Positions 1 to 64,000 of a stretch of DNA of 64,000 nucleotides are shown here, piece after piece (the first letter of the stretch is position 1; each line of letters begins with the position of its first letter). The DNA is from Prosthecobacter sp. Its GTDB lineage: Bacteria; Verrucomicrobiota; Verrucomicrobiia; Verrucomicrobiales; Verrucomicrobiaceae. A program made the position numbers and the translations under genes. The stretch is from positions 186,001 to 250,000 of the forward strand of contig NZ_JAXMIH010000010.1 in the NCBI RefSeq assembly GCF_034366625.1. Reading direction: 5' to 3'. Below the pieces are notes generated by a model. It had not been told where the DNA came from. It worked only from the letters and a program-made list of their open reading frames with translations, and ran no database searches.

Positions 1-197
1 AACGAATTCGCAAATCCAGCCTGCGAACTCGCCAGCTCCATCGACGAAGTCGTAAATCCAACCTGCGAAGTGACAGACGCGATCTGCGAAGCCGCCAGCT
101 TGGTTTGCGAATTGGCAGACGCAATCTGCGAAGTTGCCAACTCAACCTGCGAAGTCGCGAACCCAGTTTGCGAAGTCGCAGACTCAACCTGCGCGGT
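1..197. repeat. 21-bp tandem repeat array
   Basis: About nine and a half imperfect 21-base units, most containing TGCGAAGT or a close variant, run from the left edge to about 197. The period is a multiple of three and the units vary mostly by substitution, so the reading frame is kept on both strands. There are no unique spacers, so it is not a CRISPR array. The array probably continues beyond the window. Confidence 0.85.
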
Positions 198-200
198 CAT
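1..200 (-). CDS. N-terminal part of a heptad-repeat protein (runs off the left edge)
   Basis: Reading leftward from an ATG at 198-200, the frame stays open to the window edge (about 66 codons). A GGAG sequence lies six bases upstream of the ATG, a good ribosome-binding site. After the first codons the product is a continuous series of seven-residue units of the form A-[TNAS]-S-Q-x-x-[L/F/S], about nine copies, with one small or hydrophobic position per unit. This is a regular pattern compatible with an amphipathic helical or coiled structure, but no known domain is recognised. The opposite strand is also open through the repeat, giving Cys-Glu-Val heptads to a stop at 289-291. I prefer the minus strand because the repeats begin immediately after a start codon with a ribosome-binding site. 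Function unknown. Confidence 0.45.
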   Translation of the reverse strand, partial: MTAQVESATSQTGFATSQVELATSQIASANSQTKLAASQIASVTSQVGFTTSSMELASSQAGFANS

Positions 201-567
201 CCAAGGCTCCGGCCTGAGGAGCGACAAGGGTGAAGAGAACTTTTTCAAACGGAGGCATTTCCAGCCATGGCCCTGTGGTCCAGCGGCGTGACGTGGTCCT
301 CCGGCAGTCTTTGATCGCCCTCGGCTCCGCCGTCGGGTGATCCTTACCGAAAGGGAGAGCGGGAACTGAAAGCTGAAAGCTGAAATGGGAAATCAGAATT
401 TCAGCGTCTCAGCTTTTCAGTTTTTTCCATGAAGCACTCCAAACACCTGGGAATCCCAAAACTTGATGACGCGAGGCATCGCTCAGGCAATGCATGTCCA
501 GGTTCATTTCGAGTTGCCTTCGCGCCTGCACCGTTCCTTGATGGGCTCCTTCCAAGCCCACCCTTTG
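201..567. other. Intergenic region
   Basis: The gap between the heptad-repeat gene and the lipoprotein gene at 568 contains no convincing gene. It holds the ribosome-binding site of the leftward gene, the composite palindrome at 365-426, and probably promoters for both flanking genes, none of which I can place with confidence. Confidence 0.5.
365..426. repeat. Composite palindrome, AGCTGAAA type
   Basis: The left arm (365-386) consists of near-direct repeats of AAGCTGA. The right arm (398-420) is its imperfect reverse complement and is followed by six T residues at 421-426. It could fold into a hairpin and, read rightward, resembles a factor-independent terminator, although no well-supported rightward gene precedes it. 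The arms built of short internal repeats match the architecture of other intergenic elements in this window. Confidence 0.6.
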
Positions 568-1113
568 ATGAAACGCCTCCCTTCCCTGCTGCTGCTGTTG
601 CTGACCTCCCTCCTGCTGGCGAGCTGCGCGAGCACCTCCGCCCTGAAGTTCACGCCGGGGCCCGGCGGTGAAACGGTGTCGATCCCGGCGCATCGCCTGG
701 CCGTGACCCTGCCGCCGGACTGGCGGATCGCGCAGCAGGCACCGGCCGGCGCCGTGCTCTTTGCGGCGGCGGACAACGAGAGCCTGCGCTTTGTGCTCAC
801 CGGTCCGTTGGGCGGCAACGATCCCGGCTCCAAGGACGCGCTGGTGGCGAACGCGGTGTATCAAAAAGGCATCCAGCAGGCGCTGGCCGAGGGGGGCTTC
901 ACCAAGGTCGAGCGCACCGGCATGTTCAGCCTGGCGGGCGTGAACGCCTTCCGCTGCGAGGCCGCCACCCGCAGCAAGTCGCAGTCGATCCTGCAAGTGC
1001 ATCTGCCCTACCGCAACCGTGTCTGGGTGTTCTCCTTCTACTCGACCCGGCAGCACATCTCCAAGGCCGCGTCCGTTCCCAAGATCCTGTACTCGCTCCA
1101 GTTGGCGCCTTGA
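568..1113 (+). CDS. Predicted outer-membrane or periplasmic lipoprotein
   Basis: A 181-residue product if translation starts at 568. This start is chosen because it gives a classical lipoprotein signal: basic N-terminus, long Leu run and a lipobox ending LLLASC with the lipidated Cys at residue 20. Longer starts at 463 and 541 would bury this signal behind unrelated residues. The mature part has a VTLPPDWRI stretch reminiscent of PsbP/DcrB-like small lipoproteins, but I do not assign a family. No function can be deduced. It stands alone ahead of typA. Confidence 0.75.
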   Translation: MKRLPSLLLLLLTSLLLASCASTSALKFTPGPGGETVSIPAHRLAVTLPPDWRIAQQAPAGAVLFAAADNESLRFVLTGPLGGNDPGSKDALVANAVYQKGIQQALAEGGFTKVERTGMFSLAGVNAFRCEAATRSKSQSILQVHLPYRNRVWVFSFYSTRQHISKAASVPKILYSLQLAP

Positions 1114-1142
1114 GGCGGAGAGAGAAACTCAGCCGTCCAGGA

Positions 1143-1202
1143 GTCAAGAGGTGGCAAGACCGTCAGGCGTCGTGTCCTTCGTGGCCACGCCTTGACGGAG
1201 TC
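1143..1202. repeat. Composite palindrome, GTCAAG type
   Basis: Left arm from 1143 has GTCAAGAG followed by GTGGCAAG. The right arm around 1181-1202 contains CCACGCCTTGACGG, whose complement reads GTCAAGGCGTGG. It lies between the lipoprotein stop and typA. The same unit recurs in palindromes near 40430, 43200 and 61025. Confidence 0.55.
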
Positions 1203-1299
1203 TGCCCACCGGCGAGGGGGCGAAACCGGCGCAGCGTACCGTTTGCCTATGGCGCAGACCCTGCTACCCTCGCGACCCCCCGCCCCCCAAAAACTGCCC

Positions 1300-3141
1300 A
1301 TGACCCCCGATAAAATTCGTAACATCGCCATCATCGCTCACGTCGATCACGGCAAAACGACGCTCGTTGACGGGCTGCTGCGCTCCAGCGGCAATTTCCG
1401 CGAAAACCAGGCCATCGCTGAACGTGCAATGGACTCGATGGACCTCGAAAAGGAGAAGGGCATCACGATCAAGGCGAAGAACACGTCCGTGCATTGGAAC
1501 GGCCACATCATCAACATCGTCGATACGCCCGGCCACGCCGACTTCGGCGGCGAGGTGGAGCGCGTGATGAAGATGGTCGATGGCGTGATGCTCGTGGTGG
1601 ATGCCTATGACGGCCCGCAGGCACAGACGCGTTTCGTGCTGAAGAAGGCGCTGGAACAGGGCATCAAACCCATCGTGCTGATCAACAAGATGGATCGCGC
1701 GAACATCGAGCCTTTGAAGGTGCATGACAAGGTGCTGGAATTGTTTCTCGATCTCAACGCGACTGAAGACCAGTTCAACGCCGCCTTCCTGTATGGCAGC
1801 GCACGCGCCGGCTGGGTGAGCGACAAGCCAGACGGCGAGCACCACGACATGACCTACCTGCTAGGCAAGATCGTCGAGCACATCCCGGCACCGAAAGCGG
1901 AGATCGAAGGCAGCTTTGAGATGCTCGTCTCGAACATTGATTGGGACAATTTTGTGGGCCGTGTTGCCATCGGCAAGGTGACACGCGGCAGCGTGAAGCT
2001 CGGCGATCGCATTTTCCTGCTCGGCAAGACGCCGGAGGAAAAAGCCAAGCCGGTCAAGGTGACGAAGGTGTTTCAATACACGACACTGACCACCAGCGAC
2101 TCCGTGGAAGGCACGGCGGGCGACATCGTGGGCATCAGCGGCTTTGAAGATGTCGATATTGGTCAAACGGTGGCCGGTGCGGCAGATGCACCGTCGTTGC
2201 CGTTTGTGGCCATCGATCCGCCGACGATTGTGATGCAGTTTTCGGTGAATGACGGCCCGCTGGCCGGTCGCGAGGGTGATCACGTCACCTCGCGCAAGAT
2301 TCGTGACCGTCTGGACCGCGAGCAGAAGATGAATGTGACGATCAGTGTCAAGGACACGGACACGGCGGGCATTTTTGATGTCAGTGCCCGTGGCTCAATG
2401 CAGATCGCCGTGCTCGTCGAGCAAATGCGCCGTGAAGGCTTCGAAGTGCTCGTGTCCCGCCCGATGGTGATCATGAAGCGCATTGATGACGTGCTCTGCG
2501 AGCCGTTTGAGACGCTCTACGTCGATGTGCCGGATGAATACCTCGGCAACGTGATGAAATCGATCTCCGAGCGCAAAGGCAAGATCGAGGACATGAACGC
2601 GCACAGCGGACGCACCAGCCTGCAGGCCTACGTTCCAACACGCGGATTGATCGGCTTCGAGTTTGATCTGATGAACCAGACCAGCGGTCATGGCATCCAC
2701 AGCCATCTCTTCAGAGAATACGCCCCGCATGCCGGGCCGATGCAGACGCGCGGCACCGGCACGCTGGTCAGTACCGAAGGCGGCGAAGCCACCAGCTATG
2801 CACTGGATACGATCCAGATTCGCGGCAAGCTCTTCATCGGCCCGGGGGAACTCGTCTATGACGGCATGCTCATCGGTGAAAACCCACGTGCGGACGACCT
2901 GCCAGTGAATCCGACACGCAGTAAAAACCTGACCAACTTCCGCGAAGCAGGCGGCACCAAGGCGATCGCGCTCTCGCCGCCAGTTCGCTTCAGTCTGGAA
3001 CGCGCCATCGAATACATCGCCCCCGATGAGCTGGCAGAATGCACGCCCAAGAGCATCCGCCTGCGCAAACGCACCCTCGACAGCAGCACACGCCAGCGCG
3101 AACGGAAGAAGACCGAAGCGCAGCTCGAAGGCGCGGCTTAG
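1300..3141 (+). CDS. typA: Ribosome-associated GTPase TypA/BipA
   Basis: A translational GTPase of the EF-G/LepA class, 613 residues from the ATG at 1300. This start places the G1 motif AHVDHGKT at residues 13-20, as is usual for the family; the open frame extends upstream to 1192 but that part is unlike TypA. Further GTPase landmarks are visible: [12 protein letters not shown] (G3) and INKMDR (G4). A beta-barrel domain with [18 protein letters not shown] follows, then EF-G-like domains and the TypA C-terminal domain with basic tail. In other bacteria TypA binds the ribosome and helps large-subunit assembly and growth at low temperature or under stress. Likely single-gene unit; a hairpin follows the stop. 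Confidence 0.97.
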
Positions 3142-3165
3142 TCAACCCTTCCACCGTTTGTTGGA

Positions 3166-3187
3166 GCGTGATCCAAGCGGATCACGC
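3166..3187. terminator. Hairpin between convergent typA and RDD gene
   Basis: A perfect 9-bp stem (GCGTGATCC and its complement) with an AAGC loop lies 24 bases after the typA stop and overlaps the stop codon of the leftward RDD gene. There is no T-run, so it may act as a bidirectional transcription barrier or only as an RNA-stabilising hairpin. Confidence 0.5.
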
Positions 3188-3778
3188 CGGGTCTTGGGGC
3201 CGTGAGACCGCCTGCACCGGTGCCTGCGGTGTGTAGAAGCGCGGCAGGTTGCTGGCGCTCATCGGACGTGGTTTGGGCACAGGCGCTGCGCGAAGGTCGA
3301 TGACGCGTGTGCCGGTCCATGCATCATGCCAGCCGCTGTCGGCACCCCCGAGAAAGGAAAACGCCTCAAAGGGAACCATGCGGGTGAGGCTGCGCCCGAG
3401 AACTTTGCCAAACGAGAGCGGCTCGCCCGTGACTGAAACGACCTTGGTGCCGGTGATCCATTTTCCCAGGGATCTGCCACAGGCTCCCTCGAAACAGCTG
3501 TAATACATCATTGTCATGACACCGGTGAGCAGCATGTCCTCCAAGAAACCGATTTTATCGAAGATGGAGGCAGCCTCAAAGGTGATGCCCAGCTCATCAA
3601 GGGTGACCAGGACAATGCCGACAACAAAGAAAAGGCCGAAGACGGCCACCCGGTCGATCAAGTAGTTGAGGAACCGCTTCCCGCTGCCCGCGCTCGGGGC
3701 ATCATGCAGGACTTCTTCTTCGATTTTCACCACATTGGACTGTGGTGGTGCATACGGATTGATGTCTTCCGGGTTCAT
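3182..3778 (-). CDS. RDD family membrane protein
   Basis: A 198-residue protein with a soluble, Asn/Pro-rich N-terminus followed by the RDD domain. Arg35 and Asp42 in RFLNYLIDR match the conserved Arg and first Asp, and the domain ends with the GRSLGKWITGTKVV segment typical of the family. Two to three membrane-spanning stretches are apparent. RDD proteins are integral membrane proteins, some linked to ion or proton exchange, mostly uncharacterised. It lies 18 bases downstream of the DUF4159 gene in the same direction, so the two are probably co-transcribed. Confidence 0.85.
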   Translation of the reverse strand: MNPEDINPYAPPQSNVVKIEEEVLHDAPSAGSGKRFLNYLIDRVAVFGLFFVVGIVLVTLDELGITFEAASIFDKIGFLEDMLLTGVMTMMYYSCFEGACGRSLGKWITGTKVVSVTGEPLSFGKVLGRSLTRMVPFEAFSFLGGADSGWHDAWTGTRVIDLRAAPVPKPRPMSASNLPRFYTPQAPVQAVSRPQDPA

Positions 3779-3796
3779 CAGGCGAAAATTCAGACC

Positions 3797-4696
3797 TCAA
3801 TGCGTCAGCGCGTAGAAGATGATGTTGATGCCGAGCGGATAGGCGTACTTCTCAGAGAATTCGCGGAAGTACCACGGGTCGGTGCCTTCCTGCTCCCAGC
3901 CTTCGCCGGTGTCGGTATTCCAGCAGATGACCATCATGAGGCGGCGCTTGTCATCGAAGATGCCGCGGTAGTGGACGTGCTCGGAGCCGGGCTTGTCGAA
4001 CTCCCAGGTGATGCCCTGGTTGATGACGTACTCGGCGTAGCGGATGTGCGGGATCTGCGGCTTCACCTTGATGGGAAAGACCATGTGGAAGATTTCGTGC
4101 TCCAAGGGAATCTCCTCGATTTTGCGGTCAGGCCAGATCTGCTTGAGCGCGACTTCAAAATTCTCCCAGGCTTCGGTGCCCCAAAAATCATCGACCATGA
4201 TGAAGCCGCCGTTGAGCATGTAGTCGCGCATCGTTTTGGCCTCCTCGTCAGTGATGCTGATGTGACCCACCTCGATCATGTAGAGAAAGGGGTAATGGCG
4301 CATCTGCTCCGGGATGATGTCCACGATGGCCCCGTTCGGATTCACCTGGAGGGAGGTGAGCTGCTGGAGACGGTAGGACATGTTCAAGTCGGAGTCCGGA
4401 TAGTCCGTGGACCATTGGCGGCCACCGCCACGGCTCCAGCGACCGCCATAGGCTGAATTGTAGCGGATGCGGGCGAAGGTGAAGACGTCGTTGGGCAGTT
4501 CCTTGCTGACCGGCCAGGTGGGATAGATGTCGTAGCCATTGCGGCGGTACTCGCGCGGATTCTCCGGGAGGCTGCCGTCGTTGATGCCGAAATTCTTGGG
4601 TGTGCCGCCGCCCTTGTCATCCTCCGCCGCCCAGGCGAGACACGCGATCAACGCAAGGGCTGCAACGAGGGCTTGTGCGGCACGGGAAGGTTTCAT
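3797..4696 (-). CDS. DUF4159 domain secreted protein
   Basis: A 299-residue product with a cleavable signal peptide (residues 1 to about 23, ending AWA). The body matches the DUF4159 family: FTFARIRYNSAYGG, the YPDSDLNMSYRL segment and GGFIMVDDFWG. These proteins resemble the N-terminal glutamine-amidotransferase-like part of larger membrane proteins, and no activity is established. It precedes the RDD gene by 18 bases and follows the tRNA-Leu gene on the same strand. Confidence 0.85.
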   Translation of the reverse strand: MKPSRAAQALVAALALIACLAWAAEDDKGGGTPKNFGINDGSLPENPREYRRNGYDIYPTWPVSKELPNDVFTFARIRYNSAYGGRWSRGGGRQWSTDYPDSDLNMSYRLQQLTSLQVNPNGAIVDIIPEQMRHYPFLYMIEVGHISITDEEAKTMRDYMLNGGFIMVDDFWGTEAWENFEVALKQIWPDRKIEEIPLEHEIFHMVFPIKVKPQIPHIRYAEYVINQGITWEFDKPGSEHVHYRGIFDDKRRLMMVICWNTDTGEGWEQEGTDPWYFREFSEKYAYPLGINIIFYALTH

Positions 4697-4740
4697 GCGG
4701 GAATGATACGTTGCTCTGCCCTGTCTCCTGCGGGCTTCTT

Positions 4741-4827
4741 TGGTACCGGTGGTCGGACTCGAACCGACACGTCCTCACGGACACAAGATTTTGAGTCTAG
4801 CGCGTCTACCAATTTCACCACACCGGC
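4741..4827 (-). tRNA. tRNA-Leu (anticodon CAA)
   Basis: An 87-base class II tRNA with encoded CCA. The acceptor stem GCCGGTG/CACCGGT closes with a G-U first pair. There is a long variable arm (GTCC-GTGA-GGAC), a standard T arm (GTCGG-TTCGAGT-CCGAC), and anticodon loop CTCAAAA giving CAA. The anticodon stem CTAGA/TCTTG has one T-T mismatch at the second pair. The gene is oriented leftward and sits just upstream of the DUF4159 gene. Confidence 0.95.
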
Positions 4828-4848
4828 GTTGTCTCAAAGAAGCGGGCT

Positions 4849-5445
4849 TTAGATAGCGAAATCAGCGGAGCTTTGCAAGGCTTTTGGCGGACCAAGAATC
4901 TCCTGCATCAAAATCGCCTGCCGCATGAGGGCGGGATCACGGCGCAGGTTGTGCACGGCGGCGAGGACGGAGACCTTGGGGGTGGTCTGCTTCTGCTGCG
5001 GGAAATTGTTTTCCTGCATGACTGGGGCCGGAGTTGTGGAAGCAGCGGCCACCGGGGAGGGCGGTGCAACCGGTGCGGAAGTGCGCACAGGTCGCTGCCG
5101 CTGCTGTTGAACCGGCGGCGGCCTGCTGGCGGGCTGGGGCGGCGGCACCGGTGCCTGCGTCTGCCTGGCGGTCTCCTGCAGTTCCTTCCACGCCTTGCGC
5201 AGTTCATCCCACGCCGAGGGAGCGGCGGGAGGCGGCAGCGGTGGCGGGCCGCCTTGGCCGGTTTGTTTGCGCCACGCGGCTTCACGCAGGCGCTGCTCCT
5301 CGGGATCAGGCGGCGTTCTCTGCGCGGCCTCACGCTTCAACTGCCAGTTCTCCCACAGCCATTTGATGAAGCCGGCAATGACCGCAATGACGATGATCGC
5401 CATCTGGAACGGATCAACGCCGGTGCTCAACAGAATCGGTTGCAT
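4849..5445 (-). CDS. Membrane-anchored Pro/Gln-rich protein in the nfeD-floA operon
   Basis: A 198-residue protein with one N-terminal membrane helix (about residues 12-32), a charged stretch, then a long Pro/Gln/Ala-rich low-complexity middle. A short C-terminal segment, LRRDPALMRQAILMQEILGPP, looks like a conserved helical tail. No domain family is recognised. It lies 18 bases downstream of floA in the same orientation and is the last gene of the nfeD-floA operon. By position it corresponds to the small third gene found after floA in some bacteria, but I see no sequence similarity to justify a name. Confidence 0.8.
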   Translation of the reverse strand: MQPILLSTGVDPFQMAIIVIAVIAGFIKWLWENWQLKREAAQRTPPDPEEQRLREAAWRKQTGQGGPPPLPPPAAPSAWDELRKAWKELQETARQTQAPVPPPQPASRPPPVQQQRQRPVRTSAPVAPPSPVAAASTTPAPVMQENNFPQQKQTTPKVSVLAAVHNLRRDPALMRQAILMQEILGPPKALQSSADFAI

Positions 5446-5463
5446 GGCAAAAACGTGGCTGAG

Positions 5464-6474
5464 CTACTTCGAGTGCGTATCACCGGCGATCTTGCTGCGC
5501 ATCTCGGTGTCAGCGAGAACGTTTTTATACTTGGTGTAATCCATGACGCCGAGCTGGCCGTTGCGGAAAGCTTCGGCGATGGCCAGCGGCACCTGCGCCT
5601 CGGCTTCGACCACGCGTGCGCGCATTTCCTGAGTTTTTGCGGCCATTTCTTGTTCGAGTGCGACGGCGGCGGCACGGCGCATTTCAGCCATGGCCTGAGC
5701 GATCTTCTTGTCTGCTTCAGCCTGCTCGGTTTGCAGTTTCGCACCGACGTTTTCGCCCACGTCGATGTCGGCGATGTCGATGGAGAGGATTTCAAAGGCG
5801 GTGCCGGCATCGACGCCTTTGTGCAGCACGAGTTTGGAGATGCTGTCGGGGTTTTCGAGCACGTCTTTGTACGAAGCGGAAGAACCAATGCAGGTGACGA
5901 TGCCTTCGCCGACACGGGCGACGACGGTTTCCTCCGTGGCACCACCGACGAAGCGGTCGAGGTTCGTGCGTACGGTCACGCGGGCGCGGACACGCAACGA
6001 AATGCCGTCCTTGGCCACGGCGTCGATCTTGCCGCCACGGCCCATGTCAGGATGCGGGCAGTCGATGACCTTGGGATTGATGCTGGTGCGCACGGCTTCG
6101 AGCACGGTCTTGCCGGTGCCTTTGCAGGCGAGGTCGATGGCGCAGGCACGGTTGTAGTCGAGCGGGATGCCGGCCTTGTCAGCGGCGATGAGCGAGAGCA
6201 CGACGTGTGTGACTTCTCCGCCTGCGAGGAAGTGCGCCTCAAGCTGGTCGGTATTGATCGGAATGCCGGCCTTGGCCGCGGTGATGCGTGTGTCAACGAT
6301 CAGCGCGTTCGGTACGCCCCGCAGCCACATGGCGAGCAGCGTGGTGATGCTCACGGGAGCGTTGGCGACGCGGGCACGCAGCCAGAGATTGAAGAACTTC
6401 CCGACAATCAGGAAGAGAACGAGCGCGACGATGATGACGGCGCCAATGAGGAAGAGTTCGAGGGGGCGTGGCAT
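5464..6474 (-). CDS. floA: Flotillin-like protein FloA
   Basis: A 336-residue protein with an N-terminal membrane hairpin (about residues 8-30), a PHB/SPFH-type domain including [17 protein letters not shown] and [19 protein letters not shown], and a long Ala/Glu-rich coiled coil (about 255-315). Length and order match bacterial FloA (formerly UPF0365). Flotillins oligomerise in membrane microdomains and influence membrane fluidity and assembly of membrane complexes. The upstream gene encodes NfeD, the usual flotillin partner, 30 bases away. Confidence 0.95.
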
Positions 6475-6504
6475 GGTTGTTGGGGTGAGTTGGAGTGAAA
6501 AAAA

Positions 6505-6981
6505 TCAGGCGGTGAGAGGGCGGACGAGCAGATTGCCGGGTTCGGTGGCGATGACTTCGATGCGCGTGCCAGCGGCCACCAGGCCCGTCTGGCAGCGCAC
6601 TTCGTAGCGCTTTCCGTCAATCTCCGCACGGCCCAACGGGCGCAGTTCGGTGAGGGCGTGGCCCTGTGCACCGAGGGCGGCCGTGATGCAAACCGGCGTT
6701 TCAATGCTGGCCGTCAGCGTCATCGACCCGCGGAAAAACTTCACCGCAAACCAGCGCAGCCAGACGAGCAGGACCGCCGCCGCAAAAACGAGAATGCCCA
6801 GTGCCAGCAGCAGCCGCATGCCAGAGCTCCAGCCAGAAAGTTCCTCCGCCATCACCGCAAGCCAGACCGCCGCAAGAATCGAGATCGTGCCGAGAATCCC
6901 CGCCACCCAGCCGGGCAGGAAGGTTTCCAGCATGATGAGGAAGATGCCGAACAACGTGAGGATGGCGATGCTGGCGAGCAT
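6505..6981 (-). CDS. nfeD: NfeD family protein (short form)
   Basis: A 158-residue protein with three to four membrane segments in the first 85 residues and a C-terminal OB-fold-like domain (about residues 95-158, with GRAEIDGKRYEVRC and GTRIEVIATEPGNLLVRPL). It lacks the ClpP-like protease domain of long NfeD proteins, so it is the short form that associates with flotillins. First gene of the leftward nfeD-floA-198-aa operon. Confidence 0.9.
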   Translation of the reverse strand: MLASIAILTLFGIFLIMLETFLPGWVAGILGTISILAAVWLAVMAEELSGWSSGMRLLLALGILVFAAAVLLVWLRWFAVKFFRGSMTLTASIETPVCITAALGAQGHALTELRPLGRAEIDGKRYEVRCQTGLVAAGTRIEVIATEPGNLLVRPLTA

Positions 6982-7048
6982 GTGACTGCAATGCTGTACG
7001 CGGCACGGGAAGGCGTCAACACGCGATCACACTTCGATGAAGCAACGG

Positions 7049-8476
7049 CTAGGGCGTCCGCTTGGGAATCAGCGAGCGGCGCCACTCTTTCGCGCCTGCG
7101 GGAATGTCCCCGAGGTTCAAGTAGGTCGGTGAAGCAGGACTGGCGAAGGTGGTGCGTGCGAGACGCGTGGCATCCGCCGTCGCGGTGACTTCGAGCAGGT
7201 TTTTGGCCCCCGGTTTCACCGGCCCTCCGGCCGGCGCACGCGCCAGGATCGGATCGCCCCCCAGTTCGCTGCGCGGTTCGATGCGTGTCCAGGTGTTCGC
7301 AGACCAGTAGTCCCCTTTCCAGGAACGATTCGGGCTGCTGGGAACATAAATCGCGAAGCGGTCAAACAGCACCTCCGGCACGTAGCGGCTGCCCACCCGG
7401 CTGGCGAGCGGCGGATCGGTGGGATCAGGACGGCTTTCAGTCGATTCGATCAGATATTCCTTGTCGTCGATCTTCACCACGCACCACGCATGCCCGCCGA
7501 GATCGCCGTAACGCCCCAAGGCAACACGCACCTGAAACCCGCGCGACATCAGCCAGTCGGCCAGGAAGATCGAGGAATCCTCACAATCGCCGCGCTGCAT
7601 GCGCTGGGTCTCATCCGCGAACTGCCAGCAGTCCATCTGCTCCTTTTTGGCAAAGCTGGTTCCCGCCTTGGCACCGGGATCATTGGTGTAGAGGCAGTTC
7701 GTGTGGACGGCGGACCAGATCGTGAAAAGCTGCTGCACGCGTGACTGGTTTTTCGCAAACGTCGCCGGTGGCGCGTAGCCGGTGAGGAATTCGTTCACGT
7801 AACGAAAATGGCCGGAGCTGTCAGCGGCGATCACCGCGTACTTGCGGCGGCACTTCGGACATTCCAGCGCCATGCTGCGCTGCGCGCGAGAGAGCTTCAT
7901 GAAATGCGGCTGCTTGCAATGCACACAGGAGCTGAAAAACGGCTCGTCCGAGGACTGGGACAGCGCCTCCGGCGTGAAATCACGCAAACGCTGGCCCAGC
8001 ACCAGCAACGCCTCATGCATCAGTCCGCTGGCACGCGGACGCAACGCCACGGCCATGTGCGTCATCTCAGGCTGGGCACGGTGTGCATATTCATGAAAAC
8101 GCTGCAGCAGTTCGCGCAGGCTCGGGCTGCTGGCGGAGCAGACAGAGACGCGGTAATAGCGCGGCATGCCTTCCTGAACCAGTTCAGTGACCTTGTTGAG
8201 GTTGGCCGTGTCTATTTTGGGGAACTCCTTGTCCAGCCAGGCCTCCATTTCCGGATCTACCCGCAGCATCGGGGTTTTCGCCGCCAGACGTGAATAGTTG
8301 AACTGATCCACCACATCAATGCGGAACCTTGCCGCGCTGTATTGGCCGCCCGGATTGGTCATCATCTCTCCAAACCGCATTTTCCAGCCATTCAGCCAGC
8401 CCTCCTTCATCGCGGCAATCCCCCCCGCCAACATGACGGCGGAGGCAATGGACCAAGTGATGAGACGGCTGTTCAT
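7049..8476 (-). CDS. Transglutaminase-like protein with a four-Cys zinc-binding motif
   Basis: A 475-residue protein with an N-terminal membrane helix. The C-terminal part carries a transglutaminase-like/papain-like core: Cys298 in QRGDCEDSS, His329 in GGHAWCVV and Glu344 in YLIESTES form a plausible catalytic triad. Between anchor and core are two CxxC pairs (Cys184/187 and Cys206/209), a likely zinc ribbon. Bacterial members of this fold usually act as proteases or peptidases; the substrate is unknown. It follows the nfeD operon in orientation but is 67 bases away and probably separate. Confidence 0.75.
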   Translation of the reverse strand: MNSRLITWSIASAVMLAGGIAAMKEGWLNGWKMRFGEMMTNPGGQYSAARFRIDVVDQFNYSRLAAKTPMLRVDPEMEAWLDKEFPKIDTANLNKVTELVQEGMPRYYRVSVCSASSPSLRELLQRFHEYAHRAQPEMTHMAVALRPRASGLMHEALLVLGQRLRDFTPEALSQSSDEPFFSSCVHCKQPHFMKLSRAQRSMALECPKCRRKYAVIAADSSGHFRYVNEFLTGYAPPATFAKNQSRVQQLFTIWSAVHTNCLYTNDPGAKAGTSFAKKEQMDCWQFADETQRMQRGDCEDSSIFLADWLMSRGFQVRVALGRYGDLGGHAWCVVKIDDKEYLIESTESRPDPTDPPLASRVGSRYVPEVLFDRFAIYVPSSPNRSWKGDYWSANTWTRIEPRSELGGDPILARAPAGGPVKPGAKNLLEVTATADATRLARTTFASPASPTYLNLGDIPAGAKEWRRSLIPKRTP

Positions 8477-8485
8477 ACGTCTTGG

Positions 8486-8513
8486 ATTATAGTTTTTATA
8501 ACACTCGGCGCAA
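8486..8513 (-). promoter_or_regulatory. Possible promoter of the transglutaminase-like gene
   Basis: On the minus strand a perfect TATAAT (8486-8491) is preceded after 16 bases by TTGCGC (8508-8513). Only nine bases separate the -10 box from the ATG at 8476, so the transcript would be nearly leaderless. This is visible by eye only and may be chance. Confidence 0.3.
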
Positions 8514-8583
8514 CGAAAACCATTTCTCTGACAAAGTCCTTACAGAATGCCGCCCTTCCCACGAATTTAGAGCCGAGACGGCG

Positions 8584-9000
8584 CTATTTTTTGACCGTGA
8601 AGGGAATACGCGGGGAGTAGGGCCACAGCTTCGGAGCGCTCATGCCGATGGCCCCGAACAAGGTGCCGGGACTTTCGTCCACGTCATCGCGTGGATCGCC
8701 AAACCAAGCCGCCTGTGGATTGCCGGTCGTGTTGGCCACAAAGATGCCGCCCTCCTCCGAACGCCCGATCAAGACCCCGAGGGTACGAATGCGCTTCGGG
8801 GCCTTGTAATAGGTTCCGGCGGGTGAGACGACCTCTGCCTTGTACTCTCCAGCAGGGAACAAAATCCTTCCCTGGCCGCACTCCCGGGCTTCCTCTTGGG
8901 CCACCACGATGCCTGGGGCGTCTGGAGATGCGATTTCGACGGAACCGCAGGCGGCCAGCAGCAGCGGAAGAATAAGGCAGAAAGTACGGGGCAAATTCAT
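8584..9000 (-). CDS. Small predicted lipoprotein
   Basis: A 138-residue product from the ATG at 9000, chosen because it gives a lipoprotein signal with lipobox LLLAAC and Cys18. An upstream ATG at 9066 overlaps the stop codon of the sulfatase gene (ATGA) but would add 22 residues before the signal. The mature domain contains GRILFPAGEYKAEV and GGIFVANT; no family is recognised. Same strand as the sulfatase, so it may be expressed with it. Confidence 0.7.
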   Translation of the reverse strand: MNLPRTFCLILPLLLAACGSVEIASPDAPGIVVAQEEARECGQGRILFPAGEYKAEVVSPAGTYYKAPKRIRTLGVLIGRSEEGGIFVANTTGNPQAAWFGDPRDDVDESPGTLFGAIGMSAPKLWPYSPRIPFTVKK

Positions 9001-9062
9001 GCGGTTGGGGGTGGGTGATCTGGGTGGGAAGGCTGCTTCAGCATCAGGATTCATGCCATAAA

Positions 9063-10874
9063 TCATTTTGTCTTCAAGACGAGCGTCACCCGGCGCACTT
9101 CCGCCACACTCTGCCCGGCAATCTCCAGCGCCCGCAGCGTGAGCAAACCGCGCCCCGCCCGCAGATGGATCGTGCCGAGCGAGAGGCTATGGAAATCGCG
9201 CATGTAGCTTTCCCCCTTGCGGGACGCTCGGTCCTGGTCGTCCAGCAGACGCGGATACCAGCCCGGCGTCACCTTGCCGGTCGTTTTGGCATCGCCAAAA
9301 CTCAATTCGATCAGCGAACCCGCGTCGGGCTCCGGGCAAACGTAATCAATGCTCACCTCGTATTCGCCCGTTGTATGAACGTCGATATCCCAGGTCATGA
9401 AGTCCTCCTTCGTCTTCCAGTTCACGAAATACGAGCAGTTCGGCGCTCCGGAACTGCGTTTGATGTCGCCATGCGGCACGCCATCACGCGCTGGCAGCAT
9501 CGTGACCGGAAACTCCGCGTAACCGACTGGATAAGGCCGGTCATCGGCGAAATTGGCACCGCCTTTGCCCTTCGCCTTCCCCTTTCCTTTGCCAGCAGCG
9601 GCTGGTGCCATCGCATACGGCCTCCCAAACACCTCCTGATGCCATTTCGTCCCCGCAGCGGCCAGTTTCGCCGCGACCTCGGGTTCTTCGCTGGCGATGT
9701 CCTTCGTCTGCTTGGGATCAGCGACGATGTCAAACAATCCGCCCGAAGCATCCAGCCGATGTGTCTGGCTCCGCACGCTCAAACGCCCCCCGTTGTAGTT
9801 CATCAGCTCACGCGGCCCTCGCTTCCACTCGCCACCCGACAGCAGCGTGGAAAAATCCCAGCCATCGAGCGGCTTCGTGCTCACTGATTTCACCCCCGCC
9901 AGCGCTGTGATCGTCGGCAGCAGATCAATCGCCCCCGCGATCGGCGTGATCGTGGTCCCCGGCTTGATCTTGCCCGGCCAGCGGAAATACAGCACCGAGC
10001 GCACGCCGCCCTCATCCGTCACGCCCTTCTTGCCCTTCATGCTGCCGTTCCAGCGCACGCTGTTCGGTCCGTTGTCGCTGAAATACACCACAATCGTGTT
10101 CTCGCTCAGCTTCAACTCCTCCAGCTTCTTCAGCACACGCCCCACGTTCATGTCGATGTTGTCCATCATCGCCAGCACTGTGCGTGTGACATTGATGTCC
10201 TCCGCTTCACCATCCGCGCCGCGCATCGTCACCGGCGAGTCCTTGAACTTGTTCCAGTGCTCGTCCGGCACGCTGAAAGGCGAGTGCGGCGTCGTCAGCG
10301 GGATGTAGCAGAAAAACGGCTTCTCACGGTTCGTCTCGATGAACTCAACCGCCTTCCCCACCAGCACATCCACGATGAAGCCCTTCGCACGGAACATCTT
10401 CCCGTTGTGCTCCAGCGGCGGGTCAAAATACTCGCCCCAGTGGCCGCTGGTGTAGCCCACATACTCCTGAAACCCGCGGGCGTTCGGATGATACGGCCAC
10501 TGGCTGCCATTGTGCCATTTGCCAAACGCACCCGTCGAATAACCCGCCGCCAGAAAACTGTCCGCAACCGTCTTTTCATCCGTGTTGAGCCGCTCCTGAC
10601 CCGTCGAGACACCGAGCACACCACCGCGCGAATGATACCGTCCCGTCAAAAACTCCGCCCGTGTCGGCGCGCACAGCGCACACACAAAGAACCGGTCAAA
10701 ACTCGCCCCTGCCTTCGCCAGCGAATCAATGTTCGGCGTCTGGATGTTGGTGTTCCCATTGAGACTCAAATCACCCCAACCCGAATCATCCGCCAAAAAC
10801 ACCACCACATTCGGCGGCGCCGCTGGGAGTGAACACACCGCAAAAAGAAGTGAAAAGAGACTAAGTCGAATCAT
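9063..10874 (-). CDS. Secreted sulfatase (S1 family) with C-terminal accessory domain
   Basis: A 603-residue protein starting at the ATG at 10874, with a signal peptide of about 18 residues. Sulfatase features: the metal-binding ADDSGWGDL near residues 28-36, the formylglycine signature C-A-P-T-R at residues 68-72 followed by AEFLTGRY, and YFSDNGPN for the second metal site. Cys68 would be converted to formylglycine by a separate enzyme not encoded here. After residue about 430 a Lys/Gly-rich linker (GKGKGKAKGKGG) leads into a beta-rich C-terminal domain that may bind carbohydrate. It probably removes sulfate from a sulfated glycan in the periplasm or outside the cell. Divergent from the next sulfatase. 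Confidence 0.9.
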   Translation of the reverse strand: MIRLSLFSLLFAVCSLPAAPPNVVVFLADDSGWGDLSLNGNTNIQTPNIDSLAKAGASFDRFFVCALCAPTRAEFLTGRYHSRGGVLGVSTGQERLNTDEKTVADSFLAAGYSTGAFGKWHNGSQWPYHPNARGFQEYVGYTSGHWGEYFDPPLEHNGKMFRAKGFIVDVLVGKAVEFIETNREKPFFCYIPLTTPHSPFSVPDEHWNKFKDSPVTMRGADGEAEDINVTRTVLAMMDNIDMNVGRVLKKLEELKLSENTIVVYFSDNGPNSVRWNGSMKGKKGVTDEGGVRSVLYFRWPGKIKPGTTITPIAGAIDLLPTITALAGVKSVSTKPLDGWDFSTLLSGGEWKRGPRELMNYNGGRLSVRSQTHRLDASGGLFDIVADPKQTKDIASEEPEVAAKLAAAGTKWHQEVFGRPYAMAPAAAGKGKGKAKGKGGANFADDRPYPVGYAEFPVTMLPARDGVPHGDIKRSSGAPNCSYFVNWKTKEDFMTWDIDVHTTGEYEVSIDYVCPEPDAGSLIELSFGDAKTTGKVTPGWYPRLLDDQDRASRKGESYMRDFHSLSLGTIHLRAGRGLLTLRALEIAGQSVAEVRRVTLVLKTK

Positions 10875-11041
10875 GGCCGCCCCGTAACGCACTTCACACC
10901 ACCCGGCTATCACCCCCTCTTGCCCCGTTCCTCTCTATTTTCATCATTTCTCATTCTGGTTTTTGTCATGGCACAGACGCATGAGCTGCGCGGAGGCCTT
11001 GGGCGGAAAGAACACGATGCCAGCTCTGTTCTTGTCGCACC

Positions 11042-12421
11042 ATGAAGCTTATTTTCACCGTGATGCTGGGACTGGGGACCACGCTTCTCGCCGCCGCTCC
11101 CAAACCCAACATCGTCTTCATGTATGTGGACAATCTTGGCCACGGCGATCTTGGTTGTTATGGCAACCGCGAGGTGAAGACGCCGCGCATTGATCGTCTC
11201 GCCGCCGAGGGGGTGAGGTGCACGGATTTTTACGTCGTTTCATCCACCTGCACGGTGTCACGTGGTGCCTTGCTGACGGGGCGGCATCCGTTGCGCAATG
11301 GACTGGTGCATCAGTTGCGCACGGTGGAAAACTGGCATGGCGTGGGGCTGCCGCATCGTGAGAAGATCATGCCGCAGTATTTGCAGGAGGCGGGTTATGC
11401 CACGGCATGCTTTGGCAAGTGGAACATCGGCTTCGCGACGGGAAGCCGGCCCACAGAACGCGGATTCGATGAGTTTCTGGGCTGCCGCTCGGGCAACATC
11501 AATTACTTCACGCACACCTATCACGGCGAGTATGACATCTTCCGCGGCACGGAGCGTCATCATGTCGAGGGTTACAGCAGCGACATCTTCGCGGACAGCA
11601 CCTGCGATTACATCCGCCGACACGCGAAGGGTGAGAAACCGTTCTTCGTTTATCTGCCCTTCAACGCGCCGCACTACGTCAGCAGCATCAACATGAAGGA
11701 GGGCGAGAAGGCCGAGTGGCAGGCTCCACCAACGGCATTTGCTCGCTACGGCTGGGCGGCGGACGATGCGAACGAGAAGCACCGATACCTCGCCGTCCTC
11801 ACGGCGTTGGACGAAGCCGTGGGCCGTGTGATCGACACGTTGGACGCCACCGGTCTGCGCGAGAACACGCTGGTGATGTTCATTTCCGACATGGGACCAA
11901 TCCTGCGGCCCACGCATGGACTCGGTGTCGCCAGCGCGGGGATTTATCGTGATGGTGCGCCGAGTTTGTATGAGGGCGGCGTGCGCGTGCCGGCGATTCT
12001 CCGCTGGCCGGCCAAGATCAAGCCCGGCAGCGTTTCCAGCGCGATGCTGAGCCATCTCGACCTGCTGCCGACCTTTCTCGATCTCGCAGGACAGTCGATG
12101 CCCAAGGATCGCGTGCTCGATGGCCGCCCATGCCTTGCTGCGCTCACCGGCGCGGCGCCATCGCCGCATGAACGGCTCGTGTTTCACCTCGGCGGCACCG
12201 CCGCACTGCGCGAGGGCGCTTTGAAAATCATCCGCCCGAACGCGAAAGCAGCGTGGGAACTCTACGACCTTGCCAATGATCCTGCCGAAGCCAACAATCT
12301 AGCCAAGGAACGCCCTGCTGACGTCGAACGCCTGGCCACCGCTTTTGCGCAATGGCAGGAGGATGTGAAGAAGGATGCCAGCGAACCCGTTCTCTTCAAA
12401 CTCACCCCGTCCAAACCATGA
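11042..12421 (+). CDS. Secreted sulfatase with a divergent active-site signature
   Basis: A 459-residue arylsulfatase-like protein with a signal peptide (cut near residue 18, ending LAAA). The fold is clear: PNIVFMYVDNLGHGDLGCYG, LLTGRHPLRNG, GKWNIG and the C-terminal EGGVRVPAILRWP region. The catalytic signature reads C-T-V-S-R at residues 70-74, keeping the Cys and Arg but with Val in place of the usual Pro. The metal-site DD is DN (Asp30-Asn31), and the usual SDNG/SDHG is SDMG. It may have altered maturation, substrate or activity. It is first in a rightward set and its stop codon overlaps the next start (ATGA), implying translational coupling. Confidence 0.88.
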   Translation: MKLIFTVMLGLGTTLLAAAPKPNIVFMYVDNLGHGDLGCYGNREVKTPRIDRLAAEGVRCTDFYVVSSTCTVSRGALLTGRHPLRNGLVHQLRTVENWHGVGLPHREKIMPQYLQEAGYATACFGKWNIGFATGSRPTERGFDEFLGCRSGNINYFTHTYHGEYDIFRGTERHHVEGYSSDIFADSTCDYIRRHAKGEKPFFVYLPFNAPHYVSSINMKEGEKAEWQAPPTAFARYGWAADDANEKHRYLAVLTALDEAVGRVIDTLDATGLRENTLVMFISDMGPILRPTHGLGVASAGIYRDGAPSLYEGGVRVPAILRWPAKIKPGSVSSAMLSHLDLLPTFLDLAGQSMPKDRVLDGRPCLAALTGAAPSPHERLVFHLGGTAALREGALKIIRPNAKAAWELYDLANDPAEANNLAKERPADVERLATAFAQWQEDVKKDASEPVLFKLTPSKP

Positions 12422-13203
12422 TCCGCCCTCTGCTTCACCTTTGCGCCATTCTCTTTGTCACCTGCGCCTCCGCCCAGGAGGTGTCACTTCCCTCGAAGGA
12501 TAAACTTCACCTCTACCTGCTCGTCGGACAGTCCAACATGGCCGGACGTGGCGTGGTGGAGGAGCAGGACAAGACGCCCCATCCACGTGTGCTGATGCTG
12601 AGCAAGGAGGGCAAGTGGGTGCCGGCGATTGATCCGCTGCATTTCGACAAATCAGCCGCAGGCGTCGGACTCGGCAAGACCTTTGCCCAAATCGTCGCCG
12701 AGGCGAATCCAGGCGTGACGATTGGACTCATCCCATGCGCCGTGGGCGGCTCACCCATCGACACCTGGAAGCCGGGCGTGTTTTATCCGGCCACGAAAAG
12801 CCATCCGTGGGATGACATGGCGAAGCGTGTCGCGCTCGCGCTGCCCGCCGGCACGCTGAAAGGCATCCTCTGGCATCAAGGCGAGAGCGACAGCAAGCCT
12901 GAACTCGCCCAGGCCTACGAAGCAAAGCTGCATGATCTGGTGAAACGTCTGCGCGAACTGGTGAATGCGCCCGAAGCGCCCTTCATCGCCGGTCAGATGG
13001 GCAAGTTTGATGGTGTGCCCTGGACGCCGGAAGCCGTCATCGTGGACAAAGCGCATCAAGATCTGGCCAAGAAGGTGCCGCACACCGCATTCGTCAGCGC
13101 CGAGGGGTTGAAACACAAAGGGGACAAGGTTCACTTTGATTCGGCTTCGTTTCGGGAACTCGGAAAACGTTATGCGGAGGCGTATTTGAAGATGGTGAAG
13201 TGA
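12418..13203 (+). CDS. Secreted SGNH hydrolase, sialate O-acetylesterase-like
   Basis: A 261-residue protein with a signal peptide (about 19 residues, ending ASA). It matches the SASA/carbohydrate-esterase-6 group of SGNH hydrolases: block I GQSNMAGRG with Ser39 as nucleophile, the WHQGESD block, and DKVHFDSASFRELG with the catalytic Asp/His near the end. Such enzymes remove acetyl groups from sugars. The start at 12418 overlaps the sulfatase stop by four bases. Coupled expression with a sulfatase suggests joint removal of sulfate and acetyl decorations from one polysaccharide. Confidence 0.88.
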   Translation: MIRPLLHLCAILFVTCASAQEVSLPSKDKLHLYLLVGQSNMAGRGVVEEQDKTPHPRVLMLSKEGKWVPAIDPLHFDKSAAGVGLGKTFAQIVAEANPGVTIGLIPCAVGGSPIDTWKPGVFYPATKSHPWDDMAKRVALALPAGTLKGILWHQGESDSKPELAQAYEAKLHDLVKRLRELVNAPEAPFIAGQMGKFDGVPWTPEAVIVDKAHQDLAKKVPHTAFVSAEGLKHKGDKVHFDSASFRELGKRYAEAYLKMVK

Positions 13204-13249
13204 GGTGATGCGGAAAAGGACATGCTTCAGGGCCGTATCCCCATGCACC

Positions 13250-15349
13250 ATGATTCGCCGACTCCTTCCACTCGCTCTTCTGTTTGTAACACCATCTCTC
13301 CACGCTGAATTCAAAGCCGGGGCTGCGGTCATCGACATCACGCCGCCGAAACTGCCCGTTTTGGTCAATGGCGGGATGCTGAGCCGCTATGTGGACAAGA
13401 TCAACACGCGCGTGAATGCGCGGGCCATCGTGGTGACGGATGGGAAAGAACAGATCGCCATCGTTGTGGCCGATAGTTGCATGATGAGTCGTGAAGTGCT
13501 CGACGAAGCGAAAAAAATGGCCGCAGCGAAGACGGGTATCGCAATGGATCACATGCTGATCTCGGCCACGCATGCGCATTCGGCACCCGCATCAATGGGA
13601 TGCCTCGGAACCGATCCTGATCCGAACTATGTGCCCTTTTTGAAGGAGAAGCTGGTGGAGGCCATTGCGGCGGCACAGGCGGAGCTGAAGCCAGCACGCA
13701 TTGGTTTTGCCAAGGGGAACGCGGCGGAGTTCACGGCACTGCGGCAGTGGATTCGGCGACCGGATCGCATCGCGGAAGATCCATTCGGCAACAAAACGGT
13801 GCGCGCCGCCATGCACGCGGGTGCCAAGTGGGATGATGCCGTGGGTGAAGCGGGGCCGGAAGATCCTGATCTGTCACTGATCTCGATTCAGACGAAGGAC
13901 GGCAAGCCGCTGGCGGTGCTGGCAAACTTCTCGATGCACTACTTCGGTGATAAAGACATCAGTGCGGACTACTTCGGGCTGTTCTCGGAAGGATTGAAAC
14001 AGCGCATCGACCCGCAAGGCAAGATGGTGGGCATCATGTCGCATGGATGCAGCGGGGACATCTATCGCGTGGATTACACAGTGCCTGCGGAGCAGCGACC
14101 CAAGCCGACCATCGACGAATACACGAACGGACTGCTCGACATCGCGATGAAGGCCTACGCAGGCATCAAGTATGGCGACCAACCCGTGATCGCGATGGCG
14201 GAGAAGCGCATGACGCTGAAATACCGTGTGCCGGACAAGCAGCGTCTCGAATGGGCACAGCGCATCGTCGCGGAGATGGGAGATCGTTTGGCGAAGACAC
14301 CCACGGAGGTTTATGCACGTGAGCAGATCATCCTGCATGAGCGGCAGCAGACGGAGATCGTGGTGCAGGCGCTGCGCCTCGGCGACATCGGCATCGCGAC
14401 GACGCCGAATGAAACGTACGCGATCACCGGCCTGAAGATCAAAGCCGCCAGTCCCCTGCCTTACAACATGGTCATCGAACTGGCCAATGGTGGCGACGGC
14501 TACATCCCGCCGCCGGAGATGCATGCCTGGGGCGGCTACAACACTTGGGCGGCACGTTCCGCCGGTCTGGAAGTGATGGCGGAGCCGAAGATCGCGGCTG
14601 CGGCCATCGAAATGCTCGAAAAGGTCGCCAACAAGCCACGTCATCAATGGAAACTCAGCAATGGAGCGGCGGCGAAGGCTGTGCTGGCTCTGAAACCCGC
14701 CGCTTACTGGCGCTTGAATGAGTTCACCGGCCCGGTGGCTGCTGATGCGAGCAGCCATGGACACGACGCGACGTATGAGCGTGATGTGGCCTACTATTTG
14801 GAAGGCCCGAAGTCGCAGGCCTTCTGCGCCAACGACAACATCAACCGCGCACCGCATCTGGTTGGCGCCCGCATCCGGTCACGCTTTGCCGGTTATGGCG
14901 ACCACTACTCGGTTTCCCTCTGGTTCTGGAATGGCATGCCGAATGACGGACGCGACACCAGCGGATGGCTGTTCTCCATCGGTCACGATCACAGCCTCAG
15001 TGCGTACGGCGACCACCTCGGCATCGGCGGCAAAAGCGGGCACACGGGCAAGTTGATCTTCTTCACCGGCACGGACGATAAAGCCCTCGTGGCCGGCAAG
15101 ACCGAGATTCCACGCTGGCAGTGGCAGCATCTGGTGCTGGTTCGCGACAAGAATGCGGTGCGTGTTTACCTCAACGGCACACTCGAACTCCAAGCTCAAA
15201 ACCTCATTGATCCCTTCCAGCCCGTGGGAGAACTCTTCTTCGGCGGGCGCAGCGACAATGAGTCGAACTGGGAAGGCAGGCTCGATGAGATCGCGGTGTT
15301 TGATCGTGCGTTGACTGCGGAGGAGGTCGGGAAACTGGGGGTGAAATGA
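13250..15349 (+). CDS. Neutral-ceramidase-like secreted protein with C-terminal LamG domain
   Basis: A 699-residue protein starting at 13250, where a signal peptide follows (cut near residue 19). Residues about 20-480 resemble the neutral/alkaline ceramidase N-terminal domain: AGAAVIDITPP, VVADSCMMSREV, the metal-binding ATHAHSAPAS and NFSMHYFGD. From about residue 495 a LamG/concanavalin-A-like domain follows (AAYWRLNEFTGPVAAD, HYSVSLWFWNG, LDEIAVFDRALTAEEV). Planctomycetes and Verrucomicrobia have many such proteins of unknown substrate, so true ceramidase activity is not assured. It lies 46 bases after the esterase in the same direction. Confidence 0.85.
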   Translation: MIRRLLPLALLFVTPSLHAEFKAGAAVIDITPPKLPVLVNGGMLSRYVDKINTRVNARAIVVTDGKEQIAIVVADSCMMSREVLDEAKKMAAAKTGIAMDHMLISATHAHSAPASMGCLGTDPDPNYVPFLKEKLVEAIAAAQAELKPARIGFAKGNAAEFTALRQWIRRPDRIAEDPFGNKTVRAAMHAGAKWDDAVGEAGPEDPDLSLISIQTKDGKPLAVLANFSMHYFGDKDISADYFGLFSEGLKQRIDPQGKMVGIMSHGCSGDIYRVDYTVPAEQRPKPTIDEYTNGLLDIAMKAYAGIKYGDQPVIAMAEKRMTLKYRVPDKQRLEWAQRIVAEMGDRLAKTPTEVYAREQIILHERQQTEIVVQALRLGDIGIATTPNETYAITGLKIKAASPLPYNMVIELANGGDGYIPPPEMHAWGGYNTWAARSAGLEVMAEPKIAAAAIEMLEKVANKPRHQWKLSNGAAAKAVLALKPAAYWRLNEFTGPVAADASSHGHDATYERDVAYYLEGPKSQAFCANDNINRAPHLVGARIRSRFAGYGDHYSVSLWFWNGMPNDGRDTSGWLFSIGHDHSLSAYGDHLGIGGKSGHTGKLIFFTGTDDKALVAGKTEIPRWQWQHLVLVRDKNAVRVYLNGTLELQAQNLIDPFQPVGELFFGGRSDNESNWEGRLDEIAVFDRALTAEEVGKLGVK

Positions 15350-15430
15350 GGGAGTGAAGCTGTTCATGCACACAGCCTTTTGCGCCGAACTGTCCCTTGC
15401 ATCCCCCTTCCCGCTGGCTAACAGCGTCAG

Positions 15431-15466
15431 TCCCTGATTCAAACAGGGCTGCGGGAATACCCGCAG
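15431..15466 (+). promoter_or_regulatory. Two stem-loops in the kup leader
   Basis: CCCTG pairs with CAGGG across a seven-base loop (15432-15448). A second 7-bp stem, CTGCGGG with loop AATA (15449-15466), ends seven bases before the kup ATG. An extended first stem and the second stem would compete for 15449-15451. There is no Shine-Dalgarno sequence in the gap after the hairpin. It may control translation or simply be structured leader RNA. Confidence 0.4.
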
Positions 15467-15473
15467 ACTCTTC

Positions 15474-17360
15474 ATGTCAGAACACAAGAATTCAAACAGT
15501 TGGACCCTGGCCCTCGTGGCTTTGGGAGTGGTTTTTGGGGACATCGGCACCAGTCCGCTCTATGCGCTTCGGGAATGCCTCGCCCATGCCGGGTATGTGC
15601 CGGGCAAGGATGGCGTGGAAATGGTCTATGGACCCATCTCGCTGATGTTCTGGTCGCTGACCCTCATGGTGTCGATCAAGTACCTCAGCCTGCTCAGCCA
15701 GGCCACTGCGCAGGGAGAGGGCGGCATGTTTGCTCTGCTGTCGCTACTGCGGTCGAAAAAAGACGCGCTCACGCCGCGCAGCACGGCCTTCGTCGTGCTC
15801 GTGGTCCTGTTCGGGGCGGCCCTGCTTTATGGCGACGGCATGATCACCCCCGCCATCTCAGTGCTCTCCGCCGTGGAGGGTCTGAAACAAGTGAGCGAGG
15901 GCATGTCGCAAAAAGTCATCGTGTACATCTCCGTGGCCATCATCTTCGGCCTGTTCCTGGTGCAGAAACACGGCACCGCGCGGATCGGCGTGGCCTTCGG
16001 CCCGATCATGATCCTCTGGTTCGCCACGCTGGCGGGGCTGGGGCTGTATCGCTTCATTGAGCATCCCGAAGTCATCTCCGCGCTCTCCCCGCACTGGGGT
16101 TTCAGCTACATGCTGCATCACGGCTATCACGGCATCGTCATCATGGGCATGGTGTTGCTCTCGGTGACCGGGTGTGAGGCGCTGTATGCCGACATCGGCC
16201 ATTTTGGGGCCAAACCGCTCAAGCGTGCCTGGTTCATCCTGGTCTATCCATCCCTGGTCCTCAACTACCTCGGCCAGGGGGCACTGGTGATCAGTGATGC
16301 CAACGCGCTGGAGCATCCCTTCTTCAAACTCGTGCCGCAATCGCTGCTGGTGCCGATGGTCATCCTTGCCACCGCCGCCACCATCATCGCCTCCCAGGCC
16401 ATGATCACCGGCGTGTACTCGCTCACCCAGCAGGCGGTGCAGCTCGGCTACCTGCCGCGTCTGAAGATCATCCATACCAATCCCGACGTGCGCGGCCAGA
16501 TCTACATGCCGCAGGTGAATTTCCTCCTCATGACCGCCTGCATCGCGCTGGTCATCGGCTTTGAGACCTCCAGCAATCTTGCCTCCGCCTACGGCCTCTC
16601 CGTCTCCCTGGAGATGTTCCTCACCAGCATCCTGTTTTTCTTCGTGGCACGCCGCATCTGGGGCTGGGCCTTCTGGAAGGCCTTCCTGCCGGTGCTCGTT
16701 TTCACCATCATTGAGCTGGGCTACGTCACCGGCAGCCTCGTCAAATTCATGCAGGGCGCGTGGTTCCCGCTCGTCGTCGCCGCCGGCATCTGGATCGTCA
16801 TGAAAACTTGGACCGATGGCCGCGCCATTCTGTTCCAGGCCATGCAACGCGGCCGCCTGCCCGTGCAGTTCCTCGTCGATGAGATCAAAAAGGACCGCAT
16901 CATCCGCGTGCCCGGCACCGCCGTCTTCATGTCCGCCAGCGCCGACGGCCTGCCGCTGGCCCTGCTGCATCATTTGAAGCACAACAAGGCCCTGCACCAG
17001 CAGGTCGTGCTGCTCACCGTACGCTTTGAGGGCGTGCCCTACGTCCAGGACGCGACCCGCCACGAGATCAGCGAGTACCACAATGAGTTTTACCGCGTGC
17101 TCCTGCGCTACGGCTTCTCCGAGTCCCCGGATGTGTTCAACGACCTCTGCCAGGCCATGAGCGAGAAGACCAAGGTCAAACGCAACGGCATCACCTTCTA
17201 CCAAAGCCGCGAGGTGCTCCTGACCAACGGCCCCGGCAAGATGGCCGCATGGCGGAAGAAGCTATTCGTCATGCTCTCCCGTCTCTCCCGCCCCGCCACC
17301 GGCTACTTCGATCTTCCGCCGCGGCAGGTCATCGAACTGGGCATCCAGTTGGAAGTGTAA
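15474..17360 (+). CDS. kup: Potassium uptake protein Kup
   Basis: A 628-residue KUP/HAK/KT transporter. The N-terminus has ALGVVFGDIGTSPLYALREC, the family hallmark, followed by about 12 membrane helices to near residue 450 and a cytoplasmic C-terminal domain of about 170 residues. Kup mediates proton-coupled potassium uptake. Length is normal. It appears monocistronic, with a structured leader upstream; no known riboswitch core is visible. The hydrolase gene starts 14 bases downstream. Confidence 0.96.
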   Translation: MSEHKNSNSWTLALVALGVVFGDIGTSPLYALRECLAHAGYVPGKDGVEMVYGPISLMFWSLTLMVSIKYLSLLSQATAQGEGGMFALLSLLRSKKDALTPRSTAFVVLVVLFGAALLYGDGMITPAISVLSAVEGLKQVSEGMSQKVIVYISVAIIFGLFLVQKHGTARIGVAFGPIMILWFATLAGLGLYRFIEHPEVISALSPHWGFSYMLHHGYHGIVIMGMVLLSVTGCEALYADIGHFGAKPLKRAWFILVYPSLVLNYLGQGALVISDANALEHPFFKLVPQSLLVPMVILATAATIIASQAMITGVYSLTQQAVQLGYLPRLKIIHTNPDVRGQIYMPQVNFLLMTACIALVIGFETSSNLASAYGLSVSLEMFLTSILFFFVARRIWGWAFWKAFLPVLVFTIIELGYVTGSLVKFMQGAWFPLVVAAGIWIVMKTWTDGRAILFQAMQRGRLPVQFLVDEIKKDRIIRVPGTAVFMSASADGLPLALLHHLKHNKALHQQVVLLTVRFEGVPYVQDATRHEISEYHNEFYRVLLRYGFSESPDVFNDLCQAMSEKTKVKRNGITFYQSREVLLTNGPGKMAAWRKKLFVMLSRLSRPATGYFDLPPRQVIELGIQLEV

Positions 17361-17374
17361 AAGAAGCGCGCCGC

Positions 17375-18271
17375 ATGGTTTCATTCCGTCTCCCCCTCCT
17401 TTTCCTGTGCCTGTTGGCAGGAGGAAACGTCCAAGCCCAAACTTCCACCCACGCCAACGTGCCCTACGGCACGCATGAGCGGCAGGTGCTGGACTTTTAC
17501 CAAGCGAAGGCCGAACAGCCGACGCCGCTGCTGTTTTTCGTCCACGGCGGCGGATGGATGAGCGGGGACAAGGCCAATCCCGATTTTCTGGTGAAATGCC
17601 TCGAAAACGGCATCTCGGTGGCCTCGATCAACTACCGCCTCATCGCGGATGCCACGGCAGCGAAGATTGACCCGCCAGTGAAGGCCTGTTTGGACGATGC
17701 AGCGCGAGCCTTGCAGTTCGTGCGCAGCAAGGCGGCTGACTGGCACATCGACAAAGACCGCATCGGTGGCTGTGGCGGCTCGGCGGGTGGTTTCACGGCG
17801 CTGTGGCTGGCGTTTCACCCGGACATGGCCGACCCGAAGAGCGCGGATCCAATTTCCCGCGAATCAACCCGGCTGCGCTGTGTGCTGGCCTTCGTGCCAC
17901 AGACCACGCTGGACCCAAAGCAGATGCAGGCGTGGATTCCCAACAATCAATACGGCAATCACGCCTTCGCTCTGGGCAGCATGCAGGAGTTCCTCGACAA
18001 ACGGGAGCCTCTGCTGCCGTGGATCGAGCGCTTCTCGCCTTATGCCCTCGCCAGCTCGGATGACCCGCCAGTGCTGCTGTTTTACGACAACACGCCCAAC
18101 CTCGGCCAGCCCTACAAAGACCCGCCGCACTCTGCCAATTTCGGCGCGGGTATCGCCGAGAAGCTCAAAGCCGTCGGGATCGAGCACGAGATCAATTACA
18201 ACAATGACTACGCCCACATGAAGTGGCCGGACCTGTTCGGCTTTCTGGCGGAGAAATTGAAAACCAAGTAA
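17375..18271 (+). CDS. Secreted alpha/beta-hydrolase (esterase/lipase-like)
   Basis: A 298-residue protein with a signal peptide (about 22 residues, ending VQAQ). The oxyanion-hole motif HGGGW is at residues 57-61, the nucleophile elbow is GGSAGG, and the C-terminal His is likely in DYAHMKWP. This is the HSL/BD-FAE-like esterase layout, typical of carboxylesterases including those acting on plant polysaccharide esters; the substrate is unknown. The open frame extends upstream into kup, but the ATG at 17375 gives the signal peptide. It ends four bases from the convergent helicase gene with no terminator between. Confidence 0.85.
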   Translation: MVSFRLPLLFLCLLAGGNVQAQTSTHANVPYGTHERQVLDFYQAKAEQPTPLLFFVHGGGWMSGDKANPDFLVKCLENGISVASINYRLIADATAAKIDPPVKACLDDAARALQFVRSKAADWHIDKDRIGGCGGSAGGFTALWLAFHPDMADPKSADPISRESTRLRCVLAFVPQTTLDPKQMQAWIPNNQYGNHAFALGSMQEFLDKREPLLPWIERFSPYALASSDDPPVLLFYDNTPNLGQPYKDPPHSANFGAGIAEKLKAVGIEHEINYNNDYAHMKWPDLFGFLAEKLKTK

Positions 18272-18274
18272 TGG

Positions 18275-21103
18275 CTACTGAATCAACTGCTCCAAATCCG
18301 TCTCGCTCAAACCTTCCATCATCGGGGCCTGATCATTCAGAGCGGCTTCCACTAGGCCGCGTTTCTGGGCCTGAAGTTTGAGGATGCGCTCCTCTACCGT
18401 GCCTCGAATCGCCAGGCGATAGGCGTTGACGACCTTCTGCTGGCCGATGCGGTGAGCACGGTCGATGGCTTGGGATTCGACGGCGGGATTCCACCACGGA
18501 TCGGCCAGGATGACGTTGTCGGCGGCGGTCAGATTGAGGCCGTAGCCGCCGGCTTTGAGGCTGATGAGGAAGATGCGGCAGTTCGGGTCTTTCTGGAAGC
18601 GCTCCACTTGGGCCGAGCGGTCTTGGCTGCTGCCATCCAAGTAGGCATGGTCGAGTTTCTCCGCCCTCAAATGGTCACGCATGAGACGTAAGAACTGCAC
18701 AAACTGGCTGAACACGAGTAGTTTACCGCCTGATTCGAGCGTGGACTCGATTTGACCGATGAGGGCAGGCCATTTGCCGGAAAGGTTCTCCTGTACCAGC
18801 CCCTTGAGCGCCTCGGGTTGGACGCCGGTGAGGCGCAGATCGCAGCAGACTTGGCGCAGGCGCAGCAGAACCGTGAACATGGTCATCTTGGCCCCGTTCT
18901 GGCCGGAACGGCGGCGGGCGGCTTTGATCTCCTCCCGGCCCTCCTCCAGAATCCTGCGGTAGAACTCGGTCTGGGCCGCGCTGGGAACACACCAGAGCAC
19001 CTGCTCGATCTTCTCGGGCAGATCCTTGAGCACCTGCCGTTTCGTCCGACGCAGAAAGAACGGCTGAGTCAGCTTCTGAAGCCGCAGCGCGGCCGATTTG
19101 CCCGCCGGGAGGTCCAAACCGGACTGGATCGGGCTTTCAAAGCGCTCTTTGAAGGAACTCTGGTTCCCGAGGTAGCCCGGCAGTGCGAACTGGAAGATCG
19201 ACCACAAATCCCGCACCCCGTTCTCCAGCGGTGTCCCCGTCAGGGCGATCCGACCATTCGATTTGATGCTGCGGAGCGTTTTGGCGGCGTCCGTGTCGGG
19301 ATTGCGGATGAAGCTGGCCTCATCGAGCAGTAGCAGGCCGAATTGAATACTTTGGTAATGTTTAATATCTCTGATGATCAACTGATAAGATGTCAATATC
19401 ACGTCATGAACGTTGATCGAGGCCAGGGCCTTTTCCCGGCCCGAACCCTGCACTTGGAGCAGCTTCAGGGTGGGTGCAAAGCGCTCAAACTCAGCCTGCC
19501 AGTTGCCGAGCAGCGACTTGGGGCAAACCACCAGCACCGGGCCGCTTTGTGCCCCTTTCCGCTGCTTCAGGAACAGCGCTAGCGCGATGCTCTGAACGGT
19601 TTTGCCGAGACCCATTTCATCAGCCAAGATGCCGCCCCTGCCTCGGAGGATGCGCGAAGTCATCCAGCACACGCCCTCCATTTGGTAAGGTCGCAGCAGG
19701 CCAGCAAGATCGCCGATTTCAGCCCTCACTTCGTCATTTGTAACGCTAAGATCGTTGCTATTTCCAGCGGCTTCATCGCCAAAATAGGCCGCATGCGCCC
19801 CATGAACCCGGGCACCATCGGGCGTCAGTTCCAGCGGGACATCGCGCAGCGACTCCTCCAGATCGTCCACAGCGGCGATGTCGAGAATGTAACGCTTTCC
19901 ATTGGCCCCTTGAACCGAGCGTTGGCCGGATCGTACCAACCGCAGCACCTCGGCACGTGGCAGGCGGAAGCCGTCGGCCGATTCATAAGCCAGTTCCATG
20001 CTAAGCCAGTCCCCGCCGCCCGAGTGACCTCCCTGCGGCACAAACTTGGTTTTCGGGGCGATGCGCTGAATTCCCCGGGTCACGCCACGCCAACGCTCTC
20101 CTTCCAGAATCGTCGCTAGATCTCGCAACAGCGGCAGCTCGGAGGCATAGAGACGCAGAACGTTTTCGGTGCCTTGTAAACGCCAAATTTGTCCCTCCAG
20201 CGTGAAACCCAGCCCCTCCAAACGCCGCAAAAGACGGGATTCAGACTCTCTGTTCCACACGTAAAATAAAAACTCAGATAATTGATCCTGAATGGGGAAG
20301 ATGGATGTTGTTGTATTCTGTTTGGTGCCTTCTGCCACCACCGGCCAGCGATGGGTGCCATACTTGGCGGTGACACGGGCTTCGACGCTCTGAAGAGAGC
20401 CGTCGAGCTGGATTTCGAACTCGCACGGTACCGGAGCGACATGGAATTTCTCCAGACCCTCGCCTCGCAGTTCCATCTGGAAGCACTCGCCCAAAGCCTC
20501 CCCCTGCTCTGCCAGCCAGCGCAGCGGACGCGTTACCGCTCCCCGGCTCAAATCACCCGCCAAGGCGGTCAGTTCGGGGCTGTCGGCCAGATGGCGGAAC
20601 AGTGTGGCCGTTTCCTGGCAGAGCCACCAAGCACCCAGAACATGACGATGCTGGCTGCCTTCCAGTTTGAGCCGGACGTTTTGCGCATCGGCCGACTCGA
20701 CCACCAGCGGCAGTCTTACCAACTCCGGGGCCACGTGGAGGGAGCGTTCTTTCCCGTTCGGCTTGCCCGCAAAAACCCGGGGATGCTCCGCCAGCGATTG
20801 AAGGAACACCTTCAACCCTTCACCCTTGAGCGAGATCGGCAGGCTCTGCGGTTCCTTGATCCCTTGCCCGGCCAGCCAAGCCGCAAACAGCGATGACTCC
20901 TCCTCACCTCCAGCCTCGAACTTCACAAACACGCCAAAAGGTTCCCGCGCCTGCCCCTGGAGCAAAGTTTCCGGCAGGTAGAGCGAGTAGCGCCCGGAGA
21001 TCGTCAGCGGCTGGGGTATTGTAGTCCCGATCTCGCCACCGGTCTGCCGCCACCGCTTTGCTCCCGCACATGAGCTAGAGCCACCGCCAGCGCATGCTCG
21101 CAC
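18275..21103 (-). CDS. SNF2-family DEAD/DEAH-box helicase
   Basis: A 942-codon open frame from a GTG at 21103. The C-terminal half is a SNF2 ATPase: motif I ADEMGLGKTVQS, motif II LLLDEASF (DEAS instead of DEAH), motif III ALTGTPLENG, and helicase C motifs VFSQFVQF, YLDGSSQDRS and DPWWNPAVESQAIDRAHRIGQ. The first 450 residues resemble the bacterial SNF2-associated region. The first 30 or so residues (Gly/Ser/Cys-rich) are read from the region that encodes the SWIM zinc finger in another frame, so the true start is probably downstream, or the protein is fused by a frameshift. SNF2 proteins remodel protein-DNA complexes. Confidence 0.9.
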   Translation of the reverse strand: MRACAGGGSSSCAGAKRWRQTGGEIGTTIPQPLTISGRYSLYLPETLLQGQAREPFGVFVKFEAGGEEESSLFAAWLAGQGIKEPQSLPISLKGEGLKVFLQSLAEHPRVFAGKPNGKERSLHVAPELVRLPLVVESADAQNVRLKLEGSQHRHVLGAWWLCQETATLFRHLADSPELTALAGDLSRGAVTRPLRWLAEQGEALGECFQMELRGEGLEKFHVAPVPCEFEIQLDGSLQSVEARVTAKYGTHRWPVVAEGTKQNTTTSIFPIQDQLSEFLFYVWNRESESRLLRRLEGLGFTLEGQIWRLQGTENVLRLYASELPLLRDLATILEGERWRGVTRGIQRIAPKTKFVPQGGHSGGGDWLSMELAYESADGFRLPRAEVLRLVRSGQRSVQGANGKRYILDIAAVDDLEESLRDVPLELTPDGARVHGAHAAYFGDEAAGNSNDLSVTNDEVRAEIGDLAGLLRPYQMEGVCWMTSRILRGRGGILADEMGLGKTVQSIALALFLKQRKGAQSGPVLVVCPKSLLGNWQAEFERFAPTLKLLQVQGSGREKALASINVHDVILTSYQLIIRDIKHYQSIQFGLLLLDEASFIRNPDTDAAKTLRSIKSNGRIALTGTPLENGVRDLWSIFQFALPGYLGNQSSFKERFESPIQSGLDLPAGKSAALRLQKLTQPFFLRRTKRQVLKDLPEKIEQVLWCVPSAAQTEFYRRILEEGREEIKAARRRSGQNGAKMTMFTVLLRLRQVCCDLRLTGVQPEALKGLVQENLSGKWPALIGQIESTLESGGKLLVFSQFVQFLRLMRDHLRAEKLDHAYLDGSSQDRSAQVERFQKDPNCRIFLISLKAGGYGLNLTAADNVILADPWWNPAVESQAIDRAHRIGQQKVVNAYRLAIRGTVEERILKLQAQKRGLVEAALNDQAPMMEGLSETDLEQLIQ

Positions 21104-21333
21104 ATCATGCCACTGCGTCGCGAATGCGGACAGGTGCAGAGATTCTCCACATCCGTCGCTGTGCGGATGCGCAGGCCGGTGGTGAACTTCATTTTGCCCG
21201 ACCCCGCCGTGCCACGAATCATTCCATCACTCGTGCTCGTGACCGCCGCCAGACCAGCATCTACCAGCGAACGCGCGGCCTTCATGACCGCCCAGCCGCC
21301 GATCTCGCCGAGCCATTTCTCCGTGATCTCCAT
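21004..21333 (-). CDS. SWIM zinc-finger module preceding the SNF2 helicase
   Basis: A 109-residue product from the ATG at 21333 (an earlier ATG at 21408 would run into the divergent parA start). It contains a complete SWIM finger, C-T-C followed ten residues later by C-E-H, after the segment GMIRGTAGSGKMKFTTGLRI. Its last 100 bases overlap the helicase frame, which is read one base off. In many bacteria a SWIM domain is the N-terminus of the SNF2 protein itself, so this is either a split gene made by one frameshift (natural or an assembly error) or two overlapping coupled genes. SWIM domains bind DNA or proteins. Confidence 0.75.
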   Translation of the reverse strand: MEITEKWLGEIGGWAVMKAARSLVDAGLAAVTSTSDGMIRGTAGSGKMKFTTGLRIRTATDVENLCTCPHSRRSGMMCEHALAVALAHVREQSGGGRPVARSGLQYPSR

Positions 21334-21385
21334 TTCGTGCTGGCGTGTCTCATGGTTTATCTGCAAAGTCCAATGACAAGTGCCT

Positions 21386-22174
21386 ATGCGGATCGTTGCT
21401 ATTTCCAATCAAAAGGGCGGAGTCGGTAAAACGACCACCGCTTTGAACCTCGCCGCATGCCTGACCCAACGTGGGGTGAGGGTTCTGCTGATCGATCTCG
21501 ACCCCCAGGCCAACGCCACCAGCGGCCTCGGCCTGGCCCAAGAAGACGGCGGCAGCCTCTATTCGGCCCTCGTGGATGGCACCGACCCACGTCTCGCCAT
21601 CCGCAGCACCCGACTGCCGAACCTTTCGATCATCCGTTCGCACCAGGAACTCGCCGGTTGCGAAATCGAACTCGCCCAGGCCGGCAACCACATGGCACGC
21701 CTGCGCGAGGTGCTCTCCCCCCTGCGTGACTCCGGCCACTTCGACTACGCCATTCTCGACACCCCGCCCTCCCTCGGCGTCCTCATGACGGGGGCACTGG
21801 CGGCGGCCGATGAGCTGATCGTGCCCATCCAGTGCGAGTACTTCGGGCTCGAAGGCCTCTCCAAGATCGTCAACGTCGTCCAGCAGATCCGTGACTGCGG
21901 GGCCAATCCCGAACTGCTGCTCGAAGGCATCGTCATGACCATGTTCGACAGCCGCGCGAACTTGGCGAACCAGGTCGTCAACGACGTGCGCAACTACTTC
22001 GCCGAAACCTGCTACCAGACCCTCATCCCGCGCACCGTGCGCCTCGGTGAGGCCCCCAGCTTCGGCAAAAGCATCATTGAATACGAACCCTCCGGCCGTG
22101 GAGCCCAAGCCTACCGGGCGCTGGCAGATGAATTCCTCGCCCGCCGCGCCGTGGCACAGCCAGTGGCAGCTTGA
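21386..22174 (+). CDS. parA: ParA/Soj family ATPase
   Basis: A 262-residue ParA-type P-loop ATPase. The deviant Walker A motif KGGVGKTT is at residues 10-17, followed by LIDLDPQANATSGLG, DTPPSLG and the characteristic EYFGLEGLSK region. Two ATGs, at 21380 and 21386, are possible. ParA proteins segregate chromosomes or position cargo, usually with ParB. No ParB follows here; the next gene is a radical SAM protein 18 bases on. It is divergent from the SWIM/SNF2 genes with a promoter region of only about 50 bases. Confidence 0.92.
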   Translation: MRIVAISNQKGGVGKTTTALNLAACLTQRGVRVLLIDLDPQANATSGLGLAQEDGGSLYSALVDGTDPRLAIRSTRLPNLSIIRSHQELAGCEIELAQAGNHMARLREVLSPLRDSGHFDYAILDTPPSLGVLMTGALAAADELIVPIQCEYFGLEGLSKIVNVVQQIRDCGANPELLLEGIVMTMFDSRANLANQVVNDVRNYFAETCYQTLIPRTVRLGEAPSFGKSIIEYEPSGRGAQAYRALADEFLARRAVAQPVAA

Positions 22175-22192
22175 GGCAACCCCCACGGTGTC

Positions 22193-23248
22193 ATGCAGAC
22201 GCCTCCTTCCGGCATTCGTGGACGCGGCGCAGGCTTCAATCCTGACCAGCGCTTCGCCGAACTGCATGTGGACTACGATCCCGGCGAATCGCCGGAGAAG
22301 GTCGCAACGAAGTTCCTTCGCGATCACTCGTCCTCGATCATCTCGAAGAACAACAGCCCCGATCTCCCCTTCGAGGCCAGTTTGAATCCTTACCGTGGCT
22401 GCGAGCACGGCTGTGCCTACTGCTACGCCCGGCCCACGCACGAATACCTCGGCTTCTCCGCCGGGGTGGACTTCGAGTCCCGCATCATGGTCAAAGAGGA
22501 CGCCCCTGCCCTGCTCCGCACTGAATTGCTCAAACCGTCCTACAAACCCGTCACCCTCTCCCTCAGCGGCGTCACGGACCCGTACCAGCCCATCGAGAAA
22601 AAACTGCGCATCACGCGTGGCTGCCTCGAAGTCCTGGCCGAAGCACGCCATCCCGTCGTGCTCATCACGAAAAACCACCTCATCACACGGGATGTCGACC
22701 TCCTCGCCGAACTCGCCCGCCATCATGCCACCGCCGTTTACATCTCCGTCACCACGCTCGATCCCGACCTCGCCCACAAGCTCGAACCCCGCGCCTCCGC
22801 GCCAAAGATGCGCCTGGAGGCCATCCGCATCTTGAACGAGGCCGGTGTGCCCGTCGGCGTCTCCACCGCGCCGATCATTCCCGGCCTGAACGACTCCGAA
22901 ATCCCCGCCCTCATCGACGCCGCCCGCGCCGCCGGGGCGCAATTCGCCGGTTACACCGTTGTGCGCCTGCCCTTCGCTGTGAAGGACATCTTCCGCGCCT
23001 GGCTGGACCAACATTTCCCCGGCATGCGCGACAAAATCCTCAACCGCATCGAGGAGACGCAGGGCAAAACACTCTCCCACGGCGAATTCGGCAAGCGCCT
23101 CAAAGGCATCGGCATCTGGTCCGAGCAAATCGCCTCGCTCTTCCGCGTTTCCATTCAGCGCGCTGGCATGCTCCACCGCCGCCCGCAGGTGAATGCGGAT
23201 GCCTTTCGGCGTCCACTCGATCCCGGCGGGCAGTTGGAGCTGTTTTGA
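22193..23248 (+). CDS. PA0069-family radical SAM protein
   Basis: A 351-residue radical SAM enzyme. The cluster motif is C-E-H-G-C-A-Y-C (CxxxCxxC) within NPYRGCEHGCAYCYARPTHE, the hallmark of the PA0069/spore-photoproduct-lyase-like group, followed by VTLSLSGVTDPYQPIE and the LITKNHLITRD segment. The [4Fe-4S] cluster would cleave S-adenosylmethionine; the substrate is unknown, with a DNA-repair role suggested for relatives. It is 18 bases downstream of parA and likely co-transcribed. It converges on the SMP-30 gene with a six-base gap. Confidence 0.88.
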   Translation: MQTPPSGIRGRGAGFNPDQRFAELHVDYDPGESPEKVATKFLRDHSSSIISKNNSPDLPFEASLNPYRGCEHGCAYCYARPTHEYLGFSAGVDFESRIMVKEDAPALLRTELLKPSYKPVTLSLSGVTDPYQPIEKKLRITRGCLEVLAEARHPVVLITKNHLITRDVDLLAELARHHATAVYISVTTLDPDLAHKLEPRASAPKMRLEAIRILNEAGVPVGVSTAPIIPGLNDSEIPALIDAARAAGAQFAGYTVVRLPFAVKDIFRAWLDQHFPGMRDKILNRIEETQGKTLSHGEFGKRLKGIGIWSEQIASLFRVSIQRAGMLHRRPQVNADAFRRPLDPGGQLELF

Positions 23249-23254
23249 GAACGA

Positions 23255-24103
23255 TCAGCCACCAAAGGCCGATGCGGGAACACCTTGAGTACCTGGACGA
23301 CAGACAAACAGACGTCCGGCCAGCGGTTCTTCAAGGCCGGGCTTCAAGCCCGTCGTGATGTAGAGATCACGCAAATCGGGGCCACCGAAGGCGCAGGCGG
23401 TCGTTTCGACGCAGGGAAAGTCGATCTGCATCTCGACCTTCTGCGAGGCGGGATTGAAACAGACCACCTTCGCGCCGTGGCAGAAGGCGATCCAGAGCCG
23501 GTCCTCGCTGTCGATGGTCATACCATCGGGCACTGACGCATCGACGCTGGTGTCCCACACCACACGCTCGTTGCTGATGACACCGGCCGCGTTGTCGAAG
23601 TCGAAGGCGCGCACCTTTCTGCTCGGCGTGTCGATGTAATACATCGTGCGCGTATCACGGCTCCAGATGATGCCGTTGGAGTTCGTCACCGGGGCAAATT
23701 TCTTTTCGACCCGCAGATCAGTGTGCAGGCAGTAGAGCGCGGCATCGGCACGCCTCTTCAAGCAGATCGTTCCGGCCCACAGACGGCCCGCCGGATCGCA
23801 TTTACCGTCATTGAAGCGGTTGTCCGGCAGATCCGGCTCCGGGTTAGAGATGGGCGTGCTTTGACCGCTGGCTTCATCGAGAAAGAAGAACCCATCATCC
23901 CCTGCCCAAACGAGTCCGCCCTTCGCACGCGGCACCACCGTGCCGACACGCTGCCCGACATCCCAGATCTTTTCATCTCCCGTGTCCGGCTTGAAAGCGA
24001 TGATCTTGTGCGTCTCGATATCGACATAGAGCAGACGGCCTTGATGCCAGATCGGGCCTTCGCCCCATTCGGAAACGTGGTTGGAGATGGGTTCGGGAGT
24101 CAT
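23255..24103 (-). CDS. SMP-30/gluconolactonase family protein
   Basis: A 282-residue six-bladed beta-propeller of the SMP-30/LRE group. Visible metal ligands are the N-terminal Glu in SEWGEGPIWHQ, Asn in VTNSNGIIWSRD and Asp in SVPDGMTID. Such enzymes hydrolyse sugar lactones to aldonic acids. The start codon overlaps the tsaB stop by four bases (ATGA), making it the last gene of a four-gene chain with thiL, tsaE and tsaB, an unexpected partner set. No signal peptide, so cytoplasmic. Confidence 0.9.
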   Translation of the reverse strand: MTPEPISNHVSEWGEGPIWHQGRLLYVDIETHKIIAFKPDTGDEKIWDVGQRVGTVVPRAKGGLVWAGDDGFFFLDEASGQSTPISNPEPDLPDNRFNDGKCDPAGRLWAGTICLKRRADAALYCLHTDLRVEKKFAPVTNSNGIIWSRDTRTMYYIDTPSRKVRAFDFDNAAGVISNERVVWDTSVDASVPDGMTIDSEDRLWIAFCHGAKVVCFNPASQKVEMQIDFPCVETTACAFGGPDLRDLYITTGLKPGLEEPLAGRLFVCRPGTQGVPASAFGG

Positions 24104-24756
24104 GGTGATGGATGTTGGGATGTTAAAGCGGGACGCTTCGGCATCGTGATGAAGGCCTCGGCGAGGTAATGCGGAATCAGAGGTTGTTGAATGAGCGCGT
24201 CGAGCTCGGCTTGGCTCAACGACTGGATGATTCGAGCCAGACGAATTGCGCTAGGCTTGGCCGATCGAATATCCGTCAATGCCAAGGGCGGTTTGGGATC
24301 GAACGTGAGCCACGTTTGGCCGTCAGCCGTCCGCTCGCGGGCAGTTTCGGCAGACACGGTTTCGAGATCGGGCAGCAGCCGGCCATTATCGACTCGTGCG
24401 AGGTAAAAGCTCTGACGGCGGGCATCGCCAATGATCGGATAACTGTTTGGGGCCTCAATGTCCGGTGCCGTGAGCGACGACCAGCCGACGCACCACACAT
24501 TTCGCGACAACGCGATGCCTTGCGCGGCGGCAATGGCGATGCGCACGCCGGTGTAAGAGCCGGGGCCGTTGCCAATGACGATGCCAGTTAGCTCATCACC
24601 TGCTGCGGCCAAGGCGTCGCGTAGAGGCGCGAAGACCTGCGCGTTGTGAGAGCGTTCGGATTGGAACGAGGAACGAAACAGTACGTCATCGCCCCGCACG
24701 ACGGCGATGCTGCCGTGGGCGGTGGAAAGGTCGAGGGCGAGGAGGGTTCGGGTCAT
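24100..24756 (-). CDS. tsaB: t6A biosynthesis protein TsaB
   Basis: A 218-residue protein from the ATG at 24756; the open frame extends much further upstream but that part is Arg/His-rich out-of-frame tsaE sequence. The ASKHA-fold N-terminus ILALDLSTAHGSIAV-type segment and the hallmark GNGPGSYTGVRIAIAAAQG are present. TsaB pairs with TsaD and TsaE to place threonylcarbamoyl on A37 of ANN-decoding tRNAs. It overlaps tsaE upstream and the SMP-30 gene downstream by four bases each, so translation is probably coupled. Confidence 0.93.
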   Translation of the reverse strand: MTRTLLALDLSTAHGSIAVVRGDDVLFRSSFQSERSHNAQVFAPLRDALAAAGDELTGIVIGNGPGSYTGVRIAIAAAQGIALSRNVWCVGWSSLTAPDIEAPNSYPIIGDARRQSFYLARVDNGRLLPDLETVSAETARERTADGQTWLTFDPKPPLALTDIRSAKPSAIRLARIIQSLSQAELDALIQQPLIPHYLAEAFITMPKRPALTSQHPSP

Positions 24757-25172
24757 TTCGCGAGCGGCCCTTCCGTGACATGCCGCGAGCCATCCGGCAA
24801 GGATTCGATGTGAAACCAGCGCGTGCTGGACGGCATCAAATCGGGGAACATGTCGGCCCACTCGACGATGATGACGCCGGGTTCGGTCAAAAACTCGTCC
24901 CAGCCGATGCCGATGACCTCGACGGCACTTTCCATGCGGTAGAAGTCGAAATGGAAGACCGGCAGGCGGCCGTCGAGGTATTCGTGGACGAGAGTGAAGG
25001 TGGGGCTGGTCACAGCGGCCTTCGATTCCATGCCAGCGACAATGCCGCGCGTGATCTGCGTCTTTCCAGCGCCGAGATTCCCGCACAGCGCGATGACATC
25101 GCCCGCCGACAGTGTCGGCGCGAGTTGCATGCCCCAGGCGTGGGCGTCATCAGCAGTCGTGAGAGTGATCAT
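24753..25172 (-). CDS. tsaE: t6A biosynthesis ATPase TsaE
   Basis: A 139-residue P-loop protein. Walker A is GNLGAGKT, followed by SPTFTLVHEY and FHFDFYRM, all diagnostic of TsaE, with VIIVEWADMFPDLMP near the end. TsaE is the ATPase that recycles the TsaBDE complex during tRNA t6A formation. Its start overlaps the thiL stop and its stop overlaps the tsaB start (ATGA at both). Confidence 0.95.
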   Translation of the reverse strand: MITLTTADDAHAWGMQLAPTLSAGDVIALCGNLGAGKTQITRGIVAGMESKAAVTSPTFTLVHEYLDGRLPVFHFDFYRMESAVEVIGIGWDEFLTEPGVIIVEWADMFPDLMPSSTRWFHIESLPDGSRHVTEGPLAK

Positions 25173-26074
25173 GCGTCAGCACTGAGTGCAAAATGATCCC
25201 ATCCCGTGCTCTCAAAGTCCGGCGGGCGGCCTTGGCCGGGAGGGACGAGTTTGCCGATGATGGTGAGGGGAAGCTTCGGGAAGGCTTCACGCCATTTCGG
25301 CAGGAGAGATTTCACGCTGCGGGGATTCACGGCGAGAAGGAGTTCGTAGTCTTCGCCGTCGCCCCAGGCTTGATCGAAAGTGCAGCCGGGATTGCACGGG
25401 AGAGATGCGACGTTGACTTGATAATGAGTACCGCTGGCGAGGGCGAGGCGCGGCAGGTCTTTGGCAAGGCCGTCGCTGATGTCCATCATCGCATGCGGAT
25501 GCGCGTTTTCGGAGAGCCAGCGGCCGGCTTCGAGGCGTGGCTCGAATTTGAGGTGCTTGCCTTTGATGGAGCCACCGAGACGACCGGTGACGAGCAGGAC
25601 ATCGCCCGCCTTGCCCTCGCTGCGGGAAAGCCAGCGCTTCGACGGCACGGTGCCGCTCATGGAAATGGACAGCATGAGCACGAGGCCGCGCGAGGTCTCG
25701 CCGCCGACGATGTTGATGCCGTACTGCTTCGAAATGGCGCGCATGCCACGATAGATCTCAGTGAGGAACTCCACCTCCATGCTTGGTGGGGCCACCAAGG
25801 TGATCATGGCATGTCTGGGCGTGCCGCCCATGGCCGCGAAATCACTCACCACACGTGCGATGGCTTTGCGCCCGATGAGTTTCGGCGGCGTTTCGAGCGT
25901 GAAATGCACGTCCTGCACAAGCGCGTCGGTTTTGAGCAGCGTGTGCTCGTTTTTCGTACTGCGGACGACGGCGCAATCATCACCGGCTCCGGCGATGACA
26001 TCGCGGTCGAGCTTCACGCCGCGCATGAGTTTGCGGATGAGTTTGTCTTCTCCGATGTCGGCTAAAGTGGGCAT
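25169..26074 (-). CDS. thiL: Thiamine-monophosphate kinase
   Basis: A 301-residue ThiL of the PurM/AIR synthase fold. Landmarks are IGEDKLIRKL at the N-terminus, AGDDCAVVR (ATP/Mg site), GGETSRG, and MMDISDGLAKDLPRLA. It phosphorylates thiamine monophosphate to the diphosphate cofactor. It is the first gene of the leftward thiL-tsaE-tsaB-SMP30 chain; a strong palindrome (26090-26167) lies 16 bases upstream of its start. Confidence 0.95.
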   Translation of the reverse strand: MPTLADIGEDKLIRKLMRGVKLDRDVIAGAGDDCAVVRSTKNEHTLLKTDALVQDVHFTLETPPKLIGRKAIARVVSDFAAMGGTPRHAMITLVAPPSMEVEFLTEIYRGMRAISKQYGINIVGGETSRGLVLMLSISMSGTVPSKRWLSRSEGKAGDVLLVTGRLGGSIKGKHLKFEPRLEAGRWLSENAHPHAMMDISDGLAKDLPRLALASGTHYQVNVASLPCNPGCTFDQAWGDGEDYELLLAVNPRSVKSLLPKWREAFPKLPLTIIGKLVPPGQGRPPDFESTGWDHFALSADA

Positions 26075-26089
26075 TGGTGGGAACTGAAC

Positions 26090-26167
26090 TGGTAAAATAA
26101 TGGCGGGTAAAATGATGTCAGAAGGGTTTCGATTCAGATCATCATTCTACCCGTCATTATTTTACCA
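26090..26167. repeat. 28-bp inverted repeat, TAAAATAATG type
   Basis: The left arm (26090-26117) and the right arm (26140-26167) are reverse complements at 26 of 28 positions, separated by 22 bases. Each arm itself contains near-repeats of GGTAAAATRATG. It is AT-rich compared with the surroundings. It sits between the hypothetical gene ending at 26175 and the thiL start, and shares an AAAATAATGACG core with the element at 41010-41066. Confidence 0.85.
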
Positions 26168-26174
26168 GAATCCT

Positions 26175-26492
26175 TCATCGCTTCACCACCACGTTCTGCC
26201 CGTCGAAGTGCAGCATGCGGTTCTTCAGACCACGCATGGCCTGTTTTGGAATGTAAACTTCCACATCGCCGATTTGATGGCGGTGTTCGGTCGGAGCCTG
26301 CCAGCCGCTGATCCACATGAGCTGCCACCACTCCTGGCCGCTGAGATCCCCCTGGCCGCAACGAACATAATCGAGGTGCAAAACGTCACCTTGATGACCA
26401 AGACGCTCAATGTTGTGCTTCGACTCCAGATAGTCCGCGAAGGCCTGAGAATAGATCAGGCCGCTGCGGAGACGATGGAGGACGAGAGCCAA
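26175..26492 (-). CDS. Hypothetical protein, possibly 5'-truncated
   Basis: An open frame of about 105 codons if it starts at a TTG at 26492; there is no ATG near the beginning and an in-frame stop lies just upstream. The composition (LIYSQAFADYLESKHNIERLG, WWQLMWISGW, FDGQNVVVKR) looks like real protein rather than chance, but no family is recognised. A short repeat (GTCGAAT twice) lies at its 5' end, between it and the sod terminator. It may be the surviving C-terminal part of a longer gene. Confidence 0.5.
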   Translation of the reverse strand: MALVLHRLRSGLIYSQAFADYLESKHNIERLGHQGDVLHLDYVRCGQGDLSGQEWWQLMWISGWQAPTEHRHQIGDVEVYIPKQAMRGLKNRMLHFDGQNVVVKR

Positions 26493-26530
26493 GGGAATGC
26501 AGAGTGTCGAATGTCGAATGATTCAAAGAC

Positions 26531-26563
26531 AAAGCGCGGGACGGGGTGGCCGTTCCGCGCTTT
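26531..26563 (-). terminator. Rho-independent terminator of the superoxide dismutase gene
   Basis: A 14-bp stem with a single G-U pair (AAAGCGCGG... on the plus strand) and a five-base loop lies 31 bases past the sod stop. On the minus strand it is followed by the T-rich GTCTTTG. Confidence 0.8.
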
Positions 26564-26594
26564 GGGGAGTGACTGCGAGAGTCAACGGAGCGGA

Positions 26595-27209
26595 TCAGCC
26601 GAGAGCCTTGGCGTAGTTCGCGGCGACGGCGGTCCAGTTCACGGCGTTCCACCAGGCGGCGATGTAATCGGGGCGCTTGTTCTGATACTTGAGGTAGTAG
26701 GCGTGCTCCCAGACATCGCAGCCGAGGATCGGCGTGCCGGAGGCGTCCATGAGCGGGTTGTCCTGGTTCGGCGTGGAGGTGATGGCGAGCTTGCCGTCTT
26801 TGACGACGAGCCAGGCCCAGCCGGAGCCGAAGCGGGTCACACCAGCTTTGGCGAAAGCTTCTTTGAAAGCATCAAAGCTGCCGAAGGTGGCGGTGATCGC
26901 GTCACCGAGAGCGCCAGTGGGGGCGCCACCCGCGTTCGGACCCATGATGTTCCAGAACAGCGTGTGGTTGAAGTGACCGCCGCCGTTGTTGCGCACCGGA
27001 CCTTGGATGTCGGCAGGCACTTTAGAGATGTTTTTGCACAGGTCTTCAATAGACAGCGCCTCAAGGTCGGCCTTGCCGGCGATAGCGTTGTTCAAATTAG
27101 TCACGTAGGCATTGTGATGCTTGCCGTGATGGATCTCCATGGTCTGCTGGTCGATGTGGGGTTCCAGTGCGTTGGAGGGATAAGGCAGGGGGGCGAGGGT
27201 GTGGGCCAT
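26595..27209 (-). CDS. sodA: Superoxide dismutase, Fe/Mn family
   Basis: A 204-residue protein of normal length. Metal ligands are visible as His27 (MEIHHGKHH), a His in [11 protein letters not shown], and Asp and His in [21 protein letters not shown] is also typical. It converts superoxide to oxygen and hydrogen peroxide in the cytoplasm; no signal peptide. Metal choice (Fe, Mn or either) cannot be settled by eye, so the symbol is provisional. Single-gene unit with its own terminator; divergent from the lipoprotein gene at 27332. Confidence 0.95.
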
Positions 27210-27331
27210 GGCGTTGGGGTGGGTTGAGGTTCTTGGGTAAGTATCGCGGATATGAACGGGGGCAAGTGGGAGAATGCCCCATGACGAACGAAAAACTGAG
27301 CGGTTTGGATGCGTTCGTGAGATAGAACCCC

Positions 27332-27805
27332 ATGAACCTCCCCCAACCGCTTCGAATCAGTTTTGCCTGCCTGTTTATTTTCGTTCTGTCTTCCTGCAGC
27401 GGCGATTTCCGCAAAGCTTGGAAGCGAGACATCTGCCCTGCGCCGCCTCCAGCCAACGGTGTGGCTGGCAAATGGGAAGGCACCTGGCTTAGCACGGCGA
27501 ACGGTCATCACGGCAAGCTGCGCTGTGTCGTTTCCGGGGCGCTTGAGACGGGCAAGTTGTACGCTAAGGGCGATCACGAGTTCTTTTACCAAGCCACTTG
27601 GAAGTCCATTCTCAGTGGCAGCTACAAGGCTGTCCACAATGTGCAAAAGAAAGGCGATGGCCATGTCTTCAAAGGTGAACACAAGATGCCGGACTGGGCG
27701 GGCGGCTTGTATCACTACGAAGGCACGATCAAGGGTGATGATTTCAACGCCCTCTACAAGAGCGCGATGGATCGCGGCACGTTCACGATGAAACGCGTTC
27801 GCTGA
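27332..27805 (+). CDS. Predicted lipoprotein
   Basis: A 157-residue product with a lipoprotein signal (lipobox VLSSC, Cys22). The mature part begins [20 protein letters not shown] and continues in short beta-strand-like segments ([28 protein letters not shown]). This pattern resembles small beta-barrel or lipocalin-like lipoproteins, but no family is assigned. It lies upstream of the cyclase gene in the same direction (47 bases). Confidence 0.75.
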
Positions 27806-27852
27806 GCAACCATCCGGCTCGACGCGGGGTTCATGCCACCGTGACATCCCCC

Positions 27853-29748
27853 ATGAAGTGGTTCTCCAGTTTTCGCGCCAAGCTCATCTTCACCGTGTTT
27901 CCCGTCGTCGCGGGCATCACCATCGCCACGCTCGTGCTGGCGGAGTGGAAATTCACAGCCGCGTATCGTCGGCTCTTCGCGGAGCAGTTTGAATCGCAGA
28001 TCAGCACCTTCAGCGCGGCCAAAAAGAAGCGCACCGAGGCCTTGTCCGAGCAACTCGCGCGGCTGGCACAGCAGCCAGAAATCGTCGCAGCCATCACGAA
28101 ACAGGATTACGCCGCCGCCGCGCAGATTCTGCGGCCGCAGCTCGAAGCGCTGGGGACAGACCGGCTGCAAAGCGAGTTTCCAGCAGCGGGCGGACGCGGG
28201 GGCGTCAAAGAACGTGACCGTGCCGATGCCGGACGCGCGATGGCGCGGCTGATGCCCGCGCAGATGCCTTACATCGCCATCATCGACCCGGCGGGCAACT
28301 TTGTGGCCGCGCCCAAGAAAAACGCGCCGCCGGGCCGCAACCTGATGCCCCCGCTGCCAAAAGAGAGTGCCACCAGCGCGGAGTTCCGTCGCAAATCCGG
28401 CAGGCTGCAATGGCTGGGCGAGCGGAAGCTCGAAGACATCCTCAAGGAGCAGGAGGTCGGCTACTTGCGCGTCGAGTTCGGCGAGGACAGCCGCACGGAG
28501 CAGGTGCGCGAGGTCTTCATCACCCCGCTACGTGATCCGCAGAGTGGGAAGTTTATGGGAGCCATGCTGTTTGGCCTGCCGCTGCAGGTTTTGGCCGAAC
28601 GGGTGCTCTATGAGCAGACGAAGCGCTCGGAGTTTGGCGAAATCATGAGCGGTGTGTGGGTGGAGGAGGCGCTGGTGAGCACCACCATTCCGAAAAATGA
28701 GCGGGAGGAGGTCGCCCGCCACATCGCGGAGTCGATTCATCGTTCAGGGCGGGCGCAGCGGGAAATGTCCATGCCGATCAATGGCGTGCGGCACCAGATC
28801 TTTTACCGCGTGCTCAATCCCGACTCGCCCTTCCCGCTGGCGGCGCAGGTGAATCTCTACCCGCTCGACGCGATGGACCGTGAACTGGCCGAGCTGCGGC
28901 GTGATGTGGGCGGCCTGGGCATTGTGGCGCTCATGATTGCCCTGCTGGTCGTGCTTTACATCTCACGCGGACTCTCCGGGCCGATCCGTGACATCGTCAG
29001 CGGCACGCACCAGATCGAGCTGGGCAACTTTGACGTGCGCGTGCCGGTACGCAGGCAGGATGAGTTGGGCAAACTCGCCGCGTCCTTCAATGAAATGGCC
29101 ACCGGTCTCGCGCTTCAGGAGAAATACCGCAGCGTGCTCAACGCCGTGGCGGATCGCACCGTGGCGGCGCAGTTGATCGAGCAGAGCAGCGGCCTTGGCG
29201 GCGAGATCCGGCATGTGTCGATGTTGTTCTGTGACATCCGTGGCTTCACGGCCATCACCGAGAACATGGAGCCTGCCGACGTGATCGAACTGCTGAACGA
29301 GCACATGACCGCTTTGACCGATGTGGCCTACAAGCACGGCGGCATCGTCGATAAATTCGTGGGCGATCTGATCATGGTGCTGTTTGGCGCTCCCGTCAGC
29401 ACGGGGGCCGATGCCCTGAGCGCCGTGCAATGCGCGCTGAGCATGCTGCAAGTGCGTCGTCATTTGAATCAGACTTCGAAGCACTCGTTGGAGGTCGGCA
29501 TCGGTCTTGCCACCGGTTCGGTGGTGGCGGGCTGCATGGGATCGGATCAGCGCTTGAGCTACACGGTGCTCGGTCATCGCGTGAATCTGGCCTCGCGGCT
29601 GTGCAGCATCGCGCAAGCGGGGGAGATCGTGATGGACGCGGAGACATATGCGGAAGCTCGGGAGTTGATTCAGGCGGAACCGATGCCACCGATGCAGTTG
29701 AAAGGCATCTCCGAAGCGGTTCATCCGTGGCGGGTGGTGGCCACGTAA
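27853..29748 (+). CDS. Membrane-bound class III adenylate/guanylate cyclase with HAMP domain
   Basis: A 631-residue receptor-type cyclase (ATG at 27853; a GTG at 27841 is an alternative). Order: membrane helix (about 10-30), extracytoplasmic sensor (about 35-350), second helix (LGIVALMIALLVVLYIS), HAMP, and a class III catalytic domain. Catalytic landmarks are the first metal Asp in LFCDIRGFTAI, the second in VDKFVGDLIMVLFG, and VNLASR with the transition-state Asn and Arg. The usual Gly-Asp before VN is Gly-His here. The Lys in VDKFVGD favours ATP and therefore cAMP, but this is inference. The signal sensed is unknown. Confidence 0.92.
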   Translation: MKWFSSFRAKLIFTVFPVVAGITIATLVLAEWKFTAAYRRLFAEQFESQISTFSAAKKKRTEALSEQLARLAQQPEIVAAITKQDYAAAAQILRPQLEALGTDRLQSEFPAAGGRGGVKERDRADAGRAMARLMPAQMPYIAIIDPAGNFVAAPKKNAPPGRNLMPPLPKESATSAEFRRKSGRLQWLGERKLEDILKEQEVGYLRVEFGEDSRTEQVREVFITPLRDPQSGKFMGAMLFGLPLQVLAERVLYEQTKRSEFGEIMSGVWVEEALVSTTIPKNEREEVARHIAESIHRSGRAQREMSMPINGVRHQIFYRVLNPDSPFPLAAQVNLYPLDAMDRELAELRRDVGGLGIVALMIALLVVLYISRGLSGPIRDIVSGTHQIELGNFDVRVPVRRQDELGKLAASFNEMATGLALQEKYRSVLNAVADRTVAAQLIEQSSGLGGEIRHVSMLFCDIRGFTAITENMEPADVIELLNEHMTALTDVAYKHGGIVDKFVGDLIMVLFGAPVSTGADALSAVQCALSMLQVRRHLNQTSKHSLEVGIGLATGSVVAGCMGSDQRLSYTVLGHRVNLASRLCSIAQAGEIVMDAETYAEARELIQAEPMPPMQLKGISEAVHPWRVVAT

Positions 29749-29757
29749 CCCTCCTGC

Positions 29758-31329
29758 ATGCCCGATTCACGCCAGAAACCTGATCTCCTCGTCAAACTCC
29801 GCGATGTGCCGCACACGCCGGGCGTGTACATCATGCGCGACCGGCTGAACAACGTGATCTACGTCGGCAAGGCGCGTGATCTGCGCAAACGTCTCGCGAA
29901 CTACTTCACGCCCGCCCGTTCCCAGCTTGCCGACCGCAAAACGCGGGCACTCATCACCAGCATCTGGGATTTTGACCTCCAGCATGTGCGCAACGACACC
30001 GAGGCGCTGGTGCTCGAAAGCAAGCTCATCAAGGAGTTTCGTCCGCGCTACAACGTCAGCTTTCGCGATGACAAACGTTACTTCCTTGTGCGCGTTCACA
30101 TGGGCGATGCCATGCCCCGGCTGTCCACCACCCGGCTTAAGAAGGAGGATGGTGCCCGTTACTTCGGCCCCTTTCCGCACGGCATGGCTCTGCGCACGAC
30201 GCTCAACTGGCTGAACAAAAAATTTGGCCTGCGCGTCTGCCGCCCGCTGAAGCCCGGCGAGGCCGACTACAAGCACTGCTCCAACGACATCATCAAAAAC
30301 TGCTCCGCGCCGTGCATCCTCCGCATTTCGCAGGAAGACTACAAAAAGCGCGTCGAGCAGGCCTGTGAGTTCCTCGACGGTCGCTCCAAAGGCCTCGTCA
30401 CCGCATTGGAAGAAGAGATGCAGCAGGCCGCAGCACGGTTCGATTTCGAAAAAGCCGCCGAATTGCGCGACATGGTCGATGATTTTAAAAAGACGCTCAT
30501 TCCTTCACGCACCTTCGAGCGTGGCGCGCGTGCGCGAGTGGTCAGCAGCATCGACCCGATGGCCGATGTGAGTGAACTGCAAGAGCTGCTGCATCTGGAG
30601 CGCCCGCCGCTCGTCATGGAGTGCTTTGACATCGCCAACATCGGCACCGCGCATTGCGTGGCCAGCATGGTGCGCTTCAAGAACGGCGTTCCGGACAACT
30701 CCAACTACCGGCGCTATCGGATCAAATCGGTCAGCGGGCAGAACGACTTCGTCAGCATGGCGGAGGTCATTCGACGGCGCTTCTCGCGCATTTTACTCGA
30801 AGGCCGTGCCGCAGCCGGAGATGCGGCCGAGTTCTCACAAGAAGCTCCCGCTGAGGCGATGCAGCGGCTCGCAGCGAATCCGAAATTCGTGACGCTGCCT
30901 GATCTCGTCATCGTCGATGGCGGCAAAGGCCAGCTCGGCGTCGCTGTGGCAGAGTTGCAGCGGCTCGGGTTGCATGAGTTGCCGATCATCGGCCTCGCGA
31001 AGGAGCACGAGGAGGTCTATCGGCCCGGAGAAAGCCATCCGGTCATCATTCCGCACGAGCGCGGCGCTTTGAAGCTGCTGCAACGCATCCGCGACGAGGC
31101 TCATCGCTGGGCGAACGGCTACCATCAGCTCCTGCTGGGCCGTCGTGTGGCTGAAAGCATTCTGGATGACTGCCCCGGTGTCAGCAAGGCACGCAAGGCG
31201 GCGTTGCTGAAGGCCTTCGGCTCTGTCACGCGGCTACGCAAAGCCAGCGAAGAGGAGATTGCCGCTGTGCCGGGCATCAGCAAAGCTCTCGCGCGTCAGG
31301 TGCTGGAGTTTTTGGCGAGTCGTGGGTGA
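29758..31329 (+). CDS. uvrC: Excinuclease ABC subunit C
   Basis: A 523-residue UvrC, somewhat shorter than the roughly 600-residue classical form. Order: GIY-YIG nuclease (PGVYIMRD and VIYVGKARDLRKRL), a Cys-rich patch (CRPLKPGEADYKHCSNDIIKNC), UVR domain (FDFEKAAELRDMV), RNase H-like 5' nuclease domain (LVIVDGGKGQLGVA), and tandem helix-hairpin-helix motifs at the end (LLKAFGSVTRLR, AAVPGISKALARQV). It makes the dual incisions in nucleotide excision repair. It begins nine bases after the cyclase stop. Confidence 0.96.
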   Translation: MPDSRQKPDLLVKLRDVPHTPGVYIMRDRLNNVIYVGKARDLRKRLANYFTPARSQLADRKTRALITSIWDFDLQHVRNDTEALVLESKLIKEFRPRYNVSFRDDKRYFLVRVHMGDAMPRLSTTRLKKEDGARYFGPFPHGMALRTTLNWLNKKFGLRVCRPLKPGEADYKHCSNDIIKNCSAPCILRISQEDYKKRVEQACEFLDGRSKGLVTALEEEMQQAAARFDFEKAAELRDMVDDFKKTLIPSRTFERGARARVVSSIDPMADVSELQELLHLERPPLVMECFDIANIGTAHCVASMVRFKNGVPDNSNYRRYRIKSVSGQNDFVSMAEVIRRRFSRILLEGRAAAGDAAEFSQEAPAEAMQRLAANPKFVTLPDLVIVDGGKGQLGVAVAELQRLGLHELPIIGLAKEHEEVYRPGESHPVIIPHERGALKLLQRIRDEAHRWANGYHQLLLGRRVAESILDDCPGVSKARKAALLKAFGSVTRLRKASEEEIAAVPGISKALARQVLEFLASRG

Positions 31330-31348
31330 TTGACGCGGTGCGCGGCAA

Positions 31349-31431
31349 GGTAGGGCGCTTTGTCCTCAAAGCGTCGTGGTCTGTGGCATGTCAGAAGTGA
31401 CGGCGGCGGGCTAGGGACAGCCCGCCCTACC
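31349..31431. repeat. Nested hairpins (REP/BIME-like) after uvrC
   Basis: Outer arms GGTAGGGCG (31349-31357) and CGCCCTACC (31423-31431) enclose two perfect hairpins: a 7-bp stem CGCTTTG with loop TCCT (31356-31373) and an 8-bp stem GGCGGGCT with loop AGGGAC (31405-31426). It lies 20 bases after the uvrC stop, so it may terminate or stabilise the transcript. The organisation resembles paired REP elements. Confidence 0.65.
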
Positions 31432-31499
31432 CGATATATTCCAAAATCCCGCCAAACTTGTTCATCGACCGCCGGGGCGACTTATGGTATAGGCCGATC

Positions 31500-32159
31500 A
31501 TGCAAATCCTCGAACAGCTTGGCCTCGGGCTCGGACTGGCATCGCTCGCAGGCTTGAATCTTTACCTCACGGTGTTTCTCACCGGCCTGCTGGTGCGCTT
31601 TGACGCGCTGCATCTGGCCGAGAAATTCCAATCCATTGAAGTGCTGGGGCATGACTGGGTGCTCATCGCTGCCGGTGTGATGTATGCCATCGAGTTCGTC
31701 GCGGACAAGGTGCCGTGGATCGACTCGCTTTGGGACAGCGTTCACACGCTCATCCGGCCGATCGGTGGCACGATCCTGGCCATGCAGGCTTTGGGAGAAA
31801 TGCCCGCGCATGTTGAAGTCGTGGCCGCATTGCTCGCTGGCGGCGCTGCTTTGACGACGCACAGCGCCAAGGCAGGCACACGTCTGCTGGCGAATCATTC
31901 GCCGGAACCAGCCTCAAACATCGCGCTGAGCATCACCGAGGACATCGTGGTAGCCGCGGGCACCTTGATCATGGTGTTGAAGCCCATCGTCGCGCTGTGT
32001 CTGTTCACCGTCGTGCTCATCACACTCTGGCTGGTGCTGCCGCGCATGTTCCGCGTCATCCGCCGTTCATTTGAAATCATTCGCGACAAGCTGCGCACTC
32101 TGTTTGGGCGCAACGCGCCGGATTACTCGGTGACGCCACCCGGATCATCGAGGGCGTGA
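31500..32159 (+). CDS. DUF4126 family membrane protein
   Basis: A 219-residue integral membrane protein starting at 31500, with five to six hydrophobic segments. The sequence SLAGLNLYLTVFLTGLL, the VADKVPWIDSLWD motif and ALTTHSAKAGTRLLAN-type region are typical of DUF4126. Function unknown. Its last 37 bases overlap the convergent DUF2237 gene. Confidence 0.85.
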   Translation: MQILEQLGLGLGLASLAGLNLYLTVFLTGLLVRFDALHLAEKFQSIEVLGHDWVLIAAGVMYAIEFVADKVPWIDSLWDSVHTLIRPIGGTILAMQALGEMPAHVEVVAALLAGGAALTTHSAKAGTRLLANHSPEPASNIALSITEDIVVAAGTLIMVLKPIVALCLFTVVLITLWLVLPRMFRVIRRSFEIIRDKLRTLFGRNAPDYSVTPPGSSRA

Positions 32160-32503
32160 GCCTTCAGATCGTCGAGATCGACCCATTCGAGGGCGGACTC
32201 GTGACAGGCGGACAGGCAGACGGGCGGAGCCACTCCGGCATCGAGGGCTTCCTTCCAGCGCGTGACGCAGAGGCACCAGCGGTCGCCGGGTTCCAGGCCG
32301 GGAAAGTCCCATTCAGGGGCGGGAGTGCTCAGATCATTGCCGCGTGCGGCCGAGAAGCGCAGAAAGTCGGCAGTGGCTTCGATGCAGACGGTGTGCAGGC
32401 CCACATCACCGGGACCGGTGCGGCAATAGCCATCGCGATAGAACCCAGTCATGGGTTTGCGGCAGCAGCAGGTGAGCGGAGTTCCGAGGACGTTGGTGCG
32501 CAT
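32123..32503 (-). CDS. DUF2237 family protein
   Basis: A 126-residue cytoplasmic protein matching DUF2237: NVLGTPLTCCCRKPMTGFYRDGYC at the start, then GDVGLHTVCIEATADFL, PGDRWCLCVTRWKEAL and the C-terminal ACHESALEWVDLDDLKAHA. The conserved Cys residues could bind metal, but no activity is established. The 3' end overlaps the DUF4126 gene by 37 bases in convergent orientation. Confidence 0.9.
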   Translation of the reverse strand: MRTNVLGTPLTCCCRKPMTGFYRDGYCRTGPGDVGLHTVCIEATADFLRFSAARGNDLSTPAPEWDFPGLEPGDRWCLCVTRWKEALDAGVAPPVCLSACHESALEWVDLDDLKAHALDDPGGVTE

Positions 32504-32513
32504 GGAAATATGA

Positions 32514-32840
32514 TCAAAACACGACCGGCACTGAGAACTTGATGCGGCTCACGGTGCTGTTCTGGAGTTCTTGTCCTTTGGATGCGTCGAGTCCAACACC
32601 AAAGATGTTTAGAACCTTGATTCCACCCGCAATCTTGTCGGTTGTTGCCTCTGTAGTTGTGACAGCGATATCAAAGTCGATCTTGTCCAATGGACTGTTT
32701 CCAGGTCCGCGGGGTTCGCTCGATTTCTCGGCAGCATAGCGCGTTGGAGGAGCTACAGCTCTGTGCTTCTCCCTAGCAGTCTTAATGCCTTCAAAAATCT
32801 GGTCGATGCTTACGGCTACAAAGTCTTTTAGATCCATCAT
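32514..32840 (-). CDS. Small trypco2-like protein
   Basis: A 108-residue product from either of two adjacent ATGs (32840 or 32837). It has a short N-terminal helix (LKDFVAVSIDQIFEGIKTARE), a polar linker, and a beta-rich half with DFDIAVTTTEAT and a C-terminal SRIKFSVPVVF. This layout resembles the small trypsin-co-occurring (trypco2-like) proteins often found near conflict systems; the assignment is by memory of the pattern and tentative. Base composition is noticeably lower in GC than the neighbours, suggesting transfer. Confidence 0.6.
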   Translation of the reverse strand: MMDLKDFVAVSIDQIFEGIKTAREKHRAVAPPTRYAAEKSSEPRGPGNSPLDKIDFDIAVTTTEATTDKIAGGIKVLNIFGVGLDASKGQELQNSTVSRIKFSVPVVF

Positions 32841-32945
32841 AAGCCGAACCTGTACTCCCACCCGCCTTTGACAAGCTCTTTCCCGGCCAAGCGAATGCAC
32901 ACGGTAGTGAATGCTGACAAGGTCCTCATGAATATCGTTCCAGCA

Positions 32946-34172
32946 TCACTTCCACCACCCCGGGCCGACCGGCTCCGGTGCGGGCAGTTTGAAATCCACC
33001 GACAGTTCCTTGCCGGTCTCATTGTCCTTCATCGTCACGCCATCGACCGCGCACTTGATTTCAAAGGCCTCGCCTTTGCTCGTTTGGATGTGATTGCCGG
33101 TGATCTCGCTCTCCAGCGGCGGCAGCGTGGCTTTCTTCTCGCCCTGCATGCCGATGAGAATGTTGTGCGCGCAATTGATAAAGGTGTTGTTCGTCACCTT
33201 GGCGCGTTTGACTTGGAAGTAGCCGTTGGGCACCGAATCGGGGATGCCGAGCATGAAGCACATCGCACTGCGCTCGTTGTCGCCGGTCAGGCCGTCGAAG
33301 AGATTGCCGGTGACGAGGTGATCCTCGCCGATGATGCGCACGCCGCCGCTGCCCTTGGCCTTGTCACCGAGGAAGACGTTGCCGTGGACGACGCACTTGT
33401 TCCCATGACGCAACGTCAGCGTGCCGGAGACCCCTTTGAAGGTGTTGAAGCGATAGATGTTGCCGCAGGACTTGTTGGAGATGCATTCGGCCTCGCCATC
33501 GCACTTCTCGAACAGGTTGTGCTCCACCACGCAGGCGGCCGTTTGCATGGAGGTCTTGCTGTCGCCGAGGCGGATCGTCTCCCCGCCGTTGCGGCCGAGT
33601 TTCTGCCGCGGGCCGAAGTGATTGTGATCAATGTGATGTTTGCCGTGACCCGTGACCTCGGTCGAGAGCCAGACGACCACCGTGGTGCCCTGCGTCGTCT
33701 TGCCCTGGATGAAGCAGTGGTCGAGGCGATTGCGCGCGCCGTAGATCGACACAAACCGCGCCGAGGCTCCCGGTGCGGCCTGCAACTCATTCGTCACCGC
33801 GCAGTTCGTGATCCGGCAGTCGTTGGCGAGTTCATCCGAGTCGATGCGCAACTCAATGGCTTCCTCTCCCGTCGGATTCTGAAACCACAGCCCGTCCACC
33901 ACGATGTGCGCCCCGGCCAGCGAGAGGCGCGAGTCGCCCGTGAACATCACCTTCCCCGGCGTCTGCGCCTTGATCGTCACCGGCTTCTCCGCCGTGCCTT
34001 CCGCATGAATCTTGAGTCGCGCATCGGCCCACGTTCCGTCTTGGAGGATCAGTGTGTCACCCGCAGCAACGGCTTTGGCGGCATCGGCAAACGCGGCAGC
34101 GTCAGCGACGGGGATGTCTTTGGCCGCTGTGGACGTGAGAACTGCGAAGGCGAAGAACAGGGGCTTATGCAT
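32946..34172 (-). CDS. Secreted polysaccharide lyase, PL6/chondroitinase-B-like
   Basis: A 408-residue protein with a short signal peptide, starting at 34172. It is a right-handed parallel beta-helix enzyme. The catalytic pair of the PL6 family is visible: Lys in CISNKSCGN and Arg in TLRHGNK, together with HIDHNHFGPR and VRIIGEDHLVTGN. PL6 enzymes cleave alginate or dermatan sulfate by beta-elimination, giving unsaturated uronates. With altronate dehydratase and the KDG-type kinase elsewhere in the window, uronate catabolism is a plausible context. Specificity cannot be read from sequence alone. Confidence 0.88.
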   Translation of the reverse strand: MHKPLFFAFAVLTSTAAKDIPVADAAAFADAAKAVAAGDTLILQDGTWADARLKIHAEGTAEKPVTIKAQTPGKVMFTGDSRLSLAGAHIVVDGLWFQNPTGEEAIELRIDSDELANDCRITNCAVTNELQAAPGASARFVSIYGARNRLDHCFIQGKTTQGTTVVVWLSTEVTGHGKHHIDHNHFGPRQKLGRNGGETIRLGDSKTSMQTAACVVEHNLFEKCDGEAECISNKSCGNIYRFNTFKGVSGTLTLRHGNKCVVHGNVFLGDKAKGSGGVRIIGEDHLVTGNLFDGLTGDNERSAMCFMLGIPDSVPNGYFQVKRAKVTNNTFINCAHNILIGMQGEKKATLPPLESEITGNHIQTSKGEAFEIKCAVDGVTMKDNETGKELSVDFKLPAPEPVGPGWWK

Positions 34173-34395
34173 CAATTCATCAGAAATCAGCATGAGCTTG
34201 TCGGCAAGAGACTTCTTTTAATCGTTCAAAATGTCGTTGGATGAAGTTATCTGGATCATCCGTTCGACAGTTTTGTTTCTGCCTAGATAGTTGGGCCGAG
34301 GAAATGATTTTTGCAGCCATCAATTACATTCAATACCGATGCGGTAAGGGGCCTTATCGAGACGATTTGATCAAAGCCCAAGGGGGCGGCTCGCA

Positions 34396-34947
34396 ATGGC
34401 GGGAAACTTTCCTCGTTATCGAGAGTGGGATGCGGGACGTCTATTCTTCCTGCATGGAGTGGGTTCCTGGCAGAGTTGGGCAGTAATGTATTATACGTCA
34501 TCAATCTGGAGTCACGTTGGCAGCTTTACAGAGGATGGGAGGATCATACATGCGACAACTGGTGGGGTTATAGAACACGACTTTTCCGACCTCTTCGACG
34601 GACGAAGTTACATCATGATCAACGTGTTTAGTGAGATGCCATCTGCCGAAATTAAGGCGGAAATCACCAGCACGATGCGAAGTCAATTGGGTTCGGGCTT
34701 CAATTGGGCTGGAGTCTTCAGATTTTGGTTGGCGATCGTCACTGGTGCTCATGCTGATTACAGACTCAAGCATTCGTTGGATCTGGGAGTGTTGGCCGGC
34801 TGCTTTGCATCTCTGGGGTTCTTGTTTCCTGCGATTTCATATTTTAGCCTCACGGGCTATGCGATCTACGGAACCTTGGTTCTCATCAACATTCCTCGGC
34901 GTCAGGCAATGCGTGCAATTCTACGCGGACAGACGAAAATTCCGTGA
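34396..34947 (+). CDS. Permuted papain-like (YiiX-like) amidase, low-GC gene
   Basis: A 183-residue product. The segment RLFFLHG...SSIWSHVGSFTEDGRIIHAT with His in SHVG resembles the start of permuted NlpC/P60 (YiiX/YebB-like) cysteine peptidases. The catalytic Cys expected in the second half is not obvious (a Cys occurs at LAGCFASLG), so activity is doubtful. Two hydrophobic segments in the C-terminal third may be membrane helices. The gene and the 200 bases before it are AT-richer than the flanking DNA and lie next to a duplicated fragment of the altronate dehydratase gene, both pointing to insertion. The start is uncertain. Confidence 0.55.
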   Translation: MAGNFPRYREWDAGRLFFLHGVGSWQSWAVMYYTSSIWSHVGSFTEDGRIIHATTGGVIEHDFSDLFDGRSYIMINVFSEMPSAEIKAEITSTMRSQLGSGFNWAGVFRFWLAIVTGAHADYRLKHSLDLGVLAGCFASLGFLFPAISYFSLTGYAIYGTLVLINIPRRQAMRAILRGQTKIP

Positions 34948-35010
34948 CGATCTGATGTTGCCAATCATCTCTCGACAATATTTCTCTGATCGGAGTTCAA
35001 TTTGTAGCTC

Positions 35011-35194
35011 TCACAGCGACACGCCCCGCTTCCACGGCAGGAAGTCATCCTGCCCCAACACGACGGCTTTCGGCGTGTAGTCGCCGCTGGCGATGACAAG
35101 GTCGAGCATTTCCTCGCCCATCTGCTCGACGGTCTTCGCGCCGGTGATGATGGGGCTGGTGTTGAAGTCGATGAGGTCAGGCATGCGGCGGGCG
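35011..35194 (-). pseudogene. Duplicated 3' fragment of the altronate dehydratase gene
   Basis: The stretch encodes RRMPDLIDFNTSPIITGAKT through DDFLPWKRGVSL and a stop, nearly the same as the last 62 residues of the full gene at 36911-38560. Nucleotide similarity runs from 35011 to 35194 and matches 36911 to about 37100. It has scattered substitutions and a six-base deletion that removes two codons. There is no upstream part of the gene. This is a remnant, not a functional gene; the two copies bracket a segment of about 1.7 kb. Confidence 0.85.
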
Positions 35195-35258
35195 CGGATC
35201 ATGCGCTCGCAAATACCACTCGAACTCACCTCAACTCTGACTATGGATATTCCCAGCC

Positions 35259-36272
35259 ATGAAGACTTTTCCTTCGCTTCGATTCTGGCAAATCTCCGCG
35301 GCGTTGATCGCGCTGTTCGTCTCAAGTTTCGCCACCGCACAAACACCGGCCAAGCTCGATCCGCCGGTGAAGCCGACGGTGAGCGGCAAGTTCACCGGCA
35401 ACGGGAAGAACGCGGCGATCCAGTTTGTGCTGGTTGAGGAAGAAGAGGCCTTCAACGGGAAGGCAGCAGTCAAACTGATCTTCACGGAGAAGAATCCTGC
35501 GACGGCGAAGAAGCCTTCGTTCGATGCGGTGTTTGGCAAGCTCGGCAGCGCGCTGCGACTGAGCGTGCATCATGACGGAGGTATTTTCGGCTGCCAGGTG
35601 GCCCACAGCGCGCACGAGAAACAGGGGTTCACCTCGCTCGGGAGCATCAAGATGGAGGAGTTCAAGATCGCGGGTGGGAACGTGACCGGTCGCGTGAGCA
35701 CGGGCGGGGAGCTCGACACGTTTGGCGAAAAGTGGGAGGTGGACCTGACCTTTGCCGCGCCCTTGCCGGAGAAGCTGCGCAATGCGCCTGCGGCGGCGCC
35801 CAAGCCGACCGCGAGTGAACCGGACGAACCGATGAAGAAGGAAGCCAAGCCCGCAGCTGGGCCGCTCATCGCCGCGCGGAAGCTGCCGCTGCCGAAGGAT
35901 GCGACCGATGTCGAATACAAGGAGATCGTGAAGCAGATCCAGTTTTCCTGCGCGCGGCCGGTCGAGGCGGTGGCGAAGGAGTTTTCGGCGAGTCTGAAAC
36001 AGCAGGGCTGGAAGGACGGTGCCGGGAGTTTGATGGGGAAGACAAATGCGATTCTCAAGCGCAAACAGGGCGAAGCGGAACTGACGATCATGATTCAGCC
36101 AGCAGCGGCGGGCAGTGTGGTGAAGATTTTTACCGAAGGCCTCGATTGGAGCAGTGGCGGCGATGCGCCGCCTGCCACCCCAAAGAAAACCACGGGCGAC
36201 GCCCCAGGTGATGACATCGAGGCGCAAGTGCAGAAGGCGCTCAAGGACGCACTGAAGGGGCTGCCCAAGTAG
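35259..36272 (+). CDS. Hypothetical secreted protein
   Basis: A 337-residue protein with a signal peptide (cut near residue 27, FATAQ). The first half (about 40-170) is beta-rich with LSVHHDGGIFGCQVAHSAHEKQGF and GRVSTGGELDTFGEKWEVDLTF, reminiscent of a domain seen in secreted verrucomicrobial proteins of unknown role. A Pro/Ala/Lys-rich linker (about 185-210) leads to a second domain (LPLPKDATDVEYKEIVKQIQFSC, VEAVAKEFSASLKQQGW) and a charged tail. No family name is secure. It lies inside the segment bracketed by the two altronate dehydratase 3' ends. Confidence 0.75.
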   Translation: MKTFPSLRFWQISAALIALFVSSFATAQTPAKLDPPVKPTVSGKFTGNGKNAAIQFVLVEEEEAFNGKAAVKLIFTEKNPATAKKPSFDAVFGKLGSALRLSVHHDGGIFGCQVAHSAHEKQGFTSLGSIKMEEFKIAGGNVTGRVSTGGELDTFGEKWEVDLTFAAPLPEKLRNAPAAAPKPTASEPDEPMKKEAKPAAGPLIAARKLPLPKDATDVEYKEIVKQIQFSCARPVEAVAKEFSASLKQQGWKDGAGSLMGKTNAILKRKQGEAELTIMIQPAAAGSVVKIFTEGLDWSSGGDAPPATPKKTTGDAPGDDIEAQVQKALKDALKGLPK

Positions 36273-36334
36273 CCGCGGCGTGCCGGTTGCAATCCACGCG
36301 TTGCAGGCAGAGTCGCTGAGCAAAACGAAGAACG

Positions 36335-36853
36335 ATGTTAGCCGCCCATCTCTCCACCACGATCGACGAGAAGATCTTGCCACTCGAACTGGTTCGCGTC
36401 GGACGTGTTCCTGCGGGCTTGGCGACGCCCGATTGTCATGTGGCGGTGTCAGACGCTGGTGGTCCCATCTTCCGAGTCGATGTTCACGCTTCCAGACCGG
36501 CTTGCTTTGCCTTCCAGGAGGCAATCCTCTGGCGCGACATCCTGCTTATCGGCTTTGGCGAAGAAGTTCACGCAGTCTCCCTCTCCGATCGATCCGCGCA
36601 CACGCTCGAGTTGGGGGCTTATTTTGGTCACTTCTACCCGACCGCTGACTATCTGCTGATCGCGTCAGGCGAGCGCCTGTTCCGGATGGAGCCGGATCGT
36701 TCGATTCGCTGGAAGAGCGAGCCGGTCGGCATGGACGGTGTGGTCGTTGATGAAGCAGGCCCCACTGTTGTCCGCGGCGAGGGTGAATGGGATCCTCCGG
36801 GAGGATGGCGGCCGTTTGCCATCTCCGCTGTTGATGGCAGCCCCGTCCATTAA
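36335..36853 (+). CDS. Hypothetical protein, beta-propeller-like repeats
   Basis: A 172-residue product without signal peptide or membrane segment. The spacing of short strands (CHVAVSDAGGPIFRVDVH, ILLIGFGEEVHAVSL, YLLIASGERLFRMEPD) suggests two or three blades of a beta-propeller-like fold. I do not recognise a named family; small stand-alone proteins of this kind sometimes act as immunity proteins, but nothing here shows that. Composition is mixed relative to neighbours. It ends just before the convergent altronate dehydratase gene. Confidence 0.6.
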   Translation: MLAAHLSTTIDEKILPLELVRVGRVPAGLATPDCHVAVSDAGGPIFRVDVHASRPACFAFQEAILWRDILLIGFGEEVHAVSLSDRSAHTLELGAYFGHFYPTADYLLIASGERLFRMEPDRSIRWKSEPVGMDGVVVDEAGPTVVRGEGEWDPPGGWRPFAISAVDGSPVH

Positions 36854-36910
36854 GCACCGATGGTGAATATCAAGCTCAGCCAATAGCCAGAACTTGACCA
36901 TTAGCATGCT

Positions 36911-38560
36911 TCACAATGACACGCCCCGCTTCCACGGCAGGAAGTCGTCCTGGCCTAATGCGACGGCTTTCGGCGTGTAGTCGCCGCTGGCGGTGGCGAT
37001 GACGAGTTCGAGCATGTCTTCGCCCATTTGCTCGACGGTCTTCGCGCCAGTGATGATGGGTCCGGTGTCGAAGTCGATGAGGTCGGGCATGCGGCGGGCG
37101 AGGTCGCTGTTGGTGGCAATTTTGAGCGTGGGGCAGACGGGATTGCCGGTGGGGGTGCCGAGGCCGGTGGTGAAGAGCATCATGTTGCAGCCGCCACCGG
37201 CGAGGGCGGTGGTGCTTTCGACGTCGTTGCCGGGGGTGCAGTAGAGCGTGAGGCCGCCGTGCTGGCGGATGGGCTCGGCATAGTCGAGAACATCGACGAT
37301 GGGACTGGTACCGCCTTTTTTGGCCGCACCAGCGGATTTGATGCCGTCGGTGATGAGGCCGTCGCGGATGTTGCCGGGGCTGGGGTTGGCATCAAAGCCG
37401 GAACCGCAGGCCTGGGCCGCACCTTCATAGGCGCGCATGAGGTGGACGAATTTGTCGGCGAGGTCGGCGGTGACGCAGCGGTCGCTGAGACTCTGCTCGA
37501 CACCGCAGAGTTCGGGGAACTCGCTCAACACGGGCGCACCGCCGAGCGCGGCGAGGAGATCGGCAGTGTGGCCGATGGCGGGATTGGCGGAGATGCCGGA
37601 GAAGCCGTCGCTGCCGCCGCATTCGACGGCCATGATGAGATTGCTGAGGGCGCAGGGCTCACGCGTCTGCTCATTGGCGGTGGCGAGGCCGAGGAAGGTG
37701 TCGCGGATGGCGTTGGCCATCATGTCGCGTTCGGATTTGCTCTTCTGCTGCTCGTAGATGAGCAGGGGCTTGTCGAACTGCGGATAGAGCGTGGCGAGTT
37801 CGTTTTCCAAGAGGCTGACCTGCGCGTGCTGGCAGCCGAGGCTGAGGATGGTGGCTCCGGCGACGTTGGAGTGGTTGATGTAACCGGCGAGTAGTCGGCA
37901 CAGGGCCTGCGCATCCTGTCGCGTGCCGCCGCAGCCGAGGCCGTGCTCCAGAAACTTCACGCCGTCGATGTTCTTGAAGACGCGGGCAGTGGCGGCGGAA
38001 GTCTCTGCTTCGAGCATGGCGGCCTCGATTTGCGCCTTGGATGCGCCTTCGCGCTGCATCTGCACGAGGCGATGCGCGAACTGCTCATAGGGCGAGGTTT
38101 TGCCGTAGCCGAGGCTGCGGGTGAGCGCCTCGCGCATGAAGGCGAGGTTGCGGTTCTCGCAGAAGACGAGCGGGATGACGATCCAGAAGTTCGCGGTGCC
38201 AGCAGGGCCGTGGGAGCGCTTGAAGCCGTTAAAGGTGCGGTTCTGCCACTTCGAGACATCGGGCGGCGTCCAAGTGTAGTCGCGCTGCTTGCCGCTGAAG
38301 GCAGACGTGGCGTGGACGACGTTGTGCGTGTGAATGAGAGCGCCCGTCGCGATGGGCTGCGTGGCTTTGCCAACCGTGACGCCATACATGGTGACGAGAT
38401 CGCCCACAGCGAAGTCATGCGCGGCGAATTTCTGCTTGGCGGGGATTTTTTCGCGCAGCGTCCAGGTGGTGCCGTTCAATGAGAGCGCCGCGCCAGCGTC
38501 GAGATCGTGCAGGGCGACGATGGCGTCGTCGGAGGGGTGGACTTGGAGGATGGAGGCCAT
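36911..38560 (-). CDS. uxaA: Altronate dehydratase
   Basis: A 549-residue full-length UxaA-type protein with an N-terminal SAF domain (HPSDDAIVALHDLDAGAAL to about residue 90) and a C-terminal catalytic part containing GLGCGGTRQDAQ, ECGGSDGFSGISANPA and GLGTPTGNPVCPTLKI. It dehydrates D-altronate to 2-keto-3-deoxygluconate in galacturonate catabolism; the Cys-rich motifs fit metal binding. The same strand carries a truncated copy of its 3' end at 35011. The KDG-type kinase at 48042 would act on its product. Confidence 0.92.
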   Translation of the reverse strand: MASILQVHPSDDAIVALHDLDAGAALSLNGTTWTLREKIPAKQKFAAHDFAVGDLVTMYGVTVGKATQPIATGALIHTHNVVHATSAFSGKQRDYTWTPPDVSKWQNRTFNGFKRSHGPAGTANFWIVIPLVFCENRNLAFMREALTRSLGYGKTSPYEQFAHRLVQMQREGASKAQIEAAMLEAETSAATARVFKNIDGVKFLEHGLGCGGTRQDAQALCRLLAGYINHSNVAGATILSLGCQHAQVSLLENELATLYPQFDKPLLIYEQQKSKSERDMMANAIRDTFLGLATANEQTREPCALSNLIMAVECGGSDGFSGISANPAIGHTADLLAALGGAPVLSEFPELCGVEQSLSDRCVTADLADKFVHLMRAYEGAAQACGSGFDANPSPGNIRDGLITDGIKSAGAAKKGGTSPIVDVLDYAEPIRQHGGLTLYCTPGNDVESTTALAGGGCNMMLFTTGLGTPTGNPVCPTLKIATNSDLARRMPDLIDFDTGPIITGAKTVEQMGEDMLELVIATASGDYTPKAVALGQDDFLPWKRGVSL

Positions 38561-38649
38561 GAGAATGGAGAAATAAAGCAGGGACGAGGCATGGGAAGCC
38601 TGAATTTTGAACTTTGCTCTTTCTACCAGACCAGCTTAGATCGTCTTTT

Positions 38650-40404
38650 ATGCTCGAAATCAACAATCTCTCGTACGTTGTCCCCGGCAAGAACAAGGAA
38701 CCCCTCCGGGTGCTGGAGCAGGTCAGCTTCATGGCACCGGGCGGGCATGTGCTGGCGGTGATCGGGCCGTCTGGCAGCGGCAAGACCTCGCTGCTGCGCA
38801 TCCTGGCCGGTTTGACCGATCCCGAGGCCGGCGAGGTGACCCTGCGCGGGCGTGATCTGATCAAACAACCGTTGTATCCGAACCAGCTCGGCTGGGTGCC
38901 TGCGGGGGACGACAGCCTGATCGAGCATCTCACCGTGCGCGAAAACCTCATCAGCGCGGCCCTGCTGCGCGGTGCCGGACGCACGAAGGACGAGATGATC
39001 TCCCGCGTGTCGCACGTGCTGGTGACAGTGGGGCTGGAAAACATCGCCACGGAGCGCACCTCGGCGCTGGCGCTGCCGCAACGGCGGCGGCTGAAGCTCG
39101 GCCTCGCGCTGGTGGCGGACCCGGCGATCGTGCTGTGCGATGATTTCACCGTGGGACTGGATGTGCGCAGCGAGCGCGAGTTTGAAGCGCTGCTCAAACT
39201 GGTGGCCAGCGACCGCCCCGACCGCATCGTGGTCCATGCGACGGACTCTCTGGCGAATCTGGCGGCATATGACACGGTGGTGGTGATGCATGAAGGCTAC
39301 GTGGCCTTCCATGGACCAGCCCGGGCAGTGCCGCACTATTTCACGGTGCCGACGTATGACGAAGTCTATGCGCGCCTGGCGAAACGCCCGGCCCAACGCT
39401 GGGGCGACTCCTGGATGAAACATCGCGACGCGTATTACGCGGCCTTCAAGCTCGGTGGCGGCGCTGAGAATCTCTCCGCCGCCGAGGAGGATCCTGGCGA
39501 TGAGGATCGCACGATCGTCATGAAGCAACGTGGCGAGGTGGAAGAGGAGAAGAAGCCCGCCGAAGTCGAGGTGCGGCCGATCATTCCGCTTCCGGGCATG
39601 TTCACCCAGGCGCAGCATCTGGTGCGCCGCCGCTGGTCGCTGCTACGGCGGACGCCGCGGGAGTGGATCATGCACGCGGCGCTGCTGGTGGGCGCGCCGG
39701 CCATTGCCGCCCTGCTGCTGCTGCCGAATCTGAAACTGCTCAAGGACATGCGCGGTGGTGCCGTGAATGCCGAGGTGGTCTGGCCTGCGTCTTACACGAT
39801 CTCGATGATCGTGCTGGTCCAGGTGCTGCTGGTGATGTTCATGGCGGTGCGGCTCGGGGCGCGGGAAATCGCCGCGCGGCGTGCGATCTACGAGCGCGAG
39901 CGTGTCGGTGGCGTGTCACCCTCCGCGTGGCTGCTGGGCTCGCTGCTTTTCATGCTGCCGATCATTCTGGTGCAGAGCATCTGGATGGAAATGTTTCTCG
40001 ACATCATCACGGGCGGGCTGCCGGGCGCAGGCCTGGCCAAGCTGCTGCTGCCAGCGCTGTCAGGCGCGGCATTTGCCGCCCTCTGCCTGGGCATCTCGGC
40101 CAACTCCGGCTCCGCCGAACGGGCTCACAGTGTCTCGCTCACGCTGCTGAGCGCGAATGTGCTGTTCTGCGGGGCGCTGCTCGGCTTTCCGCAAACGCTC
40201 GGCCATGTGGTGCATCCCTTCATCACAGCGCACTACGGCTGGTCCGGCATCATCCACTCGATGCAAAACACGCCTTACTTCGGCTTCATCGACCACTTCG
40301 TGAAGACGTGGTTCGCCACGCCGAATCTGGCGATGATCATGCTCGGCGTGCATTTCGTCGTCGGCGTGGTGCTGACGTTCGTGGGATTGCGCCGTCGCGG
40401 CTGA
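38650..40404 (+). CDS. ABC transporter, fused ATPase and ABC-2-type permease
   Basis: A 584-residue half-transporter of the ABCG-like order: ATPase first, then about six membrane helices. Walker A GPSGSGKT is at residues 39-46. The signature LSGGQ is replaced by ALPQRRRLK, and Walker B reads IVLCDDFTVGLD, with Asp where the catalytic Glu usually sits. A charged linker (about 275-320) separates the halves. Probably an exporter of lipids or hydrophobic compounds; the altered ATPase motifs may slow hydrolysis. Start at 38650 chosen because the usual N-terminal strand begins there. Confidence 0.88.
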   Translation: MLEINNLSYVVPGKNKEPLRVLEQVSFMAPGGHVLAVIGPSGSGKTSLLRILAGLTDPEAGEVTLRGRDLIKQPLYPNQLGWVPAGDDSLIEHLTVRENLISAALLRGAGRTKDEMISRVSHVLVTVGLENIATERTSALALPQRRRLKLGLALVADPAIVLCDDFTVGLDVRSEREFEALLKLVASDRPDRIVVHATDSLANLAAYDTVVVMHEGYVAFHGPARAVPHYFTVPTYDEVYARLAKRPAQRWGDSWMKHRDAYYAAFKLGGGAENLSAAEEDPGDEDRTIVMKQRGEVEEEKKPAEVEVRPIIPLPGMFTQAQHLVRRRWSLLRRTPREWIMHAALLVGAPAIAALLLLPNLKLLKDMRGGAVNAEVVWPASYTISMIVLVQVLLVMFMAVRLGAREIAARRAIYERERVGGVSPSAWLLGSLLFMLPIILVQSIWMEMFLDIITGGLPGAGLAKLLLPALSGAAFAALCLGISANSGSAERAHSVSLTLLSANVLFCGALLGFPQTLGHVVHPFITAHYGWSGIIHSMQNTPYFGFIDHFVKTWFATPNLAMIMLGVHFVVGVVLTFVGLRRRG

Positions 40405-40426
40405 CGCCGGTCAAGATGGCTGAGCC

Positions 40427-40512
40427 GTCAAGAGGTCAAGGTGGTCAAGAGTTGTACCTGCGAACATTCGAACGCCCGAGACTTGACCACGCCTTGACCG
40501 TTGACCTCTTGA
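40427..40512. repeat. Composite palindrome, GTCAAG type
   Basis: The left arm (40427-40449) is GTCAAGAG, GTCAAGG, TGGTCAAG in tandem. The right arm (40482-40512) is the reverse complement with one extra unit. The loop is about 32 bases. It lies between the ABC transporter stop and the GcvH-like start. Confidence 0.8.
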
Positions 40513-40545
40513 CCCATCTGAAGCTCTCTTTCTTCCTCTCATCTC

Positions 40546-41028
40546 ATGCCGCTGAATTTCGTCCGCTTCAAACACGCCCGGTTCTCCGCCCGCTTCCCCG
40601 ACACCTTCCGCTACTCACGCTCGCACTACTGGATGGCTCCGGTGGAGGGTGAATCGAATCTGTGGCGCGTCGGCTTCACCAAATTCGCCACCCGCATGCT
40701 CGGTGAACTGGTCGATTGCGAATGGAAGTCCGCTGAAGGCGGCCCTGTGGCCCCCGGCGACAACATCGGCTGGGTCGAAGGCTTCAAAGCCGCGTCGGAT
40801 GTCTATTGTGTGATGAATGGTGCCTTTGCCGGCGGCAATCCTGAACTCAAGGTCGATGCCTGCATCGTCCGCAGTGATCCCTATGAGCAAGGCTGGCTCT
40901 ACAGTGTGCGCGGTGATCCAGAGCCCGAAAGCATGGATGTGAACGGCTACATTGACCTCCTCAGCGGCACGATTCAGCGCATGGCTGAAGAAGGACATGG
41001 GGAAGAGGAAATGACGAATGACGAATGA
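40546..41028 (+). CDS. Glycine-cleavage H-protein-like lipoyl domain protein
   Basis: A 160-residue protein with a GcvH-like hammerhead fold: YSRSHYWMAP at the N-terminus, WRVGFTKFATRMLGEL, and the lipoyl-lysine loop VEGFKAASDVY, with the modifiable Lys present. Stand-alone, with no P or T proteins nearby, so it may carry a lipoyl group for another enzyme rather than glycine cleavage. The last residues (EEEMTNDE) are encoded by a repeat arm, so the native C-terminus has been extended or replaced by the palindrome at 41010-41066. Confidence 0.82.
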   Translation: MPLNFVRFKHARFSARFPDTFRYSRSHYWMAPVEGESNLWRVGFTKFATRMLGELVDCEWKSAEGGPVAPGDNIGWVEGFKAASDVYCVMNGAFAGGNPELKVDACIVRSDPYEQGWLYSVRGDPEPESMDVNGYIDLLSGTIQRMAEEGHGEEEMTNDE

Positions 41029-41066
41029 CGATGCTGATCTGGTTCTGTCATTCGTCATTATTTTCC
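41010..41066. repeat. Composite palindrome, AATGACG type, at convergent gene ends
   Basis: The left arm (41010-41029) is AATGACG repeated nearly three times; the right arm (41048-41066) contains TCATTCGTCATTATTTTCC. Twelve bases pair perfectly. The left arm contains the stop of the GcvH-like gene (41028) and the right arm the stop of the leftward VWA gene (41058). It shares the AAAATAATGACG core with the inverted repeat at 26090-26167. Confidence 0.8.
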
Positions 41067-43106
41067 CGTCACATTCTTCAGCGCCGCGAGTCCCTGCAGC
41101 ACACGCACCTTCCCGCTGCGAGCACGCTGGGCGATGTTCTCGAAGTGATCAAGGTAGGGCACCTTCTCCTTGTCCTGGTCCTTGCCGATGAAGATGACGA
41201 AATTGATCTGCGGCTTGGGCTTGCCCTTCTGCTGGTAGTAGAGGCGGATGGCGTTCTTCACCTGGTCTTCGCGCATGTCGGCGGTGATCTGCTTGTTGAA
41301 GTCCGGCGGCCCACGCGGTGGGACCAGTCCCATGTCGCGCCAGACTTCGCCGATGTTCACGATCACGCGCTGTGGAATGCCCTTGGCCTTGCGGGCGGCG
41401 TTTTCCTTCGCCAGCCAGTCCTGGCCTTTCTTGACAGCCGCCTGCCAGGCCAGCGCATCTTTTTCGGTCCAGCGCAGGCGCTTGAGCTCCTTCTCACGCT
41501 CCTCCTTCGTCATGTCGCTGGGGATGACCATGCTGCGGTAGCCGCTGGCGATGATGAAGACCGCGTCCACATCTGACTCCAGCGCATACTGGATGGCCCG
41601 CAGGTAGCCGGAAAGATGGCGTGCCTCCACCGGCTGCACCTCGCTGCTCACCGTTTGAATCGGGTAGCCGATCGGCCGGATGCCCAGCTTTTCAAACTCA
41701 CGGTTCACCGGATAGAGCCACTCCCTGATCTTGTCCTTGTTCGCTGTCGTGGCGGGAATGAGTTTTTCAGAGTAGGCCGAAACACCGCCGCCCTCATACA
41801 AGATCACGTTGAAATGCGTTTCGAGGCCCAGCTTGCCGATCATGCCGGCGATCTCGTTCTTCACGATCTCATAGGCCGGGTAACCTCCGCGCGGATCGGT
41901 CAGCATGTAACGCTCCACGTCGATCAGGAAGGCCACGCGCCGGCCCTGCGACTTGATGCCGAAGAAATTCACGGCGGAGGTGCCCTTGGGCGAAAACGGC
42001 ATCGCAAAGCTCGCGCCGAGGTCCGTGGTGGCGATCTCCATCACCTGCGGTCCTTCGGACTTCGATTCAAAATCCGGCAGCGAAATGGAGGAAATGCCCG
42101 CCGCAGTGATCGCACGCGTCGGAGCGGACGCGACCGCTGTTGAAGTCGGCATTGCGGATGGAATGACCTGCTTCGTCTGCGGCTGTTCCTGATCGGCTTC
42201 AGGCGCCACGATGCCCACCAACTCCGCCACCGGCGGCTCCGGCACGATCACCACCAGCAGGCCGAGCAGCAAAATCAACGCCACATGCACCACCAGTGCC
42301 ACGGTGATCGCCGAGGCCTTCTGCACGACGTGGCTGTTGCGACGTGGGGCGATCAGCACCGCTCCGTCGCTCACAGGCTTGTCGTCCATCGGAAGGGCGG
42401 GCGGGGCTTCTGCCGTGGTCTCCTTCTTCAAATCCTCCTTCTTCGCCGACACCACAGGCGCTTCTTCCGCCGTCTTTTCCATCACCACCGCAGCGAGCAT
42501 GGGTGCCTCTTCCTCCTCTTCGATGACTGGTGCGACCTTCACCGCCATCACGGGTGCAGGCGGTGGTTCCTCATCTGCCACCGCCAGCACAGGCTGCTCT
42601 TCCTCCTCCTCGAAAACCACTGCCGAAGCTTCCTCGGTCAATGGAATGGAAGCTGCCACAGGCTCGGCACGATCTGATTCTGCGGCAGTGGTGGCTTCCA
42701 GTGGCAGCCCCTCGGAGGTCAGCCAGCCCAGCAGGGCCGTTTCACGTGCGCAACGCGCCGGATCAAGCATGGACGCCACCACCGTGAAGCGATGCGCCTC
42801 CTCCGGCTCGCTACGGTGCTGGTGAATGCGTGCCCGCACCAGCGCCGCCTCCACATTGAACTCGTCCTGTGCCAAAGCGCGATCAGTGAAGCGCATGGCC
42901 AGCTTGGAATCGAGCTGCATCACCAGTTTGGCCGCCCGCAGCACCGAATCAACATCCGGGGGCTCCTTCGGCGCGGTGGAAATCAGCACCGCCGCCTGCT
43001 GGCCGCTGCCATCACCCACCAGCGCCTCCGCCAGTTCGAGACGGACGCCCCAGTCCGCCGGAGTACGGCGCAGTTGGGCGCGAAGCTGGTCCAAGTTGGC
43101 AGACAT
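41058..43106 (-). CDS. TPR-like and VWA-like membrane protein with Glu-rich linker
   Basis: A 682-residue protein. The N-terminus (1 to about 135) is helical and TPR-like (DWGVRLELAEALVGDG). An acidic Glu/Val/Ala-rich region (about 160-245) is followed by one membrane helix (AITVALVVHVALILLLGLLVV) and a Pro/Val linker. The C-terminal 280 residues resemble a von Willebrand A-like domain: RRVAFLIDVERYML (Asp at the metal-site position), HFNVILYEGG and AVFIIASGYRSM. Such layout suggests a cell-envelope scaffold; no function is known. The stop codon lies in a repeat arm. Confidence 0.75.
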   Translation of the reverse strand: MSANLDQLRAQLRRTPADWGVRLELAEALVGDGSGQQAAVLISTAPKEPPDVDSVLRAAKLVMQLDSKLAMRFTDRALAQDEFNVEAALVRARIHQHRSEPEEAHRFTVVASMLDPARCARETALLGWLTSEGLPLEATTAAESDRAEPVAASIPLTEEASAVVFEEEEEQPVLAVADEEPPPAPVMAVKVAPVIEEEEEAPMLAAVVMEKTAEEAPVVSAKKEDLKKETTAEAPPALPMDDKPVSDGAVLIAPRRNSHVVQKASAITVALVVHVALILLLGLLVVIVPEPPVAELVGIVAPEADQEQPQTKQVIPSAMPTSTAVASAPTRAITAAGISSISLPDFESKSEGPQVMEIATTDLGASFAMPFSPKGTSAVNFFGIKSQGRRVAFLIDVERYMLTDPRGGYPAYEIVKNEIAGMIGKLGLETHFNVILYEGGGVSAYSEKLIPATTANKDKIREWLYPVNREFEKLGIRPIGYPIQTVSSEVQPVEARHLSGYLRAIQYALESDVDAVFIIASGYRSMVIPSDMTKEEREKELKRLRWTEKDALAWQAAVKKGQDWLAKENAARKAKGIPQRVIVNIGEVWRDMGLVPPRGPPDFNKQITADMREDQVKNAIRLYYQQKGKPKPQINFVIFIGKDQDKEKVPYLDHFENIAQRARSGKVRVLQGLAALKNVTGK

Positions 43107-43197
43107 AAGGGTGATTTCAGCGTAAAGACAACGGCCAAGGCAAGACTAATCTTTGAAGAGCGCTCAAGTTGTCTTCGCATCCAAGGCCCGCATCGCG

Positions 43198-43248
43198 GTC
43201 AAGAAGTCAAGACTGCCCCTCATACCACCTTGACGACGCTTGACCTCC
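43198..43248. repeat. Composite palindrome, GTCAAG type
   Basis: GGTCAAGAAGTCAAGAC on the left and ACCACCTTGACGACGCTTGACCTCC on the right form an imperfect inverted repeat immediately downstream of the 1,114-residue gene (stop at 43256) and 90 bases upstream of the VWA gene start. Same unit as the elements near 1143, 40427 and 61025. Confidence 0.7.
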
Positions 43249-43255
43249 ACATCGG

Positions 43256-46200
43256 CTACTTCCCAAGCAAAAACGCCAGCAAGTCGCCCATCTGCTCCTT
43301 CGTGATCGCGGCTTCGAGGCCCACGGGCATGAGGGTGCGGTCGAGGCTCTTCATCTCCTTGATGGCGCTGCGGGAAAGCGTCTCTTTGGCTCCGCCCATC
43401 ATGGCGAGGACGACGCTGTCGCTGGTTTCGCTTTGAATGAGACCGCTGAGGGTGCGGCCGTCTTTCGTGTCGATCTGGTAAGCGCTCCAGCGGGCTTCGA
43501 ACATGCGATTCGGATCAAGAATGTCGGAGAGGAGGCCTTCCGGTGGCTTTACTTTCACGTCGGAGAGCGGCGGGCCGACATCGACACCTATCGTGCCGTG
43601 CTTGTGGCAGGTGATGCAGATGGTGGCGAAGACGGCTTGCCCCTTTTTGGCATCGCCGTGCATGGTGGTGGCGGCCATGTAGTTTTTGACGACAGCGGCG
43701 CGGTCGCTGCTGGCTTCGCCGAAAAGTTTTTTCGCAAGGTCGGCCATCTCTCCCTTGCCGCGCTGATAGCTCCAGCGCTTTTCGACATCGACCCAGGCGG
43801 TGGGGAACTCGCCCTTCTCCATGCGCTTGAAGAGTTCGAGCGCGGTGGTGGCGTTGGCGGTGAGGATGGCTGCGAGATCGCGCTTCAGTGCGGGGCCGGC
43901 CTTTGGCAGCAGTTCATAAATGAGCGGCGCGGTGCTGGTGGCAGCGAATTTCTTCAGCAAGGCCACGGCGGCGGTGGTCATCTCGGCAGGCTGGTTGCTG
44001 GTGAGCAGGCTTTTCATCACCGGCTCGACGGCGGCCCATTTCCTCGTGGAAAGCAGCGGTAGGACAGCGAGGCGTTGATCGAGCGGTGCTTTCGCGTCGG
44101 CGACGATAGCGTCGATCTTGGATTGCAGCGCGGCGATCTCTTTGGCGGCGTCTTCGTGGCCTTTGGGCAGCTTGGCAAGACCTTGGAGCAACGCGGGTTT
44201 CCACCAGAGGAGTTGGCCGGGTTGTTTTTGGAGAAGGAAAAGCGCTGCCTTCACATCCTCGGCCTCTGCATCGGCAAGAGCGCCAGCGGCAAAAGTGCGC
44301 ACGGTGGTGGAGCGGTCTTCGGAGAAGGTGCTGAAGAAGCTGTCACTGAGTTGGCTGAGGATACGGCCCATTTGCTTGCTGGAGGCGCTGGCGACCATTT
44401 TTGCCATCCAGGGATCGTCTGCGTGCTTCGTGAGGATCGCGGCGAGTTCCTTGGCATCGGTAATCCCTGGCACTTTCAGGAAGAGGGCGCGGTCGGCGTG
44501 TTCGGCGGGCACTTTGCCCCAACCCACTTCAGGAATGGCGTGATATTTGCCGGGAGTCTTGGTGACCAGCTTCTTGGTGCCTTTAGGCACGACACGCCAG
44601 ATGCGACCGTGGTTTTCGCCCTGGCGCATGTCGTGGGTTTTGACGAACTCTTCGGGGAAGAAGCGGGCGTGGTCGATCCAGCGGCGGTAGATGTCGCAGA
44701 TGTAGATCGCGCCGTCGGGGCCGGTGGTGAAGTTCACGGGGCGGCTCCATTCGTCGCTGCTGCGGAAGAACTCCGTGCGGTCGCCGACGCGGGTGGCTTT
44801 CAATGATGCGCCGTTCGGTTCGACTTTATAGCGGGTGACGAGCTGGCCGGTGGGATCGGGGACGAAGACGTTGTTGCGCAGCTCGGGCATGAGCTGGCCG
44901 CGATAGACGCCCAGGCCGGAACAAGCGGTGTTTGTGCCGGCATGGGCGTCTGCGGTGGTGTGCGTGATTTGCAGCGGATAGACGCGGGTCTCCGCGCCGG
45001 GTGTGGCGATGTCCTCATGCACCTGCGTGATGCCAGCGTGTGGATTCCGCAGCATGGCCTCGTAGGGCATGACGGTGAACATGAGCGGGTTGCGGTTCGA
45101 GCAGTAGAAGTGGTGGCCGTAGTCGTCGAAAGCGCCGCCGTACTGGCCTTTGCCGCCGGTGGGGGTGATCTCGCCGGTTTTGGGGTTCCATTTGAAGTTG
45201 GAGCCGGGAATGCCGACGACCTTGGTCGGTGCATCGGCGGGATAGATCTCGCGGGCATCGAGGCCGTTGTTGAAGTGGACGCAGCCATCGAGTCCCCAAC
45301 GCGGGGCGCTGACCTGGAGCTGGCTGTGCTTGGGATTGAAGCCACGGATGAGCGGTTTGATCTCGTCGGCCACGTTGTCGCCGTTGGTGTCTTTGAGGAA
45401 GAGAATCTGTGAGCGCGTGGTGGCAATGAGGCCGCCGTTGTAGGGGAGGAGGCCCTGCACGTTGTCCATGTGGTCGGCAAAGGTCACGGCCTTGTCCATG
45501 CGGCCGTCGCCGTCTTCGTCGGTGAGCAACTGGATGCGCGAGAGCCACGGATCGCCGGGATTCGGCGGGCCGAGCGGGTAGTCGCGCATATCGGCGACGA
45601 ACATGCGGCCTTTGTCGTCCCAAGTGGCCTCGACGGGATCAAGCACGAGCGGTTCGGCGGCGACGAGTTGCACCTCGTAATCGCCATCGAGCTGAATGCG
45701 CTTCATGGATTCCTCGGGCGAGAGCGGTTGGTCCTGACCATCGCGCACCGCACCGATGTCGCTGCCGCCGCTGGCCTGGATGGCGGACCATTTCTCTTTG
45801 AATTCGCCGAGCGGATACAGCTCGTAGCGGCGCACGATCATCTCCGCGCCTTCGGTCTGGAGGAGGATTTTGCCTTCGGCGGGTTTGCAGTCGAAAGCCT
45901 CGTTGATGAGCGCGCCGTTGACGAAATATTGCAGCGTGTCGCCTTTGGCGATGACTTCGAGGCGGTTCCACTCGCCGCTGGGGCTTTCGACATCGTTCTT
46001 GCCGCGAAAGCCGACTTTGTCCGCCCAGTCTTCATCACGACCTTTCCAATTGATGCGGCCTTTGGTCACGGTCTGGCGCAGTTCGCCCTTCTTCCAGATT
46101 TTCTCCTTGTCGCGGTCGAGTGTGAACTCGGCGGAGAGTGAGGTGGTCAGCTCCGTGCCGTCGGCGAGCTTTGGCGAGAGCACCAAAATGTCGCCCACGC

Positions 46201-46600
46201 CGCCCTCGATGATCTGCGCCTCGATGCTGGCCATCCAGGTGTCACCGTAGGCTCCGTGCGGGCCGTAGGCGTGGAGGAGGATGCCGTTGTCCTTCGCGGC
46301 CTTCTCGCGTTTGCCCCAGGTCTTCGCACCCCACTTGAATTCGATGACGAGATGGTAATCGCGGTAGTTTCCCTTGGTGGCGACGTAGCCGTAGCCGCGA
46401 CCACTGATGTTGAAGGTGCCATCCTTGGCGAAGGTCCAGATGTCTTTTGGATCATCGTGGAAATCGGCCTTGGGATTGACGTGGTGCTCCACGTTGCCGG
46501 ATTTGATGACTTCGAGGAGGTCGATCTTCTTCGTGACTGGCTGGGCCGTTAGGACTGATGCAACGGATAGGATCGATAGGACTGATGTGAGTAGGCGCAT
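43256..46600 (-). CDS. DUF1080 / PVC-type dehydrogenase / cytochrome c fusion protein
   Basis: A 1,114-residue secreted protein starting at 46600 with a signal peptide (about 19 residues). Residues about 25-270 are a DUF1080 (3-keto-disaccharide hydrolase, LamG-like) domain: YRDYHLVIEFKWGAKTWGKR, NGILLHAYGPHGAYG. Then comes a beta-propeller PVC-type membrane-bound dehydrogenase domain (LDGDYEVQLVAAEPLVLDPV, LLTDEDGDGRMD, FLKDTNGDNVADE), a helical HEAT-like region, and a c-type haem domain with C-I-T-C-H and GPPLSD. Typical of Planctomycetes/Verrucomicrobia. Likely a periplasmic sugar-oxidising enzyme handing electrons to its own haem; substrate unknown. Confidence 0.9.
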   Translation of the reverse strand: MRLLTSVLSILSVASVLTAQPVTKKIDLLEVIKSGNVEHHVNPKADFHDDPKDIWTFAKDGTFNISGRGYGYVATKGNYRDYHLVIEFKWGAKTWGKREKAAKDNGILLHAYGPHGAYGDTWMASIEAQIIEGGVGDILVLSPKLADGTELTTSLSAEFTLDRDKEKIWKKGELRQTVTKGRINWKGRDEDWADKVGFRGKNDVESPSGEWNRLEVIAKGDTLQYFVNGALINEAFDCKPAEGKILLQTEGAEMIVRRYELYPLGEFKEKWSAIQASGGSDIGAVRDGQDQPLSPEESMKRIQLDGDYEVQLVAAEPLVLDPVEATWDDKGRMFVADMRDYPLGPPNPGDPWLSRIQLLTDEDGDGRMDKAVTFADHMDNVQGLLPYNGGLIATTRSQILFLKDTNGDNVADEIKPLIRGFNPKHSQLQVSAPRWGLDGCVHFNNGLDAREIYPADAPTKVVGIPGSNFKWNPKTGEITPTGGKGQYGGAFDDYGHHFYCSNRNPLMFTVMPYEAMLRNPHAGITQVHEDIATPGAETRVYPLQITHTTADAHAGTNTACSGLGVYRGQLMPELRNNVFVPDPTGQLVTRYKVEPNGASLKATRVGDRTEFFRSSDEWSRPVNFTTGPDGAIYICDIYRRWIDHARFFPEEFVKTHDMRQGENHGRIWRVVPKGTKKLVTKTPGKYHAIPEVGWGKVPAEHADRALFLKVPGITDAKELAAILTKHADDPWMAKMVASASSKQMGRILSQLSDSFFSTFSEDRSTTVRTFAAGALADAEAEDVKAALFLLQKQPGQLLWWKPALLQGLAKLPKGHEDAAKEIAALQSKIDAIVADAKAPLDQRLAVLPLLSTRKWAAVEPVMKSLLTSNQPAEMTTAAVALLKKFAATSTAPLIYELLPKAGPALKRDLAAILTANATTALELFKRMEKGEFPTAWVDVEKRWSYQRGKGEMADLAKKLFGEASSDRAAVVKNYMAATTMHGDAKKGQAVFATICITCHKHGTIGVDVGPPLSDVKVKPPEGLLSDILDPNRMFEARWSAYQIDTKDGRTLSGLIQSETSDSVVLAMMGGAKETLSRSAIKEMKSLDRTLMPVGLEAAITKEQMGDLLAFLLGK
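46550..46587. repeat. Short direct repeat inside the signal peptide coding region
   Basis: TAGGACTGATG occurs at 46550-46560 and 46577-46587, with GGATAGGATCGATAGG between. On the coding (minus) strand this encodes the SVLSILSVASVL core of the signal peptide. The 27-base spacing keeps the frame. Confidence 0.6.
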
Positions 46601-46717
46601 GGCTAGATTACGGATGAAGAGAAGCAACCATTACGAAATGAGCACCACTGATGCAGACACGAATGAAGCCAAACTTGGTGCTTTTGTGACGGAACAACGG
46701 CACAAGCGCCGCCAACG

Positions 46718-47911
46718 TCACGAGAGCTTGTTCCGAAAATCCGCGTAACCGAACCGCCGCACCACGCGATACTCCTTCGTCGTTGGATCGTAGATCGCGA
46801 TGTCGGGATGCGGCACGCCGTTGAAGGTGGTCGTTTTGACCATCGTGTAGTGCGCCATGTCGGCAAACACGAGCCGCTGTCCAACCTTGAGCGGCTCAGG
46901 AAACGAAAAGCCTGACAGCACATCGCCCGCGAGACAGCTCATGCCGCCCATCTTGTATTCATGCGGAAACTCGCCCGGCAAGCCCGCGCCGAAAATGCGC
47001 GGACGGTAAGGCATCTCCAGGCAATCAGGCATGTGAGCCGTGGCAGAGAGGTCAAGAATGGCGGTCGGAGTATCCGACGCCACGATGTCCTGCACCTCGG
47101 CAATGAGGTAACCCGTGTTCAAACCGGCGGCCTCACCCGGTTCGATGTAAACTTCCTTGCCCCATTTCTCACGGAAGCTGCGCAGCACACGAATGAGACG
47201 CTCCACATCGTAGTCCTTGCGTGTGATGTGATGTCCGCCACCCATGTTCACCCACTGCACCTGCTCCAGCAGACGCGGGAATCGCTTTTCGACGGCGGCA
47301 ACAGTGCGTTCCAGCACGTCCGAATCCTGCTCGCACAACGCATGGAAGTGCAAACCCTCAATGCCGCTCAAATCCTCGCCTTCGAGCGCTTCGGCACGAA
47401 TGCCGAGGCGACAACCGGGCGAGCATGGGTCGTAAAGAGAGACTTCGACCTCGGAGTGCTCAGGATTCACGCGAATGCCGGGGCTGGGCGCATGACCGGC
47501 AGCTTTCGCGGCATCCAGCATCGGCTTGAACTTCCGAAACTGGGCCAGCGAGTTGAAGCTGATGTGATGGGCGATGGGAATGATCTCGCGCATCTCCGCC
47601 TCTTTGAATGCGGGCGCATAGACATGCACCTCCTTGCCAAACTCCTGCGCCAGCAGCGCCTCATTCAAACCGCTGGCACAGCAGCCGCTCAAATACTCAC
47701 GCATGATCGGAAACACGCTGAACATCGAGAAGCCCTTCAGCGCCAGCAGCACCTTGGCACCCGACTCGCTCTGCACGCGGTTGAGTTTCTCCATGTTTTT
47801 GCGCAGCAATGCCACATCGACCACATAAGCGGGCGTCTCGATGGCGTTGATGTCGAAGGCCGGATACGGCTGTTCGTAAACGTGCGAAGGCGTGAAGTCC
47901 GTGGATGCCAT
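46718..47911 (-). CDS. nspC: Carboxynorspermidine decarboxylase
   Basis: A 397-residue PLP enzyme of the alanine-racemase-fold type IV decarboxylases. The PLP Lys is in LLALKGFSMFSVFP. NMGGGHHITRKDYDVERL and IEPGEAAG mark the phosphate site, and the C-terminal FADMAHYTMVKTTTFNG with GLHFHALCEQ provide the active site of the dimer. It makes norspermidine or spermidine from carboxy precursors, the alternative polyamine route. The partner dehydrogenase is not adjacent. Single gene on the minus strand, preceded by two hairpins at 47968-48039. Confidence 0.95.
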   Translation of the reverse strand: MASTDFTPSHVYEQPYPAFDINAIETPAYVVDVALLRKNMEKLNRVQSESGAKVLLALKGFSMFSVFPIMREYLSGCCASGLNEALLAQEFGKEVHVYAPAFKEAEMREIIPIAHHISFNSLAQFRKFKPMLDAAKAAGHAPSPGIRVNPEHSEVEVSLYDPCSPGCRLGIRAEALEGEDLSGIEGLHFHALCEQDSDVLERTVAAVEKRFPRLLEQVQWVNMGGGHHITRKDYDVERLIRVLRSFREKWGKEVYIEPGEAAGLNTGYLIAEVQDIVASDTPTAILDLSATAHMPDCLEMPYRPRIFGAGLPGEFPHEYKMGGMSCLAGDVLSGFSFPEPLKVGQRLVFADMAHYTMVKTTTFNGVPHPDIAIYDPTTKEYRVVRRFGYADFRNKLS

Positions 47912-47967
47912 GGGGGCGCGGAGAATAGCGGCTCATACCAGCCTCGCAAGAGTCTCTCGTGTGATGT

Positions 47968-48039
47968 TCACGCTTCAGCGTGACAAAACGCACACAGACA
48001 CACGCTAGAGCTTGAACGACGCGCAGGCGGAGACGCCTG
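47968..48039. repeat. Two REP-like hairpins between the kinase gene and nspC
   Basis: TCACGCT/AGCGTGA forms a hairpin at 47968-47983. CAGGCG-GAGA-CGCCTG forms a tetraloop hairpin at 48024-48039, three bases beyond the kinase stop. The second could terminate the leftward kinase transcript. Both are near-perfect palindromes typical of dispersed REP elements. Confidence 0.6.
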
Positions 48040-48041
48040 TG

Positions 48042-49136
48042 TTACCGCACCACACGTGCGCCGGCACCAGCGATCGTCTTTTCGACTTCCTTGCGCGTTG
48101 CCATCGAGGTGTCGCCGGGGGTCGTGGAGGCGAGGGCACCGTGGGCGGCACCGTATTCGACCGCCTTCTGGGCGTCGTTGAACTCCATGAAGCCGAACTG
48201 CACGCCAGAGGCAAAGCTGTCGCCGCCGCCGACGCGGTCGAGGATTTCGAGGCCGGGATACTGGCGGCTCTCGTGGAACTTGCCGTCGTGCCAGAGAATA
48301 GCGCTCCAGTCGTTCTTGGTGGCGGTGATGACGTGACGCAGCGTGGTCGCGGCGACCTTGAAATTGGGGAACTCTTTCACTGCCGTCTCGATCATCGCCT
48401 TGAAGGCGTCGGTCTCGATGTGTCCGAGCGTCTCCTGGCCTTTGACGGCGAAACCGAGCGACGCGGTGAAGTCCTCCTCGTTGCCGATCATGACATCGAC
48501 ATACTTGGCGATCTCGCGGTTGACCTCCTGCGCCTTCTTCAGGCCGCCGATGGTTTTCCAAAGCGAGGGGCGGTAATTCAAATCGTAGCTGACAATCGTG
48601 CCGTGCTTGTTGGCGGCCTTGACCGCTTCGACGGTGAGTTCAGCGGTCGTGGCGGAAAGCGCGGCATAGATGCCGCCGGTGTGGAACCAGCGGACGCCGA
48701 GTTTGCCAAAGATGTGATCCCAGTCGATGTCGCCGAGCTTGAGCTGCGAAGCGGCCGTGTTGCCGCGATCTGGATTGCCGACGGCGCCGCGGATGCCGAA
48801 GCCGCGTTCGGTGAAATTCAGGCCGTTGCGGACGGTGCGGCCAATGCCGTCATCCTCACGCCACTTGATGAAGTCGGTCGCAACACCGCCCTGCATGATG
48901 AAATCCTCGATGAGATGACCCACCTCGTTGTCCACGAACGCGGTGACAACGGCGGTCTTGTAGCCGAAGCATTTTCTCAGGCCGCGGGAGGTGTTGTATT
49001 CGCCGCCGCCTTCCCATGCTTGAAAATTGCGTGCCGTGCGGATCCGGCCCTCACCGGGATCAAGACGGAGCATGACTTCGCCGAGCGAGATTTGATCGAA
49101 GGCGCAGGATTCGCGGGATTTGATGGAGAGGCTCAT
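48042..49136 (-). CDS. PfkB-family sugar kinase, 2-keto-3-deoxygluconate kinase-like
   Basis: A 364-residue ribokinase-fold kinase. The N-terminus (ISLGEVMLRLDPGEGRIRTA, WEGGGEYNTSRGL) matches KdgK-type enzymes, and the C-terminal PfkB signature is DRVGGGDSFASG with the catalytic Asp. It would phosphorylate 2-keto-3-deoxygluconate to the 6-phosphate, consistent with altronate dehydratase and a PL6 lyase in the same window, but related sugar kinases cannot be excluded. It lies 79 bases after the hydroxyacid dehydrogenase gene in the same direction and probably shares its transcript. Confidence 0.85.
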   Translation of the reverse strand: MSLSIKSRESCAFDQISLGEVMLRLDPGEGRIRTARNFQAWEGGGEYNTSRGLRKCFGYKTAVVTAFVDNEVGHLIEDFIMQGGVATDFIKWREDDGIGRTVRNGLNFTERGFGIRGAVGNPDRGNTAASQLKLGDIDWDHIFGKLGVRWFHTGGIYAALSATTAELTVEAVKAANKHGTIVSYDLNYRPSLWKTIGGLKKAQEVNREIAKYVDVMIGNEEDFTASLGFAVKGQETLGHIETDAFKAMIETAVKEFPNFKVAATTLRHVITATKNDWSAILWHDGKFHESRQYPGLEILDRVGGGDSFASGVQFGFMEFNDAQKAVEYGAAHGALASTTPGDTSMATRKEVEKTIAGAGARVVR

Positions 49137-49215
49137 GGTGTGGGAAAGAAGGAATGATGTCTGAATATGGAAAAATGTAGATCAGGAACGGGAGACGGTG
49201 GTTGCGGAGATTTGC

Positions 49216-50181
49216 TCAGAACTTGTTGGCCTGGGCGTGCGGCGGCTTGCCGGCGAGGAACAAAGTGAGATTCTCCACGGCACAGGTGGCCTGACGTTGC
49301 ACGCTCTCGAACGTGCGGGAGCCAATGTGCGGCGTCACGATGCAATTCGGCAGTTTGAGCAGCGGGTGATCGGCGGGCGGCGGTTCGTGCTCTAGCACAT
49401 CGGTGCCATAACCGGCCACCTGCCCTGATTGGAGGGCGGCAACAATGTCGTCAGTATGGACGATCTCGCCCCGCGCGCAGTTGAGGATGATGACGCCTTT
49501 TTTCATCTTGGCGATGGAGGCCGTGCAGATCATGTCGCGCGTCTCCGGCGTGAGGTTCGTATGCAGGGAGAGATAGTCCGAGCAGGCGAAAATTTCGTCG
49601 AGAGTGGCGGCCCGCTTCACGTTGTGCTCGGCGGCAAACTTGTCGTCCCAGTAGAGGTCGTAGCCGACGACTTCCATGCCGAACGCGCGGGCGCGGATGG
49701 CGACTTCCTTGCCGATGCGGCCACATCCGACGATGCCGATCGTCTTGCCCATCACCTCGTGGCCGGTCTTGCGTTTCCAGCCGCCTGCGCGCGTGGAATC
49801 ACAGTGGTAGAAAAAGTTTTTCTCGAGAGCGAGGAGCAGCAGGAAAGTGTGCTCGGCCACCGTGGTGTGATTGACGCCCGGCGTGAACAGCACGGGGATC
49901 TTGAACTCCGTGGCGCTCTTCACGTCGATCTTGTCGAGCCCGATGCCGTATTTGCTGATGACCTTGAGACGCGGAAGGGATTTTTCGATCACTGCGCGCG
50001 TGATGGCGTCATCGCCGCAGATGAAGGCGTCGAACTCGCCGGCGAGCTCGAGCATTCGCGATTCGGGCAGCGGGCCGCGCTCGCTGACGACCTCGAAACC
50101 GGCGGCGGTCATCAGGTCGTGATGCCGGCCAGGGGTGTCCTGGAACGACGTGGTGGTGAGGAGGACGCGGGTGGAGCTCAT
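49216..50181 (-). CDS. D-2-hydroxyacid dehydrogenase (phosphoglycerate-dehydrogenase-like)
   Basis: A 321-residue NAD-dependent dehydrogenase. The Rossmann motif is GIVGCGRIGKEVA. The catalytic Arg (NCARGEIV), Glu (LEHEPPPADHPLL) and His (VTPHIGSRTF) are all present. No ACT or regulatory domain, so it is a short form. Placement next to a KDG-type kinase suggests a sugar-acid or keto-acid substrate rather than serine synthesis, but this is inference. It sits between a kinase remnant and the intact kinase gene. Confidence 0.88.
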   Translation of the reverse strand: MSSTRVLLTTTSFQDTPGRHHDLMTAAGFEVVSERGPLPESRMLELAGEFDAFICGDDAITRAVIEKSLPRLKVISKYGIGLDKIDVKSATEFKIPVLFTPGVNHTTVAEHTFLLLLALEKNFFYHCDSTRAGGWKRKTGHEVMGKTIGIVGCGRIGKEVAIRARAFGMEVVGYDLYWDDKFAAEHNVKRAATLDEIFACSDYLSLHTNLTPETRDMICTASIAKMKKGVIILNCARGEIVHTDDIVAALQSGQVAGYGTDVLEHEPPPADHPLLKLPNCIVTPHIGSRTFESVQRQATCAVENLTLFLAGKPPHAQANKF

Positions 50182-50211
50182 GAGGAAAGAGTGGGTGGAT
50201 TCGAAGTTTGG

Positions 50212-50458
50212 TCAGGGGGATTTCATAGTCGGGAACAAACCCGCCGCAACCCGCATGCCACACATTGTATTCCCCGTCGCCCTCCCAGGCTGTGAAATGA
50301 CGCGTCGTGCGCACGCGTCCCTCACCGGGATCGAGGCGTAGCAAAACTTCACCGAGGGAGAGCAGGTCGGAGGCAGGTTGGGCGGAAATGGGCGTCGTCT
50401 GCCACGCGCCAGCGGCAAAGAACTCCACGCTGGAATTTATGCCGGTTGAAGTTAGCAT
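50212..50458 (-). pseudogene. Truncated, frameshifted remnant of a PfkB-family kinase gene
   Basis: Starting from an ATG at 50458 the frame reads LLSLGEVLLRLDPGEGRVRTT and FTAWEGDGEYNV, which parallels the N-terminus of the intact kinase at 48042-49136. Just after EYNV a one-base shift is needed to continue as ACGLRRVCSRL, matching the intact SRGLRKCF region, and it then hits a stop. The remaining roughly 280 codons are missing and the hydroxyacid dehydrogenase gene starts just beyond (50181). A decayed duplicate. Confidence 0.75.
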
Positions 50459-50464
50459 GAGCCC

Positions 50465-51058
50465 ATGACACGCCGCCTCGCCTGCCTCGCCATTGCATTG
50501 CTGCTCAGCACCACCGGATTTTCCCAGTCCGCACCGTCCGAGTTCAAACCGTGGACGCAGCACAGTTTCGATTTTGAAACCGGCATGCTGTGGAAGGTGG
50601 GTGGTGACACCACCTTCAACTACCGCATCGTTCCCTTCATCGTTTCCTGGCGCACACCGGAAATGTTCGGCCTGCATTTCCAAAACGGCTCCGCGCTCAG
50701 CGTGCGCAACAAGTTCAGCCTCATGGCCAACTGGTTCGAAACAGGCTCGGAAAATCGTTACCTCGGCCTTTCCGGCGCACCATCCATCGAATGGTGGGAT
50801 CCCACGGCGACATGGAGCGTCTTTGGCTCCATCGGCGGCGGTGTGGGCTGGGTGGACGCTCAGAACGTGCCCGGCGGCCAGGGCCAGGACTTCACGCTGA
50901 ACTGGTTTGGCCAGCTCGGCGTCTCGCGCACGATCACTCAAGACTGGTCCCTGCGTGCCAGTGCGATGTTCCAGCACCTCTCCAACGGCGGTCAAACCAA
51001 TCCCAACCCCGGCCTCGACTCCCTGGGCATCCTGATCGGCCTCAGCCGGGATTTTTAG
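50465..51058 (+). CDS. PagL-like lipid A 3-O-deacylase
   Basis: A 197-residue outer-membrane beta-barrel protein with a signal peptide (about 20 residues, GFSQ). The C-terminal signature FQHLSNGGQTNPNPGLDSLG contains the His and Ser of the PagL active site (HxSN), followed by a terminal strand ending in Phe, as expected for an outer-membrane barrel. PagL removes an acyl chain from lipid A, altering envelope properties. Monocistronic, divergent from the kinase remnant (gap of six bases between starts). Confidence 0.85.
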   Translation: MTRRLACLAIALLLSTTGFSQSAPSEFKPWTQHSFDFETGMLWKVGGDTTFNYRIVPFIVSWRTPEMFGLHFQNGSALSVRNKFSLMANWFETGSENRYLGLSGAPSIEWWDPTATWSVFGSIGGGVGWVDAQNVPGGQGQDFTLNWFGQLGVSRTITQDWSLRASAMFQHLSNGGQTNPNPGLDSLGILIGLSRDF

Positions 51059-51118
51059 TGGCGGCGAAATGAGGCTCGCATGCGGGTTGGAAGCATTTCA
51101 TGGTGAGATTGCATCATC

Positions 51119-52348
51119 ATGAGCTTCAAATTCCTGCCCGCAGTCGTCCTCTCCATCTCTCTGGCTTCCGCCGCAGACACCTACTTCCCACAACCCGACA
51201 GCGAAGGTGGCTGGCGTGAGGCGAAAACGGCAAAAGAATGCCGTGACCTCGCGGGCATGGATTTGGTGAAGCTGGAACCCGCTTACACGATCACCGAGCG
51301 CTCGACTGGCAACGGCGGCCTGCTCGTGGTTCACAACGGTTATCTCTGCTTCGAGCGCTACTTCGGCCGTGCCAGTCGCAACTGCAATCCCGACATGGCC
51401 TCCACCGGCAAGGCCTTTTGCAGCATCGCCTGCGGCATCATGCTGCATGAGTTCAAAGACAAAATCCCCGCAGGTCTCGACACCAAGGTCTTCACGGAAC
51501 AGTATCTGCCTCAGGCCTTCCCGCTGAACGATCCGCGCAAAGCAAACATCACCCTCGGTCAGCTTCTCTGCATGACCGGAGGTTACTGGGGAGAAGGACA
51601 AACGCCCACCGGCTACGTCAAAGGCGATCCGAAACCGAAAGCACTCAAACCCGTTCCCGGCCAGAACATCCGTGATCTCGACAAATCCTCACTCGATGTG
51701 CCGCTGTGGTGCGATCCGGGCGCCGGTTACTCGTATTCCTCCCCTTCCCCGCACATCGCCAGCATCGTGCTGCGCAACGTGAGCGGCATGGAGTTGAAGA
51801 ACTTCATTCACGAACGCCTCGCCAAGCCACAAGGCTGGGGCGCGTGGGATTACTGCCTGCATCGCGGCGATTTCGTGATGCCGCACGCGAACGGAGCCGG
51901 CAGCACCACTTTGCACGCTACGGACGCCCTGCGCTTCGGCTACTGCCTCGCTCAAAACGGCAAATGGAAGGATCAGCAACTCGTCCCGCTCGATTACATC
52001 CAAAAATGCCAGACCTGGAGTCCCTACAACCCTCACACGCCCTTCAGTCTGCAATGGGAGCACAACGCCGACGGTCATGTGGCCGGAGCGCCGAAGGATG
52101 CCTTCTGGAAAAGCGGTGCCGGTGGCTTCTGCCTCTATGTCGTGCCCTCGCTCGACCTCGTCATCTACAAGCTCGGCGGCAAGGACGGCCAGTATGATCC
52201 CACGCTCACACGCATCCCGCAGCCTGAGCAGAAGCACGATCGCGACAACTGGCAGCCTATTCCCGGCAACGCCTTTCAGGAAGGCAGCGGCGCGGCCTCG
52301 CTCGGACGCGTGCTGGAGATGGTGTGCGCGGCAGTGCGGCTGGAGTAG
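51119..52348 (+). CDS. Secreted serine hydrolase, beta-lactamase/transpeptidase-like
   Basis: A 409-residue protein with a signal peptide (about 18 residues, ASAAD). It belongs to the class C beta-lactamase-like serine hydrolases: the SxxK motif is S-T-G-K in MASTGKAFCSIACG, and a YSYSSPSP segment could supply the second motif (YxS/N). GNGGLLVVHNGYLCFERYFGR precedes the active Ser as usual. Members include esterases and peptidases; real beta-lactam resistance is unlikely. It ends about 20 bases before the first RAYT-associated hairpin. Confidence 0.82.
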   Translation: MSFKFLPAVVLSISLASAADTYFPQPDSEGGWREAKTAKECRDLAGMDLVKLEPAYTITERSTGNGGLLVVHNGYLCFERYFGRASRNCNPDMASTGKAFCSIACGIMLHEFKDKIPAGLDTKVFTEQYLPQAFPLNDPRKANITLGQLLCMTGGYWGEGQTPTGYVKGDPKPKALKPVPGQNIRDLDKSSLDVPLWCDPGAGYSYSSPSPHIASIVLRNVSGMELKNFIHERLAKPQGWGAWDYCLHRGDFVMPHANGAGSTTLHATDALRFGYCLAQNGKWKDQQLVPLDYIQKCQTWSPYNPHTPFSLQWEHNADGHVAGAPKDAFWKSGAGGFCLYVVPSLDLVIYKLGGKDGQYDPTLTRIPQPEQKHDRDNWQPIPGNAFQEGSGAASLGRVLEMVCAAVRLE

Positions 52349-52361
52349 TCCGCAAATTGGC

Positions 52362-52435
52362 GTGCTCCTCACACTCCGTGTGCGGTGTCAGGATTGACAT
52401 TGAAGCCCAGACCGCACATGGAATGTGCGGACCAC
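52362..52435. repeat. Left REP pair flanking the RAYT gene
   Basis: Two hairpins: CACAC-TCC-GTGTG (52370-52382) and CCGCACAT-GGA-ATGTGCGG (52412-52430), with conserved flanks GTGCTCC and ACCAC. The same two hairpins occur as an inverted copy at 53117-53191, so the transposase gene lies between a pair of mirror-image REP doublets. Confidence 0.85.
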
Positions 52436-52453
52436 ATCGCTTCCCGGCCTGCC

Positions 52454-53089
52454 ATGCCTTTCCAGTTCTTCAATCCTCAAGCGGGTGTGACGATCACGCA
52501 TGGCCACCTGCCACACTGGGATCAGGAAGGCGCGACTTACTTCATCACCTGGCGCACAGCAGATTCGATCCCAAAGCCCGTTTGGGAGCAATGGCGGCTG
52601 GCTCGTGATGACTGGCTGCTTGCTCATGGCATTGATCCGGCTCAACGCGACTGGCGCAGACTGCTCGAAAATATGTCAGAAGCTGAAAGACGAGATTTTC
52701 GCCAGTTCACCATGCGTCTCGAGCATGAAATGGACTCCTGTCACGGTGCCTGTGTTCTCCGCCAACCGGCACTCCGTCAGATCGTCGTCGATGCGCTGCA
52801 TTTCTTCGACGCACAGCGCTACACCTTGGGTGATTTCGTGGTGATGCCCAATCATGTGCATGTCCTCGTCGGCAGCATGCCCCGTGAAGCCATGCTGGCA
52901 CAGGTGGAGTCCTGGAAACGCTGGACCGCCAAACAAATCAACAAGGTGATTGGGCAGCACGGAAGGTTTTGGCAGGACGAGAGCTTCGACCATCTGGTGC
53001 GCAGTGAAGATGCCTTCCAGAAATTTCGTCGCTACATCGCCGAGAATCCGGTGAAAGCCCGCCTGAAGGACACCGAGTTCACGCATTGA
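52454..53089 (+). CDS. REP-associated tyrosine transposase (RAYT, Y1 family)
   Basis: A 211-residue Y1-type transposase starting at 52454; the upstream open frame is REP sequence and is not counted. The domain has EGATYFITWRTAD, the HUH metal site MPNHVHVLVG and the catalytic Tyr in KFRRYIAENPVKA. WQDESFDHLVRSEDAF is typical of RAYTs. RAYTs cleave and move single-stranded REP hairpins, and the gene is flanked by inverted REP doublets as expected. It is intact; whether still active is unknown. Confidence 0.93.
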   Translation: MPFQFFNPQAGVTITHGHLPHWDQEGATYFITWRTADSIPKPVWEQWRLARDDWLLAHGIDPAQRDWRRLLENMSEAERRDFRQFTMRLEHEMDSCHGACVLRQPALRQIVVDALHFFDAQRYTLGDFVVMPNHVHVLVGSMPREAMLAQVESWKRWTAKQINKVIGQHGRFWQDESFDHLVRSEDAFQKFRRYIAENPVKARLKDTEFTH

Positions 53090-53116
53090 AAACAGACGGC
53101 GTGAGAACCAGCGTGA

Positions 53117-53191
53117 AGTGGTCCGCACATTCCATGTGCGGCACGAGCGTCCCTAGGCAACCGAACCCCGCACACGGAGTGTGAGGAGCAC
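53117..53191. repeat. Right REP pair flanking the RAYT gene
   Basis: Inverted copy of the left pair: CCGCACAT-TCC-ATGTGCGG (53123-53141) and CACAC-GGA-GTGTG (53171-53183) followed by AGGAGCAC. Both hairpin sequences are identical to the left copies read on the other strand. Confidence 0.85.
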
Positions 53192-53209
53192 ATCGCTGCG
53201 AGGCCTTCG

Positions 53210-54037
53210 TCACCGCAAACTTGTCACACCCCCCTCCATTTTGAACAGCCGCTCCACCTCCGCGTCGGTCAAGGCACGGTCAAACACCGCCAGATCGTCC
53301 TGATGACCGACATAGGATGCGCCGAGCACCAGCGCCACACTTGCGGGATCCCAACCGAAGCTCAGATCCCAGTTCTCGATGCGCCCTTGGAGCTTGCCGT
53401 TGAGGAAAAGACTGCCACTCGACTTCCCGGCCTTGTTGTTCACGTTGGAAAGCGTGAAAACCACATGCGTCCACGTGTCGCGGGTGAACGGCGGCTTCGC
53501 CACCTGCACCATCGGCCGTTTCTCGAAGGGAATGTCCGCCCATTGCACATTCGTCGGGTTCCAGATGTGAAATAACGGACGCACAGCATAGCGGAAGAAG
53601 CGCGGCGTCTCATCCTTCGAGAACTCCAGGAAGATGTAGCCCTTCTTCACATCATCGCCCGTGATCTGCACGGGATCGCAGTAGCCCGGCTCCAGATCCT
53701 CATCCGGTGTCAGCCGCAGCCACACCGACACCGTGGCACTCCACGACTTGTCATTGTAGCCCAGCACGTTCATCCCGTTGAACTGCGGCCGCGTGACTCC
53801 CTTCTTTGGGAAATGCACGCAGCCACCGAATTTCCCGCCCGCAGCGAGTTTCACATCGTCATTCGGCACACAGGGCACGAAGTCCTTGCCCTTCTTGATC
53901 ACGCAATCCTTGCTGCCCTTGCTGAAATCAGCGTTCAAGCTCGAATCAAAGGATGCATGGAAGACGAGTGACGACTTGAGCGAGTCTTGGGCGAGCAACG
54001 GCGAGGCAAGGCAGAGAAAGATGACGAGTGGTTTCAT
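53210..54037 (-). CDS. Secreted LamG domain protein
   Basis: A 275-residue protein with a signal peptide (about 16 residues, LLAQ) and a single LamG/concanavalin-A-like domain: SLVFHASFDSSLNADF, SWSATVSVWLRLTPDEDL, TWTHVVFTLSNVN, GSLFLNGKLQGRIENW and the terminal DDLAVFDRALTDAEVERLF, shared almost word for word with the LamG end of the ceramidase-like protein at 13250. Probably extracellular carbohydrate binding; no catalytic motif. Confidence 0.85.
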   Translation of the reverse strand: MKPLVIFLCLASPLLAQDSLKSSLVFHASFDSSLNADFSKGSKDCVIKKGKDFVPCVPNDDVKLAAGGKFGGCVHFPKKGVTRPQFNGMNVLGYNDKSWSATVSVWLRLTPDEDLEPGYCDPVQITGDDVKKGYIFLEFSKDETPRFFRYAVRPLFHIWNPTNVQWADIPFEKRPMVQVAKPPFTRDTWTHVVFTLSNVNNKAGKSSGSLFLNGKLQGRIENWDLSFGWDPASVALVLGASYVGHQDDLAVFDRALTDAEVERLFKMEGGVTSLR

Positions 54038-54142
54038 GGCTGGTTTGCCATGAACGCTAGCCAGCCATGAACCTTTGCGGCGGCGGGTCGTTTTGCCTTG
54101 GTGATTGACAGATCGTGCCCGCCTCGCCTGTTCTGTCCGACC

Positions 54143-56908
54143 ATGAAATTCCGCACGTGCCTCGCGTCACTCGCCCTCGCCACCACGCTCATCGCGCAAA
54201 AGCCCGACGCCCCCGCCACGCCCTCGCCGTGGGGCGATTTCGTGGAGAAGGATTTTCCGTTCTTCAGCAGCGTGCTGGACTGTCGCGACCTCGGCGAAGG
54301 CTTTCCGAAGGACAATCTGACGCCCCGCGGCCTCATCCTGAACCTCGGCCACAACCTCTGGGCCTGCTTCGACACCGACCTCCTCCGCATCGCCTGCATC
54401 TGGGAAGGCGAGGAGGGCAAACCACCCGTCACTCCCGAAGCGCTCGCACCCGGCTCCTATCACATCGCCGGACAGAAGACCAAGGATGGCCAGGAGTATC
54501 TGCCGAAGCCGGTGGGCAAGGTGTGGCTGGCGAATGGCATCTATCCCGGCTGGCAGGTCGGTGAGAAACCGAGCTTCGCTGATCCGCGTGAGCCGACAGC
54601 GAGCAAGGAGGAAGTGGGGAGAGGACCAATCCCTGCGCAGATCGGAGTTTTTCAATCCATTGAGGTCACGTATGACGGAAACGTCGTTTTCATCAATTCA
54701 TTGGTTGGTGGAACAGTCATTCAGGAATGGATATGGATAGAGCCACCCTTTCGAGACAAGACTCATGTCTTGATGCGCGGTTTTTCAGTCCACGAGCATT
54801 CGAAGCCAATTAGTTTCGCAGTTTGTTCATCAAACAAGCCGCTTACCAAAGTGGTAGGAGAGAACTACGCAATCATCTCCGGTGGGAACAGCCCGTTGGA
54901 GTCGATTGAAATCCGCCCCAAGCCAGGCTTGGAAACGAAGATCGATGCCGACATCATTGATCAAAAGGGACTGAATGTAGCCTGCGTCACACTCCCGCCC
55001 ACGAAAGACCGGCAGATCTTTTATGTGGCATCTGCGTTGAACTTGCCGCTTCAAGCATCGGTTGATTCAAAAGTCCGCACGGCTTCTCAAAAACCGTCTG
55101 AACCGATCATCTCTTGGCCCCAGACTCTCACCACCAAAGCCACGCTCTCCCCCAAACCCGACGCCTACGTCATCGACGACATTCCCCTGCCCTTCGCGAA
55201 TCCGTGGAAGCGCAATGTACGGCTGGCGGACATCGCGTTTCTCAATGACCAGGGGGATGCGGCGGGCGTGACCTTCGATGGTGATGTGTGGCTGATCTCG
55301 GGCTTGAAGGGCGATTTGGAGAAGGTGACATGGAAGCGCTACGCCAGCGGGCTGCATGAGCCGATGAGCATCGTGGTCAGAAAAGCAGAAAGCGAAAAGC
55401 AGAAAGCAGAAATCCTGGTGTTTGATCGCAACGGCATCTGGAAGCTGGTGGACACGAACAACGACGGCGAATGCGACCGCTATGAGATGTTCTGCAACCT
55501 CTTCGCGCAGACGGCGGAGACGCGGGAGTTTCCGAACTCGATGAAGCTGGGGCCGAAGGGCGAGCTGTACATCTCCAAAGGCGGCCAGGAGGGCACGACG
55601 CGTGGCAAGCACAACGGCACCGTGATCAAGGTGGCGGCGAATGGGAAGAAAATTGACGTGATCGGTTATGGCCTACGCCAGCCGTTCATCGGCGTGCATC
55701 CGCTGACGGGGCTGGTCACGGCGAGTGATCAGCAGGGCAACTACGTGCCGTCCACGCCGCTGCACATCATCTCGGATCATCACTTCTACGGCCATCTGCC
55801 GACGATTGCGCCAAAGGAGCGGTATCCCGAGACGATCACCGAGCCGCTGACGTGGCTGCCGCATCCGGTGAACCCAAGTGGTGTGACACAGACTTGGCTC
55901 GTGGGCGCGAAGATGGGTCCGGTGAATGATGAACTCATCCATATCGGCTACAACCGGCCGGAACTTTTCCGCGTGCTGATGAACTCGCGCTTTGCGAGAC
56001 CGCAGGCGGCGGTGGTGAGCTTTTCCCGCGACTTCGACTTCCCCACGCTCAACGCGACCGTGAATCCGGCGGACGGACAGCTTTACGTCACCGGTTTCCA
56101 AGTTTGGGGCACAGTGGTGAAGAAGTTGAGCGGTCTGGTGCGCGTGCGCTACACGGACAAACCGCGAGTACTGCTCAAAGAAGTGACGCCAACAGACAAG
56201 GGCCTGCTTCTGCGCTTCAACGCGAAGCTCGATGCCAAACTGGCCACTGATCCGAGCAGCTACAGCGCCGAGCGCTGGAACTACAAGCGCACCTTCGACT
56301 ACGGCTCGCCGCATTTGAAGCTGGACGGCAGCACCGGCCAGGAATTCATGACCGCCAGCAGCGCCTACCTCAGCAAGGACGGCTTGAGTGTGTTGGTAGG
56401 TTTTCCCGACATGAAAACCTGCCATCAGATGCGCATCGGCTGGGGACTCAAAAGCGCGGACGGCCTGCCCGCGCAAAACACCGCCTACTTCACGCCGTGG
56501 GAACTCATGACATTTGATCCGGCCAAAGAGGGCTTTGAAGCAGGCTTGAAGGTCGATCTCACACCGCGCCAGGCGCTGGCGACCACGCAAACGAAGCCGA
56601 CGGCGGCGGAAGGCGAGCGCCTGTATCAAATGTTTGGCTGCATGGCCTGCCATAGCACAGACGGCACCCTCGTCGGCAAAGTGGGACCGAGTTGGAAAGG
56701 CTTGTTCGGTGCCGAGCGCGACATCGCCAAGGGCATGAAAGGCAAGCTGAAAGCCGATGAAGCCTACTTGCGCGAGTCCATCACGAATCCGAGCGCCAAG
56801 GTCGTGAAGGGCTTCGAGAAATTCGATACTGGCATGCCGATCTACGCGGGCATCTTGAACGACTCACAGATCGAGAGCCTGATTCTGTATATCAAGAGTT
56901 TGAAATAG
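54143..56908 (+). CDS. DUF6797-type secreted protein with C-terminal cytochrome c
   Basis: A 921-residue secreted protein starting at 54143, with signal peptide (about 19 residues). The N-terminal part (SPWGDFVEKDFPFFSSVLDC) looks like DUF6797, followed by a beta-propeller PVC-type region (DIAFLNDQGDAAGVTFDGDVW, VDTNNDGECDRYEM, GLRQPFIGVHPLTG) and a final haem-binding C-M-A-C-H with VGPSWKGLF. Likely a periplasmic redox protein. Two oddities: a low-GC segment (about 54630-55110) within the gene, and a repeat-derived peptide (RKAESEKQKAE) encoded at 55379-55412. Confidence 0.85.
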   Translation: MKFRTCLASLALATTLIAQKPDAPATPSPWGDFVEKDFPFFSSVLDCRDLGEGFPKDNLTPRGLILNLGHNLWACFDTDLLRIACIWEGEEGKPPVTPEALAPGSYHIAGQKTKDGQEYLPKPVGKVWLANGIYPGWQVGEKPSFADPREPTASKEEVGRGPIPAQIGVFQSIEVTYDGNVVFINSLVGGTVIQEWIWIEPPFRDKTHVLMRGFSVHEHSKPISFAVCSSNKPLTKVVGENYAIISGGNSPLESIEIRPKPGLETKIDADIIDQKGLNVACVTLPPTKDRQIFYVASALNLPLQASVDSKVRTASQKPSEPIISWPQTLTTKATLSPKPDAYVIDDIPLPFANPWKRNVRLADIAFLNDQGDAAGVTFDGDVWLISGLKGDLEKVTWKRYASGLHEPMSIVVRKAESEKQKAEILVFDRNGIWKLVDTNNDGECDRYEMFCNLFAQTAETREFPNSMKLGPKGELYISKGGQEGTTRGKHNGTVIKVAANGKKIDVIGYGLRQPFIGVHPLTGLVTASDQQGNYVPSTPLHIISDHHFYGHLPTIAPKERYPETITEPLTWLPHPVNPSGVTQTWLVGAKMGPVNDELIHIGYNRPELFRVLMNSRFARPQAAVVSFSRDFDFPTLNATVNPADGQLYVTGFQVWGTVVKKLSGLVRVRYTDKPRVLLKEVTPTDKGLLLRFNAKLDAKLATDPSSYSAERWNYKRTFDYGSPHLKLDGSTGQEFMTASSAYLSKDGLSVLVGFPDMKTCHQMRIGWGLKSADGLPAQNTAYFTPWELMTFDPAKEGFEAGLKVDLTPRQALATTQTKPTAAEGERLYQMFGCMACHSTDGTLVGKVGPSWKGLFGAERDIAKGMKGKLKADEAYLRESITNPSAKVVKGFEKFDTGMPIYAGILNDSQIESLILYIKSLK
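55379..55412 (+). repeat. In-frame AGCAGAAA-type repeat inside coding sequence
   Basis: Near-direct repeats of GCAGAAA and GCGAAAA within the DUF6797/cytochrome gene encode a Lys/Glu-rich stretch. The unit resembles those of the intergenic composite palindromes, especially the AGCTGAAA element at 365-426. Confidence 0.6.
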
Positions 56909-56933
56909 GAGCAAGGTCTCCAGATCCCGGAAT

Positions 56934-56954
56934 GTGGGGGCTGGAAGCCCCCAC
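56934..56954. terminator. Strong hairpin between convergent genes
   Basis: A perfect 9-bp stem GTGGGGGCT/AGCCCCCAC with loop GGA lies between the cytochrome gene stop and ruvA stop. No T-run. It may serve both genes, or be a dispersed REP element; its GGA loop matches the RAYT-associated hairpins. Confidence 0.65.
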
Positions 56955-56962
56955 TCCTTGGG

Positions 56963-57568
56963 CTAGTTCATGCTGCGCAGCGCTTCACGGATGAGTTTGT
57001 CGGCTGTGTCGAGGCTGGGCTGCTTTGCCAATTCGTTCACGGTTTTGACCGCCTCGCCCTGCTTGTAGCCGAGGGCGATCAAACCGAGCACGGCATCGCT
57101 TTGCGCCTCTTGCTTCGGATCGTGTGTGCCTTTGGCCGTGCGGGCGTTCTGCCAGGCATCGACGACGCCGACCTTGTCCTTCAGCTCCAGCACGATGCGC
57201 TCGGCGGTCTTGCCGCCCACGCCCTTGATGCGTGAGAGCGCTTTCACATCCCCCGCGATCACCGCATCTTTAAAAGCAGCCACCGGCAGACCACTGAGCA
57301 CGCTGAGCGCCATCTTGGGACCGATGCCGGACACCCGATCCATCAGCAAGCGAAACAAATCGCGCTCATCCGAGGTCATGAAGCCAAACAACGTGTGATC
57401 ACGGTCCGTGACGTGGTAATGCGTGAGCAATTGCACTTCCGCCCCTGCCTGCGGCAGCTTGTCAAAGGTCGTCAGTGGAATGAGGGCAACGTAGCCGACG
57501 CCGTGAACATCGATTGTCACACGATGAGGCAGGGCTTCGGCCAGGATTCCACGCAGAAAGGCGATCAT
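56963..57568 (-). CDS. ruvA: Holliday junction branch migration protein RuvA
   Basis: A 201-residue protein of normal length. Domain I is an OB fold (MIAFLRGILAEALPHRVTIDV, GVGYVALIPL). Two helix-hairpin-helix motifs follow (LLMDRVSGIGPKMALSVLSG, LSRIKGVGGKTAERIVLEL), then a flexible linker and C-terminal domain III (AVLGLIALGYKQGEAVKTVNEL) that contacts RuvB. It binds Holliday junctions and loads the RuvB motor. ruvB and ruvC are not in the window. Confidence 0.97.
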   Translation of the reverse strand: MIAFLRGILAEALPHRVTIDVHGVGYVALIPLTTFDKLPQAGAEVQLLTHYHVTDRDHTLFGFMTSDERDLFRLLMDRVSGIGPKMALSVLSGLPVAAFKDAVIAGDVKALSRIKGVGGKTAERIVLELKDKVGVVDAWQNARTAKGTHDPKQEAQSDAVLGLIALGYKQGEAVKTVNELAKQPSLDTADKLIREALRSMN

Positions 57569-57641
57569 GCGCCCATGAAGGCGTTGGCAGGCCGGGGTGC
57601 AAGCGAAGGTTCAAATGCCCCCTCAATTCAGATGAAGTCCG

Positions 57642-59048
57642 TCACACTGCTTTGCTCGCGTCATGCGGCGTCTTGAGCACCAGACGGAACTTGCCTGTTT
57701 GCGGATCGGCGGGCAACGAATCCACGCATTCGATCTCGAATCGAACGTTGCGCATGTCTTTCCCATCCAGAACGTGCCGTAGAATGTCGCTCACTTGATC
57801 GCAGACGGCCTGACGGCGCTGCTCCGTGATCCCATGCTCGAAACAAGCGCGAAAACGGAATGCCTCCAGGCTTTCCAACACCACCTGCCACGCCTTCAGT
57901 CCGGGCACCAGCATTTCGGCAATGACGGCGGGATGGATGAAATCTTCACCGCCATGCTGATTGATGAAAACCAGATTGTGCTCCTGCCGCCCAACCAATG
58001 CCGTCACTTTGGTGAAAGGGTAACGATCTTGTCTTGGACCCCGGTCAGGGGTGAGGACATCACTCATCCGATAACGAATGAGCGGCATGGCGTCGTTGAA
58101 AAGATTCGTCACACAGGTGTGATCTTCATTGAGTTCGAAGATCAAGTCGTCCTCCATCAGATGCATGCCGTCGCTTCCTGGAAGCGTGATGCCCATGTAC
58201 AGATGCTCTGTCGAGGCGTAGAGATTGGTCACGGGCATCTGAAACACGCGTTCTACATAGGCCCTTGCGTCAGGGAGCAGCGCCTCGGCACCACTGGCAA
58301 TACGCTGCGGTCGAATGCGCAGACGTCCCTGCTCCTGAAACTCAGCCAAGGTCTTGAGCATGTTCGCATACGCAGTCACAACCCGTGGCTGAAAGGCGTT
58401 CAAATCATCAATGACCTCGTCCATGGGCTGGAGCACATCGTAGGTACGGATGTTGTAAAAAAGGCGGTTGGCCCCCTGATTGCCTGACTGCGCCAGATTC
58501 ACACCGCCCGAGTGTCCGTGTGCAACGCCGACATAGGCAACACGCTGCCGCCAACGCAGCGGTGCAACGCGCACCCCCAGACTGGCCGCGGATATCCAGG
58601 CCTCATGGGAGAAGACGAAACAACCGAGTTCCCCTGAGGAGCCGGAGGTGTTCATCACATGGTATTTGCCATCGAACAGATTCCCTCCATCCGAGGATTG
58701 AGCGAGAAAATCGATGATCCGGGCACGTGTGATGCGACGGTCAGTGACGATGTCATCAAAATGACGGGCAACGTCCTGCTTGGTCAGAACCGGGAAGTCA
58801 GTCGGCACACAGGTGGCAGGATCAATGCCTCGGTCCGCGATGATGGCACGGTAGTAGGGTGAATGTTCCTGAACATGGGCCACCAAGCAGCGAAACTTCC
58901 TGAGCTGACGGGCCTCCAATTGTGCGCGTGTGCCTCGCGGCACGCGTCCATGATCCCAGAGGGCCCGGAGCCAGAGGAAAGGGTCTTTAAGTTTCATGCG
59001 GTCGGATGGCAGACAGTCCAACAACCATGATGCAGCCTTCAAAAGCAA
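57642..59048 (-). CDS. Adenylate-forming ligase, phenylacetate-CoA ligase/CapK-like
   Basis: A 468-residue protein of the ANL superfamily. The N-terminus (LRKFRCLVAHVQEHSPYYRAII) and the P-loop-like NTSGSSGE match the PaaK/CapK group; NLYASTEHLYMG and PLIRYRMSDVLTPD mark the A5/A7-like motifs. An alternative start at 58997 (MKLKDPFLW) is possible and would remove a short hydrophobic lead. These enzymes activate a carboxylate as an adenylate, sometimes for transfer to CoA or polysaccharide; the substrate is unknown. Confidence 0.82.
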   Translation of the reverse strand: MLLKAASWLLDCLPSDRMKLKDPFLWLRALWDHGRVPRGTRAQLEARQLRKFRCLVAHVQEHSPYYRAIIADRGIDPATCVPTDFPVLTKQDVARHFDDIVTDRRITRARIIDFLAQSSDGGNLFDGKYHVMNTSGSSGELGCFVFSHEAWISAASLGVRVAPLRWRQRVAYVGVAHGHSGGVNLAQSGNQGANRLFYNIRTYDVLQPMDEVIDDLNAFQPRVVTAYANMLKTLAEFQEQGRLRIRPQRIASGAEALLPDARAYVERVFQMPVTNLYASTEHLYMGITLPGSDGMHLMEDDLIFELNEDHTCVTNLFNDAMPLIRYRMSDVLTPDRGPRQDRYPFTKVTALVGRQEHNLVFINQHGGEDFIHPAVIAEMLVPGLKAWQVVLESLEAFRFRACFEHGITEQRRQAVCDQVSDILRHVLDGKDMRNVRFEIECVDSLPADPQTGKFRLVLKTPHDASKAV

Positions 59049-59088
59049 GCTGAGCCACGTGTTGAGTGTGTGAAATCCTCCTGTTCCA

Positions 59089-59119
59089 GGCTGCCATACC
59101 GGAATCCAGCATGGCAGCC
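59089..59119 (-). terminator. Hairpin downstream of htpG
   Basis: A perfect 9-bp stem GGCTGCCAT/ATGGCAGCC with a 13-base loop lies just beyond the htpG stop (59133). There is no clear T-run. Confidence 0.5.
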
Positions 59120-59132
59120 GTGAGATGTCAGG

Positions 59133-60974
59133 TCATGAAGCAGCCAGCTTCTCCATGAGCTTCTGCGTGCGCTCGATGATGCGCTGAGGCTCGTCGAGAA
59201 GACCGGCGGAGAGCAAGGCGTTGTCGAGGATCTGCTCAGAGATGAGGCCGGCAGTTTCGGGGTCGGTCAGGTGGAGTTTGGAGAGGCCTTTGACGAGGTT
59301 GTGGCGCGGGTTGATCTCGAAGACGACCTTCGGGCCGGGCATGCCGCCGTCTTTGCCGAGGGCTTTCATCATCTGGCGCATCTGCGGGGTCATTTCACCT
59401 TCGGGAGTCAACACGAGGGCGGGTGAACCGACGAGGCGCTTGCCGGGACGGACGGTATCGACACTCGCGGTGAGGCGTTCTTTGATCCAGTCGCAGAGCG
59501 TGGTCGTTTCGGCCTCAGGGAGGGCTTCGCCTTCAGCATCGCTGTCGCCAAGGTCGATGTCGTGGGCGTTGACGGACTTGAGGTCCTTGTCGTCGAATTT
59601 GTTGAGGCTGCTGACGACGTATTCGTCGATGGTCTCGAACATGTAGAGCACCTCGATGCCCTTGGCTTTGAAGGCTTCGAGATACGGGCCGCTTTCAATG
59701 GCGGCGCGGGACGGAGCAACTTGGTAGTAGATGGCCTTCTGTTCGCTGGTCATGCGCTTCACATAGTCGGCGAGACCGACGGTTTCGCCGGTCTGGGTCA
59801 TGCTGGATTCAAAGCGCAGCAGCTTGGCGATTGAGTCGCGATTCGTGTGGTCCGTGGCGACGCCTTCTTTGAAGAAGCGGCTGAAGCTCGCATAGAATTC
59901 GTTGTACTTCTTCGCGTCGTCGCTGGCTTCCTTGTCGAGGTGTTTGATGAGGCGTTTGACGACGACATCACCGATTTTGCGCACGAGGGCGCTGTCCTGC
60001 ATGCTCTCGCGGGAGATGTTCAGCGGCAGGTCCTCGCTATCGATGACGCCACGGACGAAGCGCATCCATTCCGGCAGGAGTTTCTTCGGTTTGGGGTCGA
60101 TGAGGACTTTTTTGCAATAGAGGGCCACACCGGGCTCCATCTGGCCCATGCCAAAGGATTCCATGTTCTGCGTTGGCGTGAAGAGCAGCGCGTTGATGGC
60201 AATGGGCGACTCGGCCTGGAAATGCAGGCGGTAGCTGGGATCATCGAAGGCGTGGGCGGTGAACTTGTAGAACTCGTTGTACTGCTCGTCGGTGATGCCG
60301 TCTTTCGATTTGAGCCAGAGGGCTTCCACCGTGTTGACGCGCTCGCCATTGAGCAGGAGCGGGAAGCTGACGAAGTTCGAGTGTTTCTCGATGATCTGCT
60401 TCACCGTGTGCTGCTTGGCGAAGTCGGCGGCGTCTTCCTTGAGATGGAGGACGATTTTGCAGCCGCGCTTCTGATCGACGGATTCATCAATCGTGTAGCT
60501 GCTGGCGCCGTCGCTGGTCCAGACGAGGTGCTCGCCCTCGTTGCGCCAAGAATGCGTGTGAACCTCGACTTTGTCCGCGACCATGAAGGCGGAGTAGAAG
60601 CCGACGCCGAACTGGCCGATGAGCTGCGCGTCGTTTTGCTTGCCTGCATTCTTCAGCGCGGCGGCGAAGGCCTTCGAGCCCGAGTGGGCGATGGTGCCGA
60701 GGTTTTCGACGAGTTCAGCGCGTGTCATACCGATGCCGGTGTCGGCGATGGTGAGAGTGCGGGCGGCCTCATCGGTGGTGATGCTGATTTGCAGTTCGGC
60801 GGCGGCATCAAAGATGTCCTTCTCCGTGAGCTGGGTGAGGCGCATCTTTTCCATCGCGTCGGCGGCGTTGGACACCAGTTCGCGGATGAAGATCTCGCGG
60901 TCGGTGTAGAGGCTGTGGATGACGATATCGAGGACTTGTTTGACTTCGGCCTGGAATTCGTGGGTTTGGCTCAT
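59133..60974 (-). CDS. htpG: Molecular chaperone HtpG (Hsp90)
   Basis: A 613-residue Hsp90 starting at the ATG at 60974 (THEFQAEVKQVLDIVIHSLY); the upstream open frame adds 34 unrelated residues. The GHKL ATPase domain shows FIRELVSNAADA, ADTGIGM and GQFGVGFYSAFMVAD. The middle domain and C-terminal dimerisation domain follow. It assists folding under stress using ATP. Divergent from yidB-like gene at 61116, with a GTCAAG palindrome between. Confidence 0.97.
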   Translation of the reverse strand: MSQTHEFQAEVKQVLDIVIHSLYTDREIFIRELVSNAADAMEKMRLTQLTEKDIFDAAAELQISITTDEAARTLTIADTGIGMTRAELVENLGTIAHSGSKAFAAALKNAGKQNDAQLIGQFGVGFYSAFMVADKVEVHTHSWRNEGEHLVWTSDGASSYTIDESVDQKRGCKIVLHLKEDAADFAKQHTVKQIIEKHSNFVSFPLLLNGERVNTVEALWLKSKDGITDEQYNEFYKFTAHAFDDPSYRLHFQAESPIAINALLFTPTQNMESFGMGQMEPGVALYCKKVLIDPKPKKLLPEWMRFVRGVIDSEDLPLNISRESMQDSALVRKIGDVVVKRLIKHLDKEASDDAKKYNEFYASFSRFFKEGVATDHTNRDSIAKLLRFESSMTQTGETVGLADYVKRMTSEQKAIYYQVAPSRAAIESGPYLEAFKAKGIEVLYMFETIDEYVVSSLNKFDDKDLKSVNAHDIDLGDSDAEGEALPEAETTTLCDWIKERLTASVDTVRPGKRLVGSPALVLTPEGEMTPQMRQMMKALGKDGGMPGPKVVFEINPRHNLVKGLSKLHLTDPETAGLISEQILDNALLSAGLLDEPQRIIERTQKLMEKLAAS

Positions 60975-61024
60975 GGTGATGATTTTTGGGGTTGGGGGTG
61001 GGGAGAGTAGCGGGTGGAAATGCG

Positions 61025-61084
61025 TGGTCAAGGCTTCGCGGGTCAAGAAGGCATCCGTGGCGGAAGGCGAAGCCACCTTGACTT
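61025..61084. repeat. Composite palindrome, GTCAAG type (imperfect)
   Basis: GTCAAGGCTTCGCGGGTCAAG on the left and CGAAGCCACCTTGACT on the right form a looser inverted repeat in the htpG/yidB intergenic region. Units match those at 1143, 40427 and 43198. Confidence 0.5.
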
Positions 61085-61115
61085 TGAAATCCCCTCCCCC
61101 ACACTCCGCACACTC

Positions 61116-61553
61116 ATGGGACTCCTCGATTCACTCGCCAAAAACGCGCTGGGCGGCATGCTCGGCGGTGCCTCCAAACAAGATCCGGCCACGATGCTTT
61201 CCGGCCTTCTCAACGACGCAGGCGGCCTGCAAGGACTGATGGGGCAGTTTCAAAAGGCCGGTTTTGGTGATCAATTCGCCTCGTGGGTCTCCGCAGGCGC
61301 GAATCAGCCCATCGAAGCGGAACAACTGCAAAAGGCTGTGGGTGCGGATGAGATTCAGCGGCTCGCCAGCAAGGTGGGCATGCAGACCCACACCGTGCTG
61401 CCGCTGCTCGCGCAGTTCCTGCCACAGGTGATCGACAAGCTCACTCCCAAGGGCCAGATCGACGACAATCTCCCCAGCGGCAGCCAGATTCAAAGTGCGT
61501 TGACCAGCGTGATCAGCAGCAGTTTCAGCGGATTGTTTGGCGGTAAACGCTGA
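61116..61553 (+). CDS. YidB/DUF937 family protein
   Basis: A 145-residue protein from the ATG at 61116 (GLLDSLAKNALGGMLGG). It shows the DUF937 pattern of a Gly-rich N-terminus, GLMGQFQKAGFGDQFASWVSAGANQPI and a helical C-terminal half (QIQRLASKVGMQTHTVLPLLAQFLP). Function unknown; related proteins are small cytoplasmic proteins. Divergent from htpG. Confidence 0.88.
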   Translation: MGLLDSLAKNALGGMLGGASKQDPATMLSGLLNDAGGLQGLMGQFQKAGFGDQFASWVSAGANQPIEAEQLQKAVGADEIQRLASKVGMQTHTVLPLLAQFLPQVIDKLTPKGQIDDNLPSGSQIQSALTSVISSSFSGLFGGKR

Positions 61554-61689
61554 GAGCCACAGGACGACGATGGCTGCCAGGGGCACAAACAAGCCCGGCC
61601 GGCGCCTTGAAAGTCAAGAGTGCCTTTGTGGTTGCCACGGGCGGGGGAGTTTGTAGTATCGGGGCGTCCGTTGACACACTCCTCCCGAC

Positions 61690-62238
61690 ATGGCCAAACG
61701 CACCACCTCCAAACCAGCCTCTCCCGCCGCCTCCGCACCTTCTTGCGCCTACGATCTGAAACAGATACGCGAGATCGTCGGACTGATGGCCGAGAACAAC
61801 CTGACCTATTTCCACAGCGAGCAAAAGGACGCCAAACTTGAGCTGCGCCGTGGTTCTGACCTGGAGTCCGTCAAGGAGCTGCTCAAATGCATGCCCGTGG
61901 CCTCCGCCGCTCCTGTTTCCATGTCTGCTCCTGCAGCCCCTGCCCTTGCTGCAGTTCCTGCCGCCAGCATTGCGGCACCTGCAGCCGGCTCCGATCCCGT
62001 CGGTCCCACCATCAATTCCCCCATGGTCGGCACCTTCTACCGCTGCGCCGCCCCAGGTGAAAAGTCCTTCGCCAACATTGGCGACATCGTGGACGAAAAC
62101 AGTAACGTCTGCATCATCGAGGCCATGAAGGTTATGAACGAGATCAAGGCCGAAGCCCGCGGCACCATTGCCCGCGTCCTCGTGGAAGATGGCAAACCCG
62201 TCCAATACGGTCAGCCTCTGTTTGAGTTGAAGGCATAG
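61690..62238 (+). CDS. accB: Acetyl-CoA carboxylase biotin carboxyl carrier protein
   Basis: A 182-residue BCCP. The N-terminal helical part ([20 protein letters not shown]) leads to an Ala/Pro-rich linker (about 80-105) and the C-terminal biotinyl domain with the biotin-accepting motif EAMKVMNEI. AccB carries carboxybiotin from AccC to the carboxyltransferase for malonyl-CoA synthesis. It is 95 bases upstream of accC, the usual pair, with a composite palindrome between. Confidence 0.97.
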
Positions 62239-62330
62239 GGCAAAGGGCAAAGGGCGTAGAGTCCTGCCCACACCACCCATACCCGCATCACACTTTCTCC
62301 TTCGCTCTAAGCCCTCAGCCCTTCGCTTTT
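62236..62330. repeat. Composite palindrome between accB and accC, GGGCAAA type
   Basis: The left arm (62236-62261) has GGGCAAA in tandem, ending GCGTAGAG; the right arm (62304-62330) contains CTCTAAGCCCTCAGCCCTTCGC. The arms are imperfect reverse complements 42 bases apart. The left arm overlaps the accB stop, and the right arm ends three bases before the accC ATG, leaving little space for a normal ribosome-binding site. Confidence 0.7.
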
Positions 62331-62333
62331 CGC

Positions 62334-63695
<1,362 letters not shown>

Positions 63696-63708
63696 AGTCC
63701 TGAGATTG

Positions 63709-63730
63709 AAGCGGACCAGTTCGTCCGCTT
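63709..63730 (+). terminator. Rho-independent terminator after accC
   Basis: An 8-bp stem AAGCGGAC/GTCCGCTT with a CAGTTC loop is followed by TTTCC, 14 bases past the accC stop. It may also serve the convergent lepB gene. Confidence 0.8.
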
Positions 63731-63738
63731 TTCCATTG

Positions 63739-64000
63739 TTATCGAATCACGCCCCAGTTTCGACCCAGCGGAAAATAGCAGAACAAAGCCGGGCCGACGA
63801 GATTGCGTTCCGGCACCGTGCCCCAGTAGCGGCTGTCTGAGCTGTTGTAGCTGTTGTCGCCCATGGCCCAGTATTCACGTGCACCATCACGCGCGCTCAG
63901 TTCCCGCACTCTGCCGTCAGACAAAATGCCGAAGTTGCCGTAGCCTTTGTAGGGTTCTTCCATGGCACCCACACGCTTCATGCCGAATTCCTCGGCGGGC
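63739..64000 (-). CDS. lepB: Signal peptidase I, C-terminal part (runs off right edge)
   Basis: The frame is open to the right edge. The visible 87 residues contain the box E signature GDNSYNSSDSRYWGTVP and the following NLVGPALFCYFP, diagnostic of type I signal peptidase. The catalytic Ser and Lys lie outside the window. It cleaves signal peptides from exported proteins at the membrane. It converges on accC. Confidence 0.93.
   Translation of the reverse strand, partial: PAEEFGMKRVGAMEEPYKGYGNFGILSDGRVRELSARDGAREYWAMGDNSYNSSDSRYWGTVPERNLVGPALFCYFPLGRNWGVIR

Follow-up and report, generated by a model that had tools for sequence, protein, structure and literature searches.

An intact RAYT between mirrored REPINs in Prosthecobacter, and REPIN-only alleles at RAYT sites in the genus

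What kind of element is a RAYT gene bordered on both sides by the same repeats in mirror-image order, and what becomes of such a gene at its site? These questions are raised by a locus in a stretch of 64,000 nucleotides (the window), which is C10:186001-250000 of the genome of a Prosthecobacter sp. (G000; 6,645,079 bases in 30 contigs). The first-pass annotation of the window had described an intact RAYT between inverted hairpin doublets. This description is confirmed, positions 52362 and 53191 being the outer ends of the doublets. The element is very probably a REPtron, i.e. a single-copy RAYT between two REPINs of its likely REP, from which recombination may delete the RAYT, leaving a REPIN. 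Its features, in window coordinates, are as follows.

52362..52385, plus strand: REPb, left outer (GTGCTCCTCACACTCCGTGTGCGG; tag GTGC; one stem mismatch)
52386..52411, no strand: left REPIN spacer, 26 nt, from the sequence
52412..52435, minus strand: REPa, left inner (GTGGTCCGCACATTCCATGTGCGG; minus-strand tag GTGG; 8-bp stem, 3-nt loop)
52412..52450, plus strand: 39-nt direct repeat D1, left copy (82%), REP plus outer flank
52457..53089, plus strand: RAYT (TnpAREP-like HUH/Y1 enzyme), 210 aa, ATG start (Pfam, NCBIfam, alignment, AlphaFold2)
53118..53141, plus strand: REPa, right inner, same 24 nt as left REPa
53142..53167, no strand: right REPIN spacer, 26 nt, like the left spacer at 11 of 26 positions
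53168..53191, minus strand: REPb, right outer, same 24 nt as left REPb
53168..53206, plus strand: 39-nt direct repeat D1, right copy, pairing with 52412..52450

The same hairpins do lie on both flanks in inverted order, the copies of REPa and of REPb each being identical over 24 nt. Doublets are present on both sides as described, but what had been counted as two hairpins are, when written from the tag, variants of one REP (REPa, GTGGTCCGCACATTCCATGTGCGG, and REPb, GTGCTCCTCACACTCCGTGTGCGG), and each doublet is a REPIN: two inverted REPs, tags outward, on either side of a 26-nt spacer. The REPINs stand in mirror-image order, with REPb outer and REPa inner, and the 77-nt arms of the locus are 79% complementary. 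The GT[AG]G tag borders the RAYT on both sides in the inner REPa (GTGG), and the outer REPb tags are GTGC. The usual GTGGTCCGC start is altered in two respects in REPb, identically in both copies, so one flank may be a copy of the other, or the flanks may convert each other. Folded as single-stranded DNA, the left and right doublets have z-scores of -3.8 and -2.9 and REPa alone -6.4, and REPb alone folds weakly (-1.6) because of its stem mismatch. Given the changed tag and the mismatched stem in both REPb copies, the outer ends may be inactive. Rfam searching of window positions 51000-54500 gives no family at cut-off, only a microRNA family far below it, on both strands. A 10-nt tail, TTCACGCTGG, adjoins REPa at 53108-53117, downstream of the RAYT, and is inverted relative to G002 (L107), where it lies upstream; the inversion of the RAYT between the two genomes that this tail suggested is rejected, as RAYT orientation is equal in both.

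The RAYT reading frame is uninterrupted from ATG to stop, with the catalytic residues present; a longer frame from the GTG at 52385 would cross the left inner REP and is unsupported by homologue starts. The protein has an HUH motif, with His133 and His135 in NHVH (132-135), followed by W172-Q173, D178-H179 and R182, and a single tyrosine in the YxxxNP context, Tyr193 in YIAENP (N197-P198), which is the presumed catalytic tyrosine. H133, H135, W172, D178, R182, Y193 and N197 are invariant in a 55-sequence alignment. The available text of PMC6006769 attributes tag recognition to W94, Q95, E or D100, H101 and R104, and gives the tyrosine context as Y---NP for class 2 and YxxxQ for class 1; W172, Q173, D178, H179 and R182 of the window protein appear to line up with these tag-recognition residues, the one-to-one mapping being our own reading.

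Profile models and predicted fold agree with this picture. Pfam Y1_Tnp scores 28.3 bits (cut-off 23, E 2.1e-6), and NCBIfam REP_Tyr_transpos (NF047646) 70.8 bits (E 1.1e-19), short of its cut-off of 80, which is a naming threshold and no biological feature; the protein is counted as a RAYT on the other criteria. The IS200 model reaches 24 bits, its cut-off being 55. The AlphaFold2 model (mean pLDDT 87) has as its best PDB match in Foldseek 4er8, E. coli TnpAREP with a bound REP hairpin (E 2.7e-5, TM 0.43 by query length; next match 2.8e-4), and 4er8 is also first in a profile search (E 1.3e-6; next 3.8e-4). By both searches, sequence and fold are nearer to TnpAREP than to IS200 transposases. 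Single-sequence phmmer searching gives nothing significant, ISDra2 chains being top at E 0.24. Some 60-70 residues ahead of the HUH core (about 36-100), mainly helical, are without counterpart in the aligned part of 4er8. Evidence from family, fold, motifs and repeats thus supports the annotation's central claim, that the RAYT is flanked by its own REPs.

The RAYT is single-copy in its genome, which holds no near-identical copies; the nearest paralogue is 67-71% identical. One paralogue (L163 3351-3935, on G000:C11) has 194 aa, against 218-219 aa in its orthologues of G001, G012 and G026; it is without about 24 in-frame residues before the HUH core, and so is possibly inactive. The REPIN on its left reaches into the 3′ end of the BatA gene upstream, the last codons of which are REP sequence. 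Two distant RAYT-like genes (L044 and L045; G000:C6:868237 and C8:376745) have their own, different repeats on both sides, with tags GTAG and GTAC by eye.

The REPs of the locus are dispersed in the genome. The REPa palindrome has three exact occurrences, two at the window locus; CCGCACATGGAATGTGCGG is present exactly once outside the locus, at C8:615119, and CACACTCCGTGTG is found inside REPs at C8:349973, C8:615086 and C23:547521. The exact sequences had been offered as probes for dispersed copies: such copies exist, but the probes are poor, as most copies belong to a sister subtype, the one that flanks the C11 paralogue. Searching with the first hairpin, exactly or with up to two mismatches, adds one further exact place, and relaxed patterns were therefore used. 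Allowing up to three mismatches gives 35 matches versus 7 in the control, and was discarded, the three-mismatch matches looking like noise. The pattern GTGNTCCNCACAN{2,9}TGTGCGG has 24 matches in G000 and none in the reversed control, and a looser pattern 30 versus 9 in the control, six of the 30 not being hairpins of the window REP family (by eye). We take as related REPs the 24 strict matches plus two from the looser pattern, which have a compensatory stem change (GCTCAG/CTGAGC), the six non-family matches being dropped. The window subtype accounts for four strict copies at three places outside the locus, and the REPb form seen here (tag GTGC, stem mismatch) occurs among the 24 strict matches at the window locus only.

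The annotation had further proposed a test for doublets in intergenic regions. Pairing is the rule, with 22 of the 26 REPs in tag-outward inverted pairs (13 REPINs, with start-to-start offsets of 33-51 or 96-117 nt) and 4 single; four of the REPIN partners are degenerate copies found by the relaxed scan only. The intergenic position holds less generally: by the calls of a simple codon-usage gene caller trained on the window, four of the 17 REP sites lie inside long ORFs and two overlap the end or start of a called gene (C11 left, C23), while the other 11, by our own reading, are intergenic or reach no more than an alternative start. Two REPINs inside long frames (L047 and L068; G000:C4:2276-2351 and C29:16022-16142) leave the frames unbroken, and each has one partner REP with a compensatory A-T to T-A stem change (GCTCAG/CTGAGC). 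Stem covariation was scored on a subset of copies, 20 hand-picked REP variants of which 18 are distinct. The score is 0.239 versus 0.045 and exceeds all of 500 shuffles; 97.2% of stem cells are paired (0/500 shuffles as high), and 11 cells are changed on both sides, against 3.1 +/- 1.2 in shuffles (0/500) and 0 or 1 in slid controls. Of five such measures, two are weaker, the pairs changed on both sides (3; 56/500 shuffles) and further pair types (5; 8/500).

RAYTs are widespread among the related genomes, with matches at E <= 1e-20 in 44 of 56. The set compared here comprises 41 matches in 40 loci plus the window, chosen from the top matches and the other G000 copies rather than as every RAYT; L172 and L173 (over-long frames) are left out of flanks and tree, L157 (short right flank) out of the orientation count and L169 out of the tree. 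In the tree of 38 RAYTs the window copy is grouped with G002:C84 (94/92, not starred; 74% identity). An eight-row clade holding the BatA-locus copies adjoins this pair, and another clade, of 13, includes eight aspS-locus copies. RAYT clades carry their own REP types, as read by eye. REPs matching GTGGTCCGCACAN{2,9}TGTGCGG are found in 24 of the 56 genomes, the control giving none in all 56. Window-family REPs are commoner in genomes with a RAYT of the same clade (the ten-row clade, taken as a RAYT match of about 60% identity or more), with a median of 17 versus 2 (7 versus 28 genus genomes; Mann-Whitney p 0.007). Exceptions to this trend are G022, with 44 REPs and no such RAYT, and G033, with such a RAYT and no REPs.

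Repeats on the two flanks exceed 40 shuffles at 37 of the 38 RAYT loci for which both flanks are available. Counting as direct those with a direct alignment at least 10 above the inverted one, the 38 genus loci divide into 25 direct, 5 inverted (the window included) and 8 neither. A wider set, mainly from Planctomycetes and Verrucomicrobia (80 loci, of which 18 are without a usable flank pair, leaving 62), has repeats above shuffles at 54 of 62 loci, with 35 direct and 8 inverted; the two sets overlap in at least four loci (G002:C84, G026:C38, G053:C91 and G024:C15). Since REPINs are palindromic, flank orientation rests mainly on spacers and outer flanks. Flanking REPINs in the genus are more often direct than mirrored, and the window belongs to the mirrored minority. 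Many of the compared genomes are fragmented, several being MAGs, and assembly may have collapsed short direct repeats in them.

By analogy with TnpAREP, as described in the available text of PMC8266576 and PMC6006769, the enzyme would bind the REP hairpin as single-stranded DNA, guided by the tag, cut via Tyr193 and rejoin the strands, with low-rate copying of REPINs to new sites. As REPINs give same-orientation REP copies on either side of the RAYT, recombination, by RecA or by the RAYT itself, could delete the gene and leave one REPIN. This would apply to mirrored flanks as well: they contain the direct repeat D1, so that deletion between same-orientation REPs would also leave a REPIN. Alleles at three loci, surveyed in the related genomes, bear on this proposal. 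Sulfatases have many paralogues, and the sulfatase-neighbour locus (L161) was left out for this reason.

The clearest case is the aspS locus, which is matched in 46 of 48 genomes, with the stretch after aspS viewed in all 46 (partly for G006, G018, G019 and G056). Ten genomes carry a RAYT there (G001, G002, G010, G012, G014, G015, G022, G030, G058 and G066). Nine RAYT-less loci keep the sigma-factor neighbour; by eye, these have an intact REPIN (G020), a single REP (G067), an apparent decayed REPIN (G027, G011 and G029), an unrelated repeat (G000 and G004) or nothing (G016 and G032). G001 and G020 differ by exactly 720 bp, which is the RAYT plus one REPIN copy: G001 has two direct 63-nt REPIN copies (61/63 identical) around the RAYT and G020 has one, with two mismatches in the other 320 aligned bases. 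G020 has just two RAYT matches at E <= 1e-20, both at other sites, with 46% and 38% identity to the window protein.

Three further observations concern this locus. The decayed REPINs (L227, L229 and L230, at the aspS 3′ end of G027, G029 and G011) appear by eye as a hairpin then a T run directly after aspS, as if co-opted as a transcription terminator. In G031 a bare REPIN follows aspS (L233), and an aspS-clade RAYT stands beside the sigma-factor gene on another contig (L148), as might result from a break of the locus at the REPIN. G012 has, in addition to its aspS copy, a second aspS-clade RAYT (L152, on G012:C7), the flanks of which match no other RAYT locus compared, a possible case of RAYT movement or transfer.

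At the window's own locus, next to a beta-lactamase gene (Pfam Beta-lactamase), 29 of 56 genomes are matched, with 1500 nt downstream viewed (less in G006, G022 and G025). G000 and G002 have a RAYT, G012 and G030 have no RAYT but a REPIN of similar composition, G011 has one REP and G009 a single weak match (5 mismatches); the other 23 genomes have no window-family REP there, some having other repeats by eye. G002 carries its RAYT on the other side of a comparable REPIN, in the same RAYT orientation as the window. G016 shares the Laminin-G neighbour and has a beta-lactamase 90% identical to the window's; at its site there is an unrelated repeat and no RAYT. No close relative shows the deletion product at this locus, and the REPIN-only relatives are more distant; from the other alleles we infer that RAYT loss by recombination between REPIN copies could occur here. 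A third RAYT at the beta-lactamase locus is found in a MAG (L255, JANYCZ010000045.1), with direct REPIN copies: upstream of the RAYT come a REPIN and some 50 nt that resemble the beginning of the next gene, and downstream a second REPIN copy, direct, in which the contig ends.

The BatA/DUF4175 locus is matched in 39 of 56 genomes, with 30 loci, or 27 with the partial G031, G016 and G034 left out. A RAYT is present in G000, G001, G012 and G026; the 23 RAYT-less genomes have no window-family REP in the 800 nt before the DUF4175 match (the stretch is unclear in G030 and G008), and G018 has one REP-like hairpin of another type, by eye. With alleles resembling scars at the aspS and beta-lactamase loci and none at BatA/DUF4175, two of the three loci fit the REPIN-scar pattern.

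The same alleles may be read in the opposite direction, the RAYT-less REPIN being ancestral and the RAYT inserted later at an existing REPIN, perhaps as a circle of RAYT plus REPIN. This is consistent with the window locus, where among 29 genomes RAYT-less REPINs or REPs (G012, G030, G011) are as widespread as the RAYT (G000, G002), with the layout of L255, and with the existence of a RAYT copy off the aspS locus (G012:C7). However, all eight of the ten aspS-locus RAYTs that are in the tree fall in one starred clade (99/99), so that presence there looks ancestral and G020 a loss, and decayed-looking REPINs in three of the nine RAYT-less genomes that keep the neighbour are as expected after loss. 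We therefore regard insertion at pre-existing REPINs as unlikely, and deletion of the RAYT as the preferred reading. More speculatively, RAYT genes could be mobile in both directions, a circle of RAYT plus one REPIN leaving or entering at a REPIN, with the direct flanks of most loci as the signature of the exchange; we consider this rather improbable. If it were true, a bare REPIN would be the scar left by a lost RAYT and, equally, a site at which a new one could dock.

An IS200/IS605-type insertion sequence, moving its own transposase gene with the flanking hairpins as its left and right ends, would share the HUH/Y1 superfamily and a gene bordered by hairpins, and the second aspS-clade RAYT of G012, with flanks unlike the other RAYT loci compared, would suit it. 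Such an element is expected in several copies, however, whereas the window RAYT has no near-identical second copy in its genome; the IS200 model falls far below its cut-off, REP copies outnumber the gene and lie mostly away from it, and the tyrosine context is YxxxNP rather than the YxxxQ given for class 1 in the available text of PMC6006769. An insertion sequence of this type is thus very improbable. That the repeats on the flanks could be transcription terminators or RNA hairpins, bordering the gene by chance and unrelated to the RAYT, is hardly credible: the doublets fold strongly and the decayed aspS REPINs of G027, G011 and G029 look by eye like a hairpin with a T run, but each RAYT clade has, by eye, repeat types of its own, 37 of 38 RAYTs have flank repeats scoring above shuffles, and no Rfam family reaches cut-off in window positions 51000-54500.

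The window element is therefore an ordinary REPtron, a known kind. In common with the RAYT/TnpAREP REPtrons of E. coli (4er8) and the RAYTs of Stenotrophomonas and Pseudomonas, it has HUH and YxxxNP motifs in a single-copy gene, and likewise GT[AG]G-tagged REPs on both flanks, dispersed REPINs and REP types that follow RAYT clades; the W-Q...D-H..R stretch of its RAYT resembles the tag-recognition region of TnpAREP. It differs in its tag (GTGG, versus GTAG for E. coli TnpAREP) and in the extra helical region of about 60-70 aa before the HUH core, and the genus differs in that flanking REPINs are more often direct copies. Among the TnpAY1 subclasses in the available text of PMC6006769, subclass 2.7 is alike in NHVH, WQ, an Asp replacing Glu100 and long canonical GT[AG]G REPs; its listed length of 213 aa is close to the 210 aa of the window RAYT. 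It differs in its tyrosine motif, YI[LR][NQ]NP where the window RAYT has YIAENP, the comparison resting on these listed features.

As far as their available text goes, PMC8266576 states that evidence of tnpAREP mobility is lacking, PMC3733652 cites REPtron deletion in E. coli, and RAYT loss is in print in PMC3686654. In the accessible text of the literature searched, which leaves out many subscription papers, we found RAYT-less REPIN alleles at syntenic sites nowhere described. Within this genus, three allele states are found at single sites, namely empty, REPIN only and REPIN-RAYT-REPIN, with one clean 720-bp pair. Such a natural allele series with known breakpoints makes the loss or gain of RAYTs, and the remnants that they leave, testable, and may be of interest to specialists.
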